Part shown: positions 1-64,000 of the stretch, piece by piece
How positions within the stretch are numbered: position 1 is the first letter of the stretch
Layout of the letters: every line of letters starts with the position of its first letter
Source: Blastocatellia bacterium
GTDB lineage: Bacteria > Acidobacteriota > Blastocatellia > Pyrinomonadales > Pyrinomonadaceae
Assembly (NCBI GenBank): GCA_003168335.1
Contig: PMSM01000003.1
Span: 372,001 to 436,000, forward strand
DNA: 64,000 nucleotides
Direction of reading: 5' to 3'
Translations under genes and position numbers: made by a program
The notes under the pieces: generated by a model
Told to the model about the DNA's origin: nothing
Seen by the model: the letters and a program-made list of their open reading frames with translations, nothing else
Database searches by the model: none

Positions 1-1
1 G

Positions 2-1453
2 TTTTCGAAGCAACCCGCGGACGTGGCGCTGGCCCGGGAGATTGATCGGGTAATCGATTCGAGCGATCTGACCCGGGCGCGTTGGGGCGTCTTCGTGATC
101 TCGATGAAAGACGGCCGCGTACTTTACTCGCGCAACGGCGACAAGCTGTTTACTCCGGCTTCGAATATGAAGATCTATACAACCTCCGCGGCGCTCGATC
201 TGCTGGGCGCGGACTATCGCTGGCGCACTTCGGTCTATACAGACGCGCAGCCGGATGCCGGTGGAGTCATCGATGGAAACGTGACGCTGTTCGGGCGGGG
301 AGCTCCGGATCTTGAGTCATCCGGCAAGAGGGGACTGGCCTCACTTGCGGAACAACTTTACCAGCACGGCGTGCGCCATGTGCGTGGCAACATCATCGGC
401 GACGAAAGTTATTTTCGCGGCGAGCTATACGGGATGGGTTGGCAGTGGAACGATCTCCAGTGGTATTTTGGCGCCGAACCCAGCGCACTCTCGGTTGACG
501 AGAACAGTCTTGAGCTAACGATTGCGCCGGCTAAGAGGGTTGGCAGCAGTGCGACGCTCACTCTGAATCGCGAAACGGATTATCTTCATCTGACCAACCA
601 CACCACGACGGCCGCGCGAGATGCGACTACCACGGTCGGCATCAACCGCGGCTTGTCTGACAATGAACTGTTGGTGTGGGGTGACTTTCCCGTCGGCGGT
701 CGTTCCTTTAGCGCATCTCTCTCAGTGCCCAAACCCGCGCTGTGGGCGGCGACGCTGTTCAAAGAAGCTCTGATCGCGCGCGGCATCAAGGTCGACGGCG
801 AAGCGCGCAGCCGGGACTTTCGCGTGGCGGAAAGTGAGAAGTTCGATCCGCAGAAAGCGTTCGAAATTGCACAGGAGAATAGTGCGGCGCTCAGCGAGAT
901 CGTTCGTCACACAAACAAAGAGAGCGACAACCTTTATGCTGAACTTATTCTGCGTACTCTCGGGAAAGAGCGCGGATCGTCCGCGCCAGATCCCGATCTG
1001 CGTAAGAATCGTGAACGCGGCGACGACGAAGCCGGGGCAGCAGTCGTGGTGTCCTGGCTTGATCACAGCGGCGTCCCGTCCGCTGGTTTAGAGATTCGGG
1101 ATGGCTCGGGTCTTTCGCGACTGGATTTAGTGACACCAGAGGCGACCGCGCGCCTGCTCGTGGCCATCGCCAGGACGAACTCGGACTCAGCTTTCCACGA
1201 TTCCCTCCCCATTGCCGGTCGCGACGGTACACTTAAGGCGCGACTGGTTCGCGAAACCGGTCGCGTTTTTGCCAAGACCGGAACACTCACCTATGACCAC
1301 TCGCTTTCCGGCTATGCGACAACCCCCGGCAACGAGATTCTGGCCTTCTCGATCTTCTGCAACGACGCGACCGGTCACAGTAATCCAGTCGGCGTAATCG
1401 ACCAGATTGCGGGCCTGCTGGTCCAGTCCAGACCTGCTCCTACTACGAAATAG
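2..1453 (+). CDS. dacB: D-alanyl-D-alanine carboxypeptidase/endopeptidase, PBP4 type (peptidase S13), 5' partial
   Basis: A periplasmic low-molecular-weight penicillin-binding protein that trims or cleaves peptidoglycan peptide stems. Counting from the GTG at 23, the three active-site motifs are visible in order: SNMK (SxxK, Ser47 and Lys50), SDN in KESDNLYAE near residue 300, and KTG in FAKTGTLTYD near residue 420. The long insertion between SxxK and SDN is typical of the S13 family rather than of DacA-type enzymes. The frame is open back to base 2 and no signal peptide is visible after the GTG, so the true start probably lies outside the window. Family assignment is firm; specificity (carboxypeptidase versus endopeptidase) is not visible. 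Confidence 0.9.
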   Translation, partial: FSKQPADVALAREIDRVIDSSDLTRARWGVFVISMKDGRVLYSRNGDKLFTPASNMKIYTTSAALDLLGADYRWRTSVYTDAQPDAGGVIDGNVTLFGRGAPDLESSGKRGLASLAEQLYQHGVRHVRGNIIGDESYFRGELYGMGWQWNDLQWYFGAEPSALSVDENSLELTIAPAKRVGSSATLTLNRETDYLHLTNHTTTAARDATTTVGINRGLSDNELLVWGDFPVGGRSFSASLSVPKPALWAATLFKEALIARGIKVDGEARSRDFRVAESEKFDPQKAFEIAQENSAALSEIVRHTNKESDNLYAELILRTLGKERGSSAPDPDLRKNRERGDDEAGAAVVVSWLDHSGVPSAGLEIRDGSGLSRLDLVTPEATARLLVAIARTNSDSAFHDSLPIAGRDGTLKARLVRETGRVFAKTGTLTYDHSLSGYATTPGNEILAFSIFCNDATGHSNPVGVIDQIAGLLVQSRPAPTTK

Positions 1454-1608
1454 CCATTAAACAGGGACTTTTTCGCCCGTTTTCATCTGAGTTTGCTCTA
1501 GACAAACATATTTGAACCGCGTAATATGGTAAGCGGCTGCTCACGCTTGCCCGTTGAAAAACGAAGCCGACGCCCCTCATCTTTTCAGTCACAGATCAGG
1601 AGATCAAA

Positions 1609-2718
1609 ATGTCACAGGTCAGCCGAATACTCTGCGCAGGTTTTCTTCTGTCATTGATAGCTACGATAGCGTCCGGGCAAAGTACCTTAACGGCGAAGGC
1701 AAATGGGTTTCAGCCACAGCCTGCGGCTGTGGATGGGCCGGCGAGCGCAAGCGATCGTGCGCGCGACGGGTTATTTGGTCCGGTGCGGCGTGTCCGCACT
1801 GAAGTAGTCAAGCTCTCGGCCGCAGGTGGAAAAACAGTGGAAGACAGCAAACATGTTCTGTTGGAAACCGCTGAGTACGATCTCAAGGGCGTGAAGACCC
1901 AGAACCAATACTTTCCGATCGCGGGAGCCACTCTGACTGGCCGCGAGGTCTACAAGTACGACGACAAAGGCAACATCAGCGAAATGACTTTGGTCAATGC
2001 TGATGGATCGCTGGTGAGCAAGGAAGTTTACACGTACGACTATGACGCAGTGGGCAACTGGGTGAAGATGACCACGTCAGTTGCGGTCGTCGAAAACGGT
2101 CACATCGGTTTCGAGCCTACTGAGGTTACTTACCGGACGATTTTTTACTATCTCGACGCAGCCATGGCGAAGATGCTTCAGCCCACCAACTCCGCTGCAC
2201 CTGCGCCGGTAACAGCCATTGTTGAAGCCGCGGGCCAACCATCAAAACCCGCCGATGCCAAAACTGCTGCTGCGAAGCCCGCCGCGGCTTTGCCTGCGCG
2301 AACTGCTCTCGACAAACTCAAACTGTCGGCAGTCACGCCCTCGACCGGTGATTTTCGTAGCGTGCCTGCTGATACAGCCAGGAAGGTCTTGGTTGCGGAT
2401 GGCGATCCGCCGCCGGCTCCGCGACCTTTAATGAAGCCGGTATCGGGTGGCGTGCTCAATGGCAAGGCGCTGAGTTTGCCTGCGCCCGTCTATCCGGACT
2501 TTGCGCGCCGGATGCACACCGGGGGACTGGTGGAAGTTGAGGTCGTGGTAGACGAGAATGGCAAGGTTGTTTCCGCTCGCGCACTCGCCGGTCCACCTTC
2601 ACTCCGCGACGTTTCGGTACAAGCGGCGTTGCGAGCGCGTTTCTCGCCCACCAAGCTTTCAGGTCAGCCGGTAAAGATCTCCGGCCAGATCAACTATAAC
2701 TTCACCATTCCAAACTAG
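1609..2718 (+). CDS. Exported protein with TonB C-terminal domain
   Basis: The protein has 369 residues and starts at an ATG preceded by an AGGAG at good spacing. An N-terminal signal peptide of about 23 residues ends near ASGQS. The middle is an unassigned region followed by an Ala/Pro/Lys-rich linker (about 190-235). The last 80 residues match the TonB C-terminal fold, with YPDFARRMHTGGLVEVEVVV followed by DENGKVVSARALAGP and a FSPTKLSGQPV segment. In Acidobacteriota such domains are common on secreted proteins that are not classical energy transducers. There is no N-terminal anchor of the usual TonB kind, so a periplasmic or envelope role is more likely than gating of a TonB receptor. Exact function unknown. 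Confidence 0.75.
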   Translation: MSQVSRILCAGFLLSLIATIASGQSTLTAKANGFQPQPAAVDGPASASDRARDGLFGPVRRVRTEVVKLSAAGGKTVEDSKHVLLETAEYDLKGVKTQNQYFPIAGATLTGREVYKYDDKGNISEMTLVNADGSLVSKEVYTYDYDAVGNWVKMTTSVAVVENGHIGFEPTEVTYRTIFYYLDAAMAKMLQPTNSAAPAPVTAIVEAAGQPSKPADAKTAAAKPAAALPARTALDKLKLSAVTPSTGDFRSVPADTARKVLVADGDPPPAPRPLMKPVSGGVLNGKALSLPAPVYPDFARRMHTGGLVEVEVVVDENGKVVSARALAGPPSLRDVSVQAALRARFSPTKLSGQPVKISGQINYNFTIPN

Positions 2719-2792
2719 GTCTCTGTGACGACGCGCGGCGCGGTAGCGCCGTCGTCGCTCGCCCAAAACTTGTAACGGAAGAGGAACGACGT

Positions 2793-3836
2793 ATGGCATT
2801 GACTGGAGAGCTCAGCGATCTTTCGCTGGCCGAACTGATCGAGTTTTTCTGTAACCAACGCAAGACCGGCAGGCTAAAAGTTATTTACTCGATAGGTCCG
2901 GGATACTTCTATCTACAATCCGGTTCAGTGGTGCACGCCAGGATTGGCATCCTGCGCGGCATCGAAGCCGTTCACTTTGCACTGACACTGCCGAACGCTT
3001 CATTCACTTTCAGCCCGGCGTTTGAAGCCCCCGAGCACACCATCAATCAACCATGGACTTCGGTCGTCCTCGAAGGTCTGCGTCGCATGGATGAAGGCGT
3101 TACGCCCAGCGAGCCTTTTCCCGAAGGGAACCATGCACAAGTCGAAGAGCCTAAGGCAGAAGAACCCGTCGAGCAAAGTGTCGTCGCTGAGGACAACGTG
3201 CAAAGCATTCCGGCTCTCAGCCACAAATTAGAGAAGCCGACCGTCAAGGTTCCGGCTGCTCATCTGCAGGACATGGGAGCATTTCTCTCTCAGACAGACA
3301 TCTCGGCGCGGTTTGGATCATGGAAATTGGCAGCAGTGATCGCCGCCGTCGCCTTAATCGTCGGAGTGATCGCCGTGCCCTGGGGATGGTACGCTCGCAG
3401 CAACGCAGCGAAGCTGGCAAACGCAGCCCGGACGGTTCCGGCACAAAATTTCCAGCCAGCCACGCAACCAGTGACAGCGAATGAAACGCCTGCCACCCCG
3501 GCGGCGAGCGAAAGCGCCGTGCCCTCGACGACTTCCGAGGCGGCTGACCTGGCCGCGAAGCGCGCACGAGAAGCGCGCGCTCGTGCGAAGGCGCAGGAAA
3601 CCTCAACTGGACCGGTCCCCGCACAGTCGCCGGTTGCGGCTAACTCGAGCGTCGCGAAGACCCAATCATCGCCGCCGGCCGGAGCCAGGAAGGCTACCGT
3701 GCAAGTTACTTATGATGAGAACGGGCGGGTGACTCAGGCTTCGGGCGGTGACGCGACTGCTTTGCGCATCGCGCGACAGAAACGCTTTCCTGCCGGCAAG
3801 GCTGGTTCGGCCACGATCACGATTCCAATTAATTAG
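2793..3836 (+). CDS. DUF4388 (PATAN-like) domain membrane protein with TonB-like tail
   Basis: The protein has 347 residues. Residues 1 to about 105 match DUF4388: GELSDLSLAELIEFF, then KTGRLKV and GYFYLQSGSVVHARIG, a domain usually linked to signal transduction. An acidic linker leads to one transmembrane helix near residues 180-198 (AAVIAAVALIVGVIAVPWGW). The C-terminal half is Ala/Pro-rich and ends in a short segment, VQVTYDENGRVTQASGG through AGSATITIPIN, that resembles the end of a TonB C-terminal domain but is truncated. It follows the TonB-like gene by 74 bases on the same strand, so the two may be cotranscribed and related. Role unknown; a cytoplasmic sensor linked to a periplasmic tail is an inference. 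Confidence 0.65.
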   Translation: MALTGELSDLSLAELIEFFCNQRKTGRLKVIYSIGPGYFYLQSGSVVHARIGILRGIEAVHFALTLPNASFTFSPAFEAPEHTINQPWTSVVLEGLRRMDEGVTPSEPFPEGNHAQVEEPKAEEPVEQSVVAEDNVQSIPALSHKLEKPTVKVPAAHLQDMGAFLSQTDISARFGSWKLAAVIAAVALIVGVIAVPWGWYARSNAAKLANAARTVPAQNFQPATQPVTANETPATPAASESAVPSTTSEAADLAAKRAREARARAKAQETSTGPVPAQSPVAANSSVAKTQSSPPAGARKATVQVTYDENGRVTQASGGDATALRIARQKRFPAGKAGSATITIPIN

Positions 3837-3845
3837 TGGGGAATG

Positions 3846-3872
3846 AGGTCAGTACCACCCCTCACACCAGCG
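3846..3872. repeat. GGTCAGTACC-type extragenic repeat, half copy
   Basis: GAGGTCAGTACCACCCCTCA matches the arms of the longer palindromic elements at 50246-50341 and 60961-61104 and a half copy near 13939. It lies between two convergent genes. The minus-strand gene's TGA stop at 3862-3864 falls inside it. Confidence 0.6.
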
Positions 3873-5076
3873 CCATCAACTCATCTTCGCTCAAGACAGC
3901 CGACGCCTGTTTGGCCCGTTCGTAGATGCGAGTGACGCGTTCTTCACTCGCTTCCAGACCGCGGCTTTCCAGCCAGAAGATCACGTTTGACTTGCCGCTC
4001 ATCGGACCAACTTCGATGACTTGCTTCAAGCCAAACTGTCCCGCGGGCACGCCCGAGTAAATCAGGTCAGCAAGCTCCGGATCGCCTTTTCGATAGCTCT
4101 TGATCACCGCGGCCGCATGCACTCCCGTAGCCGTGCGAAACGCGTCGCGGCCGAAGACCGGGTAATTGAGTGGGATGGTCCAGTGGCAAGCTGACGCGGC
4201 CTTGTCGCAATACTCACGCAAGCGGATCAGATCGTTTTCAATCCAGCCGAGCAGCTTCAAATTTACCAGCAACTGATCCATCGGCGTGTTGCCGACGCGT
4301 TCTCCCATGCCGAGCGCCGAACCGTGTATTTGATCGGCCCCGCCTGCGATGGCCGCGATTGAATTAATCACGCCGAGGCCGCGGTCTTGATGACCATGCC
4401 AATCAAGCCGGATCTTTTCGCCCTGCTCATCAATTATTCCGCGCACAAATTTCACTACTTCGCGCGCGCCGTCGGGAGTGGCGTGGCCGACCGTGTCACA
4501 GACGCAGACGGCCCGCGCCCCGCACCGAATCGCCGTCGTGTACAGCGCCCGAATCGTTTCTGGATTGGCACGGGTGGTGTCTTCGGTGACGAACATCACG
4601 GGCAAGCCTTCTTTCACTGCGAACGTCACCGCGTCTTCGGTCATTTCCAAAAGTTTGTCCAGCGTCCACTCTTCGGCGTAGAAGCGAATCGGCGAGGAGC
4701 CGATGAACGTGCAGGCTTCGATGGGAATGCCGGCGCGCTGCGAGATTTCCACAATGGGAATGATGTCGTTTCGGTGCGTGCGCGCCGCACAGTTAGGACG
4801 AATCCTGAGTTTCTTGTCGGCAATCTCGCGGGCCATCAGCTCGACACTCGCCGCATGTGTGCCACCTGCGCCCGGCAAACCGATGTCGGCCGTGTCGATG
4901 CCCAGCGCATCCATCAAATGCAGCAGCTCAATCTTTTTCTCAACGGGTGGTTCGCTGACCGAGGGCGACTGCAAACCGTCGCGCAGCGTCTCGTCGTCAA
5001 ACCCGATGTGGCGATCGGGTTTGTGCAGCTCAGGATCAACCTTGTTCCAGTCGTAGATTAGTTCAGCAACGGACAC
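3862..5076 (-). CDS. 2-isopropylmalate synthase/homocitrate synthase family protein (DRE-TIM metallolyase)
   Basis: The protein has 404 residues and a GTG start with a GGAGG 12 bases upstream. The catalytic TIM barrel is complete. The DRE-TIM signature appears as DDETLRDGLQSP near residue 27, metal-binding His residues as WHGHQDRGLG near 232, and the family GxGERxGN motif as GMGERVGNTP near 260. LeuA proteins normally carry a C-terminal allosteric domain of about 120 residues for leucine feedback; that domain is absent here and the protein ends after the helical subdomain. It could therefore be a feedback-insensitive isopropylmalate synthase, a homocitrate or citramalate synthase-like enzyme, or a related acyl-CoA condensing enzyme. 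No other leucine pathway gene is adjacent. Confidence 0.75.
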   Translation of the reverse strand: MSVAELIYDWNKVDPELHKPDRHIGFDDETLRDGLQSPSVSEPPVEKKIELLHLMDALGIDTADIGLPGAGGTHAASVELMAREIADKKLRIRPNCAARTHRNDIIPIVEISQRAGIPIEACTFIGSSPIRFYAEEWTLDKLLEMTEDAVTFAVKEGLPVMFVTEDTTRANPETIRALYTTAIRCGARAVCVCDTVGHATPDGAREVVKFVRGIIDEQGEKIRLDWHGHQDRGLGVINSIAAIAGGADQIHGSALGMGERVGNTPMDQLLVNLKLLGWIENDLIRLREYCDKAASACHWTIPLNYPVFGRDAFRTATGVHAAAVIKSYRKGDPELADLIYSGVPAGQFGLKQVIEVGPMSGKSNVIFWLESRGLEASEERVTRIYERAKQASAVLSEDELMALV

Positions 5077-5099
5077 GTCTTCGGTACCTCCGCGAACTG

Positions 5100-5163
5100 T
5101 TTAGAGTTCAAACTTTAGTTTCGGTCTGGGGAACCGGCCCGCCGCAAGCTTGTACTCTCAACT
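5100..5163. repeat. Imperfect inverted repeat with AGAGT..ACTCT ends
   Basis: The arms AGAGTTCAAACTT and AAGCTTGTACTCT are imperfect inverted copies in the divergent spacer between two genes. The element resembles the better-preserved copy at 5828-5890. Confidence 0.45.
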
Positions 5164-5193
5164 GAATTCGATTACAACAACCGCGAGGCTCGG

Positions 5194-5814
5194 ATGTCAA
5201 CTCAAGGTTACTCCGGAAAGCGAGCGCCGCGGGCGCGGATCGAACGAATCGCATTAGGCTCTGACCGCGCTGCGAAAATCATGGCCGTGCGCGCCAGTAT
5301 TGCGCGCGTGGCTGAGATCGACTCGGCGTGGCGTGACGCGAGTGTGGTGGCCAGATCAGTTACCACTGACGCTCCGGCGATGCCGCTGACGGATTGGGAG
5401 TTGATGAGCGGCGCGCGACAACGGGCCCTCGCTGTGCGCAAAATTCTGCTCGAGCAGAGCCTGGGCGCTGACCTCTATGTTGGATTGGAGGGCGGCTTCC
5501 ATTCAATCTCAGTCGACGGAGAGTGGCACACATTTCTGCGCGGCTGGGCGTTCGTTACTGATGGCGAGCGTGGCAGCTTTGGCATGTCACCTTCGATCAG
5601 CGTGCCCGCGGCGATTGTGAAAAACGTGATTGAAGGTAAGCGCGAACTTGGTCTGGTGATTGACGAAGTTGCCGGCGCGCGCGACGTAAGAAGTCGCCAG
5701 GGTGCCTGGGGTGTGCTTTCAAGGGATCTGTTGACGCGCTCGATGAGCTTCGAAGCTGCACTGATCGCTGCCTTCGCGCCTTTTTATAACGCCGAGTTGT
5801 ATTCAGCCTCTTAA
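5194..5814 (+). CDS. Inosine/xanthosine triphosphatase, DUF84 (YjjX) family
   Basis: The protein has 206 residues. The DUF84 family hydrolyses non-canonical ITP/XTP to keep deaminated purines out of nucleic acids. Visible family features are the opening RIALGSDRAAKIMAVR (substrate-binding loop), the central GADLYVGLEGGF segment, and the closing GAWGVLSRDLLTRSMSF followed by AALIAAFAPFYN. Length is slightly longer than typical because of an N-terminal Arg-rich stretch before the conserved core. It is transcribed divergently from the isopropylmalate-synthase-like gene, 117 bases away. The family call is good; biochemical substrate is by family only. Confidence 0.8.
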   Translation: MSTQGYSGKRAPRARIERIALGSDRAAKIMAVRASIARVAEIDSAWRDASVVARSVTTDAPAMPLTDWELMSGARQRALAVRKILLEQSLGADLYVGLEGGFHSISVDGEWHTFLRGWAFVTDGERGSFGMSPSISVPAAIVKNVIEGKRELGLVIDEVAGARDVRSRQGAWGVLSRDLLTRSMSFEAALIAAFAPFYNAELYSAS

Positions 5815-5827
5815 CCCGGCAGGTGTT

Positions 5828-5890
5828 TAGAGTACCGACTTTAGTTGGGTTCTTTCACGGCAATAAAAGCCCGACTGAAATCGGTACTCT
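5828..5890. repeat. Extragenic palindrome with AGAGTACCGA arms
   Basis: AGAGTACCGACTTTAGTTGG and its near-perfect inverse (AGAGTACCGATTTCAGTCGG when reversed) flank a loop of about 20 bases between the ITPase and nadE genes. The arm centre carries CTnnAG, as in the palindromes at 30535 and 57638. Confidence 0.7.
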
Positions 5891-5959
5891 CAACGCCTGT
5901 TTTCAAAGTTGAGGCTTGAATTCATGAGTGCCACGCATCGGTGCTAAGATTGTTCTCAC

Positions 5960-7645
5960 ATGCGGGTCACCATCGGGCAGATCAATACGACCAACGGCGA
6001 TTACGAAGGCAACGTGGCGCGCATTCTCGGCGCCATAGATCAGGCAAAGCAGGACGCTTCGGACCTGATTGTCTTTCCTGAAGTTACGATCCAGGGCTAC
6101 ACCTCGCTGGACTGGTTTCTCGATAAAGACGTCGTGCGATCGTGTCTCGATCCGCTCAACCGGATTATCGCGGCGACGGAAGGTTTGACGGTGATTGTCG
6201 GCACCGTGCGCCCCAACGATCAGGCGACGGGGCGACCGCTCTATAACTCAGCCGCGGTGATTTCTGACAAAACTCTCCTGGGATTTGCCGACAAAACTCT
6301 GCTGCCCGAATACGACGTCTTCGACGATCCTCGTTATTTCGCGCCCGCACAAAAACGGCTCTTGTTTGATATCGGCGACACCAAACTCGGCATCGCAGTC
6401 TGCGAAGATTTCTGGAACGACAAAACGTTTTGGAAGCAGAGACTCTACCCGAACGATCCCGCCCAGGAGTTAATCGAAATGGGCGCGAACCTGCTGGTCT
6501 CGATCAATGCCTCGCCTTTCAACAAAGGCAAGATGAAGGTTCGCTGCGAGATGGTGGCGCATCGCGCCAGGGCCGCCGGGGTGCCGATCGTCTTTGTGAA
6601 CCTGGTCGGGGGGAACGACGGCATAATCTTTGACGGATCGAGCCTCGTTTCGGATGCGACGGGAAGGATCATCATGCAGGCCCCGGCGTTCGCCGAGTTC
6701 ACCGGCACGGTCGATCTCGATTCGGGTATTCCGGACCCGCGCCGCCTGCCGGGCGACGACATCGAGACGGTGCGCCAGGCGCTGGTGCTGGGCATCCGTG
6801 ACTATGCGGTGAAGAACAATTTCACGAAAGCAGTGTTTGGTTTGTCCGGCGGGGTCGACTCCGCGGTGGTGGCTGCGCTGGCCGCTGATGCACTCGGGGC
6901 CGAGAACGTGCTCGCGGCGATGATGCCCTCGCCTTATTCTTCGCGCGGCAGCGTCGAGGACTCAGTCGAACTCAGTCAACGACTGGGCATTAAGACGATC
7001 GAGAAACCAATCAGTGAAGCCTTCCATGCGCTGCGGAATCAGCTTGGCTTGCCCGAGCCAAAAGCCGGAAGCGAACGACCCGCGATTGAAAACGCGGTTG
7101 AAAATCTGCAATCGCGTCTGCGCGGCAACATCCTGATGACGATCTCGAACGCTGAGAACCGTTTGTTGCTTTCGACTGGAAACAAATCAGAGTTGGCGCT
7201 CGGCTACTGCACGCTCTATGGCGATACGAACGGCGGACTGGCTGTGATTGGCGACGTCCTGAAAACCGAAGTTTACGAGCTGGCCCGGCTTTACAATCGC
7301 GAGCGAGAAATCATTCCGCAGTCGATCATCAACAAGCGGCCTTCGGCTGAGCTGGCGCCCGGACAATTTGATGATCAGTCCTTGCCGCCTTACGACAAGC
7401 TGGATCCGATCCTCAAACTTTATTTCGAGCAGAAAGCTTCGCCCGAAGAAATCATCGCGGCGGGTAACGAAACTGAGCTCGTCTACGACATCCTCAATCG
7501 AGTCGAGTCACCGGCGAACGAATTCAAGCGCCGCCAATTGCCGCCGACGCTGATCATCTCGCGCAACGCAATTGGTATCGGCCGGCGGCGGCCGATTACC
7601 CATCGTTATCGCCGCCAGCCGAAGCCTTCAAGGGCTGCCCAATAA
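5960..7645 (+). CDS. nadE: Glutamine-dependent NAD+ synthetase
   Basis: The protein has 561 residues and catalyses the last step of NAD+ biosynthesis: amidation of nicotinic acid adenine dinucleotide with ATP and ammonia from glutamine. The N-terminal half (about 1-265) is a nitrilase-like amidotransferase with Glu in FPEVTIQGY, Lys in ADKTLLPEYD and the nucleophile Cys in AVCEDFWND. The C-terminal half is the synthetase with the P-loop FGLSGGVDSAVVAAL near residue 290 and LSTGNKSELALGY near 400. Both domains are present, so it should use glutamine directly. The end is Arg-rich. It is followed 42 bases later by the recombinase gene. Confidence 0.95.
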   Translation: MRVTIGQINTTNGDYEGNVARILGAIDQAKQDASDLIVFPEVTIQGYTSLDWFLDKDVVRSCLDPLNRIIAATEGLTVIVGTVRPNDQATGRPLYNSAAVISDKTLLGFADKTLLPEYDVFDDPRYFAPAQKRLLFDIGDTKLGIAVCEDFWNDKTFWKQRLYPNDPAQELIEMGANLLVSINASPFNKGKMKVRCEMVAHRARAAGVPIVFVNLVGGNDGIIFDGSSLVSDATGRIIMQAPAFAEFTGTVDLDSGIPDPRRLPGDDIETVRQALVLGIRDYAVKNNFTKAVFGLSGGVDSAVVAALAADALGAENVLAAMMPSPYSSRGSVEDSVELSQRLGIKTIEKPISEAFHALRNQLGLPEPKAGSERPAIENAVENLQSRLRGNILMTISNAENRLLLSTGNKSELALGYCTLYGDTNGGLAVIGDVLKTEVYELARLYNREREIIPQSIINKRPSAELAPGQFDDQSLPPYDKLDPILKLYFEQKASPEEIIAAGNETELVYDILNRVESPANEFKRRQLPPTLIISRNAIGIGRRRPITHRYRRQPKPSRAAQ

Positions 7646-7687
7646 TCACAGACTGAAGTTTGCGCCACTTGTGCTAACCTCACGTTG

Positions 7688-8602
7688 ATGTCCGGACCAT
7701 CCACTAGACGCGATCTGGTACGCGAATTCCTCAGTTACATTCAGGTCGAAAAAGGCCTCTCTGCTAATACGCTGCAAAGCTACGCGCGTGATATTGCCAA
7801 GTTGCAGGGCTGGGCGCAAAAGAATGGCAAGCCAATAGAAAAACTTGAGCGTAAAGACTTACGCGAGTGGATTGCGCGCATGTCACGGGACGGTCTGGCG
7901 CCTTCATCTGTGTCGCGCGCGGTGAGCGCCGCGCGCGGCTTCTTTCGTTTCCTGATGCTGGATGGGCACATCAAGCGCCATCCGGCCGAAGACATTCACA
8001 CGCCCCAAGGCACTTCGCGTCTGCCCCAGTTTCTCAGCGAGGAAGAGATGGAGCGGCTCTTGTTTGCGCCCGACGTCAAGACCGACATTGGCGTGCGTGA
8101 TCGCGCGATACTGGAAGTCTTGTACGCGGCGGGCCTGCGCGTTTCTGAAATGTGTGGACTGCGCACGAGCGACATTGATCTGAACGCTGCACTGCTTACC
8201 TGTTATGGGAAAGGCAGCAAGCAACGTAGGATTCCGATCGGCAAGAGCGCAGTTCACTGGTTGCAAAGATATTTAGCCGTACGCAAACAACTGGGCAATG
8301 AAGCAAAGCCGGAATTATTCATGCACAGGGGCCGGCAGATGACGCGACAAACCGCCTGGGCGATCATCAAGACATACGCCGCCCACGCGGGCGTACCCGA
8401 TATCTCGCCACATACTCTGCGCCACAGCTTTGGCACTCATCTCATGCAGCACGGCGCCGATTCGCGTTCGGTGCAGGCGCTGCTGGGTCACGCGGATATT
8501 TCGACTACGGAAATCTATACGCACATTACCGACCTGCACATGCGGAAAGCTTACGATCGATTTCATCCGCGGGCGCGTGCGGCCGGCGGCAAAGGTAAGT
8601 GA
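7688..8602 (+). CDS. xerD: Tyrosine recombinase, XerC/XerD family
   Basis: The protein has 304 residues from the ATG at 7688; a TTG immediately upstream (7685) would add one residue. Xer proteins resolve chromosome dimers at dif with FtsK. The N-terminal SAM-like DNA-binding domain (EFLSYIQVEKGLSANTLQSY) is followed by the catalytic domain. Its residues are all visible: Arg in AAGLRVSEMCGL, Lys in YGKGSKQRRIP, HxxR in SPHTLRHSFGTHL, His in LLGHADISTT and the nucleophile Tyr in EIYTHI. Length and lack of extra domains fit housekeeping XerC/D rather than a phage integrase. XerC versus XerD cannot be settled here. Confidence 0.85.
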   Translation: MSGPSTRRDLVREFLSYIQVEKGLSANTLQSYARDIAKLQGWAQKNGKPIEKLERKDLREWIARMSRDGLAPSSVSRAVSAARGFFRFLMLDGHIKRHPAEDIHTPQGTSRLPQFLSEEEMERLLFAPDVKTDIGVRDRAILEVLYAAGLRVSEMCGLRTSDIDLNAALLTCYGKGSKQRRIPIGKSAVHWLQRYLAVRKQLGNEAKPELFMHRGRQMTRQTAWAIIKTYAAHAGVPDISPHTLRHSFGTHLMQHGADSRSVQALLGHADISTTEIYTHITDLHMRKAYDRFHPRARAAGGKGK

Positions 8603-8684
8603 TGCTGGCGAGCTCAAACATACGGATTTTCCGTCTGTCATTGCAATTTTTCATTCGTCATTTAGTGGATGTCATTTTGTGATG

Positions 8685-8751
8685 CTTCGTGTGACTTCGT
8701 GGATCGTTGCCAGCGCTTAGAAATCAATAACGATCCACGAAATCACACGAA
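8685..8751. repeat. Inverted repeat around GTGTGACTTCGTGGATCGTT
   Basis: The left arm GTGTGACTTCGTGGATCGTT is mirrored about 20 bases later by AACGATCCACGAAATCACAC with few mismatches. It occupies the spacer between the recombinase and acetyltransferase genes and may fold into a long hairpin. Confidence 0.6.
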
Positions 8752-8825
8752 CGGACACGAACAAGAGGCCGATAAATGACAAATACCAAATGGAACATCT
8801 CGTCGCTCCGTTTTAGCTAAGACCA

Positions 8826-9341
8826 GTGTCAGCCATCGAAGTCACGCGCACTTATTTGGAAATGCGCGACCCGTCAGAGTTGCAAGGGGCGCTCAGTGAA
8901 GGTGCGCACATTCGGATTGAGCGAATGCCTGAATGCCCGGCTTCGTTCTTCCGCTATCTGTACGTTGAGGTGGGCCGGAACTATCACTGGATCGATCGTC
9001 TGCCGTGGACTGATGAAGACATCGTCGCGCACCTGAGCCAGCCTGAAAATTCATTGTGGCTAATGACTGCCGCAGGCGCGACGGCGGGATACTTCGAACT
9101 GCGACGTTGTGAAGATGGCTCGGTCGAGATCGCCTACTTTGGACTGTTGCCGGAATTTATCGGGCGCGCCATGGGAAAGCACCTGCTGACTCGCGCGGTC
9201 GAGCAGGCCTGGGCCGAGGGCGCCAATCGCGTCTGGCTGCACACTTGCACGCTCGATGATAAGGCCGCAATGCCCAATTATTTGAAGCGAGGATTTCGGC
9301 CTTTCAAAACCGAAACTTATTCAGTCGAATTGAGTGAATGA
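8826..9341 (+). CDS. GNAT family N-acetyltransferase
   Basis: The protein has 171 residues and starts with GTG. The GNAT core is visible: beta strands around SLWLMTAAGATAGYFEL and VEIAYFGLLPEFIGRAMGKH, where the RxMGKHLL segment corresponds to the acetyl-CoA pyrophosphate-binding motif A. It is followed by a helix, ANRVWLHTCTLDDKAA, and the C-terminal YLKRGFRPFKTE, typical of motif B. Substrate unknown. No Shine-Dalgarno is obvious upstream; the start is chosen as the first in-frame candidate and the N-terminus is less certain than the core. Confidence 0.75.
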   Translation: MSAIEVTRTYLEMRDPSELQGALSEGAHIRIERMPECPASFFRYLYVEVGRNYHWIDRLPWTDEDIVAHLSQPENSLWLMTAAGATAGYFELRRCEDGSVEIAYFGLLPEFIGRAMGKHLLTRAVEQAWAEGANRVWLHTCTLDDKAAMPNYLKRGFRPFKTETYSVELSE

Positions 9342-9348
9342 TGCAAAC

Positions 9349-9500
9349 GAGGGAGCGGGGCAGTAGCCCGACGGTGACGGAGGGCTCAGCTTCTTTCTGC
9401 GAATTGTCTGTCCGCAAATGGCGCTTCCGGTGTTCTTAATTGCTCGGCGCAACCACTGCTTGAAATCTGAGCCCTCCCTCACGGCCGGCCTACCGCCCCC
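9349..9500. repeat. GAGCCCTCCCTSACGG palindromic element (long arms)
   Basis: The left arm, ending CGGAGGGCTCAG (9349-9389), is mirrored by CTGAGCCCTCCCTCACGG and CCTACCGCCCC at 9476-9500. A single arm of the same family appears at 53681-53730. The right arm encodes the last residues and the stop codon of the minus-strand gene at 9479. Confidence 0.7.
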
Positions 9501-10009
9501 GAAGCAGGCGCGCGCACGATGGTCATCGACTTTACCTGTCGCACCCAACGCGCATGTTCCTTGTCAGCGGAAGCAATGATCTTGAGCGGCCCTACGTTCG
9601 CGGGAAATGCCGCACCATCCTGACGATCGGCAAGTAGAATAATGTGATCGTTTGTGGGCGGATCGAATTCGGGGAGAGCATAGACCGCCTGGTAACCATC
9701 GACTGCTTCAACCAGCAGATAAGTAGCCAGCGCTTTACCTCGCAGCGCCGCCCCAAACTTAAGTCCCGCCTTTTGTAGTATGTCCACTATCGCCACGCCT
9801 TCGAACTTGTATTCTTTTCCGTCGTGATCTTTCGCTCGCAGTGACTGCCGGGCAAAGGTGTCGAGGTCCGCACGTGTCAGCTTCAGCGGGTGCTGTACTT
9901 CACCGCCGACGGTTAGTAGTACGTCGGGTGCTGTCTTTTGTGCGGATGCGGATATGGAAAGACACGCGACCGAAAGCGCGATCAGGCAAAGGCGTTGCAT
10001 GAAGTTCAT
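9479..10009 (-). CDS. Small exported oxidoreductase-like protein, molybdopterin-binding (sulfite oxidase-like) fold
   Basis: The protein has 176 residues from the ATG at 10009, which has AGGAG at good spacing upstream; the frame extends 18 codons further 5'. A signal peptide (about 23 residues, ending SASAQK) precedes a compact domain. That domain contains VGGEVQHPLKLTRADLDTFA, then EGVAIVDILQKAG, VEAVDGYQAVYALPEFD and GPLKIIASADKEHARWVRQV. These resemble the oxidoreductase molybdopterin-binding fold of YedY/sulfite-oxidase-like proteins. The usual molybdopterin-ligating Cys is not seen, so this may be a cofactor-free relative. The C-terminal AVGRP and stop are encoded by a dispersed repeat. 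Function unknown. Confidence 0.65.
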   Translation of the reverse strand: MNFMQRLCLIALSVACLSISASAQKTAPDVLLTVGGEVQHPLKLTRADLDTFARQSLRAKDHDGKEYKFEGVAIVDILQKAGLKFGAALRGKALATYLLVEAVDGYQAVYALPEFDPPTNDHIILLADRQDGAAFPANVGPLKIIASADKEHARWVRQVKSMTIVRAPASGAVGRP

Positions 10010-10085
10010 TGGCAAGTTATCTCCTGACTCACATACGGCGGGCCGTAGCCCGCCTCGAAACATTGTGTGGTGAACTCGGGGCTTG

Positions 10086-10439
10086 TCACCGGGCGATTCC
10101 GCTCGCCTTCCCGCTCCGATAAAAATGGATCTGGATCTCTTCCAGGGTGGCCATGCCTTCTTCGATCTCTTTGTCGATGAGGGCCAGAAACTTCTCGAGC
10201 TTCTCGCGCGTGTCCACGATCTCGACGATGATGGGCAGGTCCTGAGACAAACGCTCGATCTTGAAAGTATGCAGCCGGCTGTGCGCGCCGAAACCCATCA
10301 TCCCGCGCATCACGGTGGCCCCGGCCAGGCCTTCTTCCCGCGCTTTCAGGACGATCCATTCGTACAAGAGTTTGCCGCCATGGCGGTCGCTCTCGCCGAT
10401 GAAAATTCGTAGCAGGTAGCCTGCTTCCGGAAGCATCAT
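10086..10439 (-). CDS. DUF190 domain protein, crcB partner
   Basis: The protein has 117 residues from ATG-ATG at 10439/10436, chosen because GGAGG lies just upstream. DUF190 proteins are small ferredoxin-like alpha/beta proteins often encoded beside fluoride exporters and thought to be regulatory partners, with a PII-like fold. Visible motifs are LLRIFIGESDRHGGKLLYEW, then GLAGATVMRGMMGFGAHSRL and DLPIIVEIVDTREKLEKFL. The start lies 5 bases beyond the crcB stop, so the two are a translationally close pair in one operon under the fluoride riboswitch. Confidence 0.85.
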   Translation of the reverse strand: MMLPEAGYLLRIFIGESDRHGGKLLYEWIVLKAREEGLAGATVMRGMMGFGAHSRLHTFKIERLSQDLPIIVEIVDTREKLEKFLALIDKEIEEGMATLEEIQIHFYRSGKASGIAR

Positions 10440-10443
10440 GATG

Positions 10444-10827
10444 TCACCTCCAAATCTGATAGGCGAGCGCGCGGCTGACCCACACCGCGCCCAGTCCCAG
10501 CAGCACATTCGCCGCGACGTTGGCCATGGCGAGGGTATTCTGCCCGTCGCGCCAAAGGTTCATGGTTTCGTTGCCAAAGGCCGAGAAGGTCGTGAACCCG
10601 CCCAGGATGCCGATAAAAACAAAGGTACGTGATTCAGCGGTGAAGACGCCGCGCGTTTCCGCCAGTTGTGAGAGAAAACCGATGAGGAAGCAGCCGATTA
10701 GATTGACGGCCAGTGTGCCGTAGGGAAAATCTATGCTGCGGCTCAACTGCTGGGCGTATCCCGTCACCGCATAGCGGAGAGTCGAGCCGATGAAACCGCC
10801 CACGCCTGCCAAAAATAATTTGCCCAC
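10444..10827 (-). CDS. crcB: Fluoride ion exporter/channel CrcB (Fluc)
   Basis: The protein has 127 residues, the usual Fluc length, with four predicted membrane helices. Fluc channels are dual-topology dimers that let toxic F- leave the cytoplasm. Family motifs are seen: GGFIGSTLRYAV near the N-terminus, GTLAVNLIGCFLIGF, and GILGGFTTFSAFGNET carrying the conserved GGxTTFS signature. The start is GTG at 10827, placed 8 bases after AGGAG; this SD is part of the riboswitch expression platform immediately upstream. The DUF190 gene follows at once. The operon is predicted to be induced by intracellular fluoride. Confidence 0.95.
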   Translation of the reverse strand: MGKLFLAGVGGFIGSTLRYAVTGYAQQLSRSIDFPYGTLAVNLIGCFLIGFLSQLAETRGVFTAESRTFVFIGILGGFTTFSAFGNETMNLWRDGQNTLAMANVAANVLLGLGAVWVSRALAYQIWR

Positions 10828-10833
10828 GTTACA

Positions 10834-10901
10834 GACTCCTGAGCAGAAAGTTCGTAGGAGTCATCAGCACGCAGGCATTTAATGGCGGACTCCATCGCCC
10901 G
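10834..10901 (-). promoter_or_regulatory. Fluoride riboswitch (crcB motif) with SD-sequestering expression platform
   Basis: Read on the minus strand, GGCGATGGAGTCCGCCA, then TTAAATGCC and GCTGATGACTCCTAC, reproduce the crcB-motif consensus in order and spacing. GGAGTC (10893-10888) can pair with GACTCC (10862-10857) as aptamer stem P1. The same 3' strand GACTCCT (10862-10856) is perfectly complementary to AGGAGTC (10840-10834), which contains the crcB Shine-Dalgarno. The two pairings exclude each other. The simplest reading is translational control: fluoride stabilises P1 and frees the SD. The mechanism is inferred from complementarity; the motif identity is strong. Confidence 0.92.
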
Positions 10902-10906
10902 AAAGA

Positions 10907-10944
10907 TTTTTTTGGAGTGCGGCGACTAGTCAGCGCACTCCAAA
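10907..10944. repeat. TTTGGAGTGCG palindrome
   Basis: A perfect 11-base inverted repeat, TTTGGAGTGCG (10911-10921) and CGCACTCCAAA (10934-10944), directly follows the RNase E/G stop codon and precedes the fluoride riboswitch. Related copies occur at 37110-37171 and 57604-57636. On the minus strand it is not followed by a U-run, so it is not a classical terminator for that gene. Confidence 0.7.
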
Positions 10945-13680
10945 CTAAACAAAAGCAAAATCAAACTGTTCCTGGAGGATACGCGGATCGCTGTTGATAT
11001 CAAGCGTCCCGAGATAGTCTTCGACCTCGTTCAGTACTTCGCGCTCAGGTCCGCGCAAGGCTTTCGCGACTTCCGGATTTATCCGCAGCATCGCCTGTCT
11101 CGAACCTGATTCGCCCTCCCGGGCCAGGCGTCGCGCCTGTTCCAGAATCTCGTAACAGATCGTTTGCGGCGATTTCACCAGGCCCGCTCCCTGGCAATAC
11201 AGGCAGGGCGTGCACAGCGTGCGCTCGAGTGATTGCTTCACGCGCTTGCGCGTCATGATTACCAGGCCAAAGTCGTTAAAGGAAAGGACCTTCGTCGGTG
11301 ATTTGTCATAGTGCAGGGCGTCCTGAAGCGCTGTCATCACACGCTGGCGATTGCGGCGTTCTTCCATGTCGATCAGATCGAGCACGATGATCCCGCCCAG
11401 ATCGCGCAGGCGAATCTGACGCGCGATCTCTTCGACCGCTTCCATGTTGGTGCGAGTGATCGTGTCTTCCAAACGGGTAGCGCCGCGGCCCACGAACTTG
11501 CCCGTGTTCACATCGATCGAAACCAGCGCTTCAGTCTGATTGATGACCAGATAGCCCCCGGATCGAAGCCAAACGCGCGGCTTGATCGCCTTATCAATCT
11601 CGGCCTGTACGCCATAGGCTTCCAGGATCGGTTCGTCTCGTGTGTAGAGTTTGACGCGCTTAACCATGCGCGGCTGCATCCGGTTAACAAACTCGACGAC
11701 GCGCTGGTATTCCTCTTCCGAGTCAATCCGGATGGCGGTGAAGTCTTCAGACAACTGATCGCGCAGGATTCTCTGTACCAGATCCAGATCGCGATGCACC
11801 AGCGCCGGAGCTTTCGCTTTCTCCGCATCGTGTCGCAGGTCCTGCCAGGTGCGCAACAAATATCTCGCGTCTTCGTGCAGGTCAGCTTCGCTGGCGCCGA
11901 CTCCGGCAGTGCGGACGATAAAGCCGCCGGCCGGGGTCTTCTCTTCGACGTGAATTTTTTGAATCAGCTTGCGCAACCGCGTCCGTTCACTATCGGATTC
12001 GATTTTGCGCGAGACGCCGAGGTGTTCGACCGTCGGCATGTAAACCAGAAAACGGCCGGGCAGAGCGATGTGCGAAGTTATCCGCGCGCCTTTCTTGGCG
12101 ATTGGCTCTTTGGCAATCTGGACCAGAATTTCCTGGCCTTCCTTCAAGAGATCGGTAATCGCCGGCTGGGGACCGCGCTCGTGCCGGGCAGGGCGACGAC
12201 CACCACCACGACCTCCTCGGGGAGCTGGTGGACGACGTTCGTCGCGCGGGGCAGCTTCCTGAGTTTCCTTTGCGTCCTGCACCTTGGCAGTCTCTTCTAC
12301 TTCCGCCGCCTGCTCTTCAATCACCGCGGATGACTGAGCCACTGGTTGGGCCGTGGTCTCGGTCTCGGTTTCGCTCGGCTCTTCCGCCGTTCCCTTTTCA
12401 TCAAGTCCGTTAGCACCATCGGCGCCGTTTGCTCCTTCGCCCTCGGTGCCAGGCCGCTTCGACGAGGGCCGCCGCCGCCGCCGCCCGCCTCGCCGGGTAG
12501 CAAATTCTTCGTGCCCGCGCCCCGTGGTGATGCTGGCTTCGGAATTCGGGACAATCTCTTCTGCGATTTCCGCCTCCGCTCCACTTTCAATTTCCGGGTC
12601 GGGGACGTCATCGACCTTTTTGGATTTGAACAAGCGACCGATCACGCTGGTCTTTTTCTTGCGCGGCGTTGGGGTGGCGGCGCTCCGCCGAGCGGGGCGC
12701 TTCTCAACCATTACTGGTTCAACGTCTGGCACTTCAAATTTGGGCGCCGCAACTTCCGGTGTCTCGTCATCACTGACGCGTTCGAACGAAAGACTGCGCG
12801 AGCTTTCCGCGGCGACTTCATCGACGAAATCGCGAACGCGGGCGGCCTCGGGTTCTCGGACGCGCGCGAGTGGCGCGCTGGTGGAATCACCAGAGGCATC
12901 GTCGTCATCAGCGATGCGTTGGAACGAGACGCTATCAGTCAGGCTGCGATCAGACAACAGCGAGCCGCCCGGCGCACTGGGCAAGTCTTCCATGTCGAAT
13001 TCAGCCGCGTGCACTTCATCCATCAGTCGTTCCTGCAGGCGCGCATCTTTGAACATCTCGCCGTTCATAGCGCGTTCTTCATCGTCGCTAATGCGCTCGA
13101 ATGAAGGACCCGGCGTCACGAACGGAGTGTCGATCGGTTCTGCCGGGGTTGGTATTACCCGGCGCGCTTCCGGCGCGTCAGTCCGGGTCGAGCGGCTGCG
13201 CCCGCGTCCGCCGCGACGTCCGCGGCGGCGCGCACCGCCTTCTTCAGTCTCTTCCGGTTTCTCCGCCACTGCGGCGATTTCGGGCTCGGCTTCAGCCAAG
13301 CGCAGAGGCTCAGCGCGCTCTTGCGCGCCTTCGATAGTGTGCTCACGCACGACGCGACTTTGCTCGATGTGTTCGGTGGCGGCGCGGGTGGCCGTCTCGG
13401 GATCGACCTTTTTGGATTTGTCGACGACGATGCGTTCGAACTCGGCTTCCTCGTCAAAAAAATCGGTGACGTAAAGAAACGCATCGCGTTCCAGTCCGAT
13501 ATCCACAAAGGCGGATTGCATGCCGGGCAGGACGCGCATCACGCGCCCTTTATAGATGTTGCCGACGATGCCCTGATTCTGTTCGCCGCGTTCGATGTAG
13601 AACTCAGTTACGCGGTCGTTTTCGACGATCGCGATCTTCTTTTCTTTTCCGTTGACACTAACAATTAACTCTCTTGACAT
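10945..13680 (-). CDS. rng: Ribonuclease E/G family protein with large insertion in the S1 domain
   Basis: The protein has 911 residues. The endoribonuclease core is clear. The first half of the S1 fold is at 37-75 (GNIYKGRVMRVLPGMQSAFV). The second half resumes at about 508 (ITDLLKEGQEILVQIAKEPI), followed by the RNase H-like and DNase I-like regions with RTAGVGAS, RSGGYLVINQTEALVSIDVN and LRDLGGIIVLDLIDM. A Cys-rich Zn-link, CTPCLYCQGAG, lies near residue 830. Between the S1 halves is an insertion of about 430 residues, acidic and disordered-looking, with Arg/Gly patches at 150-165, 396-410 and 488-503. The motif SF(E/Q)R(I/V)(S/A)DD occurs three times, at 193, 252 and 298. In E. coli RNase E the disordered scaffold is C-terminal; here it is internal. 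RNase E versus RNase G naming is uncertain. Confidence 0.9.
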   Translation of the reverse strand: MSRELIVSVNGKEKKIAIVENDRVTEFYIERGEQNQGIVGNIYKGRVMRVLPGMQSAFVDIGLERDAFLYVTDFFDEEAEFERIVVDKSKKVDPETATRAATEHIEQSRVVREHTIEGAQERAEPLRLAEAEPEIAAVAEKPEETEEGGARRRGRRGGRGRSRSTRTDAPEARRVIPTPAEPIDTPFVTPGPSFERISDDEERAMNGEMFKDARLQERLMDEVHAAEFDMEDLPSAPGGSLLSDRSLTDSVSFQRIADDDDASGDSTSAPLARVREPEAARVRDFVDEVAAESSRSLSFERVSDDETPEVAAPKFEVPDVEPVMVEKRPARRSAATPTPRKKKTSVIGRLFKSKKVDDVPDPEIESGAEAEIAEEIVPNSEASITTGRGHEEFATRRGGRRRRRPSSKRPGTEGEGANGADGANGLDEKGTAEEPSETETETTAQPVAQSSAVIEEQAAEVEETAKVQDAKETQEAAPRDERRPPAPRGGRGGGRRPARHERGPQPAITDLLKEGQEILVQIAKEPIAKKGARITSHIALPGRFLVYMPTVEHLGVSRKIESDSERTRLRKLIQKIHVEEKTPAGGFIVRTAGVGASEADLHEDARYLLRTWQDLRHDAEKAKAPALVHRDLDLVQRILRDQLSEDFTAIRIDSEEEYQRVVEFVNRMQPRMVKRVKLYTRDEPILEAYGVQAEIDKAIKPRVWLRSGGYLVINQTEALVSIDVNTGKFVGRGATRLEDTITRTNMEAVEEIARQIRLRDLGGIIVLDLIDMEERRNRQRVMTALQDALHYDKSPTKVLSFNDFGLVIMTRKRVKQSLERTLCTPCLYCQGAGLVKSPQTICYEILEQARRLAREGESGSRQAMLRINPEVAKALRGPEREVLNEVEDYLGTLDINSDPRILQEQFDFAFV

Positions 13681-14399
13681 TGATATTCTTTCTGCAGCGC
13701 CGGCGCGAACTTCGGCCAGCCCGAAGGCGAGACCAGCGCCGCGCGCGCACGTTTAGTGAGCTGGAGCGCGCGCATCCTGCGGGCGATCCGCGGACATCCT
13801 TGTCCGCGCTCTATGCTCGTTGGTTGTTTGAGGTCACCGGCAGAATATGCCGGCAATTGACTTGCTCTGGCCACCGGTGCTGGCCGGCGGGGACGCATCT
13901 GGTCTCGATCAGGTCGATCAAGATCTCTCGCGTGATTTGTCAGTACCACCCGCAGCGGGTAGATACGCGTTTGATTCAAACGGGAACTCCGTGAAAACCG
14001 CTCCGGGTGTCGCTCAATTGAGCAACGACCGGCCAGGGAGCCTAGCGTAGCCATTTAAGGACGCGCTCTGAAACCTGGTTCGCGATTCGTCAATGGCCGT
14101 CCGGTTGACGGCTTCAAAAATCCTTGCTCGACTATACCTGCATTGGAAACTATGTCTGCGATGCGTTGCGACCGGGCCGAATGCCTGACCGAGGCGAGCA
14201 CGGGCAGTATAACAGACGAAGCGAGGCAGACCAAATCGACAGATTACCCGGATTACACTGAGAGATGAGAAGGAAGAAGAAACGAGCCACAAGAAAGCAC
14301 AAACGGCACAGAGAATTCCGACAACCGTTTGCGCCTCTTGTGCCTTTTTGTGGGTTTGTTCTGCGTAATCCGTGAAATCTGTGGATTAGAATATCCTGG
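13681..14399. other. Long intergenic region upstream of the RNase E/G gene
   Basis: These 719 bases hold no ORF I recognise. They include a half copy of the GGTCAGTACC repeat (near 13939-13965, with GTCAGTACCACCCGC), a short GCGGACATCCTTGTCCGC palindrome near 13790, and the inverted repeats at 14287-14392. The RNase E/G promoter and 5' leader must lie at the left end; RNase E leaders are often autoregulatory in other bacteria, but no specific structure was identified. Confidence 0.5.
14287..14392. repeat. Two adjacent palindromic fragments
   Basis: CCACAAGAAAGCACAAACGG is mirrored by CCGTTTGCG...TTTTTGTGG (14325-14353), similar to the element at 19296-19352. It is followed by CTGCGTAATCCGTGAAATCT, nearly identical to the right arm of the element at 58121-58246. 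Both are dispersed repeat families. Confidence 0.55.
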
Positions 14400-16832
14400 C
14401 TAGCGCGTTACCTCCCTGATCAATTCCTCAAATCTTTTATCCCCACGAATCGAGGCCAGATTGGGATCGTGCTCGAACAGCGGTTTGTTTTCGTTTCCCA
14501 GCGCGACTGAGCGCTGCAGCCATTCGAAAGCGTCGTCGCGTTCGCCTTCCAGGGCATAAACCGATGCGACCGCATACGCGATGTCGGGATCGACGGCAGC
14601 GTTTCGCTTCACATCTTCATTCAGTTCCGCGCGCGCGCCGGCATGTTCGCCCAGCGCGCTCTGGCACATCGCCAGAAATGGCCGCACGCCGTGCAGGTTC
14701 GGATTTTCGGAGAGCACTTCGCGCAACAAATCGCGCGCCGCCTCGATCTGCCCGCTGTAATACATAGTGATTGCCCGGAACATACGCAGCAGCGGATTGT
14801 TCGCTTCCACCGAAGTCGCCCGATCCAATTCGCGCATAGCGTCGGCGGTCTGGCCCTTGTAGAGAAAGATCAGCGCCCGGTTATAGCTGACCACGACGAA
14901 AGCTGCCGGATCCAAATGCACCAGGCGATCGTAACTCCGCAACGCGCGATCGTATTCACCGTCCAGCCGGTGCAGCGTCGCCTTTACAAAATGCACGACG
15001 GCTTCATTAGGCGCTTCGCGGCGCATGCGCCCCACCTCTTCGCGCGCTTTCTGTTTCTGCCCGCGCCAAAGGTATACGAACACCATCAACATGCGTGCTT
15101 CGATGATGTTGCTGTCGATGCTAAGGGCTTTATTGAAAGCTGCTTCAGCGAGGGCATAGTCTTCGGCCCCGCCCAGGCCCTTAAAAACGCGATTCACGTG
15201 ACACGCGCCCAGACCGTCATAAGCCAGGGCGAATTTGGAATCGAGTTCGATCGCGCGATTAAAATGCCGGATGGCTGCGTCGCAATCGGAAGTGGCAACG
15301 GTACGAAAGATAAAGCGCGCAAATCGATCGCGGCCCCTCAGGTATTCTCCGTAAGCCTCGGCGTTGCCCGTGGCGGGCTGGGCCAGCCCCGCTTGTTCGT
15401 CGGGACTCAACTCGAGCCGCAAACCGTCCACGATGCGCTTGGTGATCTCGTCCTGCACCGCGATGATGTCGTTGGCCGAAGCATCGACGCGATCGCTCCA
15501 GATAATTTCGCCGCTCTTTATGTCCAGCAGTTGCGCGTTGACGCGAAAGCGCTCGCCGGCGGCGATGAAGCCCGCTGACAGCACTGCATCTACATTCAAT
15601 TCTCTGCCGACGTCGGCCGGGTCGGCCGGCTGGCCCTGATACTTTGACATTACCGACGACGGACGCACCACCAGCGAGCGAATGCGCGCGAGTTCGGTAA
15701 TCACCGCATCGGCCAAAGAGAATTCGTAAAAGCTCGCCTCGGGATTGTTGCTCAGGTTCCTGAAAGGCAGCACCGCGAGACTCTTCTTCTCGCGGTCGGC
15801 GATCGTGGTCATCGATCCTTCCTGCGGATCGGTTACCTGTTTCGAGGAAAGCTGGGGCGCGCTGGTCGGCGACTCGGCGCTGCTCCCACCGCCTAACTTT
15901 CGCAGCCAGCGCATCGCGCGCGACACCGGGCTGGATCCGCCCAGGTGACGCGGCGCCGTGGCCTCATCAAACTCTGCGCCGCCGGCGACCTCGTGCAGAG
16001 CAGTGCGCAGATCGTCGCGCAGGTCGCCAATTTTTTGATAGCGATTGCGCGGATCTTTCTGTAGCGTCTTGTTCAGAATCTGTTGCAGGCGCGGGGGTGT
16101 CGGGCCGGGTCGCGCTTCTGCCAGGCTTTTCGGCTGATCGTGAAGCACTGCATGGCGCACATCGATGGTTGATTTGCCGCGAAACGGCCACGTCCCGGTC
16201 AACATTTCATAGATCAACACGCCGGTCGAGAAGATATCGCATCGCGCATCGACCCGATCGCCGCGCGCTTGTTCCGGCGCCGCATAAGTCGCCGTGCCAT
16301 ACGGAACTCCTATTTCAGTTAGCTCAGTTTGATGAATCCCTTTGGTGGCGGCCTCGGTTTCGTCCAACAGCTTGGCCAAACCAAAATCCAGAATCTTCAC
16401 CTGGCCAGTGTCTGTGACCATCACGTTGCCGGACTTGATGTCGCGATGAATGATGCCGCGCGCGTGGGCCACCGCGAGCGCATCGGTCACCTGAATCGCG
16501 ATGCGCAGCGCACTCTCGAGTTCCAACGGCCGCCCGTTGACGAGTTGGCGCACGTTCCGGCCTTCGACGTATTGCATCGTGATAAAGTGCAGGCCATCGG
16601 CTTCGTCCATGTCAAAGATGGTGCAGATGTTCGGATGGTCCAGCGACGAAGCCAGGCGCGCTTCACGTTCGAAGCGTTTCAGGTTGGCTTCTTTGACGGT
16701 GAGTTCGGCGGGCAGAACTTTGACGACGACGGTGCGGCCGAGTTTTTGATCGATGGCTTTGTAAACCGTGCCCTGACCGCCGGCGCCGATCTTTTGGGTG
16801 ATTTTGTAGTTGCCGAGGTTCTGGCCGATCAT
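14400..16832 (-). CDS. Serine/threonine protein kinase with TolB-like and TPR regions
   Basis: The protein has 810 residues. A Hanks-type kinase domain occupies about 8-265, with glycine loop IGAGGQGTVYKA, Lys38 in VVVKVLPAEL, catalytic HRDIKSGN and DFGLAK. It appears active. There is no transmembrane helix; instead a linker leads to a TolB-like/adenylate-cyclase-associated segment (about 345-480) with KSLAVLPFRNLSNNPEASFY and GELNVDAV-type motifs (RELNVDAVLSAGF). The last 320 residues are TPR-like helical repeats (for example FALAYDGLGACHVNRVF, AFVVVSYNRALIFLYKGQ). This architecture is frequent in Acidobacteriota. It is probably a cytosolic sensor-kinase that binds partners through TPRs; substrates are unknown. 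It is monocistronic by position. Confidence 0.9.
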   Translation of the reverse strand: MIGQNLGNYKITQKIGAGGQGTVYKAIDQKLGRTVVVKVLPAELTVKEANLKRFEREARLASSLDHPNICTIFDMDEADGLHFITMQYVEGRNVRQLVNGRPLELESALRIAIQVTDALAVAHARGIIHRDIKSGNVMVTDTGQVKILDFGLAKLLDETEAATKGIHQTELTEIGVPYGTATYAAPEQARGDRVDARCDIFSTGVLIYEMLTGTWPFRGKSTIDVRHAVLHDQPKSLAEARPGPTPPRLQQILNKTLQKDPRNRYQKIGDLRDDLRTALHEVAGGAEFDEATAPRHLGGSSPVSRAMRWLRKLGGGSSAESPTSAPQLSSKQVTDPQEGSMTTIADREKKSLAVLPFRNLSNNPEASFYEFSLADAVITELARIRSLVVRPSSVMSKYQGQPADPADVGRELNVDAVLSAGFIAAGERFRVNAQLLDIKSGEIIWSDRVDASANDIIAVQDEITKRIVDGLRLELSPDEQAGLAQPATGNAEAYGEYLRGRDRFARFIFRTVATSDCDAAIRHFNRAIELDSKFALAYDGLGACHVNRVFKGLGGAEDYALAEAAFNKALSIDSNIIEARMLMVFVYLWRGQKQKAREEVGRMRREAPNEAVVHFVKATLHRLDGEYDRALRSYDRLVHLDPAAFVVVSYNRALIFLYKGQTADAMRELDRATSVEANNPLLRMFRAITMYYSGQIEAARDLLREVLSENPNLHGVRPFLAMCQSALGEHAGARAELNEDVKRNAAVDPDIAYAVASVYALEGERDDAFEWLQRSVALGNENKPLFEHDPNLASIRGDKRFEELIREVTR

Positions 16833-17524
16833 GAGTGCGCGTATTTAACTCCTAACAAGGTAGCGACTGCAACATGAATTCACGCGGCTGGTGCTAACAT
16901 CGACAAAAGTTTCTCTTCGACTGACTCACGAACGGATCAGAGAGAGTCCCCCTCTGACAATTTGCGGTCGAGTTAACCAGGTCTGCTGCTATTGACGCGA
17001 TTCCAGGCCACCGCAAGTGGCTAATGATAATCAACGATTAGGGGAAAGTCGCGAATCCACGACCGCGATCGATGCGGTGCCCTTTTCTTTCCGGCTTTTC
17101 CTTAGAGACCGAATCTATCAGCGCGAGATCGAGCGGCATCGATTTGGGCTGAATAATGGCAGTGACATAGCTGCTAATCCAAACATCGATCGGGTGTCTA
17201 CGTGGCTCAAGAATTCCTTGACAACAGTTAAATCTCTTTGGTAAGAACGTTATCGGCTCCAACGAACTAATTTTGCCCCTTTAGCTCGCGGCCCGAAGTT
17301 TCCAAGCCCTGGCGAGATCAGAGTGACACTTCCTGCAGTTACGCGAAACCCTGTTAGGCTTGAGGGTAAGGACTCAACGTGCGATAGGGGTTTAATGGGT
17401 TCCGTGGCGTCGGCTGCACGTAATCATAAGAACCCGAAATGCCGGAAGAGCCGGCCAATAACACTTGACCGCCTCCTCATTACAGGAGGCTCTTGTTAAA
17501 CCCGACCCCATAGGAGAAATCTGA
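16833..17524. other. Divergent intergenic region between kinase and S74 protein genes
   Basis: These 692 bases have no convincing gene; short ORFs near 17017-17262 on both strands show no family signature. A TTGACA at 17218-17223 could be a -35 for the S74 gene, but no good -10 stands at the right distance. A perfect CCTCCT...AGGAGG mini-hairpin near 17472-17491 and an AGGAG just before 17525 belong to the S74 gene leader. Confidence 0.45.
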
Positions 17525-19276
17525 ATGAAGATCCAAAAGCCTTTTGTTTTAGTGATATTCGCCGCGCTCATTTTCGCGTGCCTACAAACGGCAGCACTGG
17601 GCCAGACGGCGAGTCCGTCTAAAGACCTCAAAGTCGCCAGCGTCAGGACCGAAGGAATGGGAGTCAGATTTGACTCAGCCATTCCGTACTCTAATGCAAC
17701 CCTGACCGTCTCGGCGCCGGACGGCAATGTGTATCGGCGGGATTTCGCGGCGGGCTCAGCTCCCTCGTTCGCGTTTCTTGACAAGACGGGCGCCGCGCTG
17801 GGCAACGGCCATTACACGTATGAACTCAGGTTCACTACAGTGCAGATGCTGGATTTCAAACAACGCCTGACTGCGGATAGCATTGGCGGCGGTGTGGATG
17901 TTAATGGCCGTACCAATAGTAATCCATCGTCTGTGCAATCCGTGGTTCAGTCCGGATCGTTCGCCGTACAGAATGGCGTCCTTTACGTTGGCAATGAAAC
18001 AGAACCGACTTCGGGCCGAAGTCCGCTAACGAAGAGTTTCAAAGAAAATTTGCAGGAACCGCGGGTTTCGGCCAATGTTTCCGGCAACGCAATGACCAGA
18101 CTTCGCAACCACCGTCTGTCTCTGTTCGCGATGCCCGACCAGGTCATCGCCGATGATTTAATTGTCCAGGGCAGTGCGTGCATCGGACTTGACTGTGTCA
18201 ACAACGAAAGTTTTGGGTTCGATACGGTCCGGCTGAAAGAGAACAACACCCGGCTCAAGTTCGAAGACACTTCCGCGGACCTACGCTTTGCCACCCACGA
18301 TTGGCAACTCACCGCGAACGATTCTGCCGCTGGCGGTGCGGAAAAGTTTTCAATTGAAGACATTACCGCACAAACCGTTCCGTTTACGGTCACCGGCAGT
18401 GCACCCAGCAACTCGATCTTTGTTGACAGCACCGGGCGAGTGGGATTCCGCACCAGCACCCCGGTGTTGGATTTGCACACCAACACGGGCAACACTCCCG
18501 CCCTTCGCTTTGAACAGAACAATTCAGGCGGTTTCACAGCGCAGACCTGGGATGTTGGGGGCAACGAGGCTAACTTCTTCGTTCGCGATGTCACCGGTGG
18601 TTCGCGCCTTCCGTTCCGCATCCGGCCCGGCGCGCCCACGAGTTCGATCGACATCAACGGCAGCGGCTTTGTCGGGATCGGAACGGCGAGTCCAATCCAG
18701 AGGCTGCACCTTTTCAGCGGGGGAGCAACTGACAACGTACTCCAGCAATTTCAGAATGCAACAAGGAATTGGTCTATAGGTATCAATGGAGCGAGCGATT
18801 TCTTCCGCATCACGGATAACACTGTCGGTGTAGCCCGCCTGACAATCTTGAACAACGGCCGCGTCGGCATCGGGACAAACGCGCCTGATCAAGTTTTCTC
18901 GGTCAACGGTGACGCCAGCAAACTCGGGAGCGGATCCTGGCTGGCTTTTTCGGATGAGCGCCTGAAGAACATCAAGGGCCGGTTCAACAGCGGATTGAAA
19001 GCCGTCATGCAGTTACAGCCGATTCGTTATGAGTACAAGCCTGACAATGCGCTCGGCCTTAAGTCCGAAGGAGAACACGTTGGCTTTGGCGCTCAGGCTC
19101 TGCAAAAGATCATTCCGGAAGCGGTGACCAGGAACGCGGCCGGCTATCTGATGGTAAACAACGATCCGATCATCTGGACGATGCTTAACGCGATCAAGGA
19201 ACAGCAAAAGGAAATTGCGGATCTAAAAGCAGAGGTTCAGAAGTTACAGGCGGCCCCGCACCGGCGGAGGAGATAG
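17525..19276 (+). CDS. Exported protein with C-terminal peptidase S74 (intramolecular chaperone) domain
   Basis: The protein has 583 residues, with ATG preceded by AGGAG and a signal peptide of about 26 residues ending ALGQT. The middle resembles secreted Acidobacteriota tail-fibre-like proteins: repeated beta-rich units with GTGRVGF/GFVGIGTASP/GRVGIGTNAP turns. The C-terminal S74 domain starts at FSDERLKNIKG. Ser476 and Lys481 occupy the SDxRxK positions of the endosialidase-type autoprotease, so self-cleavage just before Ser476 is predicted. QPIRYEYKP, HVGFGAQ and a closing coiled coil (AIKEQQKEIADLKAEVQKLQ) complete the trimerisation chaperone. No phage genes surround it; it is probably a surface or secreted trimeric fibre. 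Ligand unknown. Confidence 0.8.
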   Translation: MKIQKPFVLVIFAALIFACLQTAALGQTASPSKDLKVASVRTEGMGVRFDSAIPYSNATLTVSAPDGNVYRRDFAAGSAPSFAFLDKTGAALGNGHYTYELRFTTVQMLDFKQRLTADSIGGGVDVNGRTNSNPSSVQSVVQSGSFAVQNGVLYVGNETEPTSGRSPLTKSFKENLQEPRVSANVSGNAMTRLRNHRLSLFAMPDQVIADDLIVQGSACIGLDCVNNESFGFDTVRLKENNTRLKFEDTSADLRFATHDWQLTANDSAAGGAEKFSIEDITAQTVPFTVTGSAPSNSIFVDSTGRVGFRTSTPVLDLHTNTGNTPALRFEQNNSGGFTAQTWDVGGNEANFFVRDVTGGSRLPFRIRPGAPTSSIDINGSGFVGIGTASPIQRLHLFSGGATDNVLQQFQNATRNWSIGINGASDFFRITDNTVGVARLTILNNGRVGIGTNAPDQVFSVNGDASKLGSGSWLAFSDERLKNIKGRFNSGLKAVMQLQPIRYEYKPDNALGLKSEGEHVGFGAQALQKIIPEAVTRNAAGYLMVNNDPIIWTMLNAIKEQQKEIADLKAEVQKLQAAPHRRRR

Positions 19277-19295
19277 AAGCACCATCCTGAAAAAA

Positions 19296-19352
19296 TCACA
19301 AGAGGCGCAACAGCACGGGAATTCGTTTTCATGCTGCTTGCGCCTTTTGTGA
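19296..19352. repeat. Inverted repeat TCACAAGAGGCGCAACAGCA
   Basis: TCACAAGAGGCGCAACAGCA is mirrored by TGCTGCTTGCGCCTTTTGTG at 19332-19352, separated by about 16 bases. It lies between convergent genes and may act as a bidirectional hairpin; related sequence occurs at 14287-14353. Confidence 0.6.
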
Positions 19353-19403
19353 CTAATTCTTTTGTGACATCCCTGGCGGAGCCGCATTCCATCCGCTGCC
19401 AGG

Positions 19404-19826
19404 TTACTCCCCGCCTTCGGTGGCCAGATTCCGAAAGTCTTTCAATTCCAGTGCACGTTTCTTTATCACTTCCAGGCGCGCGTCAATACGCATTGGGATA
19501 TACATCGTGCCGTCCAGCGTATCGTAGATGCTGTCGATAAACTTGAATTGCAGATCCCGATACTTGATCCATTCAAGCTCCGCCAACCTGAGCGTTTCCT
19601 TTGGCGCCGGCTTCAGGGCTCGCATCAGTTCGCCATAATTCTTGTTCAGCTCTTTATCCCACGCCGCATAAGCCTTGTCGGTACACTCGACCATGCCGGC
19701 CGTCGAGCCGTTCTTATCAATGCAAGCCTCGAGCGCTTTGTCGATGGGGTGTTGGGTTTGTTCCTGTGCGATTGAGACGGTTGCCAACAGCAGAGCAGAA
19801 ATCAGGGCCGGAAATAGTTTTGTCAT
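19404..19826 (-). CDS. Exported DUF1311 (LprI-like) protein
   Basis: The protein has 140 residues with a signal peptide (about 20 residues, ending VSIAQ). The mature part matches DUF1311: MVECTDKAYAAWDKELNKNY, then LRLAELEWIKYRDLQFKF. This is a small helical periplasmic domain with two Cys (CIDKNG and ECTDKA) that could form a disulfide. LprI members have been described as lysozyme inhibitors, but most DUF1311 proteins have no known role. It is 35 bases downstream of nothing on its strand other than its own promoter region; rodA ends the next operon 36 bases upstream. Confidence 0.75.
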   Translation of the reverse strand: MTKLFPALISALLLATVSIAQEQTQHPIDKALEACIDKNGSTAGMVECTDKAYAAWDKELNKNYGELMRALKPAPKETLRLAELEWIKYRDLQFKFIDSIYDTLDGTMYIPMRIDARLEVIKKRALELKDFRNLATEGGE

Positions 19827-19861
19827 AAGATGCCCTCAGACGGTTATGGGGCGGTCGCCCG

Positions 19862-20983
19862 CTAGTTTACGAACCTGCGTAATTGCACACTGATCGCGAA
19901 ACCGATCGCGATGAACGTGGCGAGCACAGAAGAAAGGCCGGCGCTCATCAAAGGCAGCGGCACGCCGATCACCGGCAAGAAGCCCAGCACCATTCCCACG
20001 TTAATGAAAATTTGAAAGATGAGTCCGCCGACAATCGCCATGATCACCAGCATGCCGGTACGGTCGCGCGAACGCCGGGCGTCGGTAATTAAACGGGTCA
20101 GGAGCAGGGCGTACGATGCCAGCAGCAACAGACAACCCACGAATCCCGTTGTTTCTGCCGTAACCGCGAAGATAAAGTCGGTGTGGGGCTCAGGCAAAAA
20201 CTTCAGACTGCTTTGCGAATACTCAGAACCACGAGCGCCCATCAAGCCGCCTTCGCCAACTGTGACCATCGATTGCCAGGTATGATAACCGTATCCGCGC
20301 TTGTCGGCGTTCTCGGGGTCGAGGATTACATTGATGCGCTCAAGTTTATATCCGTGAAGCAACCCGGTCTTCACGCCCACCGTATAAAAGAGTGGTGCCC
20401 CTGCAATGCACCCGACGAGCACTGCCGCGACAACCCACATCCGCATTGATGAAAGAAAGAGCACGATGGCCAGCAGCGGGAGATAAGTGATTGATTGACC
20501 CGTGTCAGGTTCCAGCAGAATCAAAGCCATCGGCACGCCCAGAATCACGCAACCGGTGAACAGTTCTTTCCAGGTCAGCAAGCCGCTGCGATGTTTTCCA
20601 AAATACCTTGCCAGCATCAGGACCACGGGGATTTTCACAAACTCAGAAGGCTGGAACTGTCCCAGCGAACCGGGCAACCTGATCCAACAGCGCTGGCCGT
20701 TAATCTTCATCCCGATTCCAGGTATCAGCACGATGACGAGCAAAACCAGGCCCAGCGCGTAAAGGAAAGGAGCGAGTTCAACCAGGCGGCGATAGTCGCT
20801 GAAGGCAATGGCCAGCATCGCCACCAGTGCGATGCCCAGACCAATCAACTGTTTCTGCCAGTAAGTTTCGGTGGGTTGCGCGTTATGAATCTCCCATGCG
20901 CCAAAGCAAACAATGGCGATAGCCAGCACGGCGATCAGCCAATCGAAGTCCCTTAGGCTGCGTCTTTGAATAATGGCGACCAT
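19862..20983 (-). CDS. rodA: Rod shape-determining peptidoglycan glycosyltransferase RodA (SEDS)
   Basis: The protein has 373 residues and about ten membrane helices. RodA polymerises glycan strands in the elongasome with PBP2. SEDS motifs are visible: RCWIRLPGSLGQFQPSEFVK (the conserved W-I-x-G...QPSE block), LLEPDTGQSITYLPL with the essential Asp, and FQIFINVGMVLGFLPVIGVP leading to LPLMSAGLSSVLATF. It closes the mreB-mreC-mreD-mrdA-rodA operon on the minus strand, 47 bases after mrdA. Confidence 0.93.
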   Translation of the reverse strand: MVAIIQRRSLRDFDWLIAVLAIAIVCFGAWEIHNAQPTETYWQKQLIGLGIALVAMLAIAFSDYRRLVELAPFLYALGLVLLVIVLIPGIGMKINGQRCWIRLPGSLGQFQPSEFVKIPVVLMLARYFGKHRSGLLTWKELFTGCVILGVPMALILLEPDTGQSITYLPLLAIVLFLSSMRMWVVAAVLVGCIAGAPLFYTVGVKTGLLHGYKLERINVILDPENADKRGYGYHTWQSMVTVGEGGLMGARGSEYSQSSLKFLPEPHTDFIFAVTAETTGFVGCLLLLASYALLLTRLITDARRSRDRTGMLVIMAIVGGLIFQIFINVGMVLGFLPVIGVPLPLMSAGLSSVLATFIAIGFAISVQLRRFVN

Positions 20984-21030
20984 AAGTCAGTAAGCTGTAG
21001 AAGTAGACAGGAGTAAGCAGGGAACGTTCT

Positions 21031-22932
21031 TCAGCGAATCCTCAATGCGACACTGTTTTTCGGCTCATCCTGCTGCGGCCGGGTCTTCTTATAGTAGACG
21101 TCGTAGATGGCGCGAACTGCCGGCGCAGCGTGCGCGGCGCCGAAACCCGCATTTTCGATTAGCGCAATGACTGAAATCTCAGGTTTGTAGGCCGGCGCGT
21201 ATGAAACAAACCATGAATGGTCTTTGTTTGCGCCGCTGTCTTTGCCCAGCCCGACGACTTGCGCGGTGCCCGTCTTGCCCGCGATGTCGAATCCGGCCAT
21301 CTTAATGCTGGCGCCGGTACCGCCGTTGTTGACCACACCCCACATGCCATCGACAACAACTTTGTGTTGCTCTTCCGGAATCGGGAGGATTTTTGGATTA
21401 GGTCGCTGCGGATCCGTTGGTTGAAAACCGCGGGACGGACGGTAGTCAGCCTCGCCCGGTTGCCCAATTGGCCGCAACTCCTTCAGCAAATGCGGTATGT
21501 AGAGTTTTCCGCCCATCCCCGCTCCGGCAACCGTCCGCAACATCGTAATCGGTGTGACGATGTCGTAAACCTGGCCGAAAGAAGAATAGACGGTGTCAAT
21601 ATCGCGCCATTCCGAATCGCGCGGGTTCATCTTTGCTTTCAACTCAGGCGACGGTGTGTAGTTTAGACTCTCATGCGGCAAATCGATTCCGCTGCGACGG
21701 TTGAGATCGAACTCGTCAACCATCGCCATGATCCCGGTAATGGTCATCTTCAGTCCGAGGCGATAAAAATATCCGTCACATGATTTCGTGATGGCCGTGC
21801 GCAGGTCCGGAGTGCCATGATTGCCCATGCAGCGCGTGAACTTATTGCCGATCTGGATACCGCCGCCACAGACGAGGCTTGACTTGTCGATTGTGATTAC
21901 ACCTTGCTGCAGTCCGGCCACAGCCATGGGGATTTTCCAGGTAGAGCCGGGCGGGTATTTGGCCTGAATTGCGCGATTAAGCAAAGGGGTCTGGGGATCG
22001 TTCAGTAGCGCGGCATATTCCGCGCGCCCGGCCTTGGTCGTAATACGTTGCGAGAAGAGGTTAGGATCAAACGTGGGATACGAGGCCATCGCCATGATCT
22101 CGCCGTTGTTTGGATCCATTGCGACAATTACGCCTCGCTTGGTGGCCGACTTTTGCAACTGTTCTTCCGCAGCTTGCTGCAAATCGAGATCAATAGTTGT
22201 AACCAAATCCTGTCCGGGCTCCGGCGGCACCACTTCAATCTCTTTTTGAATATGTCCGCGGCTGTCCACGATGACCTTACGATAACCCTCGCGACCGCGC
22301 AGGTAGTCGTCGTAAACCGCCTCCAGCCCATTTTGCCCGATGATATCGCCGGGTTTGTAGTGCTTGTCTTTATAGCGGGGCTCTTCGAGCTGTTCGGGAC
22401 TGATCTCCTGCACGTAACCCAGCACGTGGGCCAGCATGCCGTTGGCCGGATAACGCCGCTGGGGAGTTTGCTCGACCCGCAGCGCCGGCAGCTCCAATTG
22501 ATGAGCGTCTACCCAGGCAATATCAGTCTGCGAGGCGCCGGCTTTAATAAGTATCGATTCGAAAGCCGGCTGTGACTTCACCTGGTCAAACCGCTCGCGC
22601 AAAATCTCACCGTCAATTCCAAGTCCTTCGGAAAGCGGCTTTATTAGTGAAGCACGGTCGATGCCTTTGGTGTCTTCGCGCGAGAGAATCACGCTGTAGA
22701 TCGGTCTCGAGTCAACCAGCAGATGTCCGTTACGATCGAAGATCACGCCGCGGGGCGCCGGGATGGGCAGCAGCCGGATCCGCTGGTTCTCGGCAATCTC
22801 AGCATAGCGCCAGCCGTTGATGATCTGAAGCAGGTAAAGCCGGACCCCGAGCACGCCCAGAAGCACCAACACCAACGCCTGAATCAGACGCAGTCGCCCG
22901 CGCAGGTTTTGTGAATCGTCAACGAATTTCAT
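21031..22932 (-). CDS. mrdA: Penicillin-binding protein 2, elongasome transpeptidase
   Basis: The protein has 633 residues with one N-terminal membrane anchor (LVLVLLGVLGVRLYLLQIING). The N-terminal pedestal domain is followed by the transpeptidase, with SxxK as PGSTWK, the SxD motif as KSCDGYFYRLG and KTG as AGKTGTAQVVG. Class B, no glycosyltransferase. It overlaps mreD by four bases (ATGA), indicating translational coupling, and pairs functionally with RodA encoded next. Cross-links peptidoglycan along the lateral wall. Confidence 0.93.
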   Translation of the reverse strand: MKFVDDSQNLRGRLRLIQALVLVLLGVLGVRLYLLQIINGWRYAEIAENQRIRLLPIPAPRGVIFDRNGHLLVDSRPIYSVILSREDTKGIDRASLIKPLSEGLGIDGEILRERFDQVKSQPAFESILIKAGASQTDIAWVDAHQLELPALRVEQTPQRRYPANGMLAHVLGYVQEISPEQLEEPRYKDKHYKPGDIIGQNGLEAVYDDYLRGREGYRKVIVDSRGHIQKEIEVVPPEPGQDLVTTIDLDLQQAAEEQLQKSATKRGVIVAMDPNNGEIMAMASYPTFDPNLFSQRITTKAGRAEYAALLNDPQTPLLNRAIQAKYPPGSTWKIPMAVAGLQQGVITIDKSSLVCGGGIQIGNKFTRCMGNHGTPDLRTAITKSCDGYFYRLGLKMTITGIMAMVDEFDLNRRSGIDLPHESLNYTPSPELKAKMNPRDSEWRDIDTVYSSFGQVYDIVTPITMLRTVAGAGMGGKLYIPHLLKELRPIGQPGEADYRPSRGFQPTDPQRPNPKILPIPEEQHKVVVDGMWGVVNNGGTGASIKMAGFDIAGKTGTAQVVGLGKDSGANKDHSWFVSYAPAYKPEISVIALIENAGFGAAHAAPAVRAIYDVYYKKTRPQQDEPKNSVALRIR

Positions 22933-23483
22933 CTGCTTCTTCTGCGCGGCCCGCCCGAGCCACCGCGAGCCACGCGGCGACGAATCGTGAATTGACGTCG
23001 CTGCCGGGCCTTGCCACTAAAATAAGAATCGTAAACATAAAGTACGACGGTGCCGGCAATCGTTGTGGCGACCAGTTTATATGACAGAGACTGAATAAAC
23101 GGCATCGGTGGTTTCTGCCCGAGCAATCGATGCATGCCTACATAGACAAGATTGTCCATCAGACTTGCACTTGCCAGAACAGGAATGCGCAACAGGGTCG
23201 TGTCCAGCATAACGCGAGATGCGAAAAAATAGACGGCGTAAGCCGTCAACACGTTCGAAAAGCCACCGGCGCCCAACAAAGCGGGCGGACCACTGATGAT
23301 ATCGGTAGCGAGTCCCGCGGCTGCGGCCACGATCAGGGCCTGGAGGGGTTCGCGTTGGAGCGCGAAGTAGACGACCAGGATCAAGACGAGGTCAACATAC
23401 GCCAGCGGCTGCCAAACGGCGCGCAGTGCCGATTGCAAAGCGATCGCTACTACTAACAGTATCGCGATTGTCAGTTGACGCAT
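22929..23483 (-). CDS. mreD: Rod shape-determining protein MreD
   Basis: The protein has 184 residues and five to six predicted membrane helices (ILLVVAIALQSALRAV, YVDLVLILVVYFAL, and so on). MreD sequences are poorly conserved, but GxxxGLxxDIISGPPALLGAGGFS and the position between mreC and mrdA make the call safe. The C-terminus is Arg-rich and cytoplasmic. Coupled by ATGA overlap to mrdA. Confidence 0.88.
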   Translation of the reverse strand: MRQLTIAILLVVAIALQSALRAVWQPLAYVDLVLILVVYFALQREPLQALIVAAAAGLATDIISGPPALLGAGGFSNVLTAYAVYFFASRVMLDTTLLRIPVLASASLMDNLVYVGMHRLLGQKPPMPFIQSLSYKLVATTIAGTVVLYVYDSYFSGKARQRRQFTIRRRVARGGSGGPRRRSR

Positions 23484-23596
23484 GACCGAAAAAGTGAGCA
23501 GTTAGCAGCAGGTGGCGATCGCAAGCTGTTTCCAATCTCCCGGGATCGCGGCGAAACCTTTGGCGCGGTAGCCATCGAATGATCGAAGCCTACTGC

Positions 23597-24499
23597 TCAC
23601 TGCTTACTCTTCTTATCCACGTTGGGGAGCGCTTGATCGGATTCCGTGCGTTGGGGCGGGCGATACATCAGGACGGCGACCTCTTTCAACCGCTCCAGTC
23701 CCGCGCCCGGACGAATATGAATAACTTGTGCCTGTGTCGCCGAGCCCGGTCTCACCTCGACTACTTCCCCCACGTTGTAGCCCGGCGGATAGATCGCATC
23801 CTGGCCAGTAGTCGTGACACTGTCCCCCAGTTGCACTTTTTCCATTCCGGAAACATAGCGCATTTCCAGTAGACCATTTTCCCCCATGCCCTTGACTGAG
23901 CCGAGAGCGCTCGATTGACCAAGTTGGCCGACAATGGCTCCGGCTCCGGACTTCTCGTCGGTCACGAGCATTACCTGCGCGCTCCACGGACTCGTCGATA
24001 CGATGCGACCCACAATCCCTCCAGAGGTGACGACCGGCATGTTAACGTCGACACCTGACCAACGACCTTTGTCGATCGTAACGCTGTCGAACCACATTGA
24101 AGGATCGCGAGCTATCACACGCGCCACAACGGTCTGGTAGTTGCTCTTTTCATTCAGCTTGAAGAGCTTCTCCAGCCGTTCAGCTTCAGCCGCGCGCTCG
24201 CGAGTGTCGCGCAGCTCAGTCTGCATCTGATCGATTTGCCGGTGAAGTTGCTGGTTCTCAGTCGAAGCACGGCGCAGTTCGCCGAAATTTCCGAATAGAC
24301 TACCCATCCAATTTCCGACGCTCGAGGCTCCCTGTTGGATCGGATAGGTTATGGTTTGGGCCATCGACCGAATCTTTCGTTGTTTGGTGGCGTCGTCGCG
24401 CGCGTCATAGGTCATCAACGCGAAATTCAGCGCCAGTAGTCCAAACAGCCACCACGGGGCGCGTTGGCGAATTTCTCTGTGGGTGCGAATGGCGGCCAT
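23597..24499 (-). CDS. mreC: Rod shape-determining protein MreC
   Basis: The protein has 300 residues from the ATG at 24499, chosen because the membrane helix (WWLFGLLALNFALMTY) then sits near the N-terminus; the frame extends 17 codons 5' through a repeat-rich spacer. A coiled coil (about 65-105, ENQQLHRQIDQMQTELRDTR) is followed by the two beta-barrel MreC domains with VIARDPSMWFDSVTIDKG and VVTSGGIVGRIVSTSPW. The periplasmic C-terminus links MreB/MreD to PBP2. Downstream of mreB with a spacer of 109 bases. Confidence 0.92.
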   Translation of the reverse strand: MAAIRTHREIRQRAPWWLFGLLALNFALMTYDARDDATKQRKIRSMAQTITYPIQQGASSVGNWMGSLFGNFGELRRASTENQQLHRQIDQMQTELRDTRERAAEAERLEKLFKLNEKSNYQTVVARVIARDPSMWFDSVTIDKGRWSGVDVNMPVVTSGGIVGRIVSTSPWSAQVMLVTDEKSGAGAIVGQLGQSSALGSVKGMGENGLLEMRYVSGMEKVQLGDSVTTTGQDAIYPPGYNVGEVVEVRPGSATQAQVIHIRPGAGLERLKEVAVLMYRPPQRTESDQALPNVDKKSKQ

Positions 24500-24579
24500 G
24501 AATTCACTGCCAATTGCCCATTGCCGATTGCCAATTTGTTCCAATCGCAAATCGGCAATCAGAAATCGGCAATGTCTTT

Positions 24580-24630
24580 AGGTTCCGCTCGTCAAAAGGT
24601 TCCGCTCGTCAAAAGGTTCCGCTCGTCAAA
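24580..24630. repeat. Three perfect 17-base tandem copies at the mreB 3' end
   Basis: AGGTTCCGCTCGTCAAA is repeated three times without change (24580-24596, 24597-24613, 24614-24630). The copy at 24614-24630 encodes the mreB C-terminal residues, the stop falls in the middle copy, and the other lies in the mreB-mreC spacer. This looks like a recent slippage duplication from the gene end. Confidence 0.9.
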
Positions 24631-25661
24631 CTATTGTCCCACTTCACCCGCTTGAGCAAGTCGAAGTCTGAGAGCATCTTGCCGGTGCCGAGTACCACCG
24701 AGGCCAGCGGATCTTCGGCCACCGAAACCGGCAGGCCGGTCTCGATCGAGAGCCGCTTGTCGAGGTTCTTCAACAGCGCGCCGCCGCCGGTAAGGACAAT
24801 GCCTCGCTCAACGATGTCGGCTGAGAGTTCGGGCGGTGTTCGTTCCAGGGCGACCCGCACCGCGTTGATGATCGTAGATACGGAATCAGCGAGCGCCTCA
24901 CGAACCTCTTCGTCGGTCATGGTAATTGTCTTGGGAATGCCTTCGATCAGATTGCGACCGCGTACTTCGAACGAGAGTTCTTCATCCAGCGGAAACGCCG
25001 AGCCCAGTTCGATCTTGATCGCCTCAGCCGTGCGCTCGCCGATCAGCAGGTTGTATTTTCGCTTGATGTACTGGGTGATCGCTTCATCCATCTCGTTACC
25101 CGCCACCCGCACCGAACGTGAGTAGACAATGCCGCTCAAACTGATCACCGCGATGTCGGTGGTGCCGCCGCCAATGTCCACGACCATGTTGCCATGCGGT
25201 TCAGTGATCGGCAGCCCCGCGCCAATCGCCGCGGCCATCGCTTCTTCCACCAGATAAACTTCAGAGGCTTTCGCGCGATAGGCAGAATCTTCCACCGCGC
25301 GACGCTCGACCTGTGTAATCTCAGACGGAATGCCGATCACCACGCGCGGGCTGACCCACGTCTTGCCGTTGTGGGCCTTGCGAATGAAGTGCTGCAACAT
25401 CTTCTCAGTCACTTCAAAATTCGCAATCACGCCGTCCTTCATGGGACGTATAGCGACGATGTTGCCCGGGGTGCGGCCCAGCATCTCTTTCGCGTCGCGC
25501 CCCACGGCTTCAACGGCGTTCGTCACCTTATTAATGGCCACGATCGAAGGTTCAGAGACGACAATGCCACGGCCCTTTGCGTAGACCAGAGTATTGGCAG
25601 TGCCTAGATCAATCGCCAGGTCGCTGGAGAAAAGACTAAAAATAGATTTGAAAAAAGCCAT
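24609..25661 (-). CDS. mreB: Rod shape-determining protein MreB (bacterial actin)
   Basis: The protein has 350 residues from ATG 25661; AGGAAAG lies upstream, and the 5' extension lacks conserved sequence. Actin fold motifs are visible: phosphate-1 [14 protein letters not shown], connect/phosphate-2 [17 protein letters not shown], and adenosine [14 protein letters not shown]. An N-terminal amphipathic membrane helix ([10 protein letters not shown]) is present, as in many MreB proteins. MreB filaments orient the cell-elongation machinery. The last residues (SLTSGTF) are encoded by a 17-base tandem repeat and may have been altered by that duplication. Confidence 0.95.
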
Positions 25662-25831
25662 CTGAGAAAAACTTTCCTGACTGTAAAATGGAATTCGCCT
25701 GAAGATCTGAGCGGTCAATCTCGGCGCTGGTTAACGCTGCGAGATTTCGCGAAGCCGGCTGGCAAATCCGCAAACAACTAACCGAAGCAGAACCAGCTAA
25801 CAAGATACAACGATCCGCGCGCTAAACGCTA

Positions 25832-27415
25832 TCACGAAATTAACTTCTCGCCGGGAATTCTCTGAAATAGTGGTGACCCAACCAGAGAAGGCTCCGCGTC
25901 GCCGTCTTTGTGCACCGTTTCAGAGGTCGCGGTGACCCGGATGCAGTTCTTATTAGCAGCCTTTGCCTGGTACATCGCCCGGTCGGCACAGGCAACTAGT
26001 TGCTGTGGAGACAACGCATGGTGGGGAAACACCGCGATACCGAAACTTGCCGTTAATGAGAATCTCAAGCGCCGGCCGCCGGTAAACCGGTGGGCCTCGA
26101 TCTTCATGCGAATACGCTCGGCGACCTGGACGGCTTCATCTATTCCCGTCTCTGTCAGAATCAGCACGAATTCGTCGCCACCATAGCGCACGACGCAATC
26201 CGTATCGCGCACTGATGGCAGGACCACGGCGGCGATTTCCATCAATGCATGTGAACCAGCCAGGTGTCCATGCAGGTCGTTGATTTGTTTGAAATCATCG
26301 AGATCAAGAAACAGCGCCGCGACGTTCGAACGATAACGCCGCGCGCGCTTGATTTCGTTTACCAGAAACTGACGCAGATAGCGCGCATTGCGCAAACGGG
26401 TGAGATCGTCGGTCAGCGATAAGCGCTCAGCCTCGGCGATGCGCACCGAATTTGAAAGCGCCGCCGCGATGGGAATCGTCAGCGTAGTAAGTAAGGCAGC
26501 TTCCGATCGCGAGAACAATCGCGCGTCCGATCGAATTCGCGCGCCTTCCAGCACGCCCACGACCCTCTCTCCGCTGACGAGTGGCAGGGCGATAACCCGA
26601 CGACCGTTTTCAGTCTTGCGGATGGTTTCAATTCTGGTTGTCGCTTCGTATGCGGCGCTGGATTCCGGTTCGGCTGGTGGCTCAACGTCGTCGAGCAATT
26701 CGCGTTGCCACTCTTGATCGAATAGCAAAGCTCCGGCAGCAGCAAACTTGCGGCCGGCCAAAGGTTCAAACTTCACTGCCTCAGCGTTACTGTTCGGCGT
26801 AACCAGAAATATGGACCACCGATCAGCGGTGACCAATCGGGCGACTCCGGCGAGCACGGCCAGGCCGGCTTCCTTCTGATCCGAGGCGAGATGAAGTGAG
26901 GCGAGCAGCGCGAATGCTCCGCGCAGGTGTTGAGTGCGAACGGATCTTGGCAGCGAAAAAGCGCGACTGTCCCGCACGGGTTTGAAACCCTCCGGCAATT
27001 TCAGTTCTCCGGTACCCACGACGTCTTCGACTTGCCTTAGCAGCGCGGGCAACTGTGGCGGACTATCGGCGATGGCCCGAAATCCGAGGCGCTTCAAGGT
27101 TTGATTGTCCGGCCTGGCCGGACCGCCCCTGCCGGGCCCGTGCAACTCTCGGCGGCAAGCTACCAGCGAGACGCGCGGCCATAACTCCTTCACCCGGTGT
27201 ACGACCAGACGCAGGCCCTGGGGATTTGCCCGAGGTAGAATCTCGTAAAGAACGGCCAGCGGAGGCGCTGAGTTTGCCGGGTACACTTCGACCAACTCGC
27301 CCGTTTCATTCAGGTCGTGGACCAAAACCGAGATACCTGCGGCAGTCAGGCTCTCAAATAATTCCATCGCGGGCACCGTTTCGGCGTCCGCGAGCAATAT
27401 GACCTGCTTGTTCAT
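25832..27415 (-). CDS. GAF-GGDEF diguanylate cyclase with degenerate receiver-like N-terminus
   Basis: The protein has 527 residues. Residues 1-130 look like a diverged receiver fold (QVILLADAETVPAMELFE through VSLVACRREL) without an obvious phosphoacceptor pocket. A GAF-like sensor spans about 160-320. The GGDEF domain covers about 335-495, with the active site RYGGDEFVLILTE intact and an RDTD inhibitory I-site five residues upstream. It is therefore predicted to make cyclic di-GMP with product inhibition. No EAL domain. It is followed by the FecR gene on the same strand but separated by about 90 bases. Confidence 0.87.
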   Translation of the reverse strand: MNKQVILLADAETVPAMELFESLTAAGISVLVHDLNETGELVEVYPANSAPPLAVLYEILPRANPQGLRLVVHRVKELWPRVSLVACRRELHGPGRGGPARPDNQTLKRLGFRAIADSPPQLPALLRQVEDVVGTGELKLPEGFKPVRDSRAFSLPRSVRTQHLRGAFALLASLHLASDQKEAGLAVLAGVARLVTADRWSIFLVTPNSNAEAVKFEPLAGRKFAAAGALLFDQEWQRELLDDVEPPAEPESSAAYEATTRIETIRKTENGRRVIALPLVSGERVVGVLEGARIRSDARLFSRSEAALLTTLTIPIAAALSNSVRIAEAERLSLTDDLTRLRNARYLRQFLVNEIKRARRYRSNVAALFLDLDDFKQINDLHGHLAGSHALMEIAAVVLPSVRDTDCVVRYGGDEFVLILTETGIDEAVQVAERIRMKIEAHRFTGGRRLRFSLTASFGIAVFPHHALSPQQLVACADRAMYQAKAANKNCIRVTATSETVHKDGDAEPSLVGSPLFQRIPGEKLIS

Positions 27416-27506
27416 CCGGCGGCCTGGTCCTCCAAGGTTGCGTGACTATCAGTTGAGGATCCTTTGTTTGCCGGGGCCGTGGCATTCCGTGAGATCTATT
27501 CTGCGA

Positions 27507-28751
27507 CTAGCTTGTTCTGGTGAGCGCGACGCGGTACTGAGTACTGTTACCCTGTGAATCGGAGGCTTCGATTGTCACTTCCCGCGTTCCTGGTGGAGCA
27601 TTAATTTGAATTTGGAAGATACCATCGCCGGCGGCCGCTGCTTCGCGACCTGAGACGCGTACGCTGGTTCCGGGTGAAGTTGCGCCGCGAATGATATAGA
27701 CGTTGCCGCCGAGGTAGACAGCCGACAGGTTCGACACCAGCACGGCCGCCGTGTTGGCACCGGGTGTGGTGACGAGAAACTTGAGCGGCTCACTCCATTC
27801 ACTTGTCTGGCCCGAAGATGCCGTGGCGCGAATCCGCCAGAAGTATGCTCCCGGGCGCAAGTCGCTGGCGTTGAACTGGGTCACCACCAATTGATCGCGC
27901 TCAATAACTTTTCCGGAGGGAACAAAAAAAGGCGAAGTCGCAACCTCCACCCGATAGTAGGAGGGCACGCCCGATTGCGGCTTTTGCCAGCGCAACGCAA
28001 CGCTCGCCGAACCGCTGCCGCCCGCGAGAATTTTTTCCAGGTCATGCGGCTGCAACGGTTGGGGCACATCCAAGAGGCGCTGGGGCTTTGAAATCGTTCC
28101 CGATTGATTGACGGAAACATACTCGCCGCCTTGCAGTGAGAGGCGCTCGCCGATGCGATTAGTGCTTTCCACCGTACCACTGTTGACGCGAATCTCTTCC
28201 GTGCCTTCCGGGTTGACACCAAAGCTGGCCGCGGTTTGCCCACTGATCTGATTCTGCGTCCGTGGCGTCTCGATCACATTCTTATTGTCTTCGCTCTGTG
28301 GCTGCGTCCGCACCAGCATCTGACCGCTATCCACTACTACGTGAACATTGGAACGCTTGCCGTCTTCAGCGCTGGCGTTATCGCGAATGATGATTGTGCT
28401 GTTGGGCCTGACTACGACCGTGGAGCCATCGGCCATGCTGATGCGCGCGCGTCCATCGGCCTGCGTCTGCACCGTGTCGTCGGGATAAAGCTGGACATCA
28501 TTATTGGCAAGGACTACTTGTCGAGTGGCAGCGCGAATCACTCGCACATCGCCTTCGAAAGACATGAAGCGCGCACCCGCCAGCGGATCAGAGTGCAGGG
28601 CCACGTTCTTGAGCGGGTTGCCATACTTCCAGACATACACCACCGCACCGGCGGCCATGACACACAAAACCAGGATCGACGCCGCGGTATAGACGGCGCG
28701 CTTTTGAATGATCCACCAATCGATCTCGAAGTGGCTGACTTTAGTTGCCAT
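27507..28751 (-). CDS. FecR domain membrane protein with Ig-like C-terminal region
   Basis: The protein has 414 residues; the ATG follows an AAAGGA. A single N-terminal transmembrane helix (about 20-40, AVYTAASILVLCVMAAGAVV) anchors a large extracytoplasmic part. Residues about 60-215 match the FecR fold (RFMSFEGDVRVIRAATRQVV, TVQTQADGRARISMADGSTV, VVVDSGQMLVRT). Fibronectin/Ig-like segments follow: RVEVATSPFFVPSG, AYFWRIRATASSGQTSEWSE, and a final domain with GATSPGTSVRVSG. No FecI-like sigma factor is adjacent, so it is probably structural or sensing rather than iron regulation. Confidence 0.75.
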   Translation of the reverse strand: MATKVSHFEIDWWIIQKRAVYTAASILVLCVMAAGAVVYVWKYGNPLKNVALHSDPLAGARFMSFEGDVRVIRAATRQVVLANNDVQLYPDDTVQTQADGRARISMADGSTVVVRPNSTIIIRDNASAEDGKRSNVHVVVDSGQMLVRTQPQSEDNKNVIETPRTQNQISGQTAASFGVNPEGTEEIRVNSGTVESTNRIGERLSLQGGEYVSVNQSGTISKPQRLLDVPQPLQPHDLEKILAGGSGSASVALRWQKPQSGVPSYYRVEVATSPFFVPSGKVIERDQLVVTQFNASDLRPGAYFWRIRATASSGQTSEWSEPLKFLVTTPGANTAAVLVSNLSAVYLGGNVYIIRGATSPGTSVRVSGREAAAAGDGIFQIQINAPPGTREVTIEASDSQGNSTQYRVALTRTS

Positions 28752-28861
28752 CAGTCCTTTTCATTGGAAGTGAAGATGAAGCGCCGGGGGGTGGCCAAAC
28801 TCTGCCAACACAGATTAACACACGACTACAGAGGCGTTCAAGAGGCTTGTTTTATTCAGGT

Positions 28862-30097
28862 TTATTGCGATATGAGCGGGCCGGCGGTTGGTCTCAGCCT
28901 TACATAGATTGGATTTGAGATGATCCATGGTTGGCCTGTAACGGGCGCGGGAAGCCAGTCGAGGCAGGCTTCGACTCGATAAACGCCAGGCGAACTGACC
29001 GGGAAGTCCGCGGTCGGGCCGGACTTTTGATCGATCACATTTCCGTCTTTCAAGAGCACGAACCGAGTATTCAGCGGCGCGCTGGCTTTCAAACTCAGTC
29101 CATTCACCAGATCGATCTCGTCTCCCTGGATCTTCGGTTCGGCGCCAATGGCCGCGAAGCTGAACCCTTTAGCGTCTCCGAACAGATCAAACGACAAGTA
29201 ACAATGGCCGAGCGCAATTGCTTCGAGCAGAGACTCGCGACTGAGTCCCCTGTCTTTCTTAATCAGTACGTGCGTACGCACGGTGCGAAAACTTCTTTCA
29301 TAGGGATCGAGCTTGACGCCGAGCAATTGTTTACCTGAAGCATCATTCACACTGACGCCGACATTCGAATGAGCATCGTTGCCGGCGATTGCTGTCAGTT
29401 TGCGATTGCTGGCAGAGATGGCGTCGTCCCAACGCTTCAGGTTCTCTGTTGGCCGGGCGAAAAAATTCGCGAACATTAGTTCCGGATAGCGGCCGTAAGA
29501 CCAGAGCCCATCAAAGAACATTACGACCGGATTGATCCGGCGCGTGTTGGTGAAGAGATTGTACACTTCGACTCCGTCAACGGAATTTGATTGCCAATTC
29601 GCAGAGTCAGTCGGATAAGCCGCGAAAGCGAGACCGCCGGCGGCTCGCTGCTTATCGACAAGCTCCTGCGTTGTTTGCGAGCCGGCAGAGGCAGCGTTCG
29701 GTGAACCAGGAATCAACAACAATCGATCACCATTGGAAGTCGGCACCTCGTTGCCATTGATGAACAAGACGCCCGCGTGCACTCCGCTCAGGGTCATCGC
29801 CGCAGTGTCGAAGTCCTGCTGCGGATGCTCTGTCATGATCACGAAATCAAGTTGGTTTGCTTTGGCAGCCGAAATTAGCTCGGCAAAGTTTCCCGTGCTG
29901 TGCCCGCCCAGGGAAGAATGAACATGAATTACGCCCTGGTAGTCGATAAACTCGCTTTCAGTTGATTGAGGAACCCGCTGTGAGGCGAGTTGCTGAATCG
30001 TTCTGCGGAGACGGCTGAGGCGGTAACGACGATAGGCAAAGGGAAGCTGAGACACCACCAGCATTCCCAGTACCACAATCAGAATCTTCCGCTTCAT
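28862..30097 (-). CDS. Membrane-anchored PHP-domain (CehA/McbA-type) metallohydrolase-like protein
   Basis: The protein has 411 residues from ATG 30097; the upstream extension is repeat sequence and is left out. The N-terminus has one hydrophobic anchor (KILIVVLGMLVVSQLPFAY). PHP metal motifs are seen: IHVHSSLGGHS, VIMTEHPQQD, the central NGNEV segment, and AIAGNDAHSNVG. These correspond to His/Asp/Glu ligands of PHP phosphoesterases. The C-terminal part is beta-rich (LRLS-type jelly region, SLKASAPLNTRFVLLKDG). Substrate unknown; an extracytoplasmic phosphoesterase is inferred. Confidence 0.75.
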   Translation of the reverse strand: MKRKILIVVLGMLVVSQLPFAYRRYRLSRLRRTIQQLASQRVPQSTESEFIDYQGVIHVHSSLGGHSTGNFAELISAAKANQLDFVIMTEHPQQDFDTAAMTLSGVHAGVLFINGNEVPTSNGDRLLLIPGSPNAASAGSQTTQELVDKQRAAGGLAFAAYPTDSANWQSNSVDGVEVYNLFTNTRRINPVVMFFDGLWSYGRYPELMFANFFARPTENLKRWDDAISASNRKLTAIAGNDAHSNVGVSVNDASGKQLLGVKLDPYERSFRTVRTHVLIKKDRGLSRESLLEAIALGHCYLSFDLFGDAKGFSFAAIGAEPKIQGDEIDLVNGLSLKASAPLNTRFVLLKDGNVIDQKSGPTADFPVSSPGVYRVEACLDWLPAPVTGQPWIISNPIYVRLRPTAGPLISQ

Positions 30098-30111
30098 AGA
30101 TAGAGCGCCGA

Positions 30112-30205
30112 CATCTTGCCGGCGGTTCGCGAGCATCCTGCTCGCGAGTTCGCTGCGAACAATAAGACCCGGCAAGATGCCGGTGAACAGCAGGCAGGAT
30201 GCCTG
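30112..30205. repeat. CATCTTGCCGG palindromic cluster
   Basis: CATCTTGCCGG (30112-30122) and CCGGCAAGATG (30169-30179) form a perfect inverted repeat enclosing a second palindrome, TCGCGAGCATCCTGCTCGCGA, and are followed by GCAGGCAGGATGCCTGC. The cluster fills the spacer between the PHP and Dabb genes. Confidence 0.65.
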
Positions 30206-30213
30206 CGCTCCGA

Positions 30214-30504
30214 TCAATCTTCAAAATCGACTTTGGCCATGAGGTCGGTGATGCCGCGACCAAACTCAACCACCTTAACGTGATCTGGATGAATGGTGTA
30301 GGCGTCCAGGACCGCGCGATCCCGAAAGACTGCAACCAGGCCAGTGTCGTAAGACCGGGGCGAGTGCAGTGTGTCGAAACCGACCGACAGACTTTCAATT
30401 CCCGGAACCACGGAACCGAGCGATCGCAAGCGCGCCACGTGATCATCGCGGGTCGCTTGCGCGGTGTCTGCGCGATATTTCCAAACTACGATGTGGGTCA
30501 GCAT
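30214..30504 (-). CDS. Dabb family (stress-responsive A/B barrel) protein
   Basis: The protein has 96 residues, the usual length of a single dimeric alpha/beta-barrel domain. Core signatures: MLTHIVVWKYR at the first strand, GIESLSVGFDTLHSPRSYDT, LVAVFRDRAVLDAYTIHPDH with the conserved Y..HP.H, and a final strand. Dabb proteins include stress-induced and polyketide-processing members; no substrate can be assigned. Transcribed toward the PHP gene. Confidence 0.85.
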   Translation of the reverse strand: MLTHIVVWKYRADTAQATRDDHVARLRSLGSVVPGIESLSVGFDTLHSPRSYDTGLVAVFRDRAVLDAYTIHPDHVKVVEFGRGITDLMAKVDFED

Positions 30505-30534
30505 ATTTTGTCTCTCTGCGTTGGAATATTGTTC

Positions 30535-30595
30535 GTGGCACAGACTTCAGTCTGTGATTACACCCCCCCACGTCACAGACTAAAGTCTGTGCCAC
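30535..30595. repeat. GTGGCACAGACTTCAGTCTGTGA palindrome
   Basis: Two 23-base arms (30535-30557 and 30573-30595) are inverted copies differing only at the central CTTCAG/CTAAAG, and each arm is itself palindromic. The element lies immediately downstream of the S9 peptidase stop on the minus strand. Same CTnnAG-centred style as at 5828 and 57638. Confidence 0.75.
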
Positions 30596-30598
30596 TGT

Positions 30599-32800
30599 TC
30601 ATTTCAAAAATCGATCGAACCATGACAGCGTTCGCTCCAATGCATCGACGCGATGCTTTGGCTCGCGCAGGCCGTGACCTTCGCGCGGATAACGCACCAG
30701 CACAGTTTCCACGCCGCGACGACGGAGCGCCATGTACATCTCTTCGGCCTGGGTTATGTGCACATCATTGTCCTGTTCACCGTGAATGAACAGCGTCGGC
30801 GTCTGTGCTTGTCTGACGTAGCGCAACGGCGACCACTGCCACAACAAATCATAGTTGTCCCAGGGAAAGCCACCAAACTCTGCGTGAATCAAGTCCTGGT
30901 AAAGAGAGGTCGAATAGAAGCTGACCAGGTTACTGACACTGGCGGCCGAGACTGCGGCCTTGAAGCGCGGAGTCTGCGTGATGATCCAGTTCGTCATAAA
31001 GCCACCGTAACTGCCACCGGTCACTCCGAGGCGGCCGGCGTCGATCCACGAGTAACGGCGCAGCGCTTCATCGACCCCGGCCATTAGGTCCCGGTAATCG
31101 CCGCCGCCCCATTCGTTGAGGGTGCCGTCGGAAAATTTCTGGCCATAGCCGCTCGAGCCGCGCGGATTGAAATAGAGCACGGCGTAACCGCGCGCCGCGT
31201 AAACCTGGAAGGTGGGATTGAAAGCATAGCCATACATTCCATGCGGTCCGCCGTGGACGCTGAGGATCATCGGGTACTTGCGATCCTCGCGCCAACCGGC
31301 GGGTTTCATCAGCCAGCCCTGGATGGTCATGCCGTCGATGCTTTTGAACGTGATCTCCTGGGGCTCGACAAGCGATGAAGATCGGGCGGGAAGATCATTG
31401 TGCGAACTCAATCTCTGTCCAACCGCAGTTATTTCTGAAGACGCCCGGCCAGGCGACGTGCCGGAATGAGCAATCCATAGTTCGGTTGGATGATGCGCAT
31501 CGCTTATCGTAAAGGCGATTGTAATAGCCGAGATTCCTTCATTCGGAAGGTTACTGACCGCGAATGGAGCCGCCGTGAAACTGGTTGCTTGAAATGGATA
31601 AGCTTGCACCGTGAGCGCGGCAATTTGGTTTGACTCTGGAACAAGGCGGTCAAAGAGAGCGCGAGTGAAACCACTTTCGGTCCTCACTCCGTAGATCAAT
31701 GTCTGGCCCCGATCACCGGCAAGAAAGAAGATATTGCGATTATCGCTGGACCAGCGCGGAGATCGAGCACGCCTGTCCAATGCCGAGGTAAGTTCTCTGC
31801 CGCCGCCGCCGCCCGCCGCCTCGGTCACCCAGACGTGAGTATCTTCCGCAACGCTGTCGATGGTCGTCACCTCGCGCTTCGTGGCTGTATAAGCGATCCA
31901 TTTTCCATCGGGCGACCATGCGGGTTCGTATTCGCAGCCGGCGGTTTGGGTGATCTGACGCACTTGACCCTGTAGATTGGTGGCAAAGATATCCGAGTTG
32001 TTGTTGGCGTCGGGATCGGTTTGGTGGTTGGAGATGAAAGCGATTTCGTCACCCCCTGGGCTAAAGCTCAGCGCGTGATCATAGAACGGACCCGAAGTGA
32101 GTTGACGCGGTTGGGGCTGGTCAACATCCGTGAGCCACACATGCGTGCGCAAACGATCAGAGAACGAAGTGCGCGACTTATATTGAATCCGATCTATCAC
32201 GCGCGGATCGTCGCTCGTACTCGAGCCGTCAGGGGAATCACGATCAGCCTCTTCGCTCGCCGAAACGTAAGCGATCATTTTCGAGTCAGGCGACCAGGCG
32301 AAAGACTCGCCCGCGTAAGTGATGAAGAAGTTTGTCTCTCGGACAGCGGCGACGAACCGGGGAATCCGCCGCTCGGGGCCAGACACCCAAATTCCGTGTT
32401 GTCCATCATGCGTGGAAAGAAAGGCGATGCTCTTGCCGTCCGGCGACCAACGAGGATTCGTAGCATTCCAGCCCTGGGCCAGCAACGGTCGCGCGGTCAT
32501 TCTCGGCAGGTCCCAATTGCGACGTTGCTCAGGTTGGCGGCTCGTCGGTTGAACATTAGAGAGTCGTTCGCCCGCGCGAACCAGCCACAGGGTGCTAACT
32601 GTCTGATCGCCTTCAGTCGTGGAAACTGTGTAAACGATCCAGTCGCTGTTGGGCGATATCTGCGCGTCGCCGACGTTGGCGATGCGCAGAATGTCTATCG
32701 GCGCCATGGGGCGACGCTGGGCGCGAACCGAAGGCAAATGCGAGACGCTCAGGGTGCTGAACAAAAGGACGCTGACTATCGCTTTTCGAATTTGGTTCAT
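30599..32800 (-). CDS. S9 family peptidase (prolyl oligopeptidase/acylaminoacyl-peptidase-like), exported
   Basis: The protein has 733 residues from ATG 32800, chosen because a signal peptide (about 28 residues, ending VRAQRR) starts there. The N-terminal beta-propeller carries WD40-like/TolB-like repeats such as NPRWSPDGKSIAFLS, SFAWSPDSKMIAYVS and EPAWSPDGKWIAYTA. The C-terminal alpha/beta hydrolase has the nucleophile elbow GGSYGGFM, Asp in HGEQDNDVHITQ and His in REGHGLREPKH. It probably degrades short peptides in the periplasm. No SD is obvious. Confidence 0.9.
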   Translation of the reverse strand: MNQIRKAIVSVLLFSTLSVSHLPSVRAQRRPMAPIDILRIANVGDAQISPNSDWIVYTVSTTEGDQTVSTLWLVRAGERLSNVQPTSRQPEQRRNWDLPRMTARPLLAQGWNATNPRWSPDGKSIAFLSTHDGQHGIWVSGPERRIPRFVAAVRETNFFITYAGESFAWSPDSKMIAYVSASEEADRDSPDGSSTSDDPRVIDRIQYKSRTSFSDRLRTHVWLTDVDQPQPRQLTSGPFYDHALSFSPGGDEIAFISNHQTDPDANNNSDIFATNLQGQVRQITQTAGCEYEPAWSPDGKWIAYTATKREVTTIDSVAEDTHVWVTEAAGGGGGRELTSALDRRARSPRWSSDNRNIFFLAGDRGQTLIYGVRTESGFTRALFDRLVPESNQIAALTVQAYPFQATSFTAAPFAVSNLPNEGISAITIAFTISDAHHPTELWIAHSGTSPGRASSEITAVGQRLSSHNDLPARSSSLVEPQEITFKSIDGMTIQGWLMKPAGWREDRKYPMILSVHGGPHGMYGYAFNPTFQVYAARGYAVLYFNPRGSSGYGQKFSDGTLNEWGGGDYRDLMAGVDEALRRYSWIDAGRLGVTGGSYGGFMTNWIITQTPRFKAAVSAASVSNLVSFYSTSLYQDLIHAEFGGFPWDNYDLLWQWSPLRYVRQAQTPTLFIHGEQDNDVHITQAEEMYMALRRRGVETVLVRYPREGHGLREPKHRVDALERTLSWFDRFLK

Positions 32801-32841
32801 TCTAGTGAATTCCAAAGTAGAGAGGGCCGGGCCATCGGGTT

Positions 32842-33010
32842 GCGGCTTAGCCGCCGCACAGTGCGGTGAGGCTTGCCTCACCGGCGCTCATATTTTATGA
32901 GATGGAGGCTATGCCTCCCCGCATCAACTCGGAGGCGTAGCCTCCTAAACATAATTAGATCCAACCACGGTAAGCCGGAGGCTTACCGCACTGTGCTGCG
33001 GCAAAGCCGC
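32842..33010. repeat. Long nested palindromic element with GCACAGTGCGGT arms
   Basis: Arms of about 42 bases (32842-32883 and 32968-33010) are inverted copies with a few mismatches and share GCACAGTGCGGT. Between them are GGAGGCTATGCCTCC and GGAGGCGTAGCCTCC. The whole could fold into one large stem with side hairpins. It sits upstream of the S9 peptidase gene and downstream of the decarboxylase gene. Confidence 0.75.
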
Positions 33011-33078
33011 GCCGTGTTAAGTCATTAGAATCCTGCTAATACCTTTGCAACGTCTGTAATCGAAAGAGTCGTGACCGC

Positions 33079-34569
33079 CTACGAAAGCAGTTTCAATTGT
33101 TCGTTAAGTAACTCCCAAACCTGCTTTACGTGTCTCTCGGTCGTGCGGATATTTCCGATCGAGAGCCGCAGAGTAAGTTTGTCATTCAATTTCGTGTGCG
33201 AAAGGAAAGCACGGCCTGTGGCGTTGAGGCCGTGCATGATCGCTTCGTTGAGCACGTCGAGCCGCTTTGCCTGAACTTCTTCAGTCTCGCCTGCAGCCGT
33301 AGGGTGCGCGCGAAAGCACACCAGGGCAAATGGCAGTGGCGCCATCAACTCCCAGTCCGGTGATTCTTCAATCCAGGACGCGAACAATTTTGCCAGGCGG
33401 CAATGCTCGCGAATGCGCGCCGCGAGTCCATCGTGACCAAAATAGCGAATGATCATCCACAGCTTCAAAGCGCGAAAGCGACGGCCAAGTTGCACACCGT
33501 AATCCGATCCGCTGCGCACTTTCTCCTGCTCAGGCGTGCGCAGATACTCCGGCACGAGAGAAAAAGCGCGCCTTAGCAAATCCAGGTGGCGGCAATAGAG
33601 CACCGAAAGATCGAAAGGTGTGAACAGCCACTTGTGAGGATTGAGCACCAGTGAATCCGCGCGGTCACAGCCGGCAAGGATGTGCTGCATTTCCGGGACG
33701 ATGGCGGCCGACCCTCCATAGGCAGCATCGACGTGCAACCACAGCGCGTGCTTTTCACAGATTGGAACGATTGCTGGAACTGGATCGATGCTGGAAGTTG
33801 AAGTCGTGCCCACGGTCGCAACTACGCAAAAGGGAAGGAAGCCGTTGCGCTTGTCTTCGACGATCGCTGCAGCGAGGGCGTTCGGGTCCATGCGAAACTC
33901 GCTGTCGGTCGGAATCTTGCGTAACCCGCGTTGACCCAAACCAAGCGTGATAATTCCTTTGTCGATCGAAGAGTGGGCCTGCTCGGAGGCGTAGACGCGC
34001 AAGAGCGGCAGATCCTTCCGTCCGCTCATGCCTTCTTCCCGGATGCGCATCTCGACGCCTTCGCGCGCGGCCGCAATCGCATGCAGGCTCGAAACCGAAG
34101 CAGTGTCGTAGATGAAGCCGCTCATGCCGGCGTCGAGGCCGAGCATCTGACGCAGCCAGTCGAGGGTAACTTCCTCCAATTCGGTAGACGCCGGAGACGT
34201 GCGCCAAAGCATCGACTTTACATCGAACGCTGCGCTCAATAACTCGCCAAAGATTCCCGGCGCTGAAGTTGAGGTAGCGAAGTAGGCGAAGAATGAGGGG
34301 TGGCTCCAGTGCGTAAGAGCGGGAACGATTAATCGATCGACATCGGCCAAAATAGCTTCCATCGACTCGCCGTTTTCGGGTGCCGAAGGGGGCAGTTGAG
34401 CTTTCAGATCTCCGGGTTCAATCTGAGCCAGCACCGGCAGTTCTTCGATGTGCTCGAAATAATTCGCAATCCAGTCGACAATCTCGTGGCCGAAGCGACG
34501 AAATTCGTCGGCGGACATGTCGCCGGTTACAGGAGCGACTTCACCGGAGCTCTCTTTCGGATTTGCCAT
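33079..34569 (-). CDS. Pyridoxal-dependent aromatic-L-amino-acid decarboxylase family protein
   Basis: The protein has 496 residues, group II PLP decarboxylase. The PLP lysine is in LNPHKWLFTPFD. Also visible are the cofactor-stacking His in SEQAHSSIDKG, the Asp/Ala pair in LHVDAAYGGSA, and the substrate-side HWSHPSFFAYFATSTSAPGI. This last segment is characteristic of DOPA/tryptophan decarboxylase relatives rather than glutamate decarboxylase. At the usual GTASE-type loop the sequence is DTASVSSLHAI. Possible products are aromatic amines; natural substrate unknown. It is followed upstream by the toxin-antitoxin pair on the same strand. Confidence 0.88.
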   Translation of the reverse strand: MANPKESSGEVAPVTGDMSADEFRRFGHEIVDWIANYFEHIEELPVLAQIEPGDLKAQLPPSAPENGESMEAILADVDRLIVPALTHWSHPSFFAYFATSTSAPGIFGELLSAAFDVKSMLWRTSPASTELEEVTLDWLRQMLGLDAGMSGFIYDTASVSSLHAIAAAREGVEMRIREEGMSGRKDLPLLRVYASEQAHSSIDKGIITLGLGQRGLRKIPTDSEFRMDPNALAAAIVEDKRNGFLPFCVVATVGTTSTSSIDPVPAIVPICEKHALWLHVDAAYGGSAAIVPEMQHILAGCDRADSLVLNPHKWLFTPFDLSVLYCRHLDLLRRAFSLVPEYLRTPEQEKVRSGSDYGVQLGRRFRALKLWMIIRYFGHDGLAARIREHCRLAKLFASWIEESPDWELMAPLPFALVCFRAHPTAAGETEEVQAKRLDVLNEAIMHGLNATGRAFLSHTKLNDKLTLRLSIGNIRTTERHVKQVWELLNEQLKLLS

Positions 34570-34574
34570 CGGCT

Positions 34575-34884
34575 TTAAGAACTTATCAACTGAGGCTCAA
34601 CGGCTTCGAGCATCCGCTTTCCGTGAATGACGGCGGCGACGGTCACCGTTTGTCCCTGAACGCGATAGATGATTCGATAGCTATAGACGAAACGCTCTCG
34701 CAAAGACTCGTCTTCGAATTCCGGCACCACGCGGCCTGCAAAAGGAAATCGCCTAAGCGTTCTGGTGACGCGGATTATTTTCGTGACGACGGCTGATGCG
34801 TGGACCGTCGAATCGCGAGATATAGGAAGCAATGGAATCGACGTCGTCGAGCGCTCGCGGTGACCAGATTACTCGGTCAGCCAT
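34575..34884 (-). pseudogene. parE: ParE/RelE family toxin, frameshifted
   Basis: Starting at ATG 34884, the frame reads MADRVIWSPRALDDVDSIAS then YISR and runs out after 43 codons. The neighbouring frame supplies the rest of a ParE fold: SRDSTVHASAVVTKIIRVT, LRRFPFAGRVVPEF, RERFVYSYRIIYRV and VAAVIHGKRML. Joining the two at YISR/SRDS gives a complete toxin of about 101 residues. The break lies near 34812-34818 in a CGCG run, and loss of one CG pair would explain it. The ATG overlaps the antitoxin stop by 16 bases, the normal operon layout. The gene is presumably inactive, or the base call is wrong. Confidence 0.85.
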
Positions 34885-35057
34885 TTGCCCAACCGCGCCT
34901 CAGCTTCTTCCTGGGGAATAGCCCTTTCGGTTTCTGCCGCTTCGAGTCCGTTGCGGACTTTTTCCAGCACGAAGAGATGATACTGAATATCCTCAAGCGA
35001 GCAGTCGTTGGGCAACTTGCCTAGCAACTCTTCGACTTCTTCTTTGGCAGTCGCCAT
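34869..35057 (-). CDS. Antitoxin of ParE-type toxin-antitoxin pair
   Basis: The protein has 62 residues from ATG 35057, which has AAGGAG 8 bases upstream; the frame continues 5' but without sense. The sequence ATAKEEVEELLGKLPNDCSL, EDIQYHLFVLEKVRNGLEAA and EEAEARLGKWL matches short antitoxins that sit before ParE toxins: a helical N-terminal dimerisation region and an amphipathic C-terminal toxin-binding helix. Antitoxin and toxin reading frames overlap. With the toxin broken, the antitoxin may persist as a remnant. Confidence 0.75.
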   Translation of the reverse strand: MATAKEEVEELLGKLPNDCSLEDIQYHLFVLEKVRNGLEAAETERAIPQEEAEARLGKWLTE

Positions 35058-35128
35058 AAATAGCTCCTTGTACAACTTTGGTGTCGATATTATAGCCAAC
35101 AACTAAGGTGTGCGCATTCTTTGATTGC

Positions 35129-36364
35129 CTAAAATCCCAAAGGCTGCAGCGGCCTTGGTGATGTGCCTTCAAAGAACCAACTCGCGCCCACGCGCAGACG
35201 ATGATGCCAGGTCGGCAGACGCGCGGTGTACATGGCAAAGCGCGCTTGGCGGGCCAGCGGACCGCCGATCACTTTACCGGCCGAGAGCACAGCGGCGTGC
35301 TCAGTCCCGAGGCTAACGGCCTCTCCGAGTTCGACGAAGCGTTTGGTCTTTAGATCCTTGCCTTCGATGAACGCGCGAACATTACGCGCGCACAAACCTG
35401 ATTCCTGGAGCGCGAGCTGGGCTGTTCCCGCAAGGGTCGGTACGACGTCAGGATAAAAAGCCACGTCGCCGAGCGCGAAAACATTCGGATACTCGCGTGT
35501 TTGCAGAGTTCGCTCAACCAGAATCAGTCCCCGCCGATCTTTTTCAACCTTGAGGCTCTCGGCCAGCGGACTTACGCGTACGCCGGCGACCCAGACGACG
35601 GCTGCGGTCTCCAGTTCGGTCTGCTGCTGACTATGTTCGAGCGTGATTGTGTTTTCGGTCACGCGTACTACGCGCGTCTCTGTATGCACCTCGATCCGGC
35701 ATTCTCCCAAGGCAGCTTCGACGAACTTGCGAATCTCTTCGCCCATCCCGGGCACCAGGCGATCGGCCATTTCCACTATCAGCACGCGCGGTTCGCCGCG
35801 GAGAGCGCGGCGCTTAACAGCGTCGCGCAAGAGGTCGGCCATCTTCGTCGACAGCTCGACACCACTGGCGCCTCCGCCGACAACGGCGAACGTCAGCGCG
35901 CTACGCGTATCCTGCGGAGCAGCGTCCGGCTGCACATGATCGAGGGCTTCGGTCATGCGCCGCCGCAAGCGATTCGCGTCGTTCAGTGCGCGGAACGGCA
36001 GGGCAAACTGCTCGGCGCCCGGGACGCCGGCATAATTGGTCACGGCGCCTGGCGCCACTACCAGCACGTCATACGAAACTGGTTCGGCGCGGCCGGCGAC
36101 AGTCACTGAGCGGGCGTCGAGGTCGACATCCGTAACTGCGCCGCGGATGAACCGTACCTTGTCGTTAAGGAGTTCTTTGCAATCGGGTGCGATGTGCCAG
36201 GCTTCGACTTCGCCGCTCAGGTACTCATAGAGCATTGGCTTGAACAAAAAATGGTCCTCAGCGTTGACCAGGGTAATCTCCCCGGAACCGTTGAGGTCGA
36301 GGGCGGTGAAAAGCCCGCCGAAACCGCCGCCGATGATTAGAATTTTAGGGCTGTTTCGTGTCAT
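35129..36364 (-). CDS. ndh: NAD(P)/FAD-dependent oxidoreductase, type II NADH dehydrogenase-like
   Basis: The protein has 411 residues from ATG 36364, where the FAD motif KILIIGGGFGGLFTALDL falls at the N-terminus. The second nucleotide motif FAVVGGGASGVELSTKMADL (about residue 160) binds NADH. The C-terminal region has VFALGDVAFYPDVVPTLAGT followed by AQLALQESGLCARNVRAFI, as in NDH-2 proteins. The end carries an amphipathic Trp/Phe-rich segment suited to membrane association (TWHHRLRVGASWFFEG). It probably feeds electrons from NADH to quinone without proton pumping. Confidence 0.85.
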   Translation of the reverse strand: MTRNSPKILIIGGGFGGLFTALDLNGSGEITLVNAEDHFLFKPMLYEYLSGEVEAWHIAPDCKELLNDKVRFIRGAVTDVDLDARSVTVAGRAEPVSYDVLVVAPGAVTNYAGVPGAEQFALPFRALNDANRLRRRMTEALDHVQPDAAPQDTRSALTFAVVGGGASGVELSTKMADLLRDAVKRRALRGEPRVLIVEMADRLVPGMGEEIRKFVEAALGECRIEVHTETRVVRVTENTITLEHSQQQTELETAAVVWVAGVRVSPLAESLKVEKDRRGLILVERTLQTREYPNVFALGDVAFYPDVVPTLAGTAQLALQESGLCARNVRAFIEGKDLKTKRFVELGEAVSLGTEHAAVLSAGKVIGGPLARQARFAMYTARLPTWHHRLRVGASWFFEGTSPRPLQPLGF

Positions 36365-36632
36365 AGCTCGCAGATTTGGGTCCCTGCGGTTCGAGCGGCA
36401 AATCTTACCAGACAAAGTTTATCGGCGCACGGGTAGTATCAGAAGTTCGACCGTAAGGAAGGGCACCAGGAATCGAGCCTTTGCTTACGCGCGGGCTTCT
36501 GACACTTGCGAAAGGGCCCGGCTGGACACTGGCGCGAGCAAAGTGTTAACTTCTGGGTTGTAATTTCAAGTTTTTGCGGTTCGCCATTGTTGTAACAGGG
36601 CTTACTGCGGTTCAGGAGGGCCATCTTTAGCA

Positions 36633-36899
36633 GTGTTAGCAAGAGAAGCGAAAGAAAAAATCGTGACCGACTTTCGGGCACACCAGACGGATACGGGTTC
36701 GGCCCCGGTCCAAATCGCGCTGTTAAGCCAGCGAATCAACGAACTTACCGAGCATTTCAAGATTCACAAGAAGGACAATCATTCTCGCCGAGGCCTGTTG
36801 AAGATGGTCTCGCAACGACGGAGTTTGCTCGATTATTTGAAGCAGACGGACATCCAGCGTTACCACGAAGTCGTGGGTCGACTGGGATTACGCCGTTAG
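36633..36899 (+). CDS. rpsO: 30S ribosomal protein S15
   Basis: The protein has 88 residues, standard S15 length, and binds 16S rRNA helices 20-22. Diagnostic segments: [40 protein letters not shown] and [13 protein letters not shown]. The start is GTG at 36633 with an AGGAGG-like SD upstream. It precedes pnp, the classical rpsO-pnp order, but a strong terminator stands between them. Confidence 0.97.
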
Positions 36900-37065
36900 G
36901 TTTCCATCGATCAATTGTTGGACGAAAAATAGAACAAATCAAAGCAAACGAGAGAATCTTCGAGTCTCTGATTTAGAAAAGCACGCGTCTATCGAAGAGC
37001 TTGTGCCCGAGCCGAACGTGACGGCGATATAGGGAGCCAGGCGACGCGTGCGGCCTTACAAAATC

Positions 37066-37115
37066 CGAAGGCGGCAAGAGCTTCACGATCAGGCTCTGCC
37101 GCCTTCGCTTTTTTT
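37066..37115 (+). terminator. Intrinsic terminator after rpsO
   Basis: CGAAGGCGGCAAGAGC pairs with GGCTCTGCCGCCTTCG and is followed by C and seven Ts (37109-37115). The 353-base rpsO-pnp spacer also holds an inverted pair CACGCGTC/GACGCGTG (36981 and 37042). No gene is seen in that spacer. Confidence 0.85.
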
Positions 37116-37171
37116 GGAGTGCGCTGACAGGTCAGCGCTTTTTGAAAGCGGCGACAAGTCGCCACACTCCA
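37110..37171. repeat. TTTGGAGTGCG repeat, compound copy
   Basis: TTTTTTTGGAGTGCGCTGAC begins a compound palindrome with inner units CTGACAGGTCAG and GGCGACAAGTCGCC, closed by CACACTCC. Same family as 10907-10944 and 57604-57636. It starts inside the U-run of the rpsO terminator. Confidence 0.65.
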
Positions 37172-37252
37172 TGTAACTAACCCAAAGCGCAGCGGATGAG
37201 ACGTTGCGCGCCTGCCCCAGCGGCGGGCGTCGTCAGAAGGAGACGAACGAAA

Positions 37253-39394
37253 ATGACAGTTAAGAAGTATCTCAAGGAGTCAATTCGAGTGGGTGATCGC
37301 GACCTCACCGTGGAAGTTGGTCGGGTGGCCAAACAGGCAGACGGATCCTGTGTGATCCGTTACGGCGACACGATGGTTTTGTGCGCCGCGGTGGGCGCGT
37401 CGACAACCCGCGAGGGCATCGACTTTTTCCCGCTCACCGTGGAATACCGTGAAAATAACTATGCGGCCGGACGCATTCCGGGAAACTATTTTCGGCGTGA
37501 GGGACGGCCCACCGAAAAGGAAGTATTGACCAGCCGCATGATAGATCGGCCCTGCCGTCCATTATTCACTCCGGGTTATCGGAATGAAACCCAGGTCATA
37601 GCGTCAGTAGTCTCGGCCGACCCGGATAACAATCCCGACGTGGTGGCGATCACCGGAGCGTCTTGTGCACTGTATCTTTCAGATATTCCGTTCACCACTC
37701 CGATCGCCGGCGCGCGCATTGGTTTGATAGATGGCCGCTACATCGTCAATCCGACTTACGACGAAATCCGCGAATCGAAACTGAATCTGATTGTAGCTGG
37801 GACGGAAGAAGCGATCGTGATGGTCGAGGCCGGCGCTCAGGAAGTGTCCGAGGCGATCATGGTTGAGGCGTTGATGCTCGCGCATAAAGAGATCAATCGG
37901 CTTTGTCGCTGGCAGAAAGAACTCTATAAAGCTTTGGAGATTCAGAAGCGACCGGTCGAGCCGCCCGTGATAAACGAAGAAGTAATTGCCGAGATCGAGG
38001 GCAAGTATGCCGATCGCTTGCGGGCCGCGCTCGACACTTCAGGCCAGGAGAAGCGGGCGAGTTATGCCGCGATCGATGCGCTGAAGAAGGAAGTAGTAGA
38101 GGGCTATCCCGAGGACCAGCCGGAGTCGCGCGCGACGGCCAAGAAGGCCTTTGACCATCTCAAGGAAAAGATTTTCCGTGACGATATTCTGAACCATCGC
38201 CGCCGGCCGGATGGAAGGCGGTTTTCCGAAATTCGCCCCATTACTTGCGAAGTTGGTTGGCTGCCGCGCACCCACGGCTCGGCACTCTTTACGCGTGGCG
38301 AGACGCAGGCGTTGGTGGTCACGACGCTGGGTACGAAAGAAGACGAGCAGTTCATGGACGATATCGAGAAGGGCGAGGTCAAGCGTCGCTTCCTGCTGCA
38401 TTACAACTTCCCGCACTATTCGGTTGGCGAAGTGGGCCGCTTCGGTTCATCCTCACGCCGCGAAATCGGGCATGGTGCATTGGCGCGGCGGGCCCTTGAG
38501 CCCGCGCTGCCTGACGACACCGTGTTCCCGTACACCATCCGCATCGTCTCGGACATAACGGAATCGAACGGTTCATCGTCGATGGCCAGTGTCTGTGGTG
38601 GAACGTTGTCGCTGATGGATGCCGGTGTGCCGATGAAGGCTCCGGTCGGAGGCGTCGCGATGGGTCTGGTGATGGAAGGAAACAAGTACGCAATCCTGAC
38701 CGACATCGCCGGTGCTGAAGATCATTACGGCGACATGGATTTCAAAGTCACCGGCACGGCCGAGGGAATTACCGCGCTCCAGATGGACATCAAGATCGCC
38801 GGTGTGAATTCACAGATCATGGCCGAAGCTCTCGAGCAGGCCAAGAAGGGACGCCTGTTCATTCTGAATGCAATGCAACAGGCGCTGGCCGAGCCGCGCG
38901 CAGAGATTTCATTGTTGGCGCCGAGAATCATCAAGATCAAGATCAATCCGGATAAGATTCGCGACGTGATTGGACCGGGCGGAAAGGTGATTCGTGCCCT
39001 GGTTGAAGAGACTGGCGCAAAGATCGACGTCGATGACGACGGCACGGTTTCGATTGCGACCGCCGATTCGGCCGCGGCTGAGGCCGCCGTCGCCCGAATT
39101 CGGGCCATTACGGCCGAAGCCGAAGTGGGTCAAACCTATGTCGGCACGGTGAACCGAATCGTGGACTTCGGCGCTTTCGTCGAAATCTTCCCCGGCACTG
39201 ACGGACTGCTGCACATCTCGGAAATCGCCGACCGTCGCATCCGCGACGTACGTGACGAGCTCCGTGAGGGTCAGCAGATCATGGTCAAATGTATCGGCAA
39301 GGACGGCAACAAGATTAAGTTGTCCCGGAAGGCCGTGCTGAAGGACGAGAACCAGCAGGGTGGCGAAGCCCCGAGTGCTGAGGAAGAAAACTAA
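37253..39394 (+). CDS. pnp: Polyribonucleotide nucleotidyltransferase (PNPase)
   Basis: The protein has 713 residues from ATG 37253, which has AGGAG at good spacing; an ATG 57 bases earlier would add an Arg-rich stretch not seen in PNPases. It has two RNase PH-like domains (first with YGDTMVLCAAVGAS, second with RTHGSALFTRGETQAL and the catalytic GSSSRREIGHGALARRALEP region), an all-helical linker, KH (IRDVIGPGGKVIRALVEETG) and S1 (GQTYVGTVNRIVDFGAFVEI). It degrades RNA 3'-5' by phosphorolysis, a degradosome partner of RNase E in many bacteria. Confidence 0.97.
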   Translation: MTVKKYLKESIRVGDRDLTVEVGRVAKQADGSCVIRYGDTMVLCAAVGASTTREGIDFFPLTVEYRENNYAAGRIPGNYFRREGRPTEKEVLTSRMIDRPCRPLFTPGYRNETQVIASVVSADPDNNPDVVAITGASCALYLSDIPFTTPIAGARIGLIDGRYIVNPTYDEIRESKLNLIVAGTEEAIVMVEAGAQEVSEAIMVEALMLAHKEINRLCRWQKELYKALEIQKRPVEPPVINEEVIAEIEGKYADRLRAALDTSGQEKRASYAAIDALKKEVVEGYPEDQPESRATAKKAFDHLKEKIFRDDILNHRRRPDGRRFSEIRPITCEVGWLPRTHGSALFTRGETQALVVTTLGTKEDEQFMDDIEKGEVKRRFLLHYNFPHYSVGEVGRFGSSSRREIGHGALARRALEPALPDDTVFPYTIRIVSDITESNGSSSMASVCGGTLSLMDAGVPMKAPVGGVAMGLVMEGNKYAILTDIAGAEDHYGDMDFKVTGTAEGITALQMDIKIAGVNSQIMAEALEQAKKGRLFILNAMQQALAEPRAEISLLAPRIIKIKINPDKIRDVIGPGGKVIRALVEETGAKIDVDDDGTVSIATADSAAAEAAVARIRAITAEAEVGQTYVGTVNRIVDFGAFVEIFPGTDGLLHISEIADRRIRDVRDELREGQQIMVKCIGKDGNKIKLSRKAVLKDENQQGGEAPSAEEEN

Positions 39395-39403
39395 GACCCA
39401 ACT

Positions 39404-39440
39404 GAAGCGGGCGGCTCTGGCGAAACGCCCCGCCCGCTTC
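39404..39440 (+). terminator. Hairpin downstream of pnp
   Basis: GAAGCGGGCG pairs with CGCCCGCTTC (39431-39440). A U-run is lacking (TCTAAA follows), so this is a weak or Rho-assisted terminator or an RNA-stabilising stem. Confidence 0.5.
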
Positions 39441-39671
39441 TCTAAACCCGCCTTTAGATTGGGTTAGATCCTTTCCTGAAACTGGAATACCCCCCGCATT
39501 AGCTCTGTTTCCCTAACAGGTAAAACAAGCCCACATGGGTTTTGCAGGCTTGTACCCACGGCAGGCTGTCTCCGCTGTGTCTCTGAAATCGAAGAAATTC
39601 CAGTTTTGGGACGCATTAATGAAGGGTCAAAGCGCCGTTTGGAAAGTCTTGAGGAGGGAGTTCCTAACCAG

Positions 39672-40328
39672 ATGAGGACTCGAGTATTTCGAACTATTGC
39701 GACGTTTATCAGCTTGTTGCTGTTGGTGGCCGTCCCCGCACAAGCCGGTCCAATCAAATTCGCAGATGTCGTGAATGTAATGGGCGACCTGCAAAACGGT
39801 GGCCAGCTGCAGCGCATTCGGCTGCGGGCAGTCGCCCAAGATCCGAGCGTATCGGGTACCACGACTACCGCGTCAAAGTCTTCAGCCGCCCCGGTTGTTG
39901 CTGAGGGCGATGCCCAATTGGCGTCGTTGTCCAAAGTCTCCGCAGCTGAGGCGCTTGCGCCGACGCTCATAGCGGGAACTGAGGTCGCGCCCCAACAGCC
40001 CCAGGGCGACGTTCAGGTGTTCGAGCAGGACAACGTCGATGGGACGATTTGCGACTGTGGCGAGATTCCTCCCGTAGGCGGCGGCTTTCCAAAGTGGCCC
40101 TTTCTGGCTTTGATTCCGCTGATCTGTGTGACCGGAGTCTGTACTCATCACCACGAAGAATGCGTCGATTGCACGCCGCCACCTTGCAAGGACTGCAACC
40201 AGCCTGTGCCTGAGCCGGCGTCGCTGTTACTGTTCGGTTCTGGAATTGTGGCGCTGACCGCGGGCGCGCGACGTCGTTACGCCAAAATGCGCGCCAGCAA
40301 AGAAGCAGCAGCCACGACGGAGGTCTAA
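39672..40328 (+). CDS. PEP-CTERM sorting-signal protein
   Basis: The protein has 218 residues from ATG 39672; a GGAGG-rich SD lies about 13 bases upstream. A signal peptide (about 25 residues, ending PAQAG) is followed by a low-complexity extracellular part. Near residue 130 lies a hydrophobic segment (FPKWPFLALIPLICVTG), then a Cys/His-rich block (CTHHHEECVDC, PPPCKDC). The C-terminus is a textbook PEP-CTERM tripartite signal: VPEPASLLLFGSGIVALTAG, then ARRR. Exosortase would cleave and attach or release it at the cell surface; no exosortase gene is in this window. The two-CxxC-like block could bind metal. Confidence 0.85.
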   Translation: MRTRVFRTIATFISLLLLVAVPAQAGPIKFADVVNVMGDLQNGGQLQRIRLRAVAQDPSVSGTTTTASKSSAAPVVAEGDAQLASLSKVSAAEALAPTLIAGTEVAPQQPQGDVQVFEQDNVDGTICDCGEIPPVGGGFPKWPFLALIPLICVTGVCTHHHEECVDCTPPPCKDCNQPVPEPASLLLFGSGIVALTAGARRRYAKMRASKEAAATTEV

Positions 40329-40330
40329 CG

Positions 40331-41389
40331 ATGAACACGAAAACACTCATGGTTGCCATGCGCCCAAACTCAGCCGTCATCAAAGCCGCGGTCACTATAA
40401 TGATCGCACTGACCTTCGGTCTGGCGTGCACCTCGACTACTGCCTATGCCAAAAAGAAAAAGGTGAAGTACGGCACGATCGAGATCACGACCAACCCTGG
40501 CGGATTTCCCTTGCAGATCGACGGGAAGCCGGAAGGCGACACCTCGACGACGGCTCGCGTGATCGAGCTCGAGCCCGGCCGTCATAACTTAGAAATCTCG
40601 CTGCCTCACGGTGGCCGTTGGGTGCGAGACTTTGACGTCGAACGGGGTCGCAAGGTCTGCGTCAATCTTAACTATCATCCGAAGAAATACACCATCACCA
40701 AGTCTCCATGCCCCTATCCGGTCAATATCTCAGCGCCGGTAAGCGTTAACGACGGCGACTTGATCACGTTTACGTCTGATGTCGCGTACAGCGGCTCAGG
40801 GTCGCTTAATTACACGTGGACGGTTTCGCCATCTGAAGCCAGAATTGTCAGCGGCGCCGGCACTGCTACGATCACGGTAGATTCCACCGGTCTGGGCAGC
40901 CAGCGCGTAACTGGAACACTGGTGGTTGACGATGGTTCGGGCGATGCTCTGTGCCACCAACGGGCGCAGGCTTCAACCGATATCACCAACAAGAAGCCCC
41001 CCGTGCCTGAGTGCAAACCATTCGACCAGTTTCAATCAGTGGCCTTTGACGATGACAAGGCGCGTTTGGATAACCTGGCAATTGAATTACAGGGTGCTCC
41101 TGACGCGCAGGCTTACATCATGATCTACGCGGGCCGGACCAGCCGCGCAGGCCAGGCAGATATGCTGGGCAAGCGCACGTCGGACTATCTCGTGAATCAG
41201 CGAGGGGTCGATGCGCGCCGGTTTACTATCGTCAATGGTGGGTATCGCGACACCGACTTCATTGAAATCTGGATCTGTCCGCCGGGAGCTAAAACTCCGC
41301 AGCCGACGCCGACCGTACAACCGGGCGACGCGCAGCCTGCGCAGGAACGCACCCGGCCCAGAAAACCTCGTCGTGGCGCCGATGACTGA
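40331..41389 (+). CDS. PEGA-domain exported protein with OmpA-like C-terminal region
   Basis: The protein has 352 residues; the ATG begins 2 bases after the previous stop and uses a GGAGG inside the upstream gene, so it is cotranscribed with the PEP-CTERM gene. A signal peptide ends near AYAKK. Residues 47-105 are a PEGA domain (YGTIEITTNPGGFPLQIDGK). A PKD-like beta domain follows (VSVNDGDLITFTSDVAYSG, NYTWTVSPSEARIVSGAG). Residues about 232-315 resemble the OmpA/MotB peptidoglycan-binding fold (SVAFDDDKARLDNLAIELQG, GRTSRAGQADMLGKRTSDYL). A Pro/Arg-rich tail closes it. It probably tethers a surface protein to the wall. Confidence 0.75.
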   Translation: MNTKTLMVAMRPNSAVIKAAVTIMIALTFGLACTSTTAYAKKKKVKYGTIEITTNPGGFPLQIDGKPEGDTSTTARVIELEPGRHNLEISLPHGGRWVRDFDVERGRKVCVNLNYHPKKYTITKSPCPYPVNISAPVSVNDGDLITFTSDVAYSGSGSLNYTWTVSPSEARIVSGAGTATITVDSTGLGSQRVTGTLVVDDGSGDALCHQRAQASTDITNKKPPVPECKPFDQFQSVAFDDDKARLDNLAIELQGAPDAQAYIMIYAGRTSRAGQADMLGKRTSDYLVNQRGVDARRFTIVNGGYRDTDFIEIWICPPGAKTPQPTPTVQPGDAQPAQERTRPRKPRRGADD

Positions 41390-41432
41390 GGTTCGCTCTT
41401 AACATTCAGCCCTTGAACGTGGGCCTTCAAAA

Positions 41433-41468
41433 GCAGGTGACAACGCCCTTTGTTGTCGCCTGTTTTTT
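41433..41468 (+). terminator. Intrinsic terminator after the PEGA gene
   Basis: GCAGGTGACAAC pairs with GTTGTCGCCTG (one G-U) and is followed by TTTTTT at 41463-41468. It closes the PEP-CTERM/PEGA operon. Confidence 0.85.
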
Positions 41469-41554
41469 CATTTTCCTGGCTGAGATAGGTGAATTGTCTG
41501 GTGGGAAGAAGACTCAGGTTGAGATCAACGTTAAGACTCCACAGCAGTAGTCGA

Positions 41555-42796
41555 TCAGGATTGGGTCGAATCGGACTTGGGCTGTTTGCCCGGTCCCAGT
41601 AACCTGTGCGAATTGCCCATGCCGGTGAGCTCGTCGAGATTAAGCCGAGTCGCCCCGCCGGCATCTGAATAGAGGGTCGCTTTCCCGGCTCGCCGGTGGC
41701 GGAATAGCAACGTGCCGATCAAGCCTCCGAGGCCGAGGCACAAGAGTAGCGAAAGGCCCGAGCTTTTCAGCACGGCTGTCAGGACTCCGGCGGTAGTCTG
41801 GGAAATATATCGTTGGAGGCGCGCGGCCAGATGCGGGTCGTCTCCCAGCCATTGCACGACCTGCTGGTACTGGACCTGATCAATCAGTTCGTTTGCGGTC
41901 TTTTCATCCGGTGCGTTGAAAACAAAAACCGAATAGTTCCCGACGCGACGATATGCAGTTGGGACCGCCTGGCCCTGGCTTTTCAACTCCTGAATCCTTG
42001 CCAGGATGCGCTGGTCGTTATCAACCGAGAACTGCGGCGTCGTGAACTCAACAATCACCAGTTGCGCCTGACCGTAGTTCGCCACTACTGCTTCAGTCCC
42101 GCCTTCGAAATTCAACTCGTTGAGGATTGGCTGATTTGTTATCGCGTCTCGAAGCGCGCCAATGTTGACCGCAAAGACGGCACTGCGTTGAGCTGTCTGC
42201 CACTCAGGAAGATGTTTGACCAGGACTGGAATATCATCCTCGCCTTTGTCCAGGGTCGCAGCGAGAAGTCGCGCGAGATCAATTGCCGGCTGCGGATTAT
42301 TCTTACTTTCATTCGTCACGCGCGCAAAGGTCTGCCCACTGAAAAACATGACGCTGCGCGCGCCAATCAAGCTGGCTGTGCCCACATCGCCAACACGTAA
42401 GTCTTGCGAGCCTGCCTCGGCTTGCATCTTCTTCGCAGCCAGGGTGAGCATTGAATAGGCACCGGAATCACCCTGTAGTCTCACCATCTCAACCAGGAAC
42501 TTGTCGCCATCGGCAGATAAATATTCAGTTTCCGCACCCAGAAAGGGTGACGCATTATTTGGGTCGGAGTTAGGAGCAAGAAACCCCGGCTGCAGGTCGC
42601 CTTCTTTTGAGAGCGTGACCAGCGCCCGCATTGTTGGGAGTTGATGAAAGCCGCCCAGATCCAAAGGAAACATCGCGACAACCTTCGGCGAGGGCGGCTC
42701 AGAGCGGGTCATCGCAGCTCCCGACAAAACCAGCACTGCGGCGAGCGAGAACGCGGACAGAGTCTTGGTTGACTTGGTAAGATGACGCAGACGCAT
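41555..42796 (-). CDS. Exported single-pass membrane protein, DUF6599-like
   Basis: The protein has 413 residues from ATG 42796. A signal peptide (about residues 12-35, SAFSLAAVLVLSGAAMT) leads to a large periplasmic part. Its segments GGFHQLPTMRALVTLSKEGD, GAETEYLSADGDKFLVEMVR and GARSVMFFSGQTFARVTNES, followed by a mirrored second half, resemble the DUF6599 proteins found in Acidobacteriota. A C-terminal transmembrane helix (GLSLLLCLGLGGLIGTLLF) is followed by a short basic cytoplasmic tail. Function unknown. Faces convergently toward the PEGA gene. Confidence 0.6.
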   Translation of the reverse strand: MRLRHLTKSTKTLSAFSLAAVLVLSGAAMTRSEPPSPKVVAMFPLDLGGFHQLPTMRALVTLSKEGDLQPGFLAPNSDPNNASPFLGAETEYLSADGDKFLVEMVRLQGDSGAYSMLTLAAKKMQAEAGSQDLRVGDVGTASLIGARSVMFFSGQTFARVTNESKNNPQPAIDLARLLAATLDKGEDDIPVLVKHLPEWQTAQRSAVFAVNIGALRDAITNQPILNELNFEGGTEAVVANYGQAQLVIVEFTTPQFSVDNDQRILARIQELKSQGQAVPTAYRRVGNYSVFVFNAPDEKTANELIDQVQYQQVVQWLGDDPHLAARLQRYISQTTAGVLTAVLKSSGLSLLLCLGLGGLIGTLLFRHRRAGKATLYSDAGGATRLNLDELTGMGNSHRLLGPGKQPKSDSTQS

Positions 42797-42865
42797 GTCC
42801 TTGCTTAGACCCCGACGCCCCAACAAATGTTTCCTGCGTTCCAGTAATAGAACAATACCGAGAGT

Positions 42866-43456
42866 TTAAGGCCGGCGCGCCATCTCACGCAAAAGCAGAT
42901 CGGCATAATGGCGTGGATTGTTGATATTGTGAAGCACCGTTGTCCCGCCGACTTCGCTGGCGTTGTCTACCACGACATCGCCAAACCCCAGCAACCTCTG
43001 CAGGATCTTTGCCGAAACCGTGACATCCTGGATTTTGGCCAGGGGAATGTTGCGGGTCGTGCGGGCGATCAGGCCATAGTCGATCTCGATCTTGGAATCG
43101 GTGAGCGTATAGCGAACCATGTTGCGCTTGAGATGGTAATAGGCCGGGACCAGGAGCAGTCCCAGCGCGACCGGCAACGAATAGTACCAGGGGATCTCGA
43201 CGAAGCTAACCATCGCCAGCAGAACCGTTAATAGAATCGCTCCCACGATCGCCGCGGCATAGCCAATCTTAATGAAGAGCATCGTTGGCCGGACCGTGAA
43301 GATCACGCTTTCAATGTCGTCGTTGTCGTGCGGTGCCGGCACGGAAGACTGTGGTCGCGCAATTCTGGTTTCTTCGGCGTCAGGCGCCGGCGCGCCGCAT
43401 TGATCGCAAAAGCGGCTGTTAGGGTTAAGAGTCGATCCGCAGGTGGCACAGAGCAT
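42866..43456 (-). CDS. PH-domain (YdbS/bPH2-like) membrane protein with zinc ribbon
   Basis: The protein has 196 residues. N-terminal zinc ribbon: CATCGSTLNPNSRFCDQCG (CxxC...CxxC). Two membrane helices (about 63-85 and 90-108). The C-terminal bacterial PH domain has YTLTDSKIEIDYGLIARTTR, NIPLAKIQDVTVSAKILQRL and GDVVVDNASEVGG. Such proteins occur widely, and the role is unclear, possibly membrane-lipid or envelope-stress related. Confidence 0.85.
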   Translation of the reverse strand: MLCATCGSTLNPNSRFCDQCGAPAPDAEETRIARPQSSVPAPHDNDDIESVIFTVRPTMLFIKIGYAAAIVGAILLTVLLAMVSFVEIPWYYSLPVALGLLLVPAYYHLKRNMVRYTLTDSKIEIDYGLIARTTRNIPLAKIQDVTVSAKILQRLLGFGDVVVDNASEVGGTTVLHNINNPRHYADLLLREMARRP

Positions 43457-43535
43457 AGACTTAGCACTCCAATCTTATGTTCACGGCAGCGTGATGTTGG
43501 CTCACATGATACATAAAGACTGCGTGTCCCGGAAT

Positions 43536-43575
43536 AGAAAACGAGGCGACTCGCCTTTCCGGGCGCGTCGCCTCG
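43536..43575 (-). terminator. Intrinsic terminator after the lytic transglycosylase gene
   Basis: Read on the minus strand, CGAGGCGAC (43575-43567) pairs with GTCGCCTCG (43550-43542), followed by TTTTC. It lies 26 bases after the stop codon at 43602. Confidence 0.75.
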
Positions 43576-43601
43576 CTTTGAACAATGAATGTCTGGCCCA
43601 G

Positions 43602-44465
43602 TTACTGGCTAGTCAACTGCAGTCTTCCGTCAGGCAGTCGCACGGTTAAGATGGTGCGTTCGTAGATCGTTAAAGGGACTGGTTGTTTCCCCTGGAGTTT
43701 CGCCAGTTGAGCAGGCGACACGCGGGTTGCATATAGCGCCGCATTGGGATCGCGCAACAACGAGTAGCGCCGAGAGATTCTCCGTACATATTCCTGCGTC
43801 TCAGCGTAGGGGGGGATGCGCCAACCGTATTTTTCCACGGCGCCTTCACCGGCGTTGTATCCCGCCAGCGTGAGATTTACATCTCCATCAAAGCGGTCGA
43901 GCAGGAAGCGAATATAGCGGGCTCCGCCTTCGATGTTCTGTCTGGGATCAAAAATATTCGTCACCCCGTAACGCACCGCCGTACCCGGCATTAATTGCAT
44001 TAACCCGCGCGCGCCCTTGGGAGAGATTGCCTGCGACTTGAAACTCGATTCCTGATGCATGATCGAATAAAGCAGCAGCGGATCGATTTCGTTTCGGGCT
44101 CCTGAATCGACTAGATAGCCGTCGATTTGCGCACTGCCGGTCGTGTATCCGCGCAGCGGCGAACCGGCGTTGGTTGCCGATGCGGCCAACGAGTCATAGA
44201 CCAGCACAGTGGGCTTAAGCGTGCTTGCCGGATCGTCCAGCGTAATCAGCTGCTCGGCGTTTTGACTTGCGGTAGTTTTCTTGGAAGCTTCGAGCTTGCT
44301 CGGCCGTCGCGATCGGCCGCTTGGTACGCGCAGTTTGGGCGGTTCGACATAAACACGCACACCATTCCGCGTGTCAAAATTATCGAACGAGTAGGCGGTT
44401 CCCTGGGCGAGGGCAGGCGCACCAATGAAGAGTAGTACAAGAGCGGCAAGGGGGAATCTGGTCAT
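43602..44465 (-). CDS. Exported lytic transglycosylase (SLT domain)
   Basis: The protein has 287 residues from ATG 44465, where a signal peptide (FPLAALVLLFIGAPALAQ) begins. The SLT domain (about 125-240) carries the catalytic Glu in MHQESSFKSQAISPKGARGL, MQLMPGTAVRYGV and AGYNAGEGAVEKYG. It cleaves glycan strands to anhydro-muropeptides. The N-terminal region is basic and of unknown fold. A well-formed promoter lies about 90 bases upstream. Confidence 0.9.
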   Translation of the reverse strand: MTRFPLAALVLLFIGAPALAQGTAYSFDNFDTRNGVRVYVEPPKLRVPSGRSRRPSKLEASKKTTASQNAEQLITLDDPASTLKPTVLVYDSLAASATNAGSPLRGYTTGSAQIDGYLVDSGARNEIDPLLLYSIMHQESSFKSQAISPKGARGLMQLMPGTAVRYGVTNIFDPRQNIEGGARYIRFLLDRFDGDVNLTLAGYNAGEGAVEKYGWRIPPYAETQEYVRRISRRYSLLRDPNAALYATRVSPAQLAKLQGKQPVPLTIYERTILTVRLPDGRLQLTSQ

Positions 44466-44553
44466 GGTCAGCTTTAGAAGTCCTGTCTGTGATTCCTGAC
44501 GGTGGGTACTCCGGGAGTGGTGCAAATCATCAACTCCGAACAAGGCCGGATAC

Positions 44554-44583
44554 ATCATAGCAAAGCTGTTAAAAATTTGCCAA
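44554..44583 (-). promoter_or_regulatory. Sigma-70-type promoter for the lytic transglycosylase gene
   Basis: On the minus strand TTGGCA (44583-44578) and TATGAT (44559-44554) are separated by 18 bases, five of six matches to each consensus hexamer. Predicted transcription start is near 44547, giving a leader of about 80 bases. The rest of the 322-base divergent spacer (44466-44787) shows no gene. Confidence 0.55.
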
Positions 44584-44787
44584 ACATTTTGAGCGCCAAA
44601 GGCAAGCTGTTTGTTTGCCATAATTACAGCAAGGCCCTCCTAACTTCAATGGTTCTGCGGAGTCCCTGAGACTTGGGTTCTGTGGTTGACAGCGACGATA
44701 TGATGACGGCTCAGACCACTCAAATAAGGTCCCGGCTTTATCATTTTCGCGCGGTAACGCGTTTTTCGAATCACTAAGGAGAACGAG

Positions 44788-45144
44788 ATGAAAAAACTTC
44801 TGTTGGTTGTGCTCTCACTGCTGGTGGCCTTCTCGCTGACAGCGGCAACGCAGAATAGGAATGCCAACAAAAACGCTAACGGGGCGATGAACGGCAATAA
44901 GTCCACGAACGCGCGCCGTAAGCCAATCTTTCGGGCCACTGCCGACCAGATAAAGCAGGCGCAGGCGATTCTCAAGCAGCGCAGCTTTTACAACAGCGAC
45001 CAAACCGGCAAGCTCGACACCGCCACTCGCGACGGTCTTAAGAAATACCAACAAGCCGAGGGCCTTAAAGTAACCGGCACCTTGAATAAGTTCACGTTGG
45101 AGAAGATGAGCATCGCTCTCACCGACAAGCAAAAAGCGATGTGA
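44788..45144 (+). CDS. Exported peptidoglycan-binding domain protein
   Basis: The protein has 118 residues; the ATG follows AAGGAG. A signal peptide (LLLVVLSLLVAFSLTAA) is followed by an Asn-rich linker (NRNANKNANGAMNGNKSTNA) and a PG_binding_1 domain with AQAILKQRSFYNSDQTGKLD, then TRDGLKKYQQAEGLKVTGTL. It has no catalytic domain. It is divergent from the lytic transglycosylase and shares its regulatory region, so the two may be functionally linked in wall turnover. Confidence 0.85.
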   Translation: MKKLLLVVLSLLVAFSLTAATQNRNANKNANGAMNGNKSTNARRKPIFRATADQIKQAQAILKQRSFYNSDQTGKLDTATRDGLKKYQQAEGLKVTGTLNKFTLEKMSIALTDKQKAM

Positions 45145-45223
45145 CGTAATTGTGGGAGCCGAGAGATTCGAAGCGTTCCGGTCGGGTTTCGCTGATGGCT
45201 CTTGTGCTCGTTCAGCGCATCGG

Positions 45224-45250
45224 GCTGCAAGTGTAATGTTCACTTGCAGC
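45224..45250. terminator. Bidirectional hairpin between convergent genes
   Basis: GCTGCAAGTG and CACTTGCAGC form a perfect 10-base stem with a 7-base loop. No U-run is present on either side. Position between convergent stops suggests a terminator-like function. Confidence 0.45.
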
Positions 45251-45263
45251 CTGAGCGTACAGG

Positions 45264-46235
45264 CTATTTGATTCCATCAAGCACTGCCTGCAACTCAGAT
45301 GGTAGGGGAGACGTAAATCGCAAATCTTCTTTCGTTCGCGGATGACGAAAGCCAAGTTGTTCGGCATGGAGAAACTGACGACCGAGCTTGGCGATTTCCG
45401 ATCGAAGCTTATGATCGGGCACGGTCTTGTCGCGGCCACTACCGTAAGCTTCGTCGCCGACGACCGGGTGTTTTAGCCAGGCTAAATGCACTCGGATCTG
45501 ATGAGTACGCCCGGTCTTCAATTCGACGTTTAGCAGGGTGAATCGGGCAAAGCGTTTTCGGACTCGGTAAATTGAAATTGCCGGACGCCCTCCGCGCACC
45601 ACGGCCATCCGCGTGCGATTGCCGCGGTCACGCGCAATTGGCTGATCGATTAGGCCGGTCCTCTTTTCAACTTGTCCATGCACCAGCGCTACATAAGACT
45701 TAAAGACCTCGCGGTCGCGAAATTGATCGGCGAGATCTTCGTGCGCCGATTCAGTTTTAGCGACTACCATTAGACCCGAAGTGCCTTTGTCCAGCCGATG
45801 CACGATCCCCGGTCTCACCATGCCCGCTGAGGTTGAGAGCTGCTGGAAGTGGAAGGCGAGGGCGTTGGCGAGCGTCCCCGACGTGACGCCGGCTGCCGGA
45901 TGAACGACGATCCCAGCCGGTTTGTTCACGACGATCAATTCATCGTCTTCATAGACAACGTCGAGTGGAATATCTTCCGGCGCAAAAGACGTTGACGGCG
46001 GCGGAGTCAGTTCAACTTCAATTTCGTCGCTGAGGCGCAGCTTGTAGGAAGACTTGACGGCACGGCCGTTCACCAGCACGTCCGCCTCTTCGATCAGTCG
46101 CTGGAGGCGCGCCCGGCTCCAACCCTCGATATGCGATGCCAGAAACGCATCGAGACGCTCACCTTCATTGTCTGCCGAGACAGACAGGTGCAAGGACAAA
46201 TTTTCGCTTTGTGGTATGACGCCTGATGCTATCAC
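45264..46235 (-). CDS. rluD: RluD-family pseudouridine synthase
   Basis: The protein has 323 residues, GTG start overlapping the upstream TlpA-like stop (GTGA). S4 domain (about 24-80, ERLDAFLASHIEGWSRARLQ), then the catalytic core with the family Asp in GIVHRLDKGTSGLMVVAKT and the RluA/RluD motif TGRTHQIRVHLAWLKHPVVG. RluD modifies helix 69 of 23S rRNA. An 11-residue N-terminal extension precedes the S4 domain; RluC or RluD assignment is by overall likeness only. Confidence 0.88.
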   Translation of the reverse strand: MIASGVIPQSENLSLHLSVSADNEGERLDAFLASHIEGWSRARLQRLIEEADVLVNGRAVKSSYKLRLSDEIEVELTPPPSTSFAPEDIPLDVVYEDDELIVVNKPAGIVVHPAAGVTSGTLANALAFHFQQLSTSAGMVRPGIVHRLDKGTSGLMVVAKTESAHEDLADQFRDREVFKSYVALVHGQVEKRTGLIDQPIARDRGNRTRMAVVRGGRPAISIYRVRKRFARFTLLNVELKTGRTHQIRVHLAWLKHPVVGDEAYGSGRDKTVPDHKLRSEIAKLGRQFLHAEQLGFRHPRTKEDLRFTSPLPSELQAVLDGIK

Positions 46236-46840
46236 TGCTTACACGGGGTAATCACGGCGTTGGCGGCGAGGCGATCGTGAATGAACTTGTCGGCATCAGC
46301 CTCGATAAGCTCGCCATTGACGACCCACGCCTTTTCCATGAGTACGTCGCCTTTTGAGTTGCATTTGGAAGGTTCGAGGAAAATGTTCCAGGGCGACCCC
46401 CACCTGCGCGTGTCGCCGGTCAATTGGCGGTAAGCATAGTGCGGAGTCTTCTCGCGGTCTTCGCGCGACTCTGACTCGCTGACTACCGGATAAGGCGCGC
46501 CCGTCGGGCCGAAGTAAGCCTTCACATCGTCGCGTGATCCGTATTCGCTGACGCCCACGATTTCAAATCCCTGCGCTTTATATCTCTCGTACAGGCCCGC
46601 GGCCACCGGCGCCTCGTTACGCCAGTTCGGACACCACGGCGCAAAGTAAAGCACCATGACCAGCTTCTTGCCCTGCATCAGCGAGCGCAGGTCGACGGGC
46701 TTGTTACCGGCAAGATCGTTGAGCGTCCAATTCTTGTAGTTGACGGTCTTCTCTTGCAGCGGCGAATACTCGTGGCTCTGCGCACGTAGCGCCGCCGGGG
46801 CAAGGGCCAGAAGAAATAGAATCAGCACCAACTTTTTCAT
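46232..46840 (-). CDS. Exported TlpA/redoxin-like thioredoxin-fold protein with CPNW active site
   Basis: The protein has 202 residues from ATG 46840 (GGAG upstream); signal peptide ending LRAQS. The thioredoxin-like core has LVMVLYFAPWCPNWRNEAPV, where the second active-site Cys is replaced by Trp (CPNW instead of CxxC). Other Cys are at CNSKGD and the C-terminal TPCKQ. The loss of the resolving Cys means it is not an ordinary disulfide reductase; a one-Cys peroxidase-like or partner-binding role is possible. Its position upstream of rluD and downstream of the CcdA-TlpA fusion suggests the same redox unit. Confidence 0.75.
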   Translation of the reverse strand: MKKLVLILFLLALAPAALRAQSHEYSPLQEKTVNYKNWTLNDLAGNKPVDLRSLMQGKKLVMVLYFAPWCPNWRNEAPVAAGLYERYKAQGFEIVGVSEYGSRDDVKAYFGPTGAPYPVVSESESREDREKTPHYAYRQLTGDTRRWGSPWNIFLEPSKCNSKGDVLMEKAWVVNGELIEADADKFIHDRLAANAVITPCKQ

Positions 46841-46882
46841 TGCGTTACTCCAAACCAATTTCGAAATCCGACTTCAGACTGT

Positions 46883-48118
46883 TTAGTCGTTCCTGCGCGC
46901 GGTCGCCGGTGCTTCTTCGAGCACGGGGTTGATCGCGGCTTCAAAGTTCTCGCGTGTTTGCGGTCCAATGAACTTTTGGCGAATACGGCCTTCGCGGTCA
47001 ATTATATATGTGACCGGCAAGCCCGGCCCGTTGCCGAACCTGGACCCAATTTCTTCGGCGCCGCGCAAAACGGTGTAGTCCTGCTTTATGTCCTTTTGAA
47101 AGCTACGAATGGAATCAGACGTGTCGACCGGCGAAACGGAAACACCTACCACCGACAGACCTTTCGGTGCCAGGTCGCGTTGCAAGGCATTGAATTCCGG
47201 GATCTCGGCCCGGCACGGCAGACACCAGGTGGCCCAGAAGTTCAGCAACACGACCCGCCCACGCAGAGAAGAAAGACGAATCGGTTTTCCATCAAGACCC
47301 TCGAATTCGACATCGGGCGCCGGCGCAAACTTCGAATTCCCTGGAGCAGGCGTGGGGGGCGCTGCCGGCGCGACTTTCAAAAGTGCTTCCAGGTTCGGCA
47401 ACATCCCAGCAAGTCTCGAACTCGCGAGCAAACTTGAATAACCCGTGGCAATCAACAAGCCGATCAGAATCAAGACTACACCCGAGACGACCTCAACTTT
47501 GTGCAGGTGTCTGCGAAATTTCGAGTAGAAACCGAGGAACTTGTTGATCCCGAGACCCGTGATCAGGAAGGGCACCGCAAGCCCCGCGGAATAAAACGTA
47601 GCCAGAACGAATCCGCCTTTCCAACCGCCGCTGGTTGCGGCCAGCGCCATGATCCCTCCGAGGATCGGGCCAATGCACGGCGTCCAACCGGCCGCGAAGG
47701 CGATCCCCAACGTCAAAGATCCCAGAACACCGCGAGGCTTCTCGTTCGAAAACTGTCGCGTGTCTTTGTACAGGTACTTGATCTTTAGTAACCCGATCAG
47801 GTGCAGTCCAAAAACTATAATGACAATTCCCCCGGCAATTCGTATCCAGGGGTTGCTGAGAATTGACGATCCTACCAGACCGGCCGTAGCACCCAATGCT
47901 ATAAAAATCACCGATAAGCCGATATTGAATGCAATCGAGTTGATTACGACTGCGCGCAGGGCGCCGCTGCGTGAGCCCCCTTCACCCTTGAGGTGATCGA
48001 TGCTGACTCCCGACATCAACGAGAGGTATCCGGGCACCAGCGGAAGCACGCACGGGGACAAGAACGAAAGGAGCCCGCCCGCGAACGCAATTAACATGTT
48101 AACCAGAGATACTTGCAT
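46883..48118 (-). CDS. CcdA-TlpA fusion: membrane thiol electron carrier with periplasmic thioredoxin domain
   Basis: The protein has 411 residues from ATG 48118. The N-terminal part (about 1-245) has six membrane helices of the CcdA/DsbD family with the transmembrane cysteines in LSPCVLPLVPGYLSL and AAGWTPCIGPILGG. A Pro/Ala linker leads to a periplasmic TlpA-like domain with the redox motif NFWATWCLPCRAEIP. The fusion moves reducing power from cytoplasmic thioredoxin to the periplasm in one polypeptide. Used in cytochrome c maturation or disulfide repair in other bacteria. The next gene upstream is a PepSY protein. Confidence 0.88.
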   Translation of the reverse strand: MQVSLVNMLIAFAGGLLSFLSPCVLPLVPGYLSLMSGVSIDHLKGEGGSRSGALRAVVINSIAFNIGLSVIFIALGATAGLVGSSILSNPWIRIAGGIVIIVFGLHLIGLLKIKYLYKDTRQFSNEKPRGVLGSLTLGIAFAAGWTPCIGPILGGIMALAATSGGWKGGFVLATFYSAGLAVPFLITGLGINKFLGFYSKFRRHLHKVEVVSGVVLILIGLLIATGYSSLLASSRLAGMLPNLEALLKVAPAAPPTPAPGNSKFAPAPDVEFEGLDGKPIRLSSLRGRVVLLNFWATWCLPCRAEIPEFNALQRDLAPKGLSVVGVSVSPVDTSDSIRSFQKDIKQDYTVLRGAEEIGSRFGNGPGLPVTYIIDREGRIRQKFIGPQTRENFEAAINPVLEEAPATARRND

Positions 48119-48122
48119 TGCC

Positions 48123-48617
48123 TTAACTTCGCCTGAACAGTTTCCCAAACCACATCGACAAATTCAAATACAGGCCTGACAAGGCTGAGATGCACGCCAG
48201 TGCTGAAAACGCCACCAAAAGGTAAACCTGCCAACTTCCGGCAAAGAAATAAAAGTGTGCCTGCCTAAAATAGCGCGTCAGCAAGCCGGGCGGCGGCGTT
48301 TCCACCACCGTTCCAGTCTCGGCGTCAATCAGCAGGGAATCCGCACCCATCCCACCAATGGCCTGATAGACGGGCCGGCCATCGCGCATCAAAAGCGTCA
48401 GGGCCGTGGTCGGCAACTTCCGGTCCGCAAACTCGCTGGCCTTTGTCAAAGCCTCCGACGGTGAGACGCGGACCCGCGTGGCATCGATGCTTTCTACTTT
48501 GCCGCCTTCGACCGCATTGGGCCACGCATACAAAAGCCCGCTCGATGCCCAAGCCAGCGCCGGAATGGCGACAATCAAACCAAGCCAGATGTGTGTGCGA
48601 AAGATTAAGGATCGCAT
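48123..48617 (-). CDS. PepSY-associated membrane protein
   Basis: The protein has 164 residues from ATG 48617; the frame extends 28 codons 5' without conserved features. Topology: N-terminal helix (HIWLGLIVAIPALAWASSGL), a periplasmic PepSY-like segment (EALTKASEFADRKLPTTALT, YQAIGGMGADSLLIDAETGT), then two C-terminal helices (QVYLLVAFSALACISALSGL). It is a short relative of PepSY-TM proteins often found next to redox or iron genes. Ends 5 bases before the CcdA-TlpA start, so probably cotranscribed. Confidence 0.75.
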   Translation of the reverse strand: MRSLIFRTHIWLGLIVAIPALAWASSGLLYAWPNAVEGGKVESIDATRVRVSPSEALTKASEFADRKLPTTALTLLMRDGRPVYQAIGGMGADSLLIDAETGTVVETPPPGLLTRYFRQAHFYFFAGSWQVYLLVAFSALACISALSGLYLNLSMWFGKLFRRS

Positions 48618-48697
48618 AGTCAAAAGGGAAGCGGGGAAACGGAGACACGGGGATGTTTTCGCCCGGCGCCGTCCTGCGAGTTCAACGGCGCGCCGTC

Positions 48698-50119
48698 TCA
48701 AGGAGATTTCTTCTGCGCATCTCCGTTTCCCCGCGTCGCTCCATCAGTTCCGCTGACCGGCTCATCAATCAGCTTCTTGATCATCTTATTCAGCGCCGCA
48801 TTCTCCTGTTCGCCGGATCCGGCACTGATGAATCGCACCAGGCCCCGCCGATCGATCAGAAACGTCATCGGAATGCTGGTGACTGCATAGTTTCGATCGT
48901 TCTCTTCTGAGTCGGCAATGGCGAAGCCATAAGGTAGCCGAAACGTCTTTTTGAAATTGCGCAGGTAATCGAGCTCCTGCGGGCGCGTTAGTTGCTTGCC
49001 TTCAGCGTCACCGAAAAAATTAGTCACGCCCAGAATTACCAGACCTTTGTCTTTATAGCTCTCGTGCCATTTTTGCAGCCGGGGAAAAGTCACGCGGCAG
49101 GGACCGCACCAGGGCGCCCAGAAATCCAGCAGCACCACTTGCCCGCGCAAATCCGAAAGCTTGGTCGGCTTTTGGTCGATCCATTCATCCACCAGGAGTT
49201 CCGGTGGCGCCCCGGCGCCTTCGGTCGTGCGGTCAGAGAGCTTAAACGGATCGATTGTCGGATCGATCTGCAGCAGCCGGCGCATCGCGAGTTTGTAGAG
49301 ATTACCAGACGGCAAGCTAAGCGCCAGCGCCCGCAGTTCCTGCACGGCCGCAACTGCTTCGTCCTTTTTCTTCAACTTCAGATTCGTTTCTGAGAGCTGT
49401 GTCGCCGCCTCGCTCAGCATCGCGTCACGCGCAGATGATCCTTTCTTTTTCCCGGCCAACCTGGCTGCCTGCCACAGTTCCTGCGCGTGCGGCAGCGCGT
49501 GCTCGTAGTCTTTGGTTTTGAAGTAGCCCGACACCAACCAATTCTCGAGCGCGTAACGATCGTCGGGCACCTGCGGTTGGTTCTGCGCATACTCGGCGAG
49601 ACGTGCTTCTGCCTCCGGCAACAATCCTCTTTTCGCGGCCTGAATCACGATGATCGCGCGCGCGTTCTGCGCGGGCTCGCCTGTCGCACTCTTGCTCTCA
49701 GTAAGAAAGCGGCGCATCGCCTCCAGTGCCGCATCAAAATTACGGGCCAGGTTATAAAGCAGACCGAGATAGTAAACGTCCTGGCCTTCGAGTTTGCGTC
49801 CCGCTAAAAGGCCCGCGTGTTGCGCGGCCAAATCACGCTGCTCCTGCTTGATCTTTTCCTCCAGCCGCTGGTCATAAGGCATCTTTCGCTTTTCGAACTC
49901 GGCAAACTTTTTCTGCGAATAGCTGTCTGCGTCTTCAAAGAGCTGCGCGGCCGTCCTCGAGTCATTCAGATCAGCCGGCTTTGCCTCGCTGGGCTTGTTC
50001 GTATCAGTGGTCAGGGGCGTCGCAGCAGCGTCTTTTACGCGGCCGGACTGGGCTGGCGCCGAGTTGCTCAGCGTCAGAAAGCCGAGCAAGACAAACAGCA
50101 AAAGTTTAGATCGTTTCAT
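48698..50119 (-). CDS. Exported TlpA-family thioredoxin with helical N-terminal region
   Basis: The protein has 473 residues with a signal peptide (LLLFVLLGFLTLSNSAPAQS). Residues about 50-310 are helical, TPR-like (LGLLYNLARNFDAALEAMRR, YALENWLVSGYFKTKDYEHA). The C-terminal thioredoxin domain has LLDFWAPWCGPCRVTFPRLQ with a full CGPC site, plus VILGVTNFFGDAEGKQ and SIPMTFLIDRRGLVRF. It is predicted to be a periplasmic reductase that recognises partners by its helical part. Encodes the first gene of the redox cluster. Confidence 0.85.
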   Translation of the reverse strand: MKRSKLLLFVLLGFLTLSNSAPAQSGRVKDAAATPLTTDTNKPSEAKPADLNDSRTAAQLFEDADSYSQKKFAEFEKRKMPYDQRLEEKIKQEQRDLAAQHAGLLAGRKLEGQDVYYLGLLYNLARNFDAALEAMRRFLTESKSATGEPAQNARAIIVIQAAKRGLLPEAEARLAEYAQNQPQVPDDRYALENWLVSGYFKTKDYEHALPHAQELWQAARLAGKKKGSSARDAMLSEAATQLSETNLKLKKKDEAVAAVQELRALALSLPSGNLYKLAMRRLLQIDPTIDPFKLSDRTTEGAGAPPELLVDEWIDQKPTKLSDLRGQVVLLDFWAPWCGPCRVTFPRLQKWHESYKDKGLVILGVTNFFGDAEGKQLTRPQELDYLRNFKKTFRLPYGFAIADSEENDRNYAVTSIPMTFLIDRRGLVRFISAGSGEQENAALNKMIKKLIDEPVSGTDGATRGNGDAQKKSP

Positions 50120-50245
50120 TGGCAGGGCAGAGGTTTTTGACGAGCATTCCCAGAGAGAGACGCGAGCATGTTAGGACACGGTGCTGGTACTGTCAAAATA
50201 GGGCGTGGACAGGCTGACTCCATATCGAAGTTGGATCGTCGATTA

Positions 50246-50341
50246 TGAGGTCCGTACCACCCCGCGTGAGCGTTTGGATCCATCGGTCAACCAGGCATTG
50301 AGTGCCTGGCCCACCCGCTCACGCGGGGTGGTACTGACCTT
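50246..50341. repeat. GGTCAGTACCACCCCGCG full palindromic element
   Basis: Left arm 50246-50272 (TGAGGTCCGTACCACCCCGC then GTGAGCG) and right arm 50316-50341 are inverted copies with one or two mismatches, separated by 43 bases that contain CCAGGCATTGAGTGCCTGG. The right arm encodes the last seven residues and the TGA stop of thiO. Confidence 0.85.
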
Positions 50342-51473
50342 GTATTTGACGAAACCGGTTTGGTGAAAACGCCTTCAGGTTCGCAGGGAAATCCCCGTCA
50401 ACAATCGCGTCCGCAATCACAAGGCCGGTAATCGGGGCCAGCAGGATCCCGTTGCGATAATGCCCGGTGGCGTAAAGCAGGCCGCCGATTTCTGCCCATG
50501 GCCCCAGCACGGGAAGATCATCGGGGGCGCGCGGTCGAAAGCCGGCCCATGAATCGATAATGGGCAAACTCGCTATCGCCGCACTGATCTCCAGCGCCAT
50601 GGATCTAATAGCAGAGACGCCATCGTCGGTAACGCGCTTGTCAAAGCCCACCCGCTCGGCAGTTGATCCGGCCAGCACGCGCCCGTCGCGACGCGGCACC
50701 AGGTAACCACGCGGGCTATAGATCACGTGTCGCGCGATATGAGGATCTGCGGAGAAGCAGAGCATCTGTCCGCGCACTGGCTCAACCTGGATCGGCAGCA
50801 AGCTCGGTGAATCGATTAAAGAACTCCAGGCGCCCGCGGCAACGACGACAATCGGGGCGGCGACAAAGCCGTTTGAGGTTTCGACTCCACAAACTCTTCT
50901 ATCTTTGATCCGCAGCGCAGTCACTGCGGTGTTGATGACAAGTTGAACTCCAAGTTCCTCGTTCGACCTCACCAGAGCGTCAACCAGACGTCGATTCTCA
51001 ACCTGAATGTCTCGAGGGAAGCGCAAAGCGCAACGAGCGTTAGCCGCGACGCACGGTTCCAAACGCCGCGCATCATCGCCGGTCAACCACTCAACTTGTA
51101 AGCCTGCGCCGGTCTGCCATTGATGACGGCGGCGGAGTTCCTCTTCATCCGACGGAGTGAAGCCGAGACAAAGAGTGCCGGTAGTATCCAGCTCTACATC
51201 GACTCCGGTTTCTTCTTTCAGAGATTCCGCAAACTCCGGATATAGATCGCGGCTGGCGCAGGCCAGCCGAAAAAACTCGTCCTGATGATCGACTTCCACC
51301 TGTGGTGCGAGAATGCCGCCGGCGGCCCATGAAGCTTCGCTGCCCGGCCGCCCGCGTTCAATCAACATCACCTGGCGAATGCCGCGCTGGCTGAGCGCTC
51401 GCGCAATCGTCAATCCGATCACGCCGCCGCCGATGATGACGACATCTGCACGTTCATTTGGTCCGAATGACAT
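50319..51473 (-). CDS. thiO: Glycine oxidase-like FAD oxidoreductase (ThiO)
   Basis: The protein has 384 residues. FAD motif VVIIGGGVIGLTIARALSQR at the N-terminus; ASWAAGGILAPQVEVDHQDE follows, as in ThiO. The C-terminal substrate domain shows PVRGQMLCFS, SPRGYLVPRRDGRVLAGSTA and GLLYATGHYRNGILLAPITG. ThiO oxidises glycine to the imine used for the thiazole of thiamine. No other thiamine gene is nearby. The final residues QGQYHPA come from a dispersed repeat arm. Confidence 0.88.
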   Translation of the reverse strand: MSFGPNERADVVIIGGGVIGLTIARALSQRGIRQVMLIERGRPGSEASWAAGGILAPQVEVDHQDEFFRLACASRDLYPEFAESLKEETGVDVELDTTGTLCLGFTPSDEEELRRRHQWQTGAGLQVEWLTGDDARRLEPCVAANARCALRFPRDIQVENRRLVDALVRSNEELGVQLVINTAVTALRIKDRRVCGVETSNGFVAAPIVVVAAGAWSSLIDSPSLLPIQVEPVRGQMLCFSADPHIARHVIYSPRGYLVPRRDGRVLAGSTAERVGFDKRVTDDGVSAIRSMALEISAAIASLPIIDSWAGFRPRAPDDLPVLGPWAEIGGLLYATGHYRNGILLAPITGLVIADAIVDGDFPANLKAFSPNRFRQIQGQYHPA

Positions 51474-51540
51474 GGCGAGTGATGAGTGGTCTTTGTCCGT
51501 GGCCAGTTGTCAGGTTTCAGTTGAAGTCTTATGCTGAAGC

Positions 51541-51765
51541 GCGTTGGCAGACAGTCCGCGAAGCGGACGCTTGAAAATAGCCCAGCACTTCAGGGCTGGG
51601 TTAGGCGTCAACAAAGAGACCAAAGCCCGTGAACCGGGCGACTGAAGATCCAAAGGTTCAGACGTCCGCTTCACGGACTGTCCGTTTAATCTCCGGCATG
51701 ATCCCACCGATGAATCGGTGGGCTATTATCAATCGTCCGCTTTTGCGGACTGACTAAGGATTTCT
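51541..51765. repeat. Composite palindromic repeat region
   Basis: Several palindromes fill this 319-base divergent spacer: CAGTCCGCGAAGCGGACG, AGCCCAGCACTTCAGGGCTG, CGTCCGCTTCACGGACTG, CCCACCGATGAATCGGTGGG and GTCCGCTTTTGCGGACTG. Three share a GTCCGC...GCGGAC unit. No gene is seen. Confidence 0.65.
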
Positions 51766-51792
51766 GACCACTAACTACTGACGATTTTCTTT

Positions 51793-52794
51793 ATGGCGCA
51801 TCGTATCACACTGATTCCTGGCGATGGCATCGGCCCCGAAGTCGCTTCCGCCGTTGTGCGCATCATCGAAGCTTCCGGCGTGCAGATCGAATGGGAAACG
51901 CACCTGGCCGGCCAGCAAGCGCTCGAAAAACTCGGCGTCACGCTGCCTGATGAACTGATCGAGTCAATCAAACGCAACAAGGTCGGGCTCAAAGGTCCAA
52001 TCACGACGCCTGTTGGTAAGGGCTTTACGTCCGTTAACGTCGGCTTGCGCAAGGCCCTGGACCTTTACGCCAACCTGCGGCCGATTCGAGCACTGCCGAA
52101 TATTCCCTGCCGAAATCCGAATCTCGATCTCGTAATCGTGCGCGAGAACACCGAAAGTCTCTATTCAGGCATTGAGCATGAAGTAGTTCCTGGCGTCATT
52201 GAAAGCTTGAAGATCATTACTGAGAAAGCTTCGACGATGATTGCGCGGTTCGCGTTTGAGTTCGCGAAAAGCGAAGAACGGAAGAAGATCACCTGCACGC
52301 ACAAAGCGAACATCATGAAGATGTCCGACGGGCTGTTCCTCTCTTGCTTTCACAAAGTCGCGACTGAGTATCCGGACATTCAAGCGGAAGACAAGATCAT
52401 CGACAATGCATGCATGCAGCTGGTGATGCGGCCCGAACAATTTGATGTCCTGCTGTGTGAGAACCTTTACGGCGATATCGTTTCCGATCTGTGCGCCGGC
52501 TTGATTGGTGGCCTGGGCCTGGTGCCCGGCGCCAACATCGGCGAAAAGAGCGCCGTCTTCGAAGCCGTGCACGGCTCTGCACCTGACATTGCTGGAAAGG
52601 GCATCGCCAATCCCACCGCACTCTTGCAGTCCGCAATTTTGATGCTACGACACATCGATGAACGTGCCGCCGCAGACCTTGTGGAAACCGCCATGCTGAC
52701 GGTTTTCGCAGAAGGTAAAGTTCGCACTGGCGACATCGGCGGCACCGCAACCACCGATGAGTTTGCGGAGGCGATTATTGCGAAAATGAATTGA
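51793..52794 (+). CDS. icd: NAD-dependent isocitrate/isopropylmalate dehydrogenase family protein (isocitrate dehydrogenase type)
   Basis: The protein has 333 residues. Family features: [94 protein letters not shown] and [20 protein letters not shown]. The S-x-N-x-x-LRK substrate loop and YSGIEHE favour isocitrate over isopropylmalate; the short form resembles NAD-dependent IDH. The TCA-cycle step isocitrate to 2-oxoglutarate. A degraded second copy of this family's 3' end lies 3.5 kb away at 56267. Confidence 0.87.
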
Positions 52795-52835
52795 TGCGCG
52801 CCGATGGGGATCGTCCACCACGTTTGAGCTCTGGT

Positions 52836-53489
52836 CTAAAACCGAAAGCCCACTCCGGCCGTGAATTGAAAGTTGTGCCGGGTATACCCCGGACTCGTAA
52901 ATGCAAACGGCACCAGTGCGCCCGTGGTTGGGTCAGTAGAAAAAGAATGTAACGTACGTTGTGAATAATGAAGGATCGTGTCGCCACCATCGAATCGCAC
53001 CACAATCCGCTTTGACGGATAGAACTCGATGACCGCACCAACGTCGAGAGCAAAAGCGGTGCTACGATGGACTACGAACGTGAATGGAAACGGTCCGCTG
53101 CCGCCAGTGGGGACAAGGTCAAAGAAGCCTTTACCAAAGCTCACGAATCCGGGTCGCGCCTTTCCGAATACGCCCCATTTTTGAAATCGCTTTCCGGCCT
53201 TTACTCCAAACAACCCTTCGGTAACGTGGCCGGTGATCTGACCGTTGCAGGTCTCGCACTTGCCGGGAAAGAAATAGCCGGCGGCCTCGAGGGCCAGGTG
53301 CTTGTTTAGATTGTAGGTAAATCTTCCGCCCAACCCCGGCAAAGTCGCTCCGTACTCAAGACTGAGCGAAGTGAAATCCGCGGCCACTTCGTACTTCGGC
53401 ACATCTGCGGATTGAGCCCAAGTGTTAAGAGAGCTAAGTAACAAGGAAATACCCATTGCAGCGATCGTGAGAAACAACTTTCTTTTCAT
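52836..53489 (-). CDS. Outer-membrane beta-barrel protein
   Basis: The protein has 217 residues from ATG 53489; signal peptide ending NTWAQS. The rest is a run of amphipathic strands (EVAADFTSLSLEYGATLPGL, GRFTYNLNKHLALEAAGYFF, AFALDVGAVIEFYPSKRIVV) ending in GVGFRF with a C-terminal Phe, the BAM recognition signature. About eight strands, OmpA-transmembrane/OmpW size. Two Cys (CETCNG) sit in an extracellular loop. Function unknown. Confidence 0.78.
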   Translation of the reverse strand: MKRKLFLTIAAMGISLLLSSLNTWAQSADVPKYEVAADFTSLSLEYGATLPGLGGRFTYNLNKHLALEAAGYFFPGKCETCNGQITGHVTEGLFGVKAGKRFQKWGVFGKARPGFVSFGKGFFDLVPTGGSGPFPFTFVVHRSTAFALDVGAVIEFYPSKRIVVRFDGGDTILHYSQRTLHSFSTDPTTGALVPFAFTSPGYTRHNFQFTAGVGFRF

Positions 53490-53680
53490 CTTCGTCTCCG
53501 GTTGGTGAACTTCCGTTCGTGATTCCTTTTGATTAGCGTTGCGAAACCCGTCTGTCGCAGCACACACTCCTACCGTTCCCCGGCCTTCAACTTTCGGGCG
53601 CCGGAGAGAAACTCTGGTCGAGTACTATGCGAAGACTCTTAGTTAGTCAGCGTGGTCCTTGTCTGAATCCACTCTTGTGC

Positions 53681-53730
53681 GGGAGCCCTCCCTGACGGTC
53701 GGGCTACTGCCCCGCTTGCTATCGCAAGCG
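53681..53730. repeat. GAGCCCTCCCTGACGG repeat, single arm
   Basis: GGGAGCCCTCCCTGACGGTC and GGGCTACTGCCCCGC match both arms of the element at 9349-9500. It is followed by CCGCTTGCTATCGCAAGCGG, a perfect small palindrome. Confidence 0.7.
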
Positions 53731-53746
53731 GTTCTGTACACACAGC

Positions 53747-54871
53747 TCACGGACTCTTGGGCCACAAATTTTCAATCCGGTCAGCCCCGCCGATCATCAC
53801 CCGCGGGCGTTCTGTAATAGCTTGAGCGCCCGCAGTACTTGCTTTGTTACTAAGGGTGCTCTGTTGTGGAGTGCGAAGCCTCACGGCGTTTTCGTTGGTG
53901 GCTACAACAGCAGCGTCAAGCTTTTCGAACACATCCTTTTTTCTCGCCGGAGGCGTCTCAGATCCAAAGAGGGGTGTGTAATTTGGATCGTGCAATACCC
54001 ACACATTCCAGATCCCGCCGCCAGGCAGGATTGGCGAACCGGAAAGCCATTCGTAGTGGTTGCCATTAACCGTGAACTCAATCCGGTTATCTTCGATGAT
54101 GCCGACCTTCTGGAATTCATAACCTTCGCGGGGCACGAGCGAAAAAATGAAGCGGCCACGGTCCTGGACATAAAACCATAGCAACGTGCCGGCACAACTC
54201 TTCGTCGATTTGCCCACCGAAACGACATTGCCGTTGACCAGCAAGCGGTAGTCTTTAACTGACAGCTCGACCGCATCGACCGCGAAATCGCGGGGCAGTG
54301 TTCTCGGGTTGTTGTCCCAGAGATGGGACCGATCAAACGCTACCTTCACGACGTCCACGATCTTGACGCCCGTATTCTGGTTGACCAGCAGGTCAAGTGA
54401 AAACGCATCGCCGTCATCCAATGTCTGCGGCTCAGTTGATCGCGGAAAGGTCGAGATAATTTCTGACTGTGGCGGCTCTCCTTCGCTCGGGTTTCTTGCC
54501 CTCAGCTTGATTTCAAACTGCGCATCGAGGGGTCGGACAACAATCTTGAAGTTTCTTGAAGTGGGATTGGGCTCGACCCAGAGATCGTAGCCAAAGATGA
54601 ACCTTCCGCCGGTATCCTTCAGCACTCGGTGGATGATTCGATTGTCATCCGCGAGCGCTTGTGAGCTAAGAACCGCGGGCACTCGCTGCAACTCCGGCGA
54701 TACTTTCTTCGTGTCGGTCCAGGCGGTTTCGCTCCTGAACCCCACGAATCCACCGTCACCCAAAGGCACGATCAATTGCCGCTTCGCCGGCTCCTGCGCA
54801 GTCGCTGCGAAGAACGACGCCAGCAGGCAGAGGGCGATGGTCAGTACTTTGATCAGGGCTTTACTTTTCAT
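53747..54871 (-). CDS. Exported protein of unknown function in the sigma/anti-sigma cassette
   Basis: The protein has 374 residues from ATG 54871. Signal peptide (VLTIALCLLASFFAATAQEP). I recognise no domain; the mature part is beta-rich with GGFVGFRSETAWTDTKK, GRFIFGYDLWVEPNPTSRNF, and KIVVRPLDAQFEIKLRARNP. Its start overlaps the anti-sigma stop by 11 bases, so the three genes are translationally linked. It may be the main target or signal for the sigma factor; that is inference from gene order. Confidence 0.6.
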   Translation of the reverse strand: MKSKALIKVLTIALCLLASFFAATAQEPAKRQLIVPLGDGGFVGFRSETAWTDTKKVSPELQRVPAVLSSQALADDNRIIHRVLKDTGGRFIFGYDLWVEPNPTSRNFKIVVRPLDAQFEIKLRARNPSEGEPPQSEIISTFPRSTEPQTLDDGDAFSLDLLVNQNTGVKIVDVVKVAFDRSHLWDNNPRTLPRDFAVDAVELSVKDYRLLVNGNVVSVGKSTKSCAGTLLWFYVQDRGRFIFSLVPREGYEFQKVGIIEDNRIEFTVNGNHYEWLSGSPILPGGGIWNVWVLHDPNYTPLFGSETPPARKKDVFEKLDAAVVATNENAVRLRTPQQSTLSNKASTAGAQAITERPRVMIGGADRIENLWPKSP

Positions 54872-55532
54872 CCCGGTAGCTTCCTTTGATGATCGTGAGC
54901 TTGGGATCACTTGTAGGTTTGAATCCGACCAGACTGATTGGAGCGCTCTCAGTTGTCTCCTCGCGCCGGTCCGTTACCTTCGCCGCGCTTCGTCCTGTTG
55001 TCTCCAGGCGAGCCAGGTCACGAGTGGTGGGCCGGTTTATGTTCCGGTACACCACTCGAGTAACAGTCCGTTCCTGGATTACCGGCACCTCGACGGTTTT
55101 CGTAACCACGGATGACGTGGGGGCGAGTGGTTCCATGATCGGTTGAGTTCGCGAATGCGTCGCGAAAACGATCGACAGGCCGAACAAGACAATCAGGATG
55201 GCGGCAACTGGAAGGGGCACCCGCACCGACGTCGTGAAGAGATTTCGCAGCAGGACCAGCGCGCCGGTTTCGCTGTGTGGCCGCGAAGCAAGCGAGGCCT
55301 CGCGCTCCAGCGATTGTTGGAGTCGCGCGTGGTAACCCGACCAAAAGCTCTCCGCCGGCAGCGCGGACTCCATGGCCTGATCCGCGACGCGCAGCACACT
55401 GCGAAGTGACGCAAACTCTGCACGACAGGTGGGGCACGGTTCGAGTTCGGCCAGCAACGCACCTTGACTAGACAGCGTCTCGTCCAGGGCATGTTCGATC
55501 AGTCGCTTTCTGGTTGCTTTGCAGTTGTGCAT
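54861..55532 (-). CDS. Probable membrane anti-sigma factor (zinc-finger type)
   Basis: The protein has 223 residues. N-terminus has CKATRKRLIEHALDE and EPCPTCRAEF, a Cys/His set like the anti-sigma zinc domain (Cys4, His14, CPTC at 33-36), though the spacing is not the strict HxxxCxxC. One transmembrane helix at about 106-124 (VPLPVAAILIVLFGLSIVFA). The extracytoplasmic tail is Thr/Arg-rich with no known domain. The gene follows the sigma gene by four bases, the expected place for its anti-sigma. Confidence 0.7.
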   Translation of the reverse strand: MHNCKATRKRLIEHALDETLSSQGALLAELEPCPTCRAEFASLRSVLRVADQAMESALPAESFWSGYHARLQQSLEREASLASRPHSETGALVLLRNLFTTSVRVPLPVAAILIVLFGLSIVFATHSRTQPIMEPLAPTSSVVTKTVEVPVIQERTVTRVVYRNINRPTTRDLARLETTGRSAAKVTDRREETTESAPISLVGFKPTSDPKLTIIKGSYRDEK

Positions 55533-55536
55533 TTCC

Positions 55537-56160
55537 TCAGACTCCTATTTCTATTTTTGTCTGTAGCGCGCGGAACGTAGTTGGTGATTGGACTTCAATA
55601 TCCAGGTGTTCGCGCAGCTTCCGGACTGCACGGGAAATAGATTTTTTTGCGGTGCCCGTCGAACACCCAACCGCTTTGGCTATCTCTTCGTAAGTCATTC
55701 CTTCATGATGCTTGAGCAGAAAAATCAATCTTTGTGGGGGCGTTAATTCCGACAGTGCCTGCATTACTCTTTCCGCCAGAATTCTGTTGTGCAGAGTTGT
55801 CTCGGAATTTGAACTAGACGCTATGCGTTCGTCACTCTCGATCGAGTCCACCGCCAATAACTGAACGTCGGTTTTCTGTCCCCGCCAACTGTAACGTCCG
55901 GCTCGCTGATGATTGAGAAAGCAGTTGATCGTTATCTTTCGTAGCCAGGTGTAGAAAGTGGATTCACCTCGGAAACTGCCGAGCGCCTGGTAAGCTTTCA
56001 GCCAAACTTCCTGCGAGAGGTCCTCCGCGTCCTGTGGATTGTGGCAATAATGAAAGGCGAGCAGATAAATACGACGCTCGTATCCTTTGGCGAGCAGGCA
56101 GAAAGCCTCAGTGTCAGCTGATTGGGCCCGTTTGATTAATTCGTCTTCGATGTTGCTCAC
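55537..56160 (-). CDS. ECF-type RNA polymerase sigma factor
   Basis: The protein has 207 residues. Sigma-2 region: DTEAFCLLAKGYERRIYLLA, NPQDAEDLSQEVWLKAYQAL, STFYTWLRKITINCFLNHQR. Sigma-4: LSELTPPQRLIFLLKHHEGM, TYEEIAKAVGCSTGTAKKSI. Lacks sigma-1 and sigma-3, as in ECF factors. Leads a three-gene cassette with its anti-sigma and a secreted protein. Its own promoter is probably in the 90 bases upstream, but I did not find a clear motif. Confidence 0.93.
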   Translation of the reverse strand: MSNIEDELIKRAQSADTEAFCLLAKGYERRIYLLAFHYCHNPQDAEDLSQEVWLKAYQALGSFRGESTFYTWLRKITINCFLNHQRAGRYSWRGQKTDVQLLAVDSIESDERIASSSNSETTLHNRILAERVMQALSELTPPQRLIFLLKHHEGMTYEEIAKAVGCSTGTAKKSISRAVRKLREHLDIEVQSPTTFRALQTKIEIGV

Positions 56161-56266
56161 CGGCCGATTGCCTCAGAGGGAGGGGTAATAGCCGTTCCGT
56201 GCTGGCCATACTTTACGCTCTCACACTCCAATAGACACGCGGGTTGGGATTTGGTTGGCGTGATCG

Positions 56267-56374
56267 GTGAAGTTTACGAAGAAAGGCAAAGTCCGCGCCC
56301 GCGACATCGGCGGCACAGCATCGACGGCCGAGTTCGCGGATGCGATTCACCGGATCATTTTAGCAACGTGTTAG
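56267..56374 (+). pseudogene. 3' remnant of an isocitrate/isopropylmalate dehydrogenase-type gene
   Basis: The frame 56267-56374 reads VKFTKKGKVRARDIGGTAST followed by AEFADAIHRIILATC and TAG. It aligns with the C-terminal [20 protein letters not shown] of the intact gene at 51793-52794. An in-frame stop lies just upstream, so only the last 30-odd codons survive. It overlaps the leader of the next small gene. Either a decayed paralog or a recombination scar. Confidence 0.75.
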
Positions 56375-56394
56375 AATGCCGCAAAGGACTAATC

Positions 56395-56676
56395 ATGAGT
56401 TCTCTGCTGAAATCAAGTCCAACAACCTCGAACGACGATCTCGTCGAGCGTGGACAGAACAGGTATAAGCAAAGGCTGGCGTCTATCTTTGAGCCTTCGC
56501 ACCTTGGTGAGTTTGTCGCAGTCGAACCTGATTCGGGCCAATACTTCCTGGGCAGCACGGCGAGTGCGGCGCTTGTAGCCGCTCACGCTGCGTTGCCGAA
56601 CAACCTTTTCTACCTTACTCGCGTTGGTCGAGAGACCGCGCACACCGTCGGCGGACATGCCACAAGAATCCGGTAG
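56395..56676 (+). CDS. Small protein paired with retropepsin-like protease, unknown function
   Basis: The protein has 93 residues from ATG 56395. The C-terminal half, HLGEFVAVEPDSGQYFLGST then AALVAAHAALPNNLFYLTRV and GRETAHTVGGH, resembles small proteins that precede clan AA aspartic proteases in several bacterial phyla. The N-terminus is helical (RGQNRYKQRLASIFEP). Overlaps the next reading frame by 20 bases, so they were an operon. Function unknown; an antitoxin-like or adaptor role has not been shown. Confidence 0.6.
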   Translation: MSSLLKSSPTTSNDDLVERGQNRYKQRLASIFEPSHLGEFVAVEPDSGQYFLGSTASAALVAAHAALPNNLFYLTRVGRETAHTVGGHATRIR

Positions 56677-57039
56677 CGTCAACGATCTTCGGGAAGCGTT
56701 AGTTGAAATACGCTTTAGGCGTGGCGATGTGTTTGAGTGCGTCATCGACACGGGCTTGATGGGGCGCTAATACTCCCATTGGCTGTGGCTGAACGTCTTC
56801 GGCTTCCCATAGTCGCGCGATTAGTTTTCGAATTAGTTGGTGGCGCACGAATGAGTGCTGATGTTGCACTCGGCGAGATCGAATGGCTGGGCACACGAAT
56901 CAGCGTCGAGGTCATTATTAGCGAAAGCAATGACGCACTGATCGGGACAGAGATGTTTGAAGGCGCAATGCTCGTCGTAGATTACGCCAGGTGCCGGGTA
57001 ACGATTTCGCGCGAAGAAAGATCCGATCAAATCGAATGA
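56657..57039 (+). pseudogene. Clan AA (retropepsin-like) aspartic protease, frameshifted
   Basis: From ATG 56657 the frame encodes an N-terminal strand and the catalytic motif CVIDTGLM, then stops at GRYTAA after 38 codons (TAA at 56768). The next frame carries GLDGALILPLAVAERLRLPI, VFELVGGARMSADVALGEIE and NDALIGTEMFEGAMLVVDY. Inserting one G after TTG near 56758 (TTGATGGGG to TTGGATGGGG) restores DTGLDGALILP and a full protease of about 128 residues. The catalytic Asp is intact. The stop overlaps the ATG of the next gene. Confidence 0.8.
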
Positions 57040-57605
57040 TGAAACGCCCGATTTCGGCAATTGCAGCGTTCGCGCTGCTCTTTGCGGTTTCGTGTTCCCG
57101 ACAGCCCGAGCGCAAGACTACACCAGCGCAGCCCGTAACGGCGCCGGTCGGTAGGCAGTCCTTCGTTGGACGCGTGGTAAGCATTGCTGACGGCGACACG
57201 GTCACGGTTCTCGATGCAAACGACGCCCAACATCGCATCCGTTTGGAGGGCATCGACGCGCCGGAATCGCATCAGGCGTTTGGAGAGCAGTCACGGCAGC
57301 GCCTGGCGGAAATGATCTCTGGAAGAGAAGTGACCGTGAGCTATCAGAAGACCGATCAGTACGGTCGCCTGGTGGGGAAGATTGTGTTGGACGGCAAAGA
57401 CATCAACCTGGAACAGGTCAAAGCCGGCATGGCGTGGCATTACAAGTTCTACGAAAACGAGCAGACGCCTGAAGATCGCGAGTTGTACGCAAAAGCGGAA
57501 GAAGTAGCGCGCTCATCGCGTCGTGGTCTGTGGCAGGATCCAAATCCAGTTGAGCCTTACCAATTTCGGAAGGAAGAAAAACGGGAGCGAGGGGATGCCA
57601 GGTGA
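57036..57605 (+). CDS. Exported thermonuclease (staphylococcal-nuclease-like)
   Basis: The protein has 189 residues from ATG 57036 (ATGATG, overlapping the preceding stop). Lipoprotein-like signal ending VSCSRQ is possible. SNase core (about 45-160): SIADGDTVTVLD, HRIRLEGIDAPESHQAFGEQ, YQKTDQYGRLVGKIVLDG, with the Asp/Arg/Glu active-site pattern. A calcium-dependent nuclease acting outside the cytoplasm. A charged tail follows. Probably expressed with the two small genes upstream. Confidence 0.87.
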   Translation: MMKRPISAIAAFALLFAVSCSRQPERKTTPAQPVTAPVGRQSFVGRVVSIADGDTVTVLDANDAQHRIRLEGIDAPESHQAFGEQSRQRLAEMISGREVTVSYQKTDQYGRLVGKIVLDGKDINLEQVKAGMAWHYKFYENEQTPEDRELYAKAEEVARSSRRGLWQDPNPVEPYQFRKEEKRERGDAR

Positions 57606-57712
57606 TTTTGGAGTGCGCCGATATCGGCGGCGCTTTATGTCCGGCAAACTTTAGTTTGTCGCTTCAAAGTGAGTAGGAGTCAGAGCAGCGACAAACTGAA
57701 GTTTGTCGGACA
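57604..57712. repeat. TTTGGAGTGCG repeat joined to CTnnAG palindrome
   Basis: TTTTGGAGTGCGCCGATATC (57606 on) belongs to the family at 10907 and 37110. It runs into TGTCCGGCAAACTTTAGTTT (57638) and its inverse ending CTGAAGTTTGTCGGACA (57712), 25-base arms with few mismatches. The element begins right after the nuclease stop. Confidence 0.75.
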
Positions 57713-57728
57713 TCACACCTCAGGCGCC

Positions 57729-58112
57729 CTAACCGCGCTTTCGAACTGCTTTCTGCGGACCGCTCTTGCCGTCGAGCGCCGCTTTAGCTTTCCTCGGCAG
57801 CTTCTCAAATACCAAATCGTACGCGTTGCGCAACAAGGCTTTCAATTCCTTATCGCGCAGGGCATTGAAGTGCTCAAGTGCAACCCAATGGTAACGCGCG
57901 ACGTAGGGCGCGGGAATTATGCTGTCGCGCTCGACCAGTTCCGCGAATGTTTCGGGTGTGCACTTGAATGATAAGCAGACTGGCGCAGCCTCGAGAGCCG
58001 TTACGGCGAACATCTTGCCGCCGATCTTAAAGACCAGATCATAGCCCCACTGCACCTTTTCGGTGACGTGTGGGAAGGAAAGGCAATAGGCGCGAATTTG
58101 TTCGATGTCCAT
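57729..58112 (-). CDS. MmcQ/YjbR family DNA-binding-fold protein
   Basis: The protein has 127 residues, the usual YjbR length. Conserved: LSFPHVTEKVQWGYDLVFKI, GGKMFAVTALEAAPVCLSFK, and HWVALEHFNALRDKELKALL. Fold has CyaY-like similarity; DNA binding is suggested by family naming only. Ends with a basic tail (RKAKAALDGKSGPQKAVRK). Function unknown. Confidence 0.87.
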   Translation of the reverse strand: MDIEQIRAYCLSFPHVTEKVQWGYDLVFKIGGKMFAVTALEAAPVCLSFKCTPETFAELVERDSIIPAPYVARYHWVALEHFNALRDKELKALLRNAYDLVFEKLPRKAKAALDGKSGPQKAVRKRG

Positions 58113-58120
58113 AATCTCTT

Positions 58121-58246
58121 ATCCGCAGATTTCGCAGATTGCGCAAATTAGAAGAGCAGGAGGCTTAATTGATAGCGCGGGGGGGACAGCGGCTGCAGAG
58201 AAATATCAGCCATGTCCTTTCTGCGTAATCTGCGAAATCTGTGGAT
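58121..58246. repeat. ATCCGCAGATTTCGCAGATT inverted repeat
   Basis: Left arm 58121-58145 and right arm 58222-58246 (TGCGTAATCTGCGAAATCTG) are inverted copies, 76 bases apart. The right arm recurs at 14360-14387. No gene lies between. Confidence 0.7.
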
Positions 58247-58252
58247 GCTCTC

Positions 58253-59977
58253 TTATAGTAGCGGCCCGTCACGGCCCATCAACTCTCGCCGCACGATCTT
58301 GACCGCCGGGCTACCGGCTTTGATGAAGCGATCGTGAAAGTCCTGCAGCGAAAAGCTGCTGCCCATCTTTCGTTTGTAGTCTGCTCGCAGCTTCAGGATT
58401 TCCAGTTTGCCAAGCGTGTACATCAAATAAGTAGGATCGCCCGTGCCGCGTTTGGTTTCCATCTCGCCCACGACGGCTTGTTGGCGGCCTTCCTTTACAA
58501 AAAACTCTCGCGCCCGCGCCATCGTCATGCCCTGCGTGTGCATCTTGATGCCGACGATGTAACGACAGTCGCGCAACAACGCATCGACCAATTGCGCCAG
58601 GCGATATTTCGGATCGTTGTTATAGAGGCCTTCGTCGAGCACCATCTCTTCGCTGTAATGCGCCCAACCTTCGGCGTTCGACCCGGCGCCGGTCAGCTTG
58701 CGCACTTTCGAAAGCTCGGGATTGTTCTTGACCCAAAGAAACTGTGTGTAGTGCCCGGGCCAAACTTCGTGCACCGAAACGTTGCTCAACAGCGGATAGT
58801 TGTAGCCTTGCAGGTATTCTTCCTGCTTCTCTTTCGGCCAGGAAGGATCCGGCAGCGTGATGTTGTAATACGCCTCAGTCGCGTTTGCTTCGTACGGCCC
58901 CGGTGTGTCCATCGAAGCGAATGTCGTCGCGCGCGCAAACGGCGGCGTCTCGACGACCTTGGCCTGTGCGCCGCCAGGCACAGTAATGATTTTCCGGTCG
59001 ATCAGGAACTGGCGCAGTCCGTCGAGCTGCTGTTGCGCAGATGAAAGCAGAGTGCCGGCGGATGGGTGGTCCATTTCGACTTCTTTCAGAACTTCTTCCG
59101 GCGATTTGTTCGGATCAATGCGGCGGGCGGTTTCTATGAACGCGCGCTGATCTTTACGCAGCTGCGCATAGCCGATCTTCAGCAGCCGAGGCAAAGGCAC
59201 GTCGACCATCTCGTCGTACCAGAGCTTCAAACGATAGTGCTCAGCCCCGATTGCAAACGTGCCGTTTGAGCGCGGCAATAAATCTTTTTGCAGCCACGTT
59301 AGATAATCTTTCAACGCGGCGATGGCGCCATCATTGCTGCGTTTGAACTCCGTGATCAACCCGGCGTCCTGGACCTCTTTGAACGCTTCGGGAACGGTGG
59401 TTTGAAAGAAATCGATATTGCCCGGCAACTGCTCGATCGCGATGTCGGTGTAAATCTTCGGCGAGTTGCGCAACACTTCACGCGCCTGCAAGAGCGCGCG
59501 CGGGATTTGTTTCTCGCGCTCTATGACTGAGCGCAGACGTTCCGGGGCCGGCGCGAAATTCCGTTTGATCAGCGTGAAGATGCTGCCGGTAACGCCACTT
59601 GAATAGCCGTCCGGATTCTTGCGCCACATCTGCACCTGACTTTCTTCCAGCAGGCTACTCTGAATCGAGGCGATCATAATCTCGCGATCGTCGCGATCGT
59701 TTTGCGACAGCGGGCGCGGATTGATGGCTTGAAACTCTTTCAGATAGGCCAGCAGCTGGCGCCGGTTGCGCTGGTGCGCGGGTATTGAGAAATCCTCTAA
59801 CTGGCCGTCGTACTGGTGGAATCCGACGCTGGTGGCCTGCGAAGGATTCGCTTTGAAGTAGTCGTCGAAGTAGGCATCAACGACTTGCTGAAGAGTCCGC
59901 GGCTTCGCATTGATTTGCATAGCTGTGGCCAAAGAAACCAGGAAGACAAGCACCAGGGTAACCAGAAAGTGTCTCAT
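58253..59977 (-). CDS. DUF885 family exported metallopeptidase-like protein
   Basis: The protein has 574 residues with a signal peptide (FLVTLVLVFLVSLATAMQ). DUF885 features: AYFDDYFKANPSQATSVGFH at the N-terminus, and the zinc-site motif SVHEVWPGHYTQFLW with the downstream Glu in GAGSNAEGWAHYSEEMVLDE. QLVDALLRDCRYIVGIKMHT is also conserved. These fit a gluzincin-like metallopeptidase fold. Substrate unknown; members are frequent in Acidobacteriota secretomes. Confidence 0.88.
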   Translation of the reverse strand: MRHFLVTLVLVFLVSLATAMQINAKPRTLQQVVDAYFDDYFKANPSQATSVGFHQYDGQLEDFSIPAHQRNRRQLLAYLKEFQAINPRPLSQNDRDDREIMIASIQSSLLEESQVQMWRKNPDGYSSGVTGSIFTLIKRNFAPAPERLRSVIEREKQIPRALLQAREVLRNSPKIYTDIAIEQLPGNIDFFQTTVPEAFKEVQDAGLITEFKRSNDGAIAALKDYLTWLQKDLLPRSNGTFAIGAEHYRLKLWYDEMVDVPLPRLLKIGYAQLRKDQRAFIETARRIDPNKSPEEVLKEVEMDHPSAGTLLSSAQQQLDGLRQFLIDRKIITVPGGAQAKVVETPPFARATTFASMDTPGPYEANATEAYYNITLPDPSWPKEKQEEYLQGYNYPLLSNVSVHEVWPGHYTQFLWVKNNPELSKVRKLTGAGSNAEGWAHYSEEMVLDEGLYNNDPKYRLAQLVDALLRDCRYIVGIKMHTQGMTMARAREFFVKEGRQQAVVGEMETKRGTGDPTYLMYTLGKLEILKLRADYKRKMGSSFSLQDFHDRFIKAGSPAVKIVRRELMGRDGPLL

Positions 59978-60051
59978 AGTTATTTTGCTCGCTCGACAGA
60001 AGTTTGCGGGAGAGTTGGAAACGGGGCGAGTGGGCCCACTGCGCCGCGTTG

Positions 60052-60927
60052 TTAATTGACGCTGGTTTGGGTGTCGACGTTGAGCCGGTTGCCAATGTCG
60101 CGCAGCCGCTTAACCACCTGATCGATTAACCAATTGGGCGTGGACGCGCCGGCAGTAACCCCAACACGTTTGACGCCGATCAGATCACTGGCGTCGATTT
60201 CACCATCGGTTTCGATCAAAAAGCTGGACTGGCATTGTTCTTTGCAGACGGCCAGCAGCTTGATGCTGTTTGAGGAGTGCTTCCCGCCGATGATATAGAA
60301 AACGTCCACGAGGCCGGCCAGCGCGCGCGCGGCATCCTGACGATCGCGCGTGGCCGAACAGATAGTGTTGACGACCTCGGGCTCGGCATCCGCTTTCGCG
60401 CGCACTGCTTCAGCAACTTCGATGAACGTTTGTAATTTAAGTGTCGTTTGCGAAACCACCAGCGGCGCGTGCAGCGGCGGAAGTTTCGCGACCTCGGCGG
60501 CGTCGCTGACCACGAACGTGTTGGCAGGCGCATAGCCGACTACGCCGATCATTTCCGGATGGTCCGGGCTGCCGGCGACGACGACGTGACGGCCTTCCTT
60601 GGCGGCGCGCTCAGCCAGACGCTGCACTCGGGTCACGAACGGGCAGGTCGCGTCAACGACCAGGGCCGCGCGTTGCTCGAGTTGAATCTGGACCAGCGGC
60701 GTGACGCCATGCGCGCGAATCACGGCAATCTCGTTCCGGCCAACTTCCGCGGGCGCTTCGACCGTGGCCACGCCTTCGCCTTCCAGGCGTTTCATTTCCT
60801 GCGTGTTATGAATCAGCGGGCCCAGCGTGCGCACCGGCGCGCCGACTTCCAGCGCGTCCTCAACCATCTCGACGGCGCGCTCGACGCCAAAACAAAATCC
60901 GAATTCGTCAGCTAGTAAGACTTCCAT
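60052..60927 (-). CDS. ispH: 4-hydroxy-3-methylbut-2-enyl diphosphate reductase
   Basis: The protein has 291 residues. IspH performs the last MEP-pathway step to IPP and DMAPP using a 4Fe-4S cluster. All three cluster Cys are seen: FGFCFGVERAVEM (Cys12), VVDATCPFVTRVQ and NTICSATRDRQ. HNTQEMKRLEGEG and GGKHSSNSIKLLAVC and VGVTAGASTPNWLIDQV complete the family. A standalone enzyme without an S1 extension. Confidence 0.96.
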   Translation of the reverse strand: MEVLLADEFGFCFGVERAVEMVEDALEVGAPVRTLGPLIHNTQEMKRLEGEGVATVEAPAEVGRNEIAVIRAHGVTPLVQIQLEQRAALVVDATCPFVTRVQRLAERAAKEGRHVVVAGSPDHPEMIGVVGYAPANTFVVSDAAEVAKLPPLHAPLVVSQTTLKLQTFIEVAEAVRAKADAEPEVVNTICSATRDRQDAARALAGLVDVFYIIGGKHSSNSIKLLAVCKEQCQSSFLIETDGEIDASDLIGVKRVGVTAGASTPNWLIDQVVKRLRDIGNRLNVDTQTSVN

Positions 60928-60960
60928 ATCTCTGCCCGAATCTTAGCACAGCGGCCGTTA

Positions 60961-61104
60961 TGAGGTCAGTACCGGGAGTGGTAGCGACCGGGTCCTCGTC
61001 CTGGCGATCTCGGGCCGGGTAGAGTTTTTGAGACCCGGTCGCATCCACCACCCCACGCGGGCTGCCCGCCTGGGGACCCCGGTCCGCTCCCGGTACTGAC
61101 CTCA
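60961..61104. repeat. GGTCAGTACCGGGAG full element, 144 bases
   Basis: Perfect 18-base terminal inverted repeats TGAGGTCAGTACCGGGAG (60961-60978) and its complement (61087-61104) bound an interior with GACCGGGTC-type and CACGCGGG sub-palindromes. Same terminal motif as at 3846, 13939 and 50246. No coding capacity, so it looks like a MITE or REP/BIME unit. Confidence 0.85.
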
Positions 61105-61127
61105 CAGCGATGCGGCCATTTTATGGC

Positions 61128-62981
61128 CTACCTCACTGGCTCCCGCAGCACTATTTCCGCGGCCGTGCGGGCCGTGGTCGCCGCAGCCGCGTGAGTTTCG
61201 CGCAAGCCGGCGATCTGCAACAACGCCTCGCCGGTCCGCGAGAGCAGGCGCACCAGATCGCCTTCTTCGGCGCGAGTTTCATGAACCAGTGTGGGCCAGT
61301 CGGCGCCACTCGCCCAATGCGCAACGGCAGCGGCAGCTGAGAAGTTTATTTCCGGCGCGGCTGCCACGCCCTGTTTCCATTCCTCGGTCGATACATCGAA
61401 AGCAACCTCTTCGAACTGCACCAGCAGGCTCACGATCGCATCGTCGAGCTCCAACTCACCATAGTCGCGATCTTCATCGGCGGCCAGCGCCGCGATCAAG
61501 GCCGCGGCCCGGATCGGATCCAGCGCGGCGAACAGTCCGCGTTGCAGGGCCTCTCCGACCAGCAGCGGACGATCGACGCGCAAGTCAGCCAACCACCGCC
61601 CGCGATCCGTTACTCGTTCGAGCCGGAAGTCGAGATAGCCAAAATGATCAAGCACGCGCGCGCACTGCTCAAACGGTTCCCAGACCTCAGCCCGCAGACG
61701 CTCGATCTGGCGCTCGGCACGTTCGATGGCCACAGCTTCTGACTGCAACGACCACATGGCTTCACTCGCTGCGCCCTGGCCCTGCGAACCGGCCAGCGAA
61801 TCGATCAGCTCGTTAATCAATTTGATCGAGTCCTCTTCTTCATTACGCGTGTCCCGCAGGCGCGGCTCAGGCAAGGCGAGCTGGTTACCGCGCTGATGGA
61901 TCTCATCAAATGCTTCCTCGACCCTCTCTGGCTTTGTCGAGAACACGGGCGCAAAAACTCTTCCCACGCGTTCCAGTGGAATTGAGGCCCATCGTCCGTC
62001 TTCCTTGACGCCGGTAACACCATCTTTACTTCGCGCGGTAACTAACGCGAGGCGTTTGCCGCTGCGACCGATCGCCGCCACGCGGCCAGGCTGAACCACC
62101 TTGTCCAGCCAACGCAGACGCGCTTCACGGCGTGTCTGCGGCGCGGTTTCAAGCAGGCGCGAACGCGCGCTCGCCAGTCGCTCGAGTCCGCGAATAACGG
62201 AAACCGATGCCGGGACCGACGCGCGTTCCAGAGTTTCGCGAATGCGGGCGGCGTTTTCATCGCGCGTTGTTTCCAGCTTATGTATTTCCGGTAGCAGGTT
62301 ACGAAAGGCAAAACTTTTCTCGGCAATCCGCCGCACCTGGGCAAAACTTCCGAAGGCGTCGAGCAGGTTCAAGAGTGACGTGTAGGTGGCGCGAAACTGG
62401 CTCTCGAGATCGTCCGGCTTCGCGCTCAGCAGCTCGGCAATGCGTTGCGGGTCCTGGTGAGGTCCAGGCGCCGCGACGACGAACCCCACGCGATCTTTTC
62501 CGCGTCGCCCCGCGCGCCCGGTCATTTGTTGTAACTCAGAAGCGGTCAAGGACTGCCAGCCCGTGGCACTTCGTCTGTCGGCGCAAGTTACGACTACCGT
62601 GCGCGCCGGAAAGTCGACGCCGGCGGCGACCGTTGCGGTCGCGAAAATCGCATCAAGTAAGCCGGCGCTCATCATCTTTTCGATCACCAGCTTCCAGTCA
62701 GGCATATGACCGGCGTGGTGCGATGCAATACCGCCGCCAACGATCGCGTCCCAGTGACGATGTTTGCGAATCTCGGGATGTTGTTCGACAAAACTGAGCA
62801 TGAACTCGCGGCGCGCTGCGCGGCGATCGTCGTCGTCGGTGCGACGACTCAGCGCAGCTTCTGAGGCAGCTTCGTCACAGCGCCGCCGCGTCGGCAGGAA
62901 AACGATCGCCGGCAGCAGATTGTAGGAACCCAGCGCCGCGAGCAAAGTCGCGGGCGGCATTTCGGGCATGCGGAGTTTCAT
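61128..62981 (-). CDS. Ski2-like DEAD/DEAH helicase, RecA2 and C-terminal part (split gene)
   Basis: 617 residues from ATG 62981, the natural start of the second RecA domain: ATLLAALGSYNLLPAIVFLP, motif IV-V region ATATVAAGVDFPARTVVVTC, and motif VI LQQMTGRAGRRGKDRVGFVV. The C-terminal 400 residues are helical with an AVWSLQSEAVAIER-like (MWSLQSEAVAIERAERQIER) region, as in HelY/Ski2 relatives. The frame continues upstream through repeat-derived codons to a single TAG at 63111-63113, beyond which RecA1 lies in the same frame. Whether this half is translated separately, by readthrough, or not at all is unknown. Confidence 0.8.
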   Translation of the reverse strand: MKLRMPEMPPATLLAALGSYNLLPAIVFLPTRRRCDEAASEAALSRRTDDDDRRAARREFMLSFVEQHPEIRKHRHWDAIVGGGIASHHAGHMPDWKLVIEKMMSAGLLDAIFATATVAAGVDFPARTVVVTCADRRSATGWQSLTASELQQMTGRAGRRGKDRVGFVVAAPGPHQDPQRIAELLSAKPDDLESQFRATYTSLLNLLDAFGSFAQVRRIAEKSFAFRNLLPEIHKLETTRDENAARIRETLERASVPASVSVIRGLERLASARSRLLETAPQTRREARLRWLDKVVQPGRVAAIGRSGKRLALVTARSKDGVTGVKEDGRWASIPLERVGRVFAPVFSTKPERVEEAFDEIHQRGNQLALPEPRLRDTRNEEEDSIKLINELIDSLAGSQGQGAASEAMWSLQSEAVAIERAERQIERLRAEVWEPFEQCARVLDHFGYLDFRLERVTDRGRWLADLRVDRPLLVGEALQRGLFAALDPIRAAALIAALAADEDRDYGELELDDAIVSLLVQFEEVAFDVSTEEWKQGVAAAPEINFSAAAAVAHWASGADWPTLVHETRAEEGDLVRLLSRTGEALLQIAGLRETHAAAATTARTAAEIVLREPVR

Positions 62982-63004
62982 GATTGGCTCATTACGCCAC
63001 CGTA

Positions 63005-63105
63005 AAGTTTCCCCTCCCTCGAGGGCGGGGAATAAAAGGGGAGGGCCTTGAGCGTTCAAGCCCTCTCCCCTAACCCCTCTCCCATTGGGAGAGGGGAACA
63101 CCGAA
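63005..63105. repeat. CCCTCTCCC-type repeat inserted in helicase gene
   Basis: CCCCTCCCTCGAGGGCGGGG and CCCTCTCCCATTGGGAGAGG palindromes lie within the RecA1-RecA2 linker of the helicase. Translated on the minus strand it reads FPSPNGRGVRGEG, a typical translation of dispersed GC-rich palindromes. Confidence 0.7.
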
Positions 63106-63110
63106 TGGAA

Positions 63111-64000
63111 CTACCATCTCCTTCGTCTTCCTCTCACTGGTCCGCGGTGACGGTCCCGCTGATCCTGCTCGCTCAATCTCGCAATTTCGGAATTCAATTT
63201 GCCACTCAGGTTAAGCAACGGCAGCAGACGCTTATCAGGCATCAGAAATGCCGCGCGCAAAGGAACGGGACGGGCGCCCGGGCGCGGCACTACGCTGCAG
63301 GGTACGCCGCGAACTTCGGCAATCCAGGAAGCGAACTCTTCCGCGTTTCCAATCGTGGCCGAAAGCAATAGCATGCGAATTCGCGGCGGCGTCAAAATGA
63401 TCGCTTCTTCCCAGACGTGTCCGCGCTCTTCATCAGCGAGATAGTGCGCTTCATCAAACACAACCAGATCCGCGCTGACTTCTTCACCGCCGCGCAGCGA
63501 ATCGAACAACTGGTTACGAAAGATTTCCGTCGTGCCCACGATCAACGGCGCGTTTGAATTCTCTTTACGATCGCCCGTGAGTATGCCGACGCGCGCCGGC
63601 CCAAAGTCTTCGCTGAACTCGGCATACTTTGAATTTGTCAGCGCCTTAAGCGGAGTCGTGTACCAGGCTCGCTTGCCGATCGCCAACAGCCGGCGAATTT
63701 CTTCTCTGGCAATCCATGTCTTGCCGCTTCCCGTCGGTGCGGTGACCAGCACGTCTTCGAGCTCAATCGTCGTGAGGGCTTCCAGTTGGAACGGATCGGG
63801 TTTAAGGGGCGCGGGCTTGGGCGCGCCGATGCCGGCGAGCAGTTCGCGCAGTTCGCGACCGTAATTTCCAGTGGCCGCGGGCAAAGCGACGGACCCGGAA
63901 CGCTGCGGTGCATAAGGCGAGGATGGCTCGCGCGGTTTTGGTTCGGCGCGCGGGCTCGTCCGATCTCGTGCGTCGCCCTTGTCCTTCCGGTTGCGATGAC
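63111..64000 (-). CDS. Ski2-like DEAD/DEAH helicase, RecA1 part (5' partial, split gene)
   Basis: The frame is open to the right window edge, so the start lies outside; a basic, low-complexity N-terminus precedes the helicase core. RecA1 motifs: Q-like PDPFQLEALTTIELEDVLVT, Walker A APTGSGKTWIAREE, motif Ia TPLKALTNSKYAEFS, Ic GILTGDRKENSNAPLIVGTT, DEAH box VVFDEAHYLADEERGH and motif III LLSATIGNAEEF. It ends in RGRRRRW-TAG, before RecA2. One stop codon separates it from the second half in the same frame. Confidence 0.82.
   Translation of the reverse strand, partial: HRNRKDKGDARDRTSPRAEPKPREPSSPYAPQRSGSVALPAATGNYGRELRELLAGIGAPKPAPLKPDPFQLEALTTIELEDVLVTAPTGSGKTWIAREEIRRLLAIGKRAWYTTPLKALTNSKYAEFSEDFGPARVGILTGDRKENSNAPLIVGTTEIFRNQLFDSLRGGEEVSADLVVFDEAHYLADEERGHVWEEAIILTPPRIRMLLLSATIGNAEEFASWIAEVRGVPCSVVPRPGARPVPLRAAFLMPDKRLLPLLNLSGKLNSEIARLSEQDQRDRHRGPVRGRRRRW

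Follow-up and report, generated by a model that had tools for sequence, protein, structure and literature searches.

A conserved, putative protein-docking module within a disordered S1-domain insertion of Blastocatellia RNase E

The window analysed here, a stretch of 64,000 nucleotides from contig PMSM01000003.1 of a Blastocatellia bacterium, encodes on its minus strand an RNase E/G family endoribonuclease, P0001, whose S1 domain is interrupted by a long insertion, and carries in the same window the gene for PNPase. In many bacteria RNA decay is organised by RNase E, an enzyme whose scaffold has been described chiefly in Proteobacteria, as a C-terminal tail. The features considered, with window coordinates, strand and the basis of each assignment, are as follows.

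10945..13680, minus strand: RNase E/G family endoribonuclease P0001, 911 aa (Pfam RNase_E_G, TIGR00757, E. coli structures)
12160..13461, minus strand: disordered insertion of ~434 residues in the S1 domain, residues 74-507 (alignment, AF2, charge blocks)
13420..13443, minus strand: near-copy EFERIVVD at the insert start, residues 80-87 ([FI]ERI[VM] count in relatives)
13180..13233, minus strand: basic block ARRRGRRGGRGRSRSTRT preceding the module, residues 150-167 (charge profile; function presumed)
12901..13104, minus strand: conserved module of ~68 residues, residues 193-260 (alignment, profile, HMM)
13078..13104, minus strand: motif copy 1, SFERISDDE, residues 193-201 (sequence; pN/pS 0.10)
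12997..13083, minus strand: predicted acidic helix (...GEMFKDARLQERLMDEVHAAEF), residues 200-228 (AF2, pN/pS)
12958..12969, minus strand: VGSL element (GGSL here), residues 238-241 (conserved column block, pN/pS)
12901..12927, minus strand: motif copy 2, SFQRIADDD, residues 252-260 (sequence; pN/pS 0.19)
12805..12849, minus strand: short segment EAARVRDFVDEVAAE before copy 3, residues 278-292, conserved in part of the family (alignments)
12763..12789, minus strand: motif copy 3, SFERVSDDE, residues 298-306, lineage-specific (sequence; pN/pS 0.08)
12466..12540, minus strand: basic patch EASI...EFATRRGGRRRRRP, residues 381-405 (conservation, pN/pS)
37196..39394, plus strand: PNPase gene, candidate partner (TIGR03591, 1006 bits against a cut-off of 525; ORF)

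The identity of P0001 is secure: residues 540-814 correspond to Pfam RNase_E_G (E=7.6e-100; 334 bits against a cut-off of 25.5), the protein passes the TIGR00757 cut-off (483 versus 326), and E. coli RNase E structures match it at E about 1e-77. In a Foldseek search with the full AF2 model, the matches at E<=0.001 were RNase E and its relative FAU-1/RNase W, with weaker rows beyond. Alignment to the E. coli chain places the S1 domain before the catalytic domain and shows that the insertion splits it: E. coli residues 1-72 align with P0001 residues 1-73, and 79-463 with 497-887, which leaves the E. coli enzyme no more than a few residues at the insertion site. AF2 assigns pLDDT <50 to residues 125-201, 229-434 and 436-503. 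P0001 shows one hallmark of an RNase E degradosome scaffold, an extended disordered stretch outside the catalytic part that carries conserved motifs, here located inside the S1 domain and not at the C-terminus.

An initial annotation had described three nonapeptides in this insert, 46-59 residues apart, as short linear motifs that may form a multivalent docking array for one partner. All three lie where it placed them (residues 193-201, 252-260 and 298-306, minus strand), at measured intervals of 59 and 46 residues. The surroundings are compositionally biased, which would favour chance resemblance within low-complexity sequence; shuffling, conservation in orthologues and selection all tell against that reading, its probability is negligible, and for copies 1 and 2 shuffling and orthologues refute it. 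When the insert was shuffled 20,000 times, 19,981 of the products lacked the bare pattern F[EQ]R[IV]x[DE][DE], 19 had one match and none had two. The same pattern occurs in 29/29 complete inserts of the genus and family and in 13/21 from other families of the class, with 0.00-0.03 matches per set in shuffled controls; 37 of 138 proteins, without a complete insert as judged by patterns, are excluded from these counts and from those of copy 3 and the near-copy. Absence or inconstant position of the motif in orthologues had been named as the refuting result; copies 1 and 2 passed this test, holding a steady position relative to the helix and VGSL element, and the short-linear-motif reading is therefore well supported.

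Motif copy number varies among inserts. Copy 3 is a lineage-specific addition, found in 6/6 inserts of the genus, 11/23 of the family and 0/21 from the rest of the class, so that the three do not simply read as equivalent sites. Copies 1 and 2 are the two ends of one module, in the order motif, helix, VGSL, motif; the proposed array is retained as regards its short linear motifs, and the binding of one partner by several equivalent copies would be a further possibility.

An alignment of the module in 26 rows contains nine invariant columns, and the invariant positions include K, R, E and D. Across 17 proteins of the class, K211 and E227 of the helix are invariant, as are A382 and R400 of the basic patch EASI...EFATRRGGRRRRRP, which is probably an RNA-binding arginine-rich motif. 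The conservation columns on which the VGSL block rests come from proteins picked by a module pattern, the motif count uses the bare motif, and profile-based counts use profiles built on module-bearing members. The helix at residues 200-228 is present in both AF2 models with moderate confidence (block pLDDT about 58-84); in the full model the motifs themselves have pLDDT <50 and nothing is confidently placed on the RNase body.

Substitution patterns, analysed without one relative with a truncated start (G002), set the motifs above their disordered background, with pN/pS 0.12 against 0.44 in the rest of the insert and 0.10 in the catalytic core. Corresponding values are 0.07 for the helix (residues 205-229), 0.09 for VGSL (residues 236-242) and 0.29 for the basic patch region (residues 376-410). 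Because pS in the motifs is near saturation (0.83, versus 0.60 in the core), there is no sign of constraint on them at the DNA, RNA or antisense level; at gathering thresholds the sole Rfam match, a fluoride riboswitch, lies elsewhere than in the RNase gene. We conclude that selection at the amino-acid level maintains motif 1, the helix, VGSL and motif 2 as a single conserved unit.

Searches with the module assigned it no known fold or family: Pfam gave no significant match for the 26 modules (8 families, each in a single module, best E=0.012), nor did a PDB profile search (best E=0.8, a saposin). A membrane-binding role for its helix is unlikely, given a net charge of -3 and a hydrophobic moment of 0.16. 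The SFERxSDDE form in P0001 resembles an acidic kinase site, and the large adjoining ORF at 14400-16832 reads by eye as a Ser/Thr kinase; the serine before F and the S-D-D-E run could accordingly be kinase or FHA targets. Many orthologues, however, have Gly, Asp, Gln, Asn, Pro or another residue in place of this serine, and V, I, A, T or another residue ahead of DD, whereas F, R, I/V and D are for the most part retained. The phosphosite reading is rejected on this lack of serine conservation, and we regard it as very improbable.

At a threshold of E<=0.001, the module profile matches 147 of 162 Blastocatellia genomes, comprising 111/119 of the protein's own family and 36/43 of the rest; 15 of the 162 have no match, some others match only weakly, and the complete inserts of three (G043, G047 and G059) hold only a degenerate form. 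Three entries, L098, L149 and L107, probably represent the same genomes as G002, G018 and G042, and are therefore not independent. Outside the family, an HMM trained on it recovers the module at E<1e-5 in 15/23 proteins of the class, while no shuffled insert does better than 0.22. Of 396 genomes sampled across the phylum 43 match; all 43 fall in Blastocatellia and none in the 349 sampled genomes of other classes, a figure deduced by comparing two genome samples. All 30 phylum-sample matches that were fetched sit in an RNase E frame, and in its own genome the module profile finds nothing besides RNase E above noise. Where checked, then, the module occurs solely in RNase E, and within the phylum as sampled only in Blastocatellia.

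The module is specific to its class, and conservation of its motifs comes close to that of the catalytic core. It probably docks some protein partner, for which it would serve as a hook. With somewhat less assurance, we favour the fuller reading that assigns the motifs to a conserved docking module for proteins, set in the disordered insertion of the Blastocatellia RNase E S1 domain. The insertion would then be the degradosome scaffold of these bacteria, carried inside the S1 domain and not on a C-terminal tail. Several weak, multidentate contacts might let the helix and the F-x-R-[IV]-x-D-[DE] hooks fold onto the partner, with phenylalanine and isoleucine/valine as buried anchors and salt bridges made by the conserved arginine and the two acidic residues, and flanking arginine-rich blocks could hold RNA.

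Known RNase E scaffolds offer partial parallels. In E. coli, RNase E binds PNPase via two similar motifs, 44 residues apart and each with a key Arg, which raise affinity from micromolar to low nanomolar and contact two PNPase protomers; the P. aeruginosa enzyme uses a helix for PNPase (both as described in part of PMC12489471), and its short motifs bind PNPase and RhlB (PMC11964227, in the section compared). The E. coli PNPase-binding region (residues 1005-1061, beta1/beta2) likewise presents two Arg-keyed motifs for multidentate contact within a disordered region of the same enzyme, but lies near the C-terminus, whereas the Blastocatellia module lies in an S1 loop; the E. coli motif, moreover, is described as having His, then Pro and charged residues, in place of FxR[IV]xD[DE] (PMC12489471, same part). 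In Pseudomonas and other gamma-proteobacteria, the MTS, REER, AR1, AR4 and NDPR motifs similarly punctuate a fast-evolving disordered scaffold that also bears arginine-rich RNA-binding motifs, and the portion of PMC11964227 compared agrees on the C-terminal position of the proteobacterial scaffold; the RNase E microdomains of Ait-Bara et al. (PMC4435900, in part) are again conserved motifs in a disordered scaffold. The Pseudomonas and gamma-proteobacterial motifs differ from the Blastocatellia module in being C-terminal, in sequence and in the bacteria that carry them. Alpha-proteobacterial RNase E also has an S1-domain insertion, but of ~50 aa versus ~434 aa, and the passage of PMC5436854 compared describes no module in it.

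Two further explanations bear on the insert as a whole. Its charge profile alternates acidic and basic blocks within an RNA-binding S1 domain, as would suit an intramolecular switch whose acidic motifs and helix fold onto S1, the 5'-sensor or its own arginine-rich blocks, thereby gating RNA. An EFERIVVD-like segment at the S1 edge, counted as [FI]ERI[VM], is compatible with this, being found in 6/6 inserts of the genus and 20/23 of the family (26/29 together). Other families of the class, however, lack that near-copy (0/21) and yet keep the module, and in the full-length AF2 monomer, where the pLDDT of the insert is mostly about 30, no contact is placed with confidence, although monomers would miss tetramer contacts; we consider such a switch unlikely. 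The blocky charge (fraction of charged residues 0.38), the absence of Trp and Tyr and the location of 5/13 Phe of the insert in motifs and helix would fit a charge-patterned scaffold for RNA bodies like that of Caulobacter, with the hooks serving as homotypic contacts between RNase E chains; in Caulobacter, charge blocks rich in arginine have a role in the condensates of RNase E (PMC10412687, in part). Against this, a fixed motif-helix-VGSL-motif order with invariant K, R, E and D is usually unneeded for stickers, and Caulobacter droplets form without need for the PNPase docking motif, according to the same part of PMC10412687; we think it quite improbable. Neither the near-copy nor the two conserved elements that separate copies 1 and 2, the helix and VGSL, appeared in the initial annotation.

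For the docking module, the most likely single partner is the PNPase trimer, which by analogy with E. coli we put forward tentatively as the leading candidate. The genome encodes PNPase, in the same window as RNase E, and DEAD-family helicase genes are present as well. Hooks that recur every 50 residues or so could take hold of adjacent PNPase subunits, as in E. coli. The module is, however, not a PNPase-binding motif of the E. coli type: the sequences are unlike by eye, and the acids reported to bind RNase E at E. coli PNPase positions 320, 322 and 328 are not conserved in the window PNPase, where they are R323, S325 and T331, so that the E. coli contact is not transferable as such. A co-evolution comparison of 30 Blastocatellia and 24 Terriglobia PNPase sequences gave a weak, partly negative outcome: two of positions 320/322/328 distinguish the classes (p=0.048 over all 10 reported contacts), and class-distinguishing positions show no overall clustering (p=0.63). 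In the part of PMC12489471 used for this comparison, contact His522 misfits the chain numbering, with neither of its possible places class-distinguishing, Asp and Glu at 320 and 322 are swapped relative to the chain sequence, and Glu199 is Asp in the chain.

Terriglobia provide a natural comparison for the evolution of docking codes. Their RNase E has comparably long S1 inserts with arginine-rich patches and one conserved motif, but this is LPGESLxKY instead of the FERIxDD module: LPGE[ST][LI] occurs in 41/45 loci, and with the family-trained HMM none of the 45 scores above shuffled inserts. It is conceivable, if rather unlikely as a whole, that Acidobacteriota rebuilt the degradosome inside S1, with docking that gates RNA access to the active site and class-specific codes for a shared partner such as PNPase; the codes would then be FERIxDD-helix-VGSL-FERIxDD in Blastocatellia and LPGESLxKY in Terriglobia, read by co-evolved partner surfaces. 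A scaffold-like region inside the S1 domain is present here in a major soil phylum. In the literature searched on RNase E with Acidobacteria/Acidobacteriota, the degradosome or S1-domain insertion we found no report of the Blastocatellia module or insertion; the insertion may be mentioned in a 2015 review (Ait-Bara and Carpousis, Mol Microbiol) that classifies homologues of RNase E. A table in PMC3071783 lists Fibrobacteres/Acidobacteria RNase E at 511 aa with no complex marked. The 68-residue module and its invariant residues constitute a precise bait for a partner search.

A whole-genome search with one back-translated motif pattern, restricted to CGN arginine codons, gave six matches, with none for the reversed control, and by this pattern the motif was not found to be common to other proteins of the genome. 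Three matches are the RNase E copies; the others, apparently in folded regions, belong to what we take from their sequences to be DUF3341/ActD-like, acylase-like and FecR-like proteins. Copy 1 differs from each other copy at 7/9 codons, and likeness of the copies in DNA extends over only some 26 nt (85% and 73% against copy 3); we therefore reject a recent DNA duplicate as its source. Copies 2 and 3 differ at 4/9 codons, every one an amino-acid change, and share identical codons at all five common residues; a common DNA origin of these two is possible.

The RNase E/G ORF carries, between the parts that match its E. coli counterpart, a repeated motif, two copies of which are organized with an intervening helix into one conserved module. 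Features are located as follows (near-copy and basic segment lie within the ORF).

10945-13680, minus strand: RNase E/G ORF, 911 aa, with Pfam, NCBIfam and PDB matches
13420-13443, minus strand: EFERIVVD, a near-copy resembling the motif, at the S1 edge of the insert
12616-12660, minus strand: KKKTSVIGRLFKSKK, a short basic segment (residues 341-355), net charge +7
10848-10908, minus strand: fluoride riboswitch (Rfam RF01734, 48.7 bits), preceding a CrcB-like ORF
37196-39394, plus strand: PNPase gene, residues R323 and S325 being numbered from a start at 37253

Since E. coli RNase E aligns only to residues 1-73 and from 497 onward, the S1 domain is, on this alignment, interrupted by a single large insertion of residues ~74-507. 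Within it lie SFERISDDE, SFQRIADDD and SFERVSDDE (motif copies 1, 2 and 3), all three at the coordinates claimed in the initial annotation. Comparison of inserts indicates that a single module runs from copy 1 to copy 2, in the order FxR[IV]xD[DE], G[ED]M[FL]KDAxxQExI...EF, VGSL and again FxR[IV]xD[DE]; in an alignment of 26 rows picked for bearing the module, columns R4, D7, G15, K19, D20, Q24, E35, R63 and D66 are invariant.

A search of 60 genomes, including that of the source organism, recovered RNase E/G from 58; together with 80 named loci these yielded 138 protein frames, 101 of them with a complete insert by the patterns used. The pattern F[EQ]R[IV]x[DE][DE] is matched by complete inserts from the genus (6/6), the family (23/23), other families of the class (13/21) and the named loci (8/51), with 0.00 to 0.03 matches per set of shuffled inserts. 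Five of the eight motif-bearing loci (L099, L100, L101, L102, L104, L106, L107 and L149) are labelled Pyrinomonas, Pyrinomonadaceae or Blastocatellia, and three only Acidobacteria or Acidobacteriota. When the pattern around the helix was relaxed, copy 1 was found in 6/6 genus, 22/23 family and 11/21 other class inserts, and copy 2 in 6/6, 22/23 and 12/21; copy 3, in the looser-pattern survey, was found in 6/6, 11/23 and 0/21. Among 23 proteins from other families of the class, an HMM built only on genus and family modules retrieved the module from 15 with E below 1e-5, the best shuffled insert scoring 0.22. Proteins of genomes G051, G055, G039 and G040 gave values between 0.0009 and 0.04, and those of G043, G047, G056 (a truncated frame) and G059 scored no better than shuffles.

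Searched with a module profile (E<=0.001), 147 of the 162 Blastocatellia genomes provided for the class gave a match (family, 111/119; remaining class, 36/43), as did 95 of the 101 at least 90% complete; some of those from outside the family score weakly (e.g. 1.6e-4 to 8.3e-4). Among the 15 non-matching genomes, G009 and G035 lack an RNase E/G match and G007 has only a cut frame; G039, G040, G043, G047 and G059 possess RNase E and are real near-misses. In a sample of 396 genomes across the phylum, 43 matched: all 28 of the family, genus and source genome included (G323 with a match confined to positions 29-67), and 15 from the remaining class, of which four further genomes had no match. The module was found in none of the 349 sampled genomes of other classes, a number derived by comparing genome handles with the class-wide search. 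All 30 matches fetched from this sample fall inside an RNase E frame, and the profile found no second module in the source genome. Matching class genomes have one match each (146), apart from G528 with two, in frames of over 1000 aa on two contigs. G020 combines a full-length RNase E/G with a second fragment (L068, G020:C63:1-1800), a 359-aa frame at a contig start. These extra copies may be paralogues or reflect mixed assemblies.

In 15 pairwise comparisons among six genomes of the genus, motifs 1, 2 and 3 have pN/pS values of 0.10, 0.19 and 0.08 (combined, 0.12), the helix has 0.07, VGSL 0.09 and the whole module 0.17; values for the basic patch (residues 376-410), the rest of the insert and the catalytic core are 0.29, 0.44 and 0.10. 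Because pS in the motifs is near saturation (0.83), their dN/dS was not computable; given this pS, the six genomes show no sign that an antisense ORF or RNA element constrains the motifs.

An AlphaFold2 model of the full protein (38 sequences; monomer without partner; mean pLDDT 61.9, pTM 0.41) predicts a core that is good over much of its length and a disordered insert, with a helix at residues 200-228, further helices at its start (75-88 and 94-123) and motifs at pLDDT below 50. A second monomer model, of residues 185-312 (12 sequences; pTM 0.26), gave the same helix and nothing else.

A helix flanked by short conserved motifs, in a disordered and arginine-rich part of RNase E, is characteristic of sites where degradosome partners dock, and the module probably acts as such a site. 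According to one report (PMC12489471), E. coli RNase E has a pair of similar arginine-containing motifs, separated by 44 residues, that hold two protomers of a single PNPase trimer and so bring the affinity from the micromolar to the low nanomolar range, and PNPase docking in P. aeruginosa is by a helix; another (PMC11964227) has PNPase and RhlB each binding P. aeruginosa RNase E through its own motif. The Blastocatellia module joins a helix to two motifs 59 residues apart, with a third motif 46 residues further on. Such an arrangement would suit a multimeric partner such as PNPase, whose gene lies in the same window and is present in all 36 genomes searched, the source genome counted. By this analogy PNPase is the leading candidate for the docking partner, although we regard the assignment as less likely than not. 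With E. coli positions mapped through the 3cdi chain, after correction for its 6-residue offset relative to the 7ogk chain, contact positions 320, 322 and 328 correspond to Arg323, Ser325 and Thr331 of the PNPase encoded here (the letters printed for 320 and 322 in PMC12489471 are the reverse of the chain sequence). That the contact residues differ would count against PNPase docking by the E. coli route. Arg323 is kept in 27/30 Blastocatellia PNPases, versus Ala in 21/24 Terriglobia, and Ser325 in 24/30, versus Asp in 22/24. Class-distinguishing positions comprise 2 of the 10 reported contacts (p=0.048) and show no overall clustering (p=0.63); the difference between classes is taken here as a lead rather than as support for PNPase docking.

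Terriglobia inserts are of comparable length but have LPGE[ST][LI]xKY in place of the FERIxDD module. LPGE[ST][LI], mostly as LPGESLxKY or LPGESIxKY, occurs in 41 of 45 RNase E/G loci taken as a range by locus number (L108-L147, L152, L159, L166, L167, L171), mostly labelled as Terriglobia groups, with L132 labelled Pyrinomonadaceae and several only Acidobacteria. It is present in 40 of the 42 whose frame includes the S1 start; L117 and L137 have the S1 part and lack it, and L120 and L132, also without it, are fragments lacking the S1 part. It is absent from all 58 proteins of the source genome and its relatives. The S1 insertion therefore looks like a scaffold position common to the classes, bearing class-specific motifs, with LPGE[ST][LI]xKY a candidate second docking motif.

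Elsewhere in the insert, KKKTSVIGRLFKSKK has near counterparts in the six aligned genus proteins and could possibly contact membrane or RNA. At the S1 edge, [FI]ERI[VM] occurs in 26/29 genus and family inserts versus 0/21 other class inserts, and the similar EEYDKIV or EDFDKV stands at the same place in several Terriglobia inserts. Directly after the RNase gene lies the CrcB-like ORF (10444-10827, named by eye), with the RF01734 riboswitch upstream.
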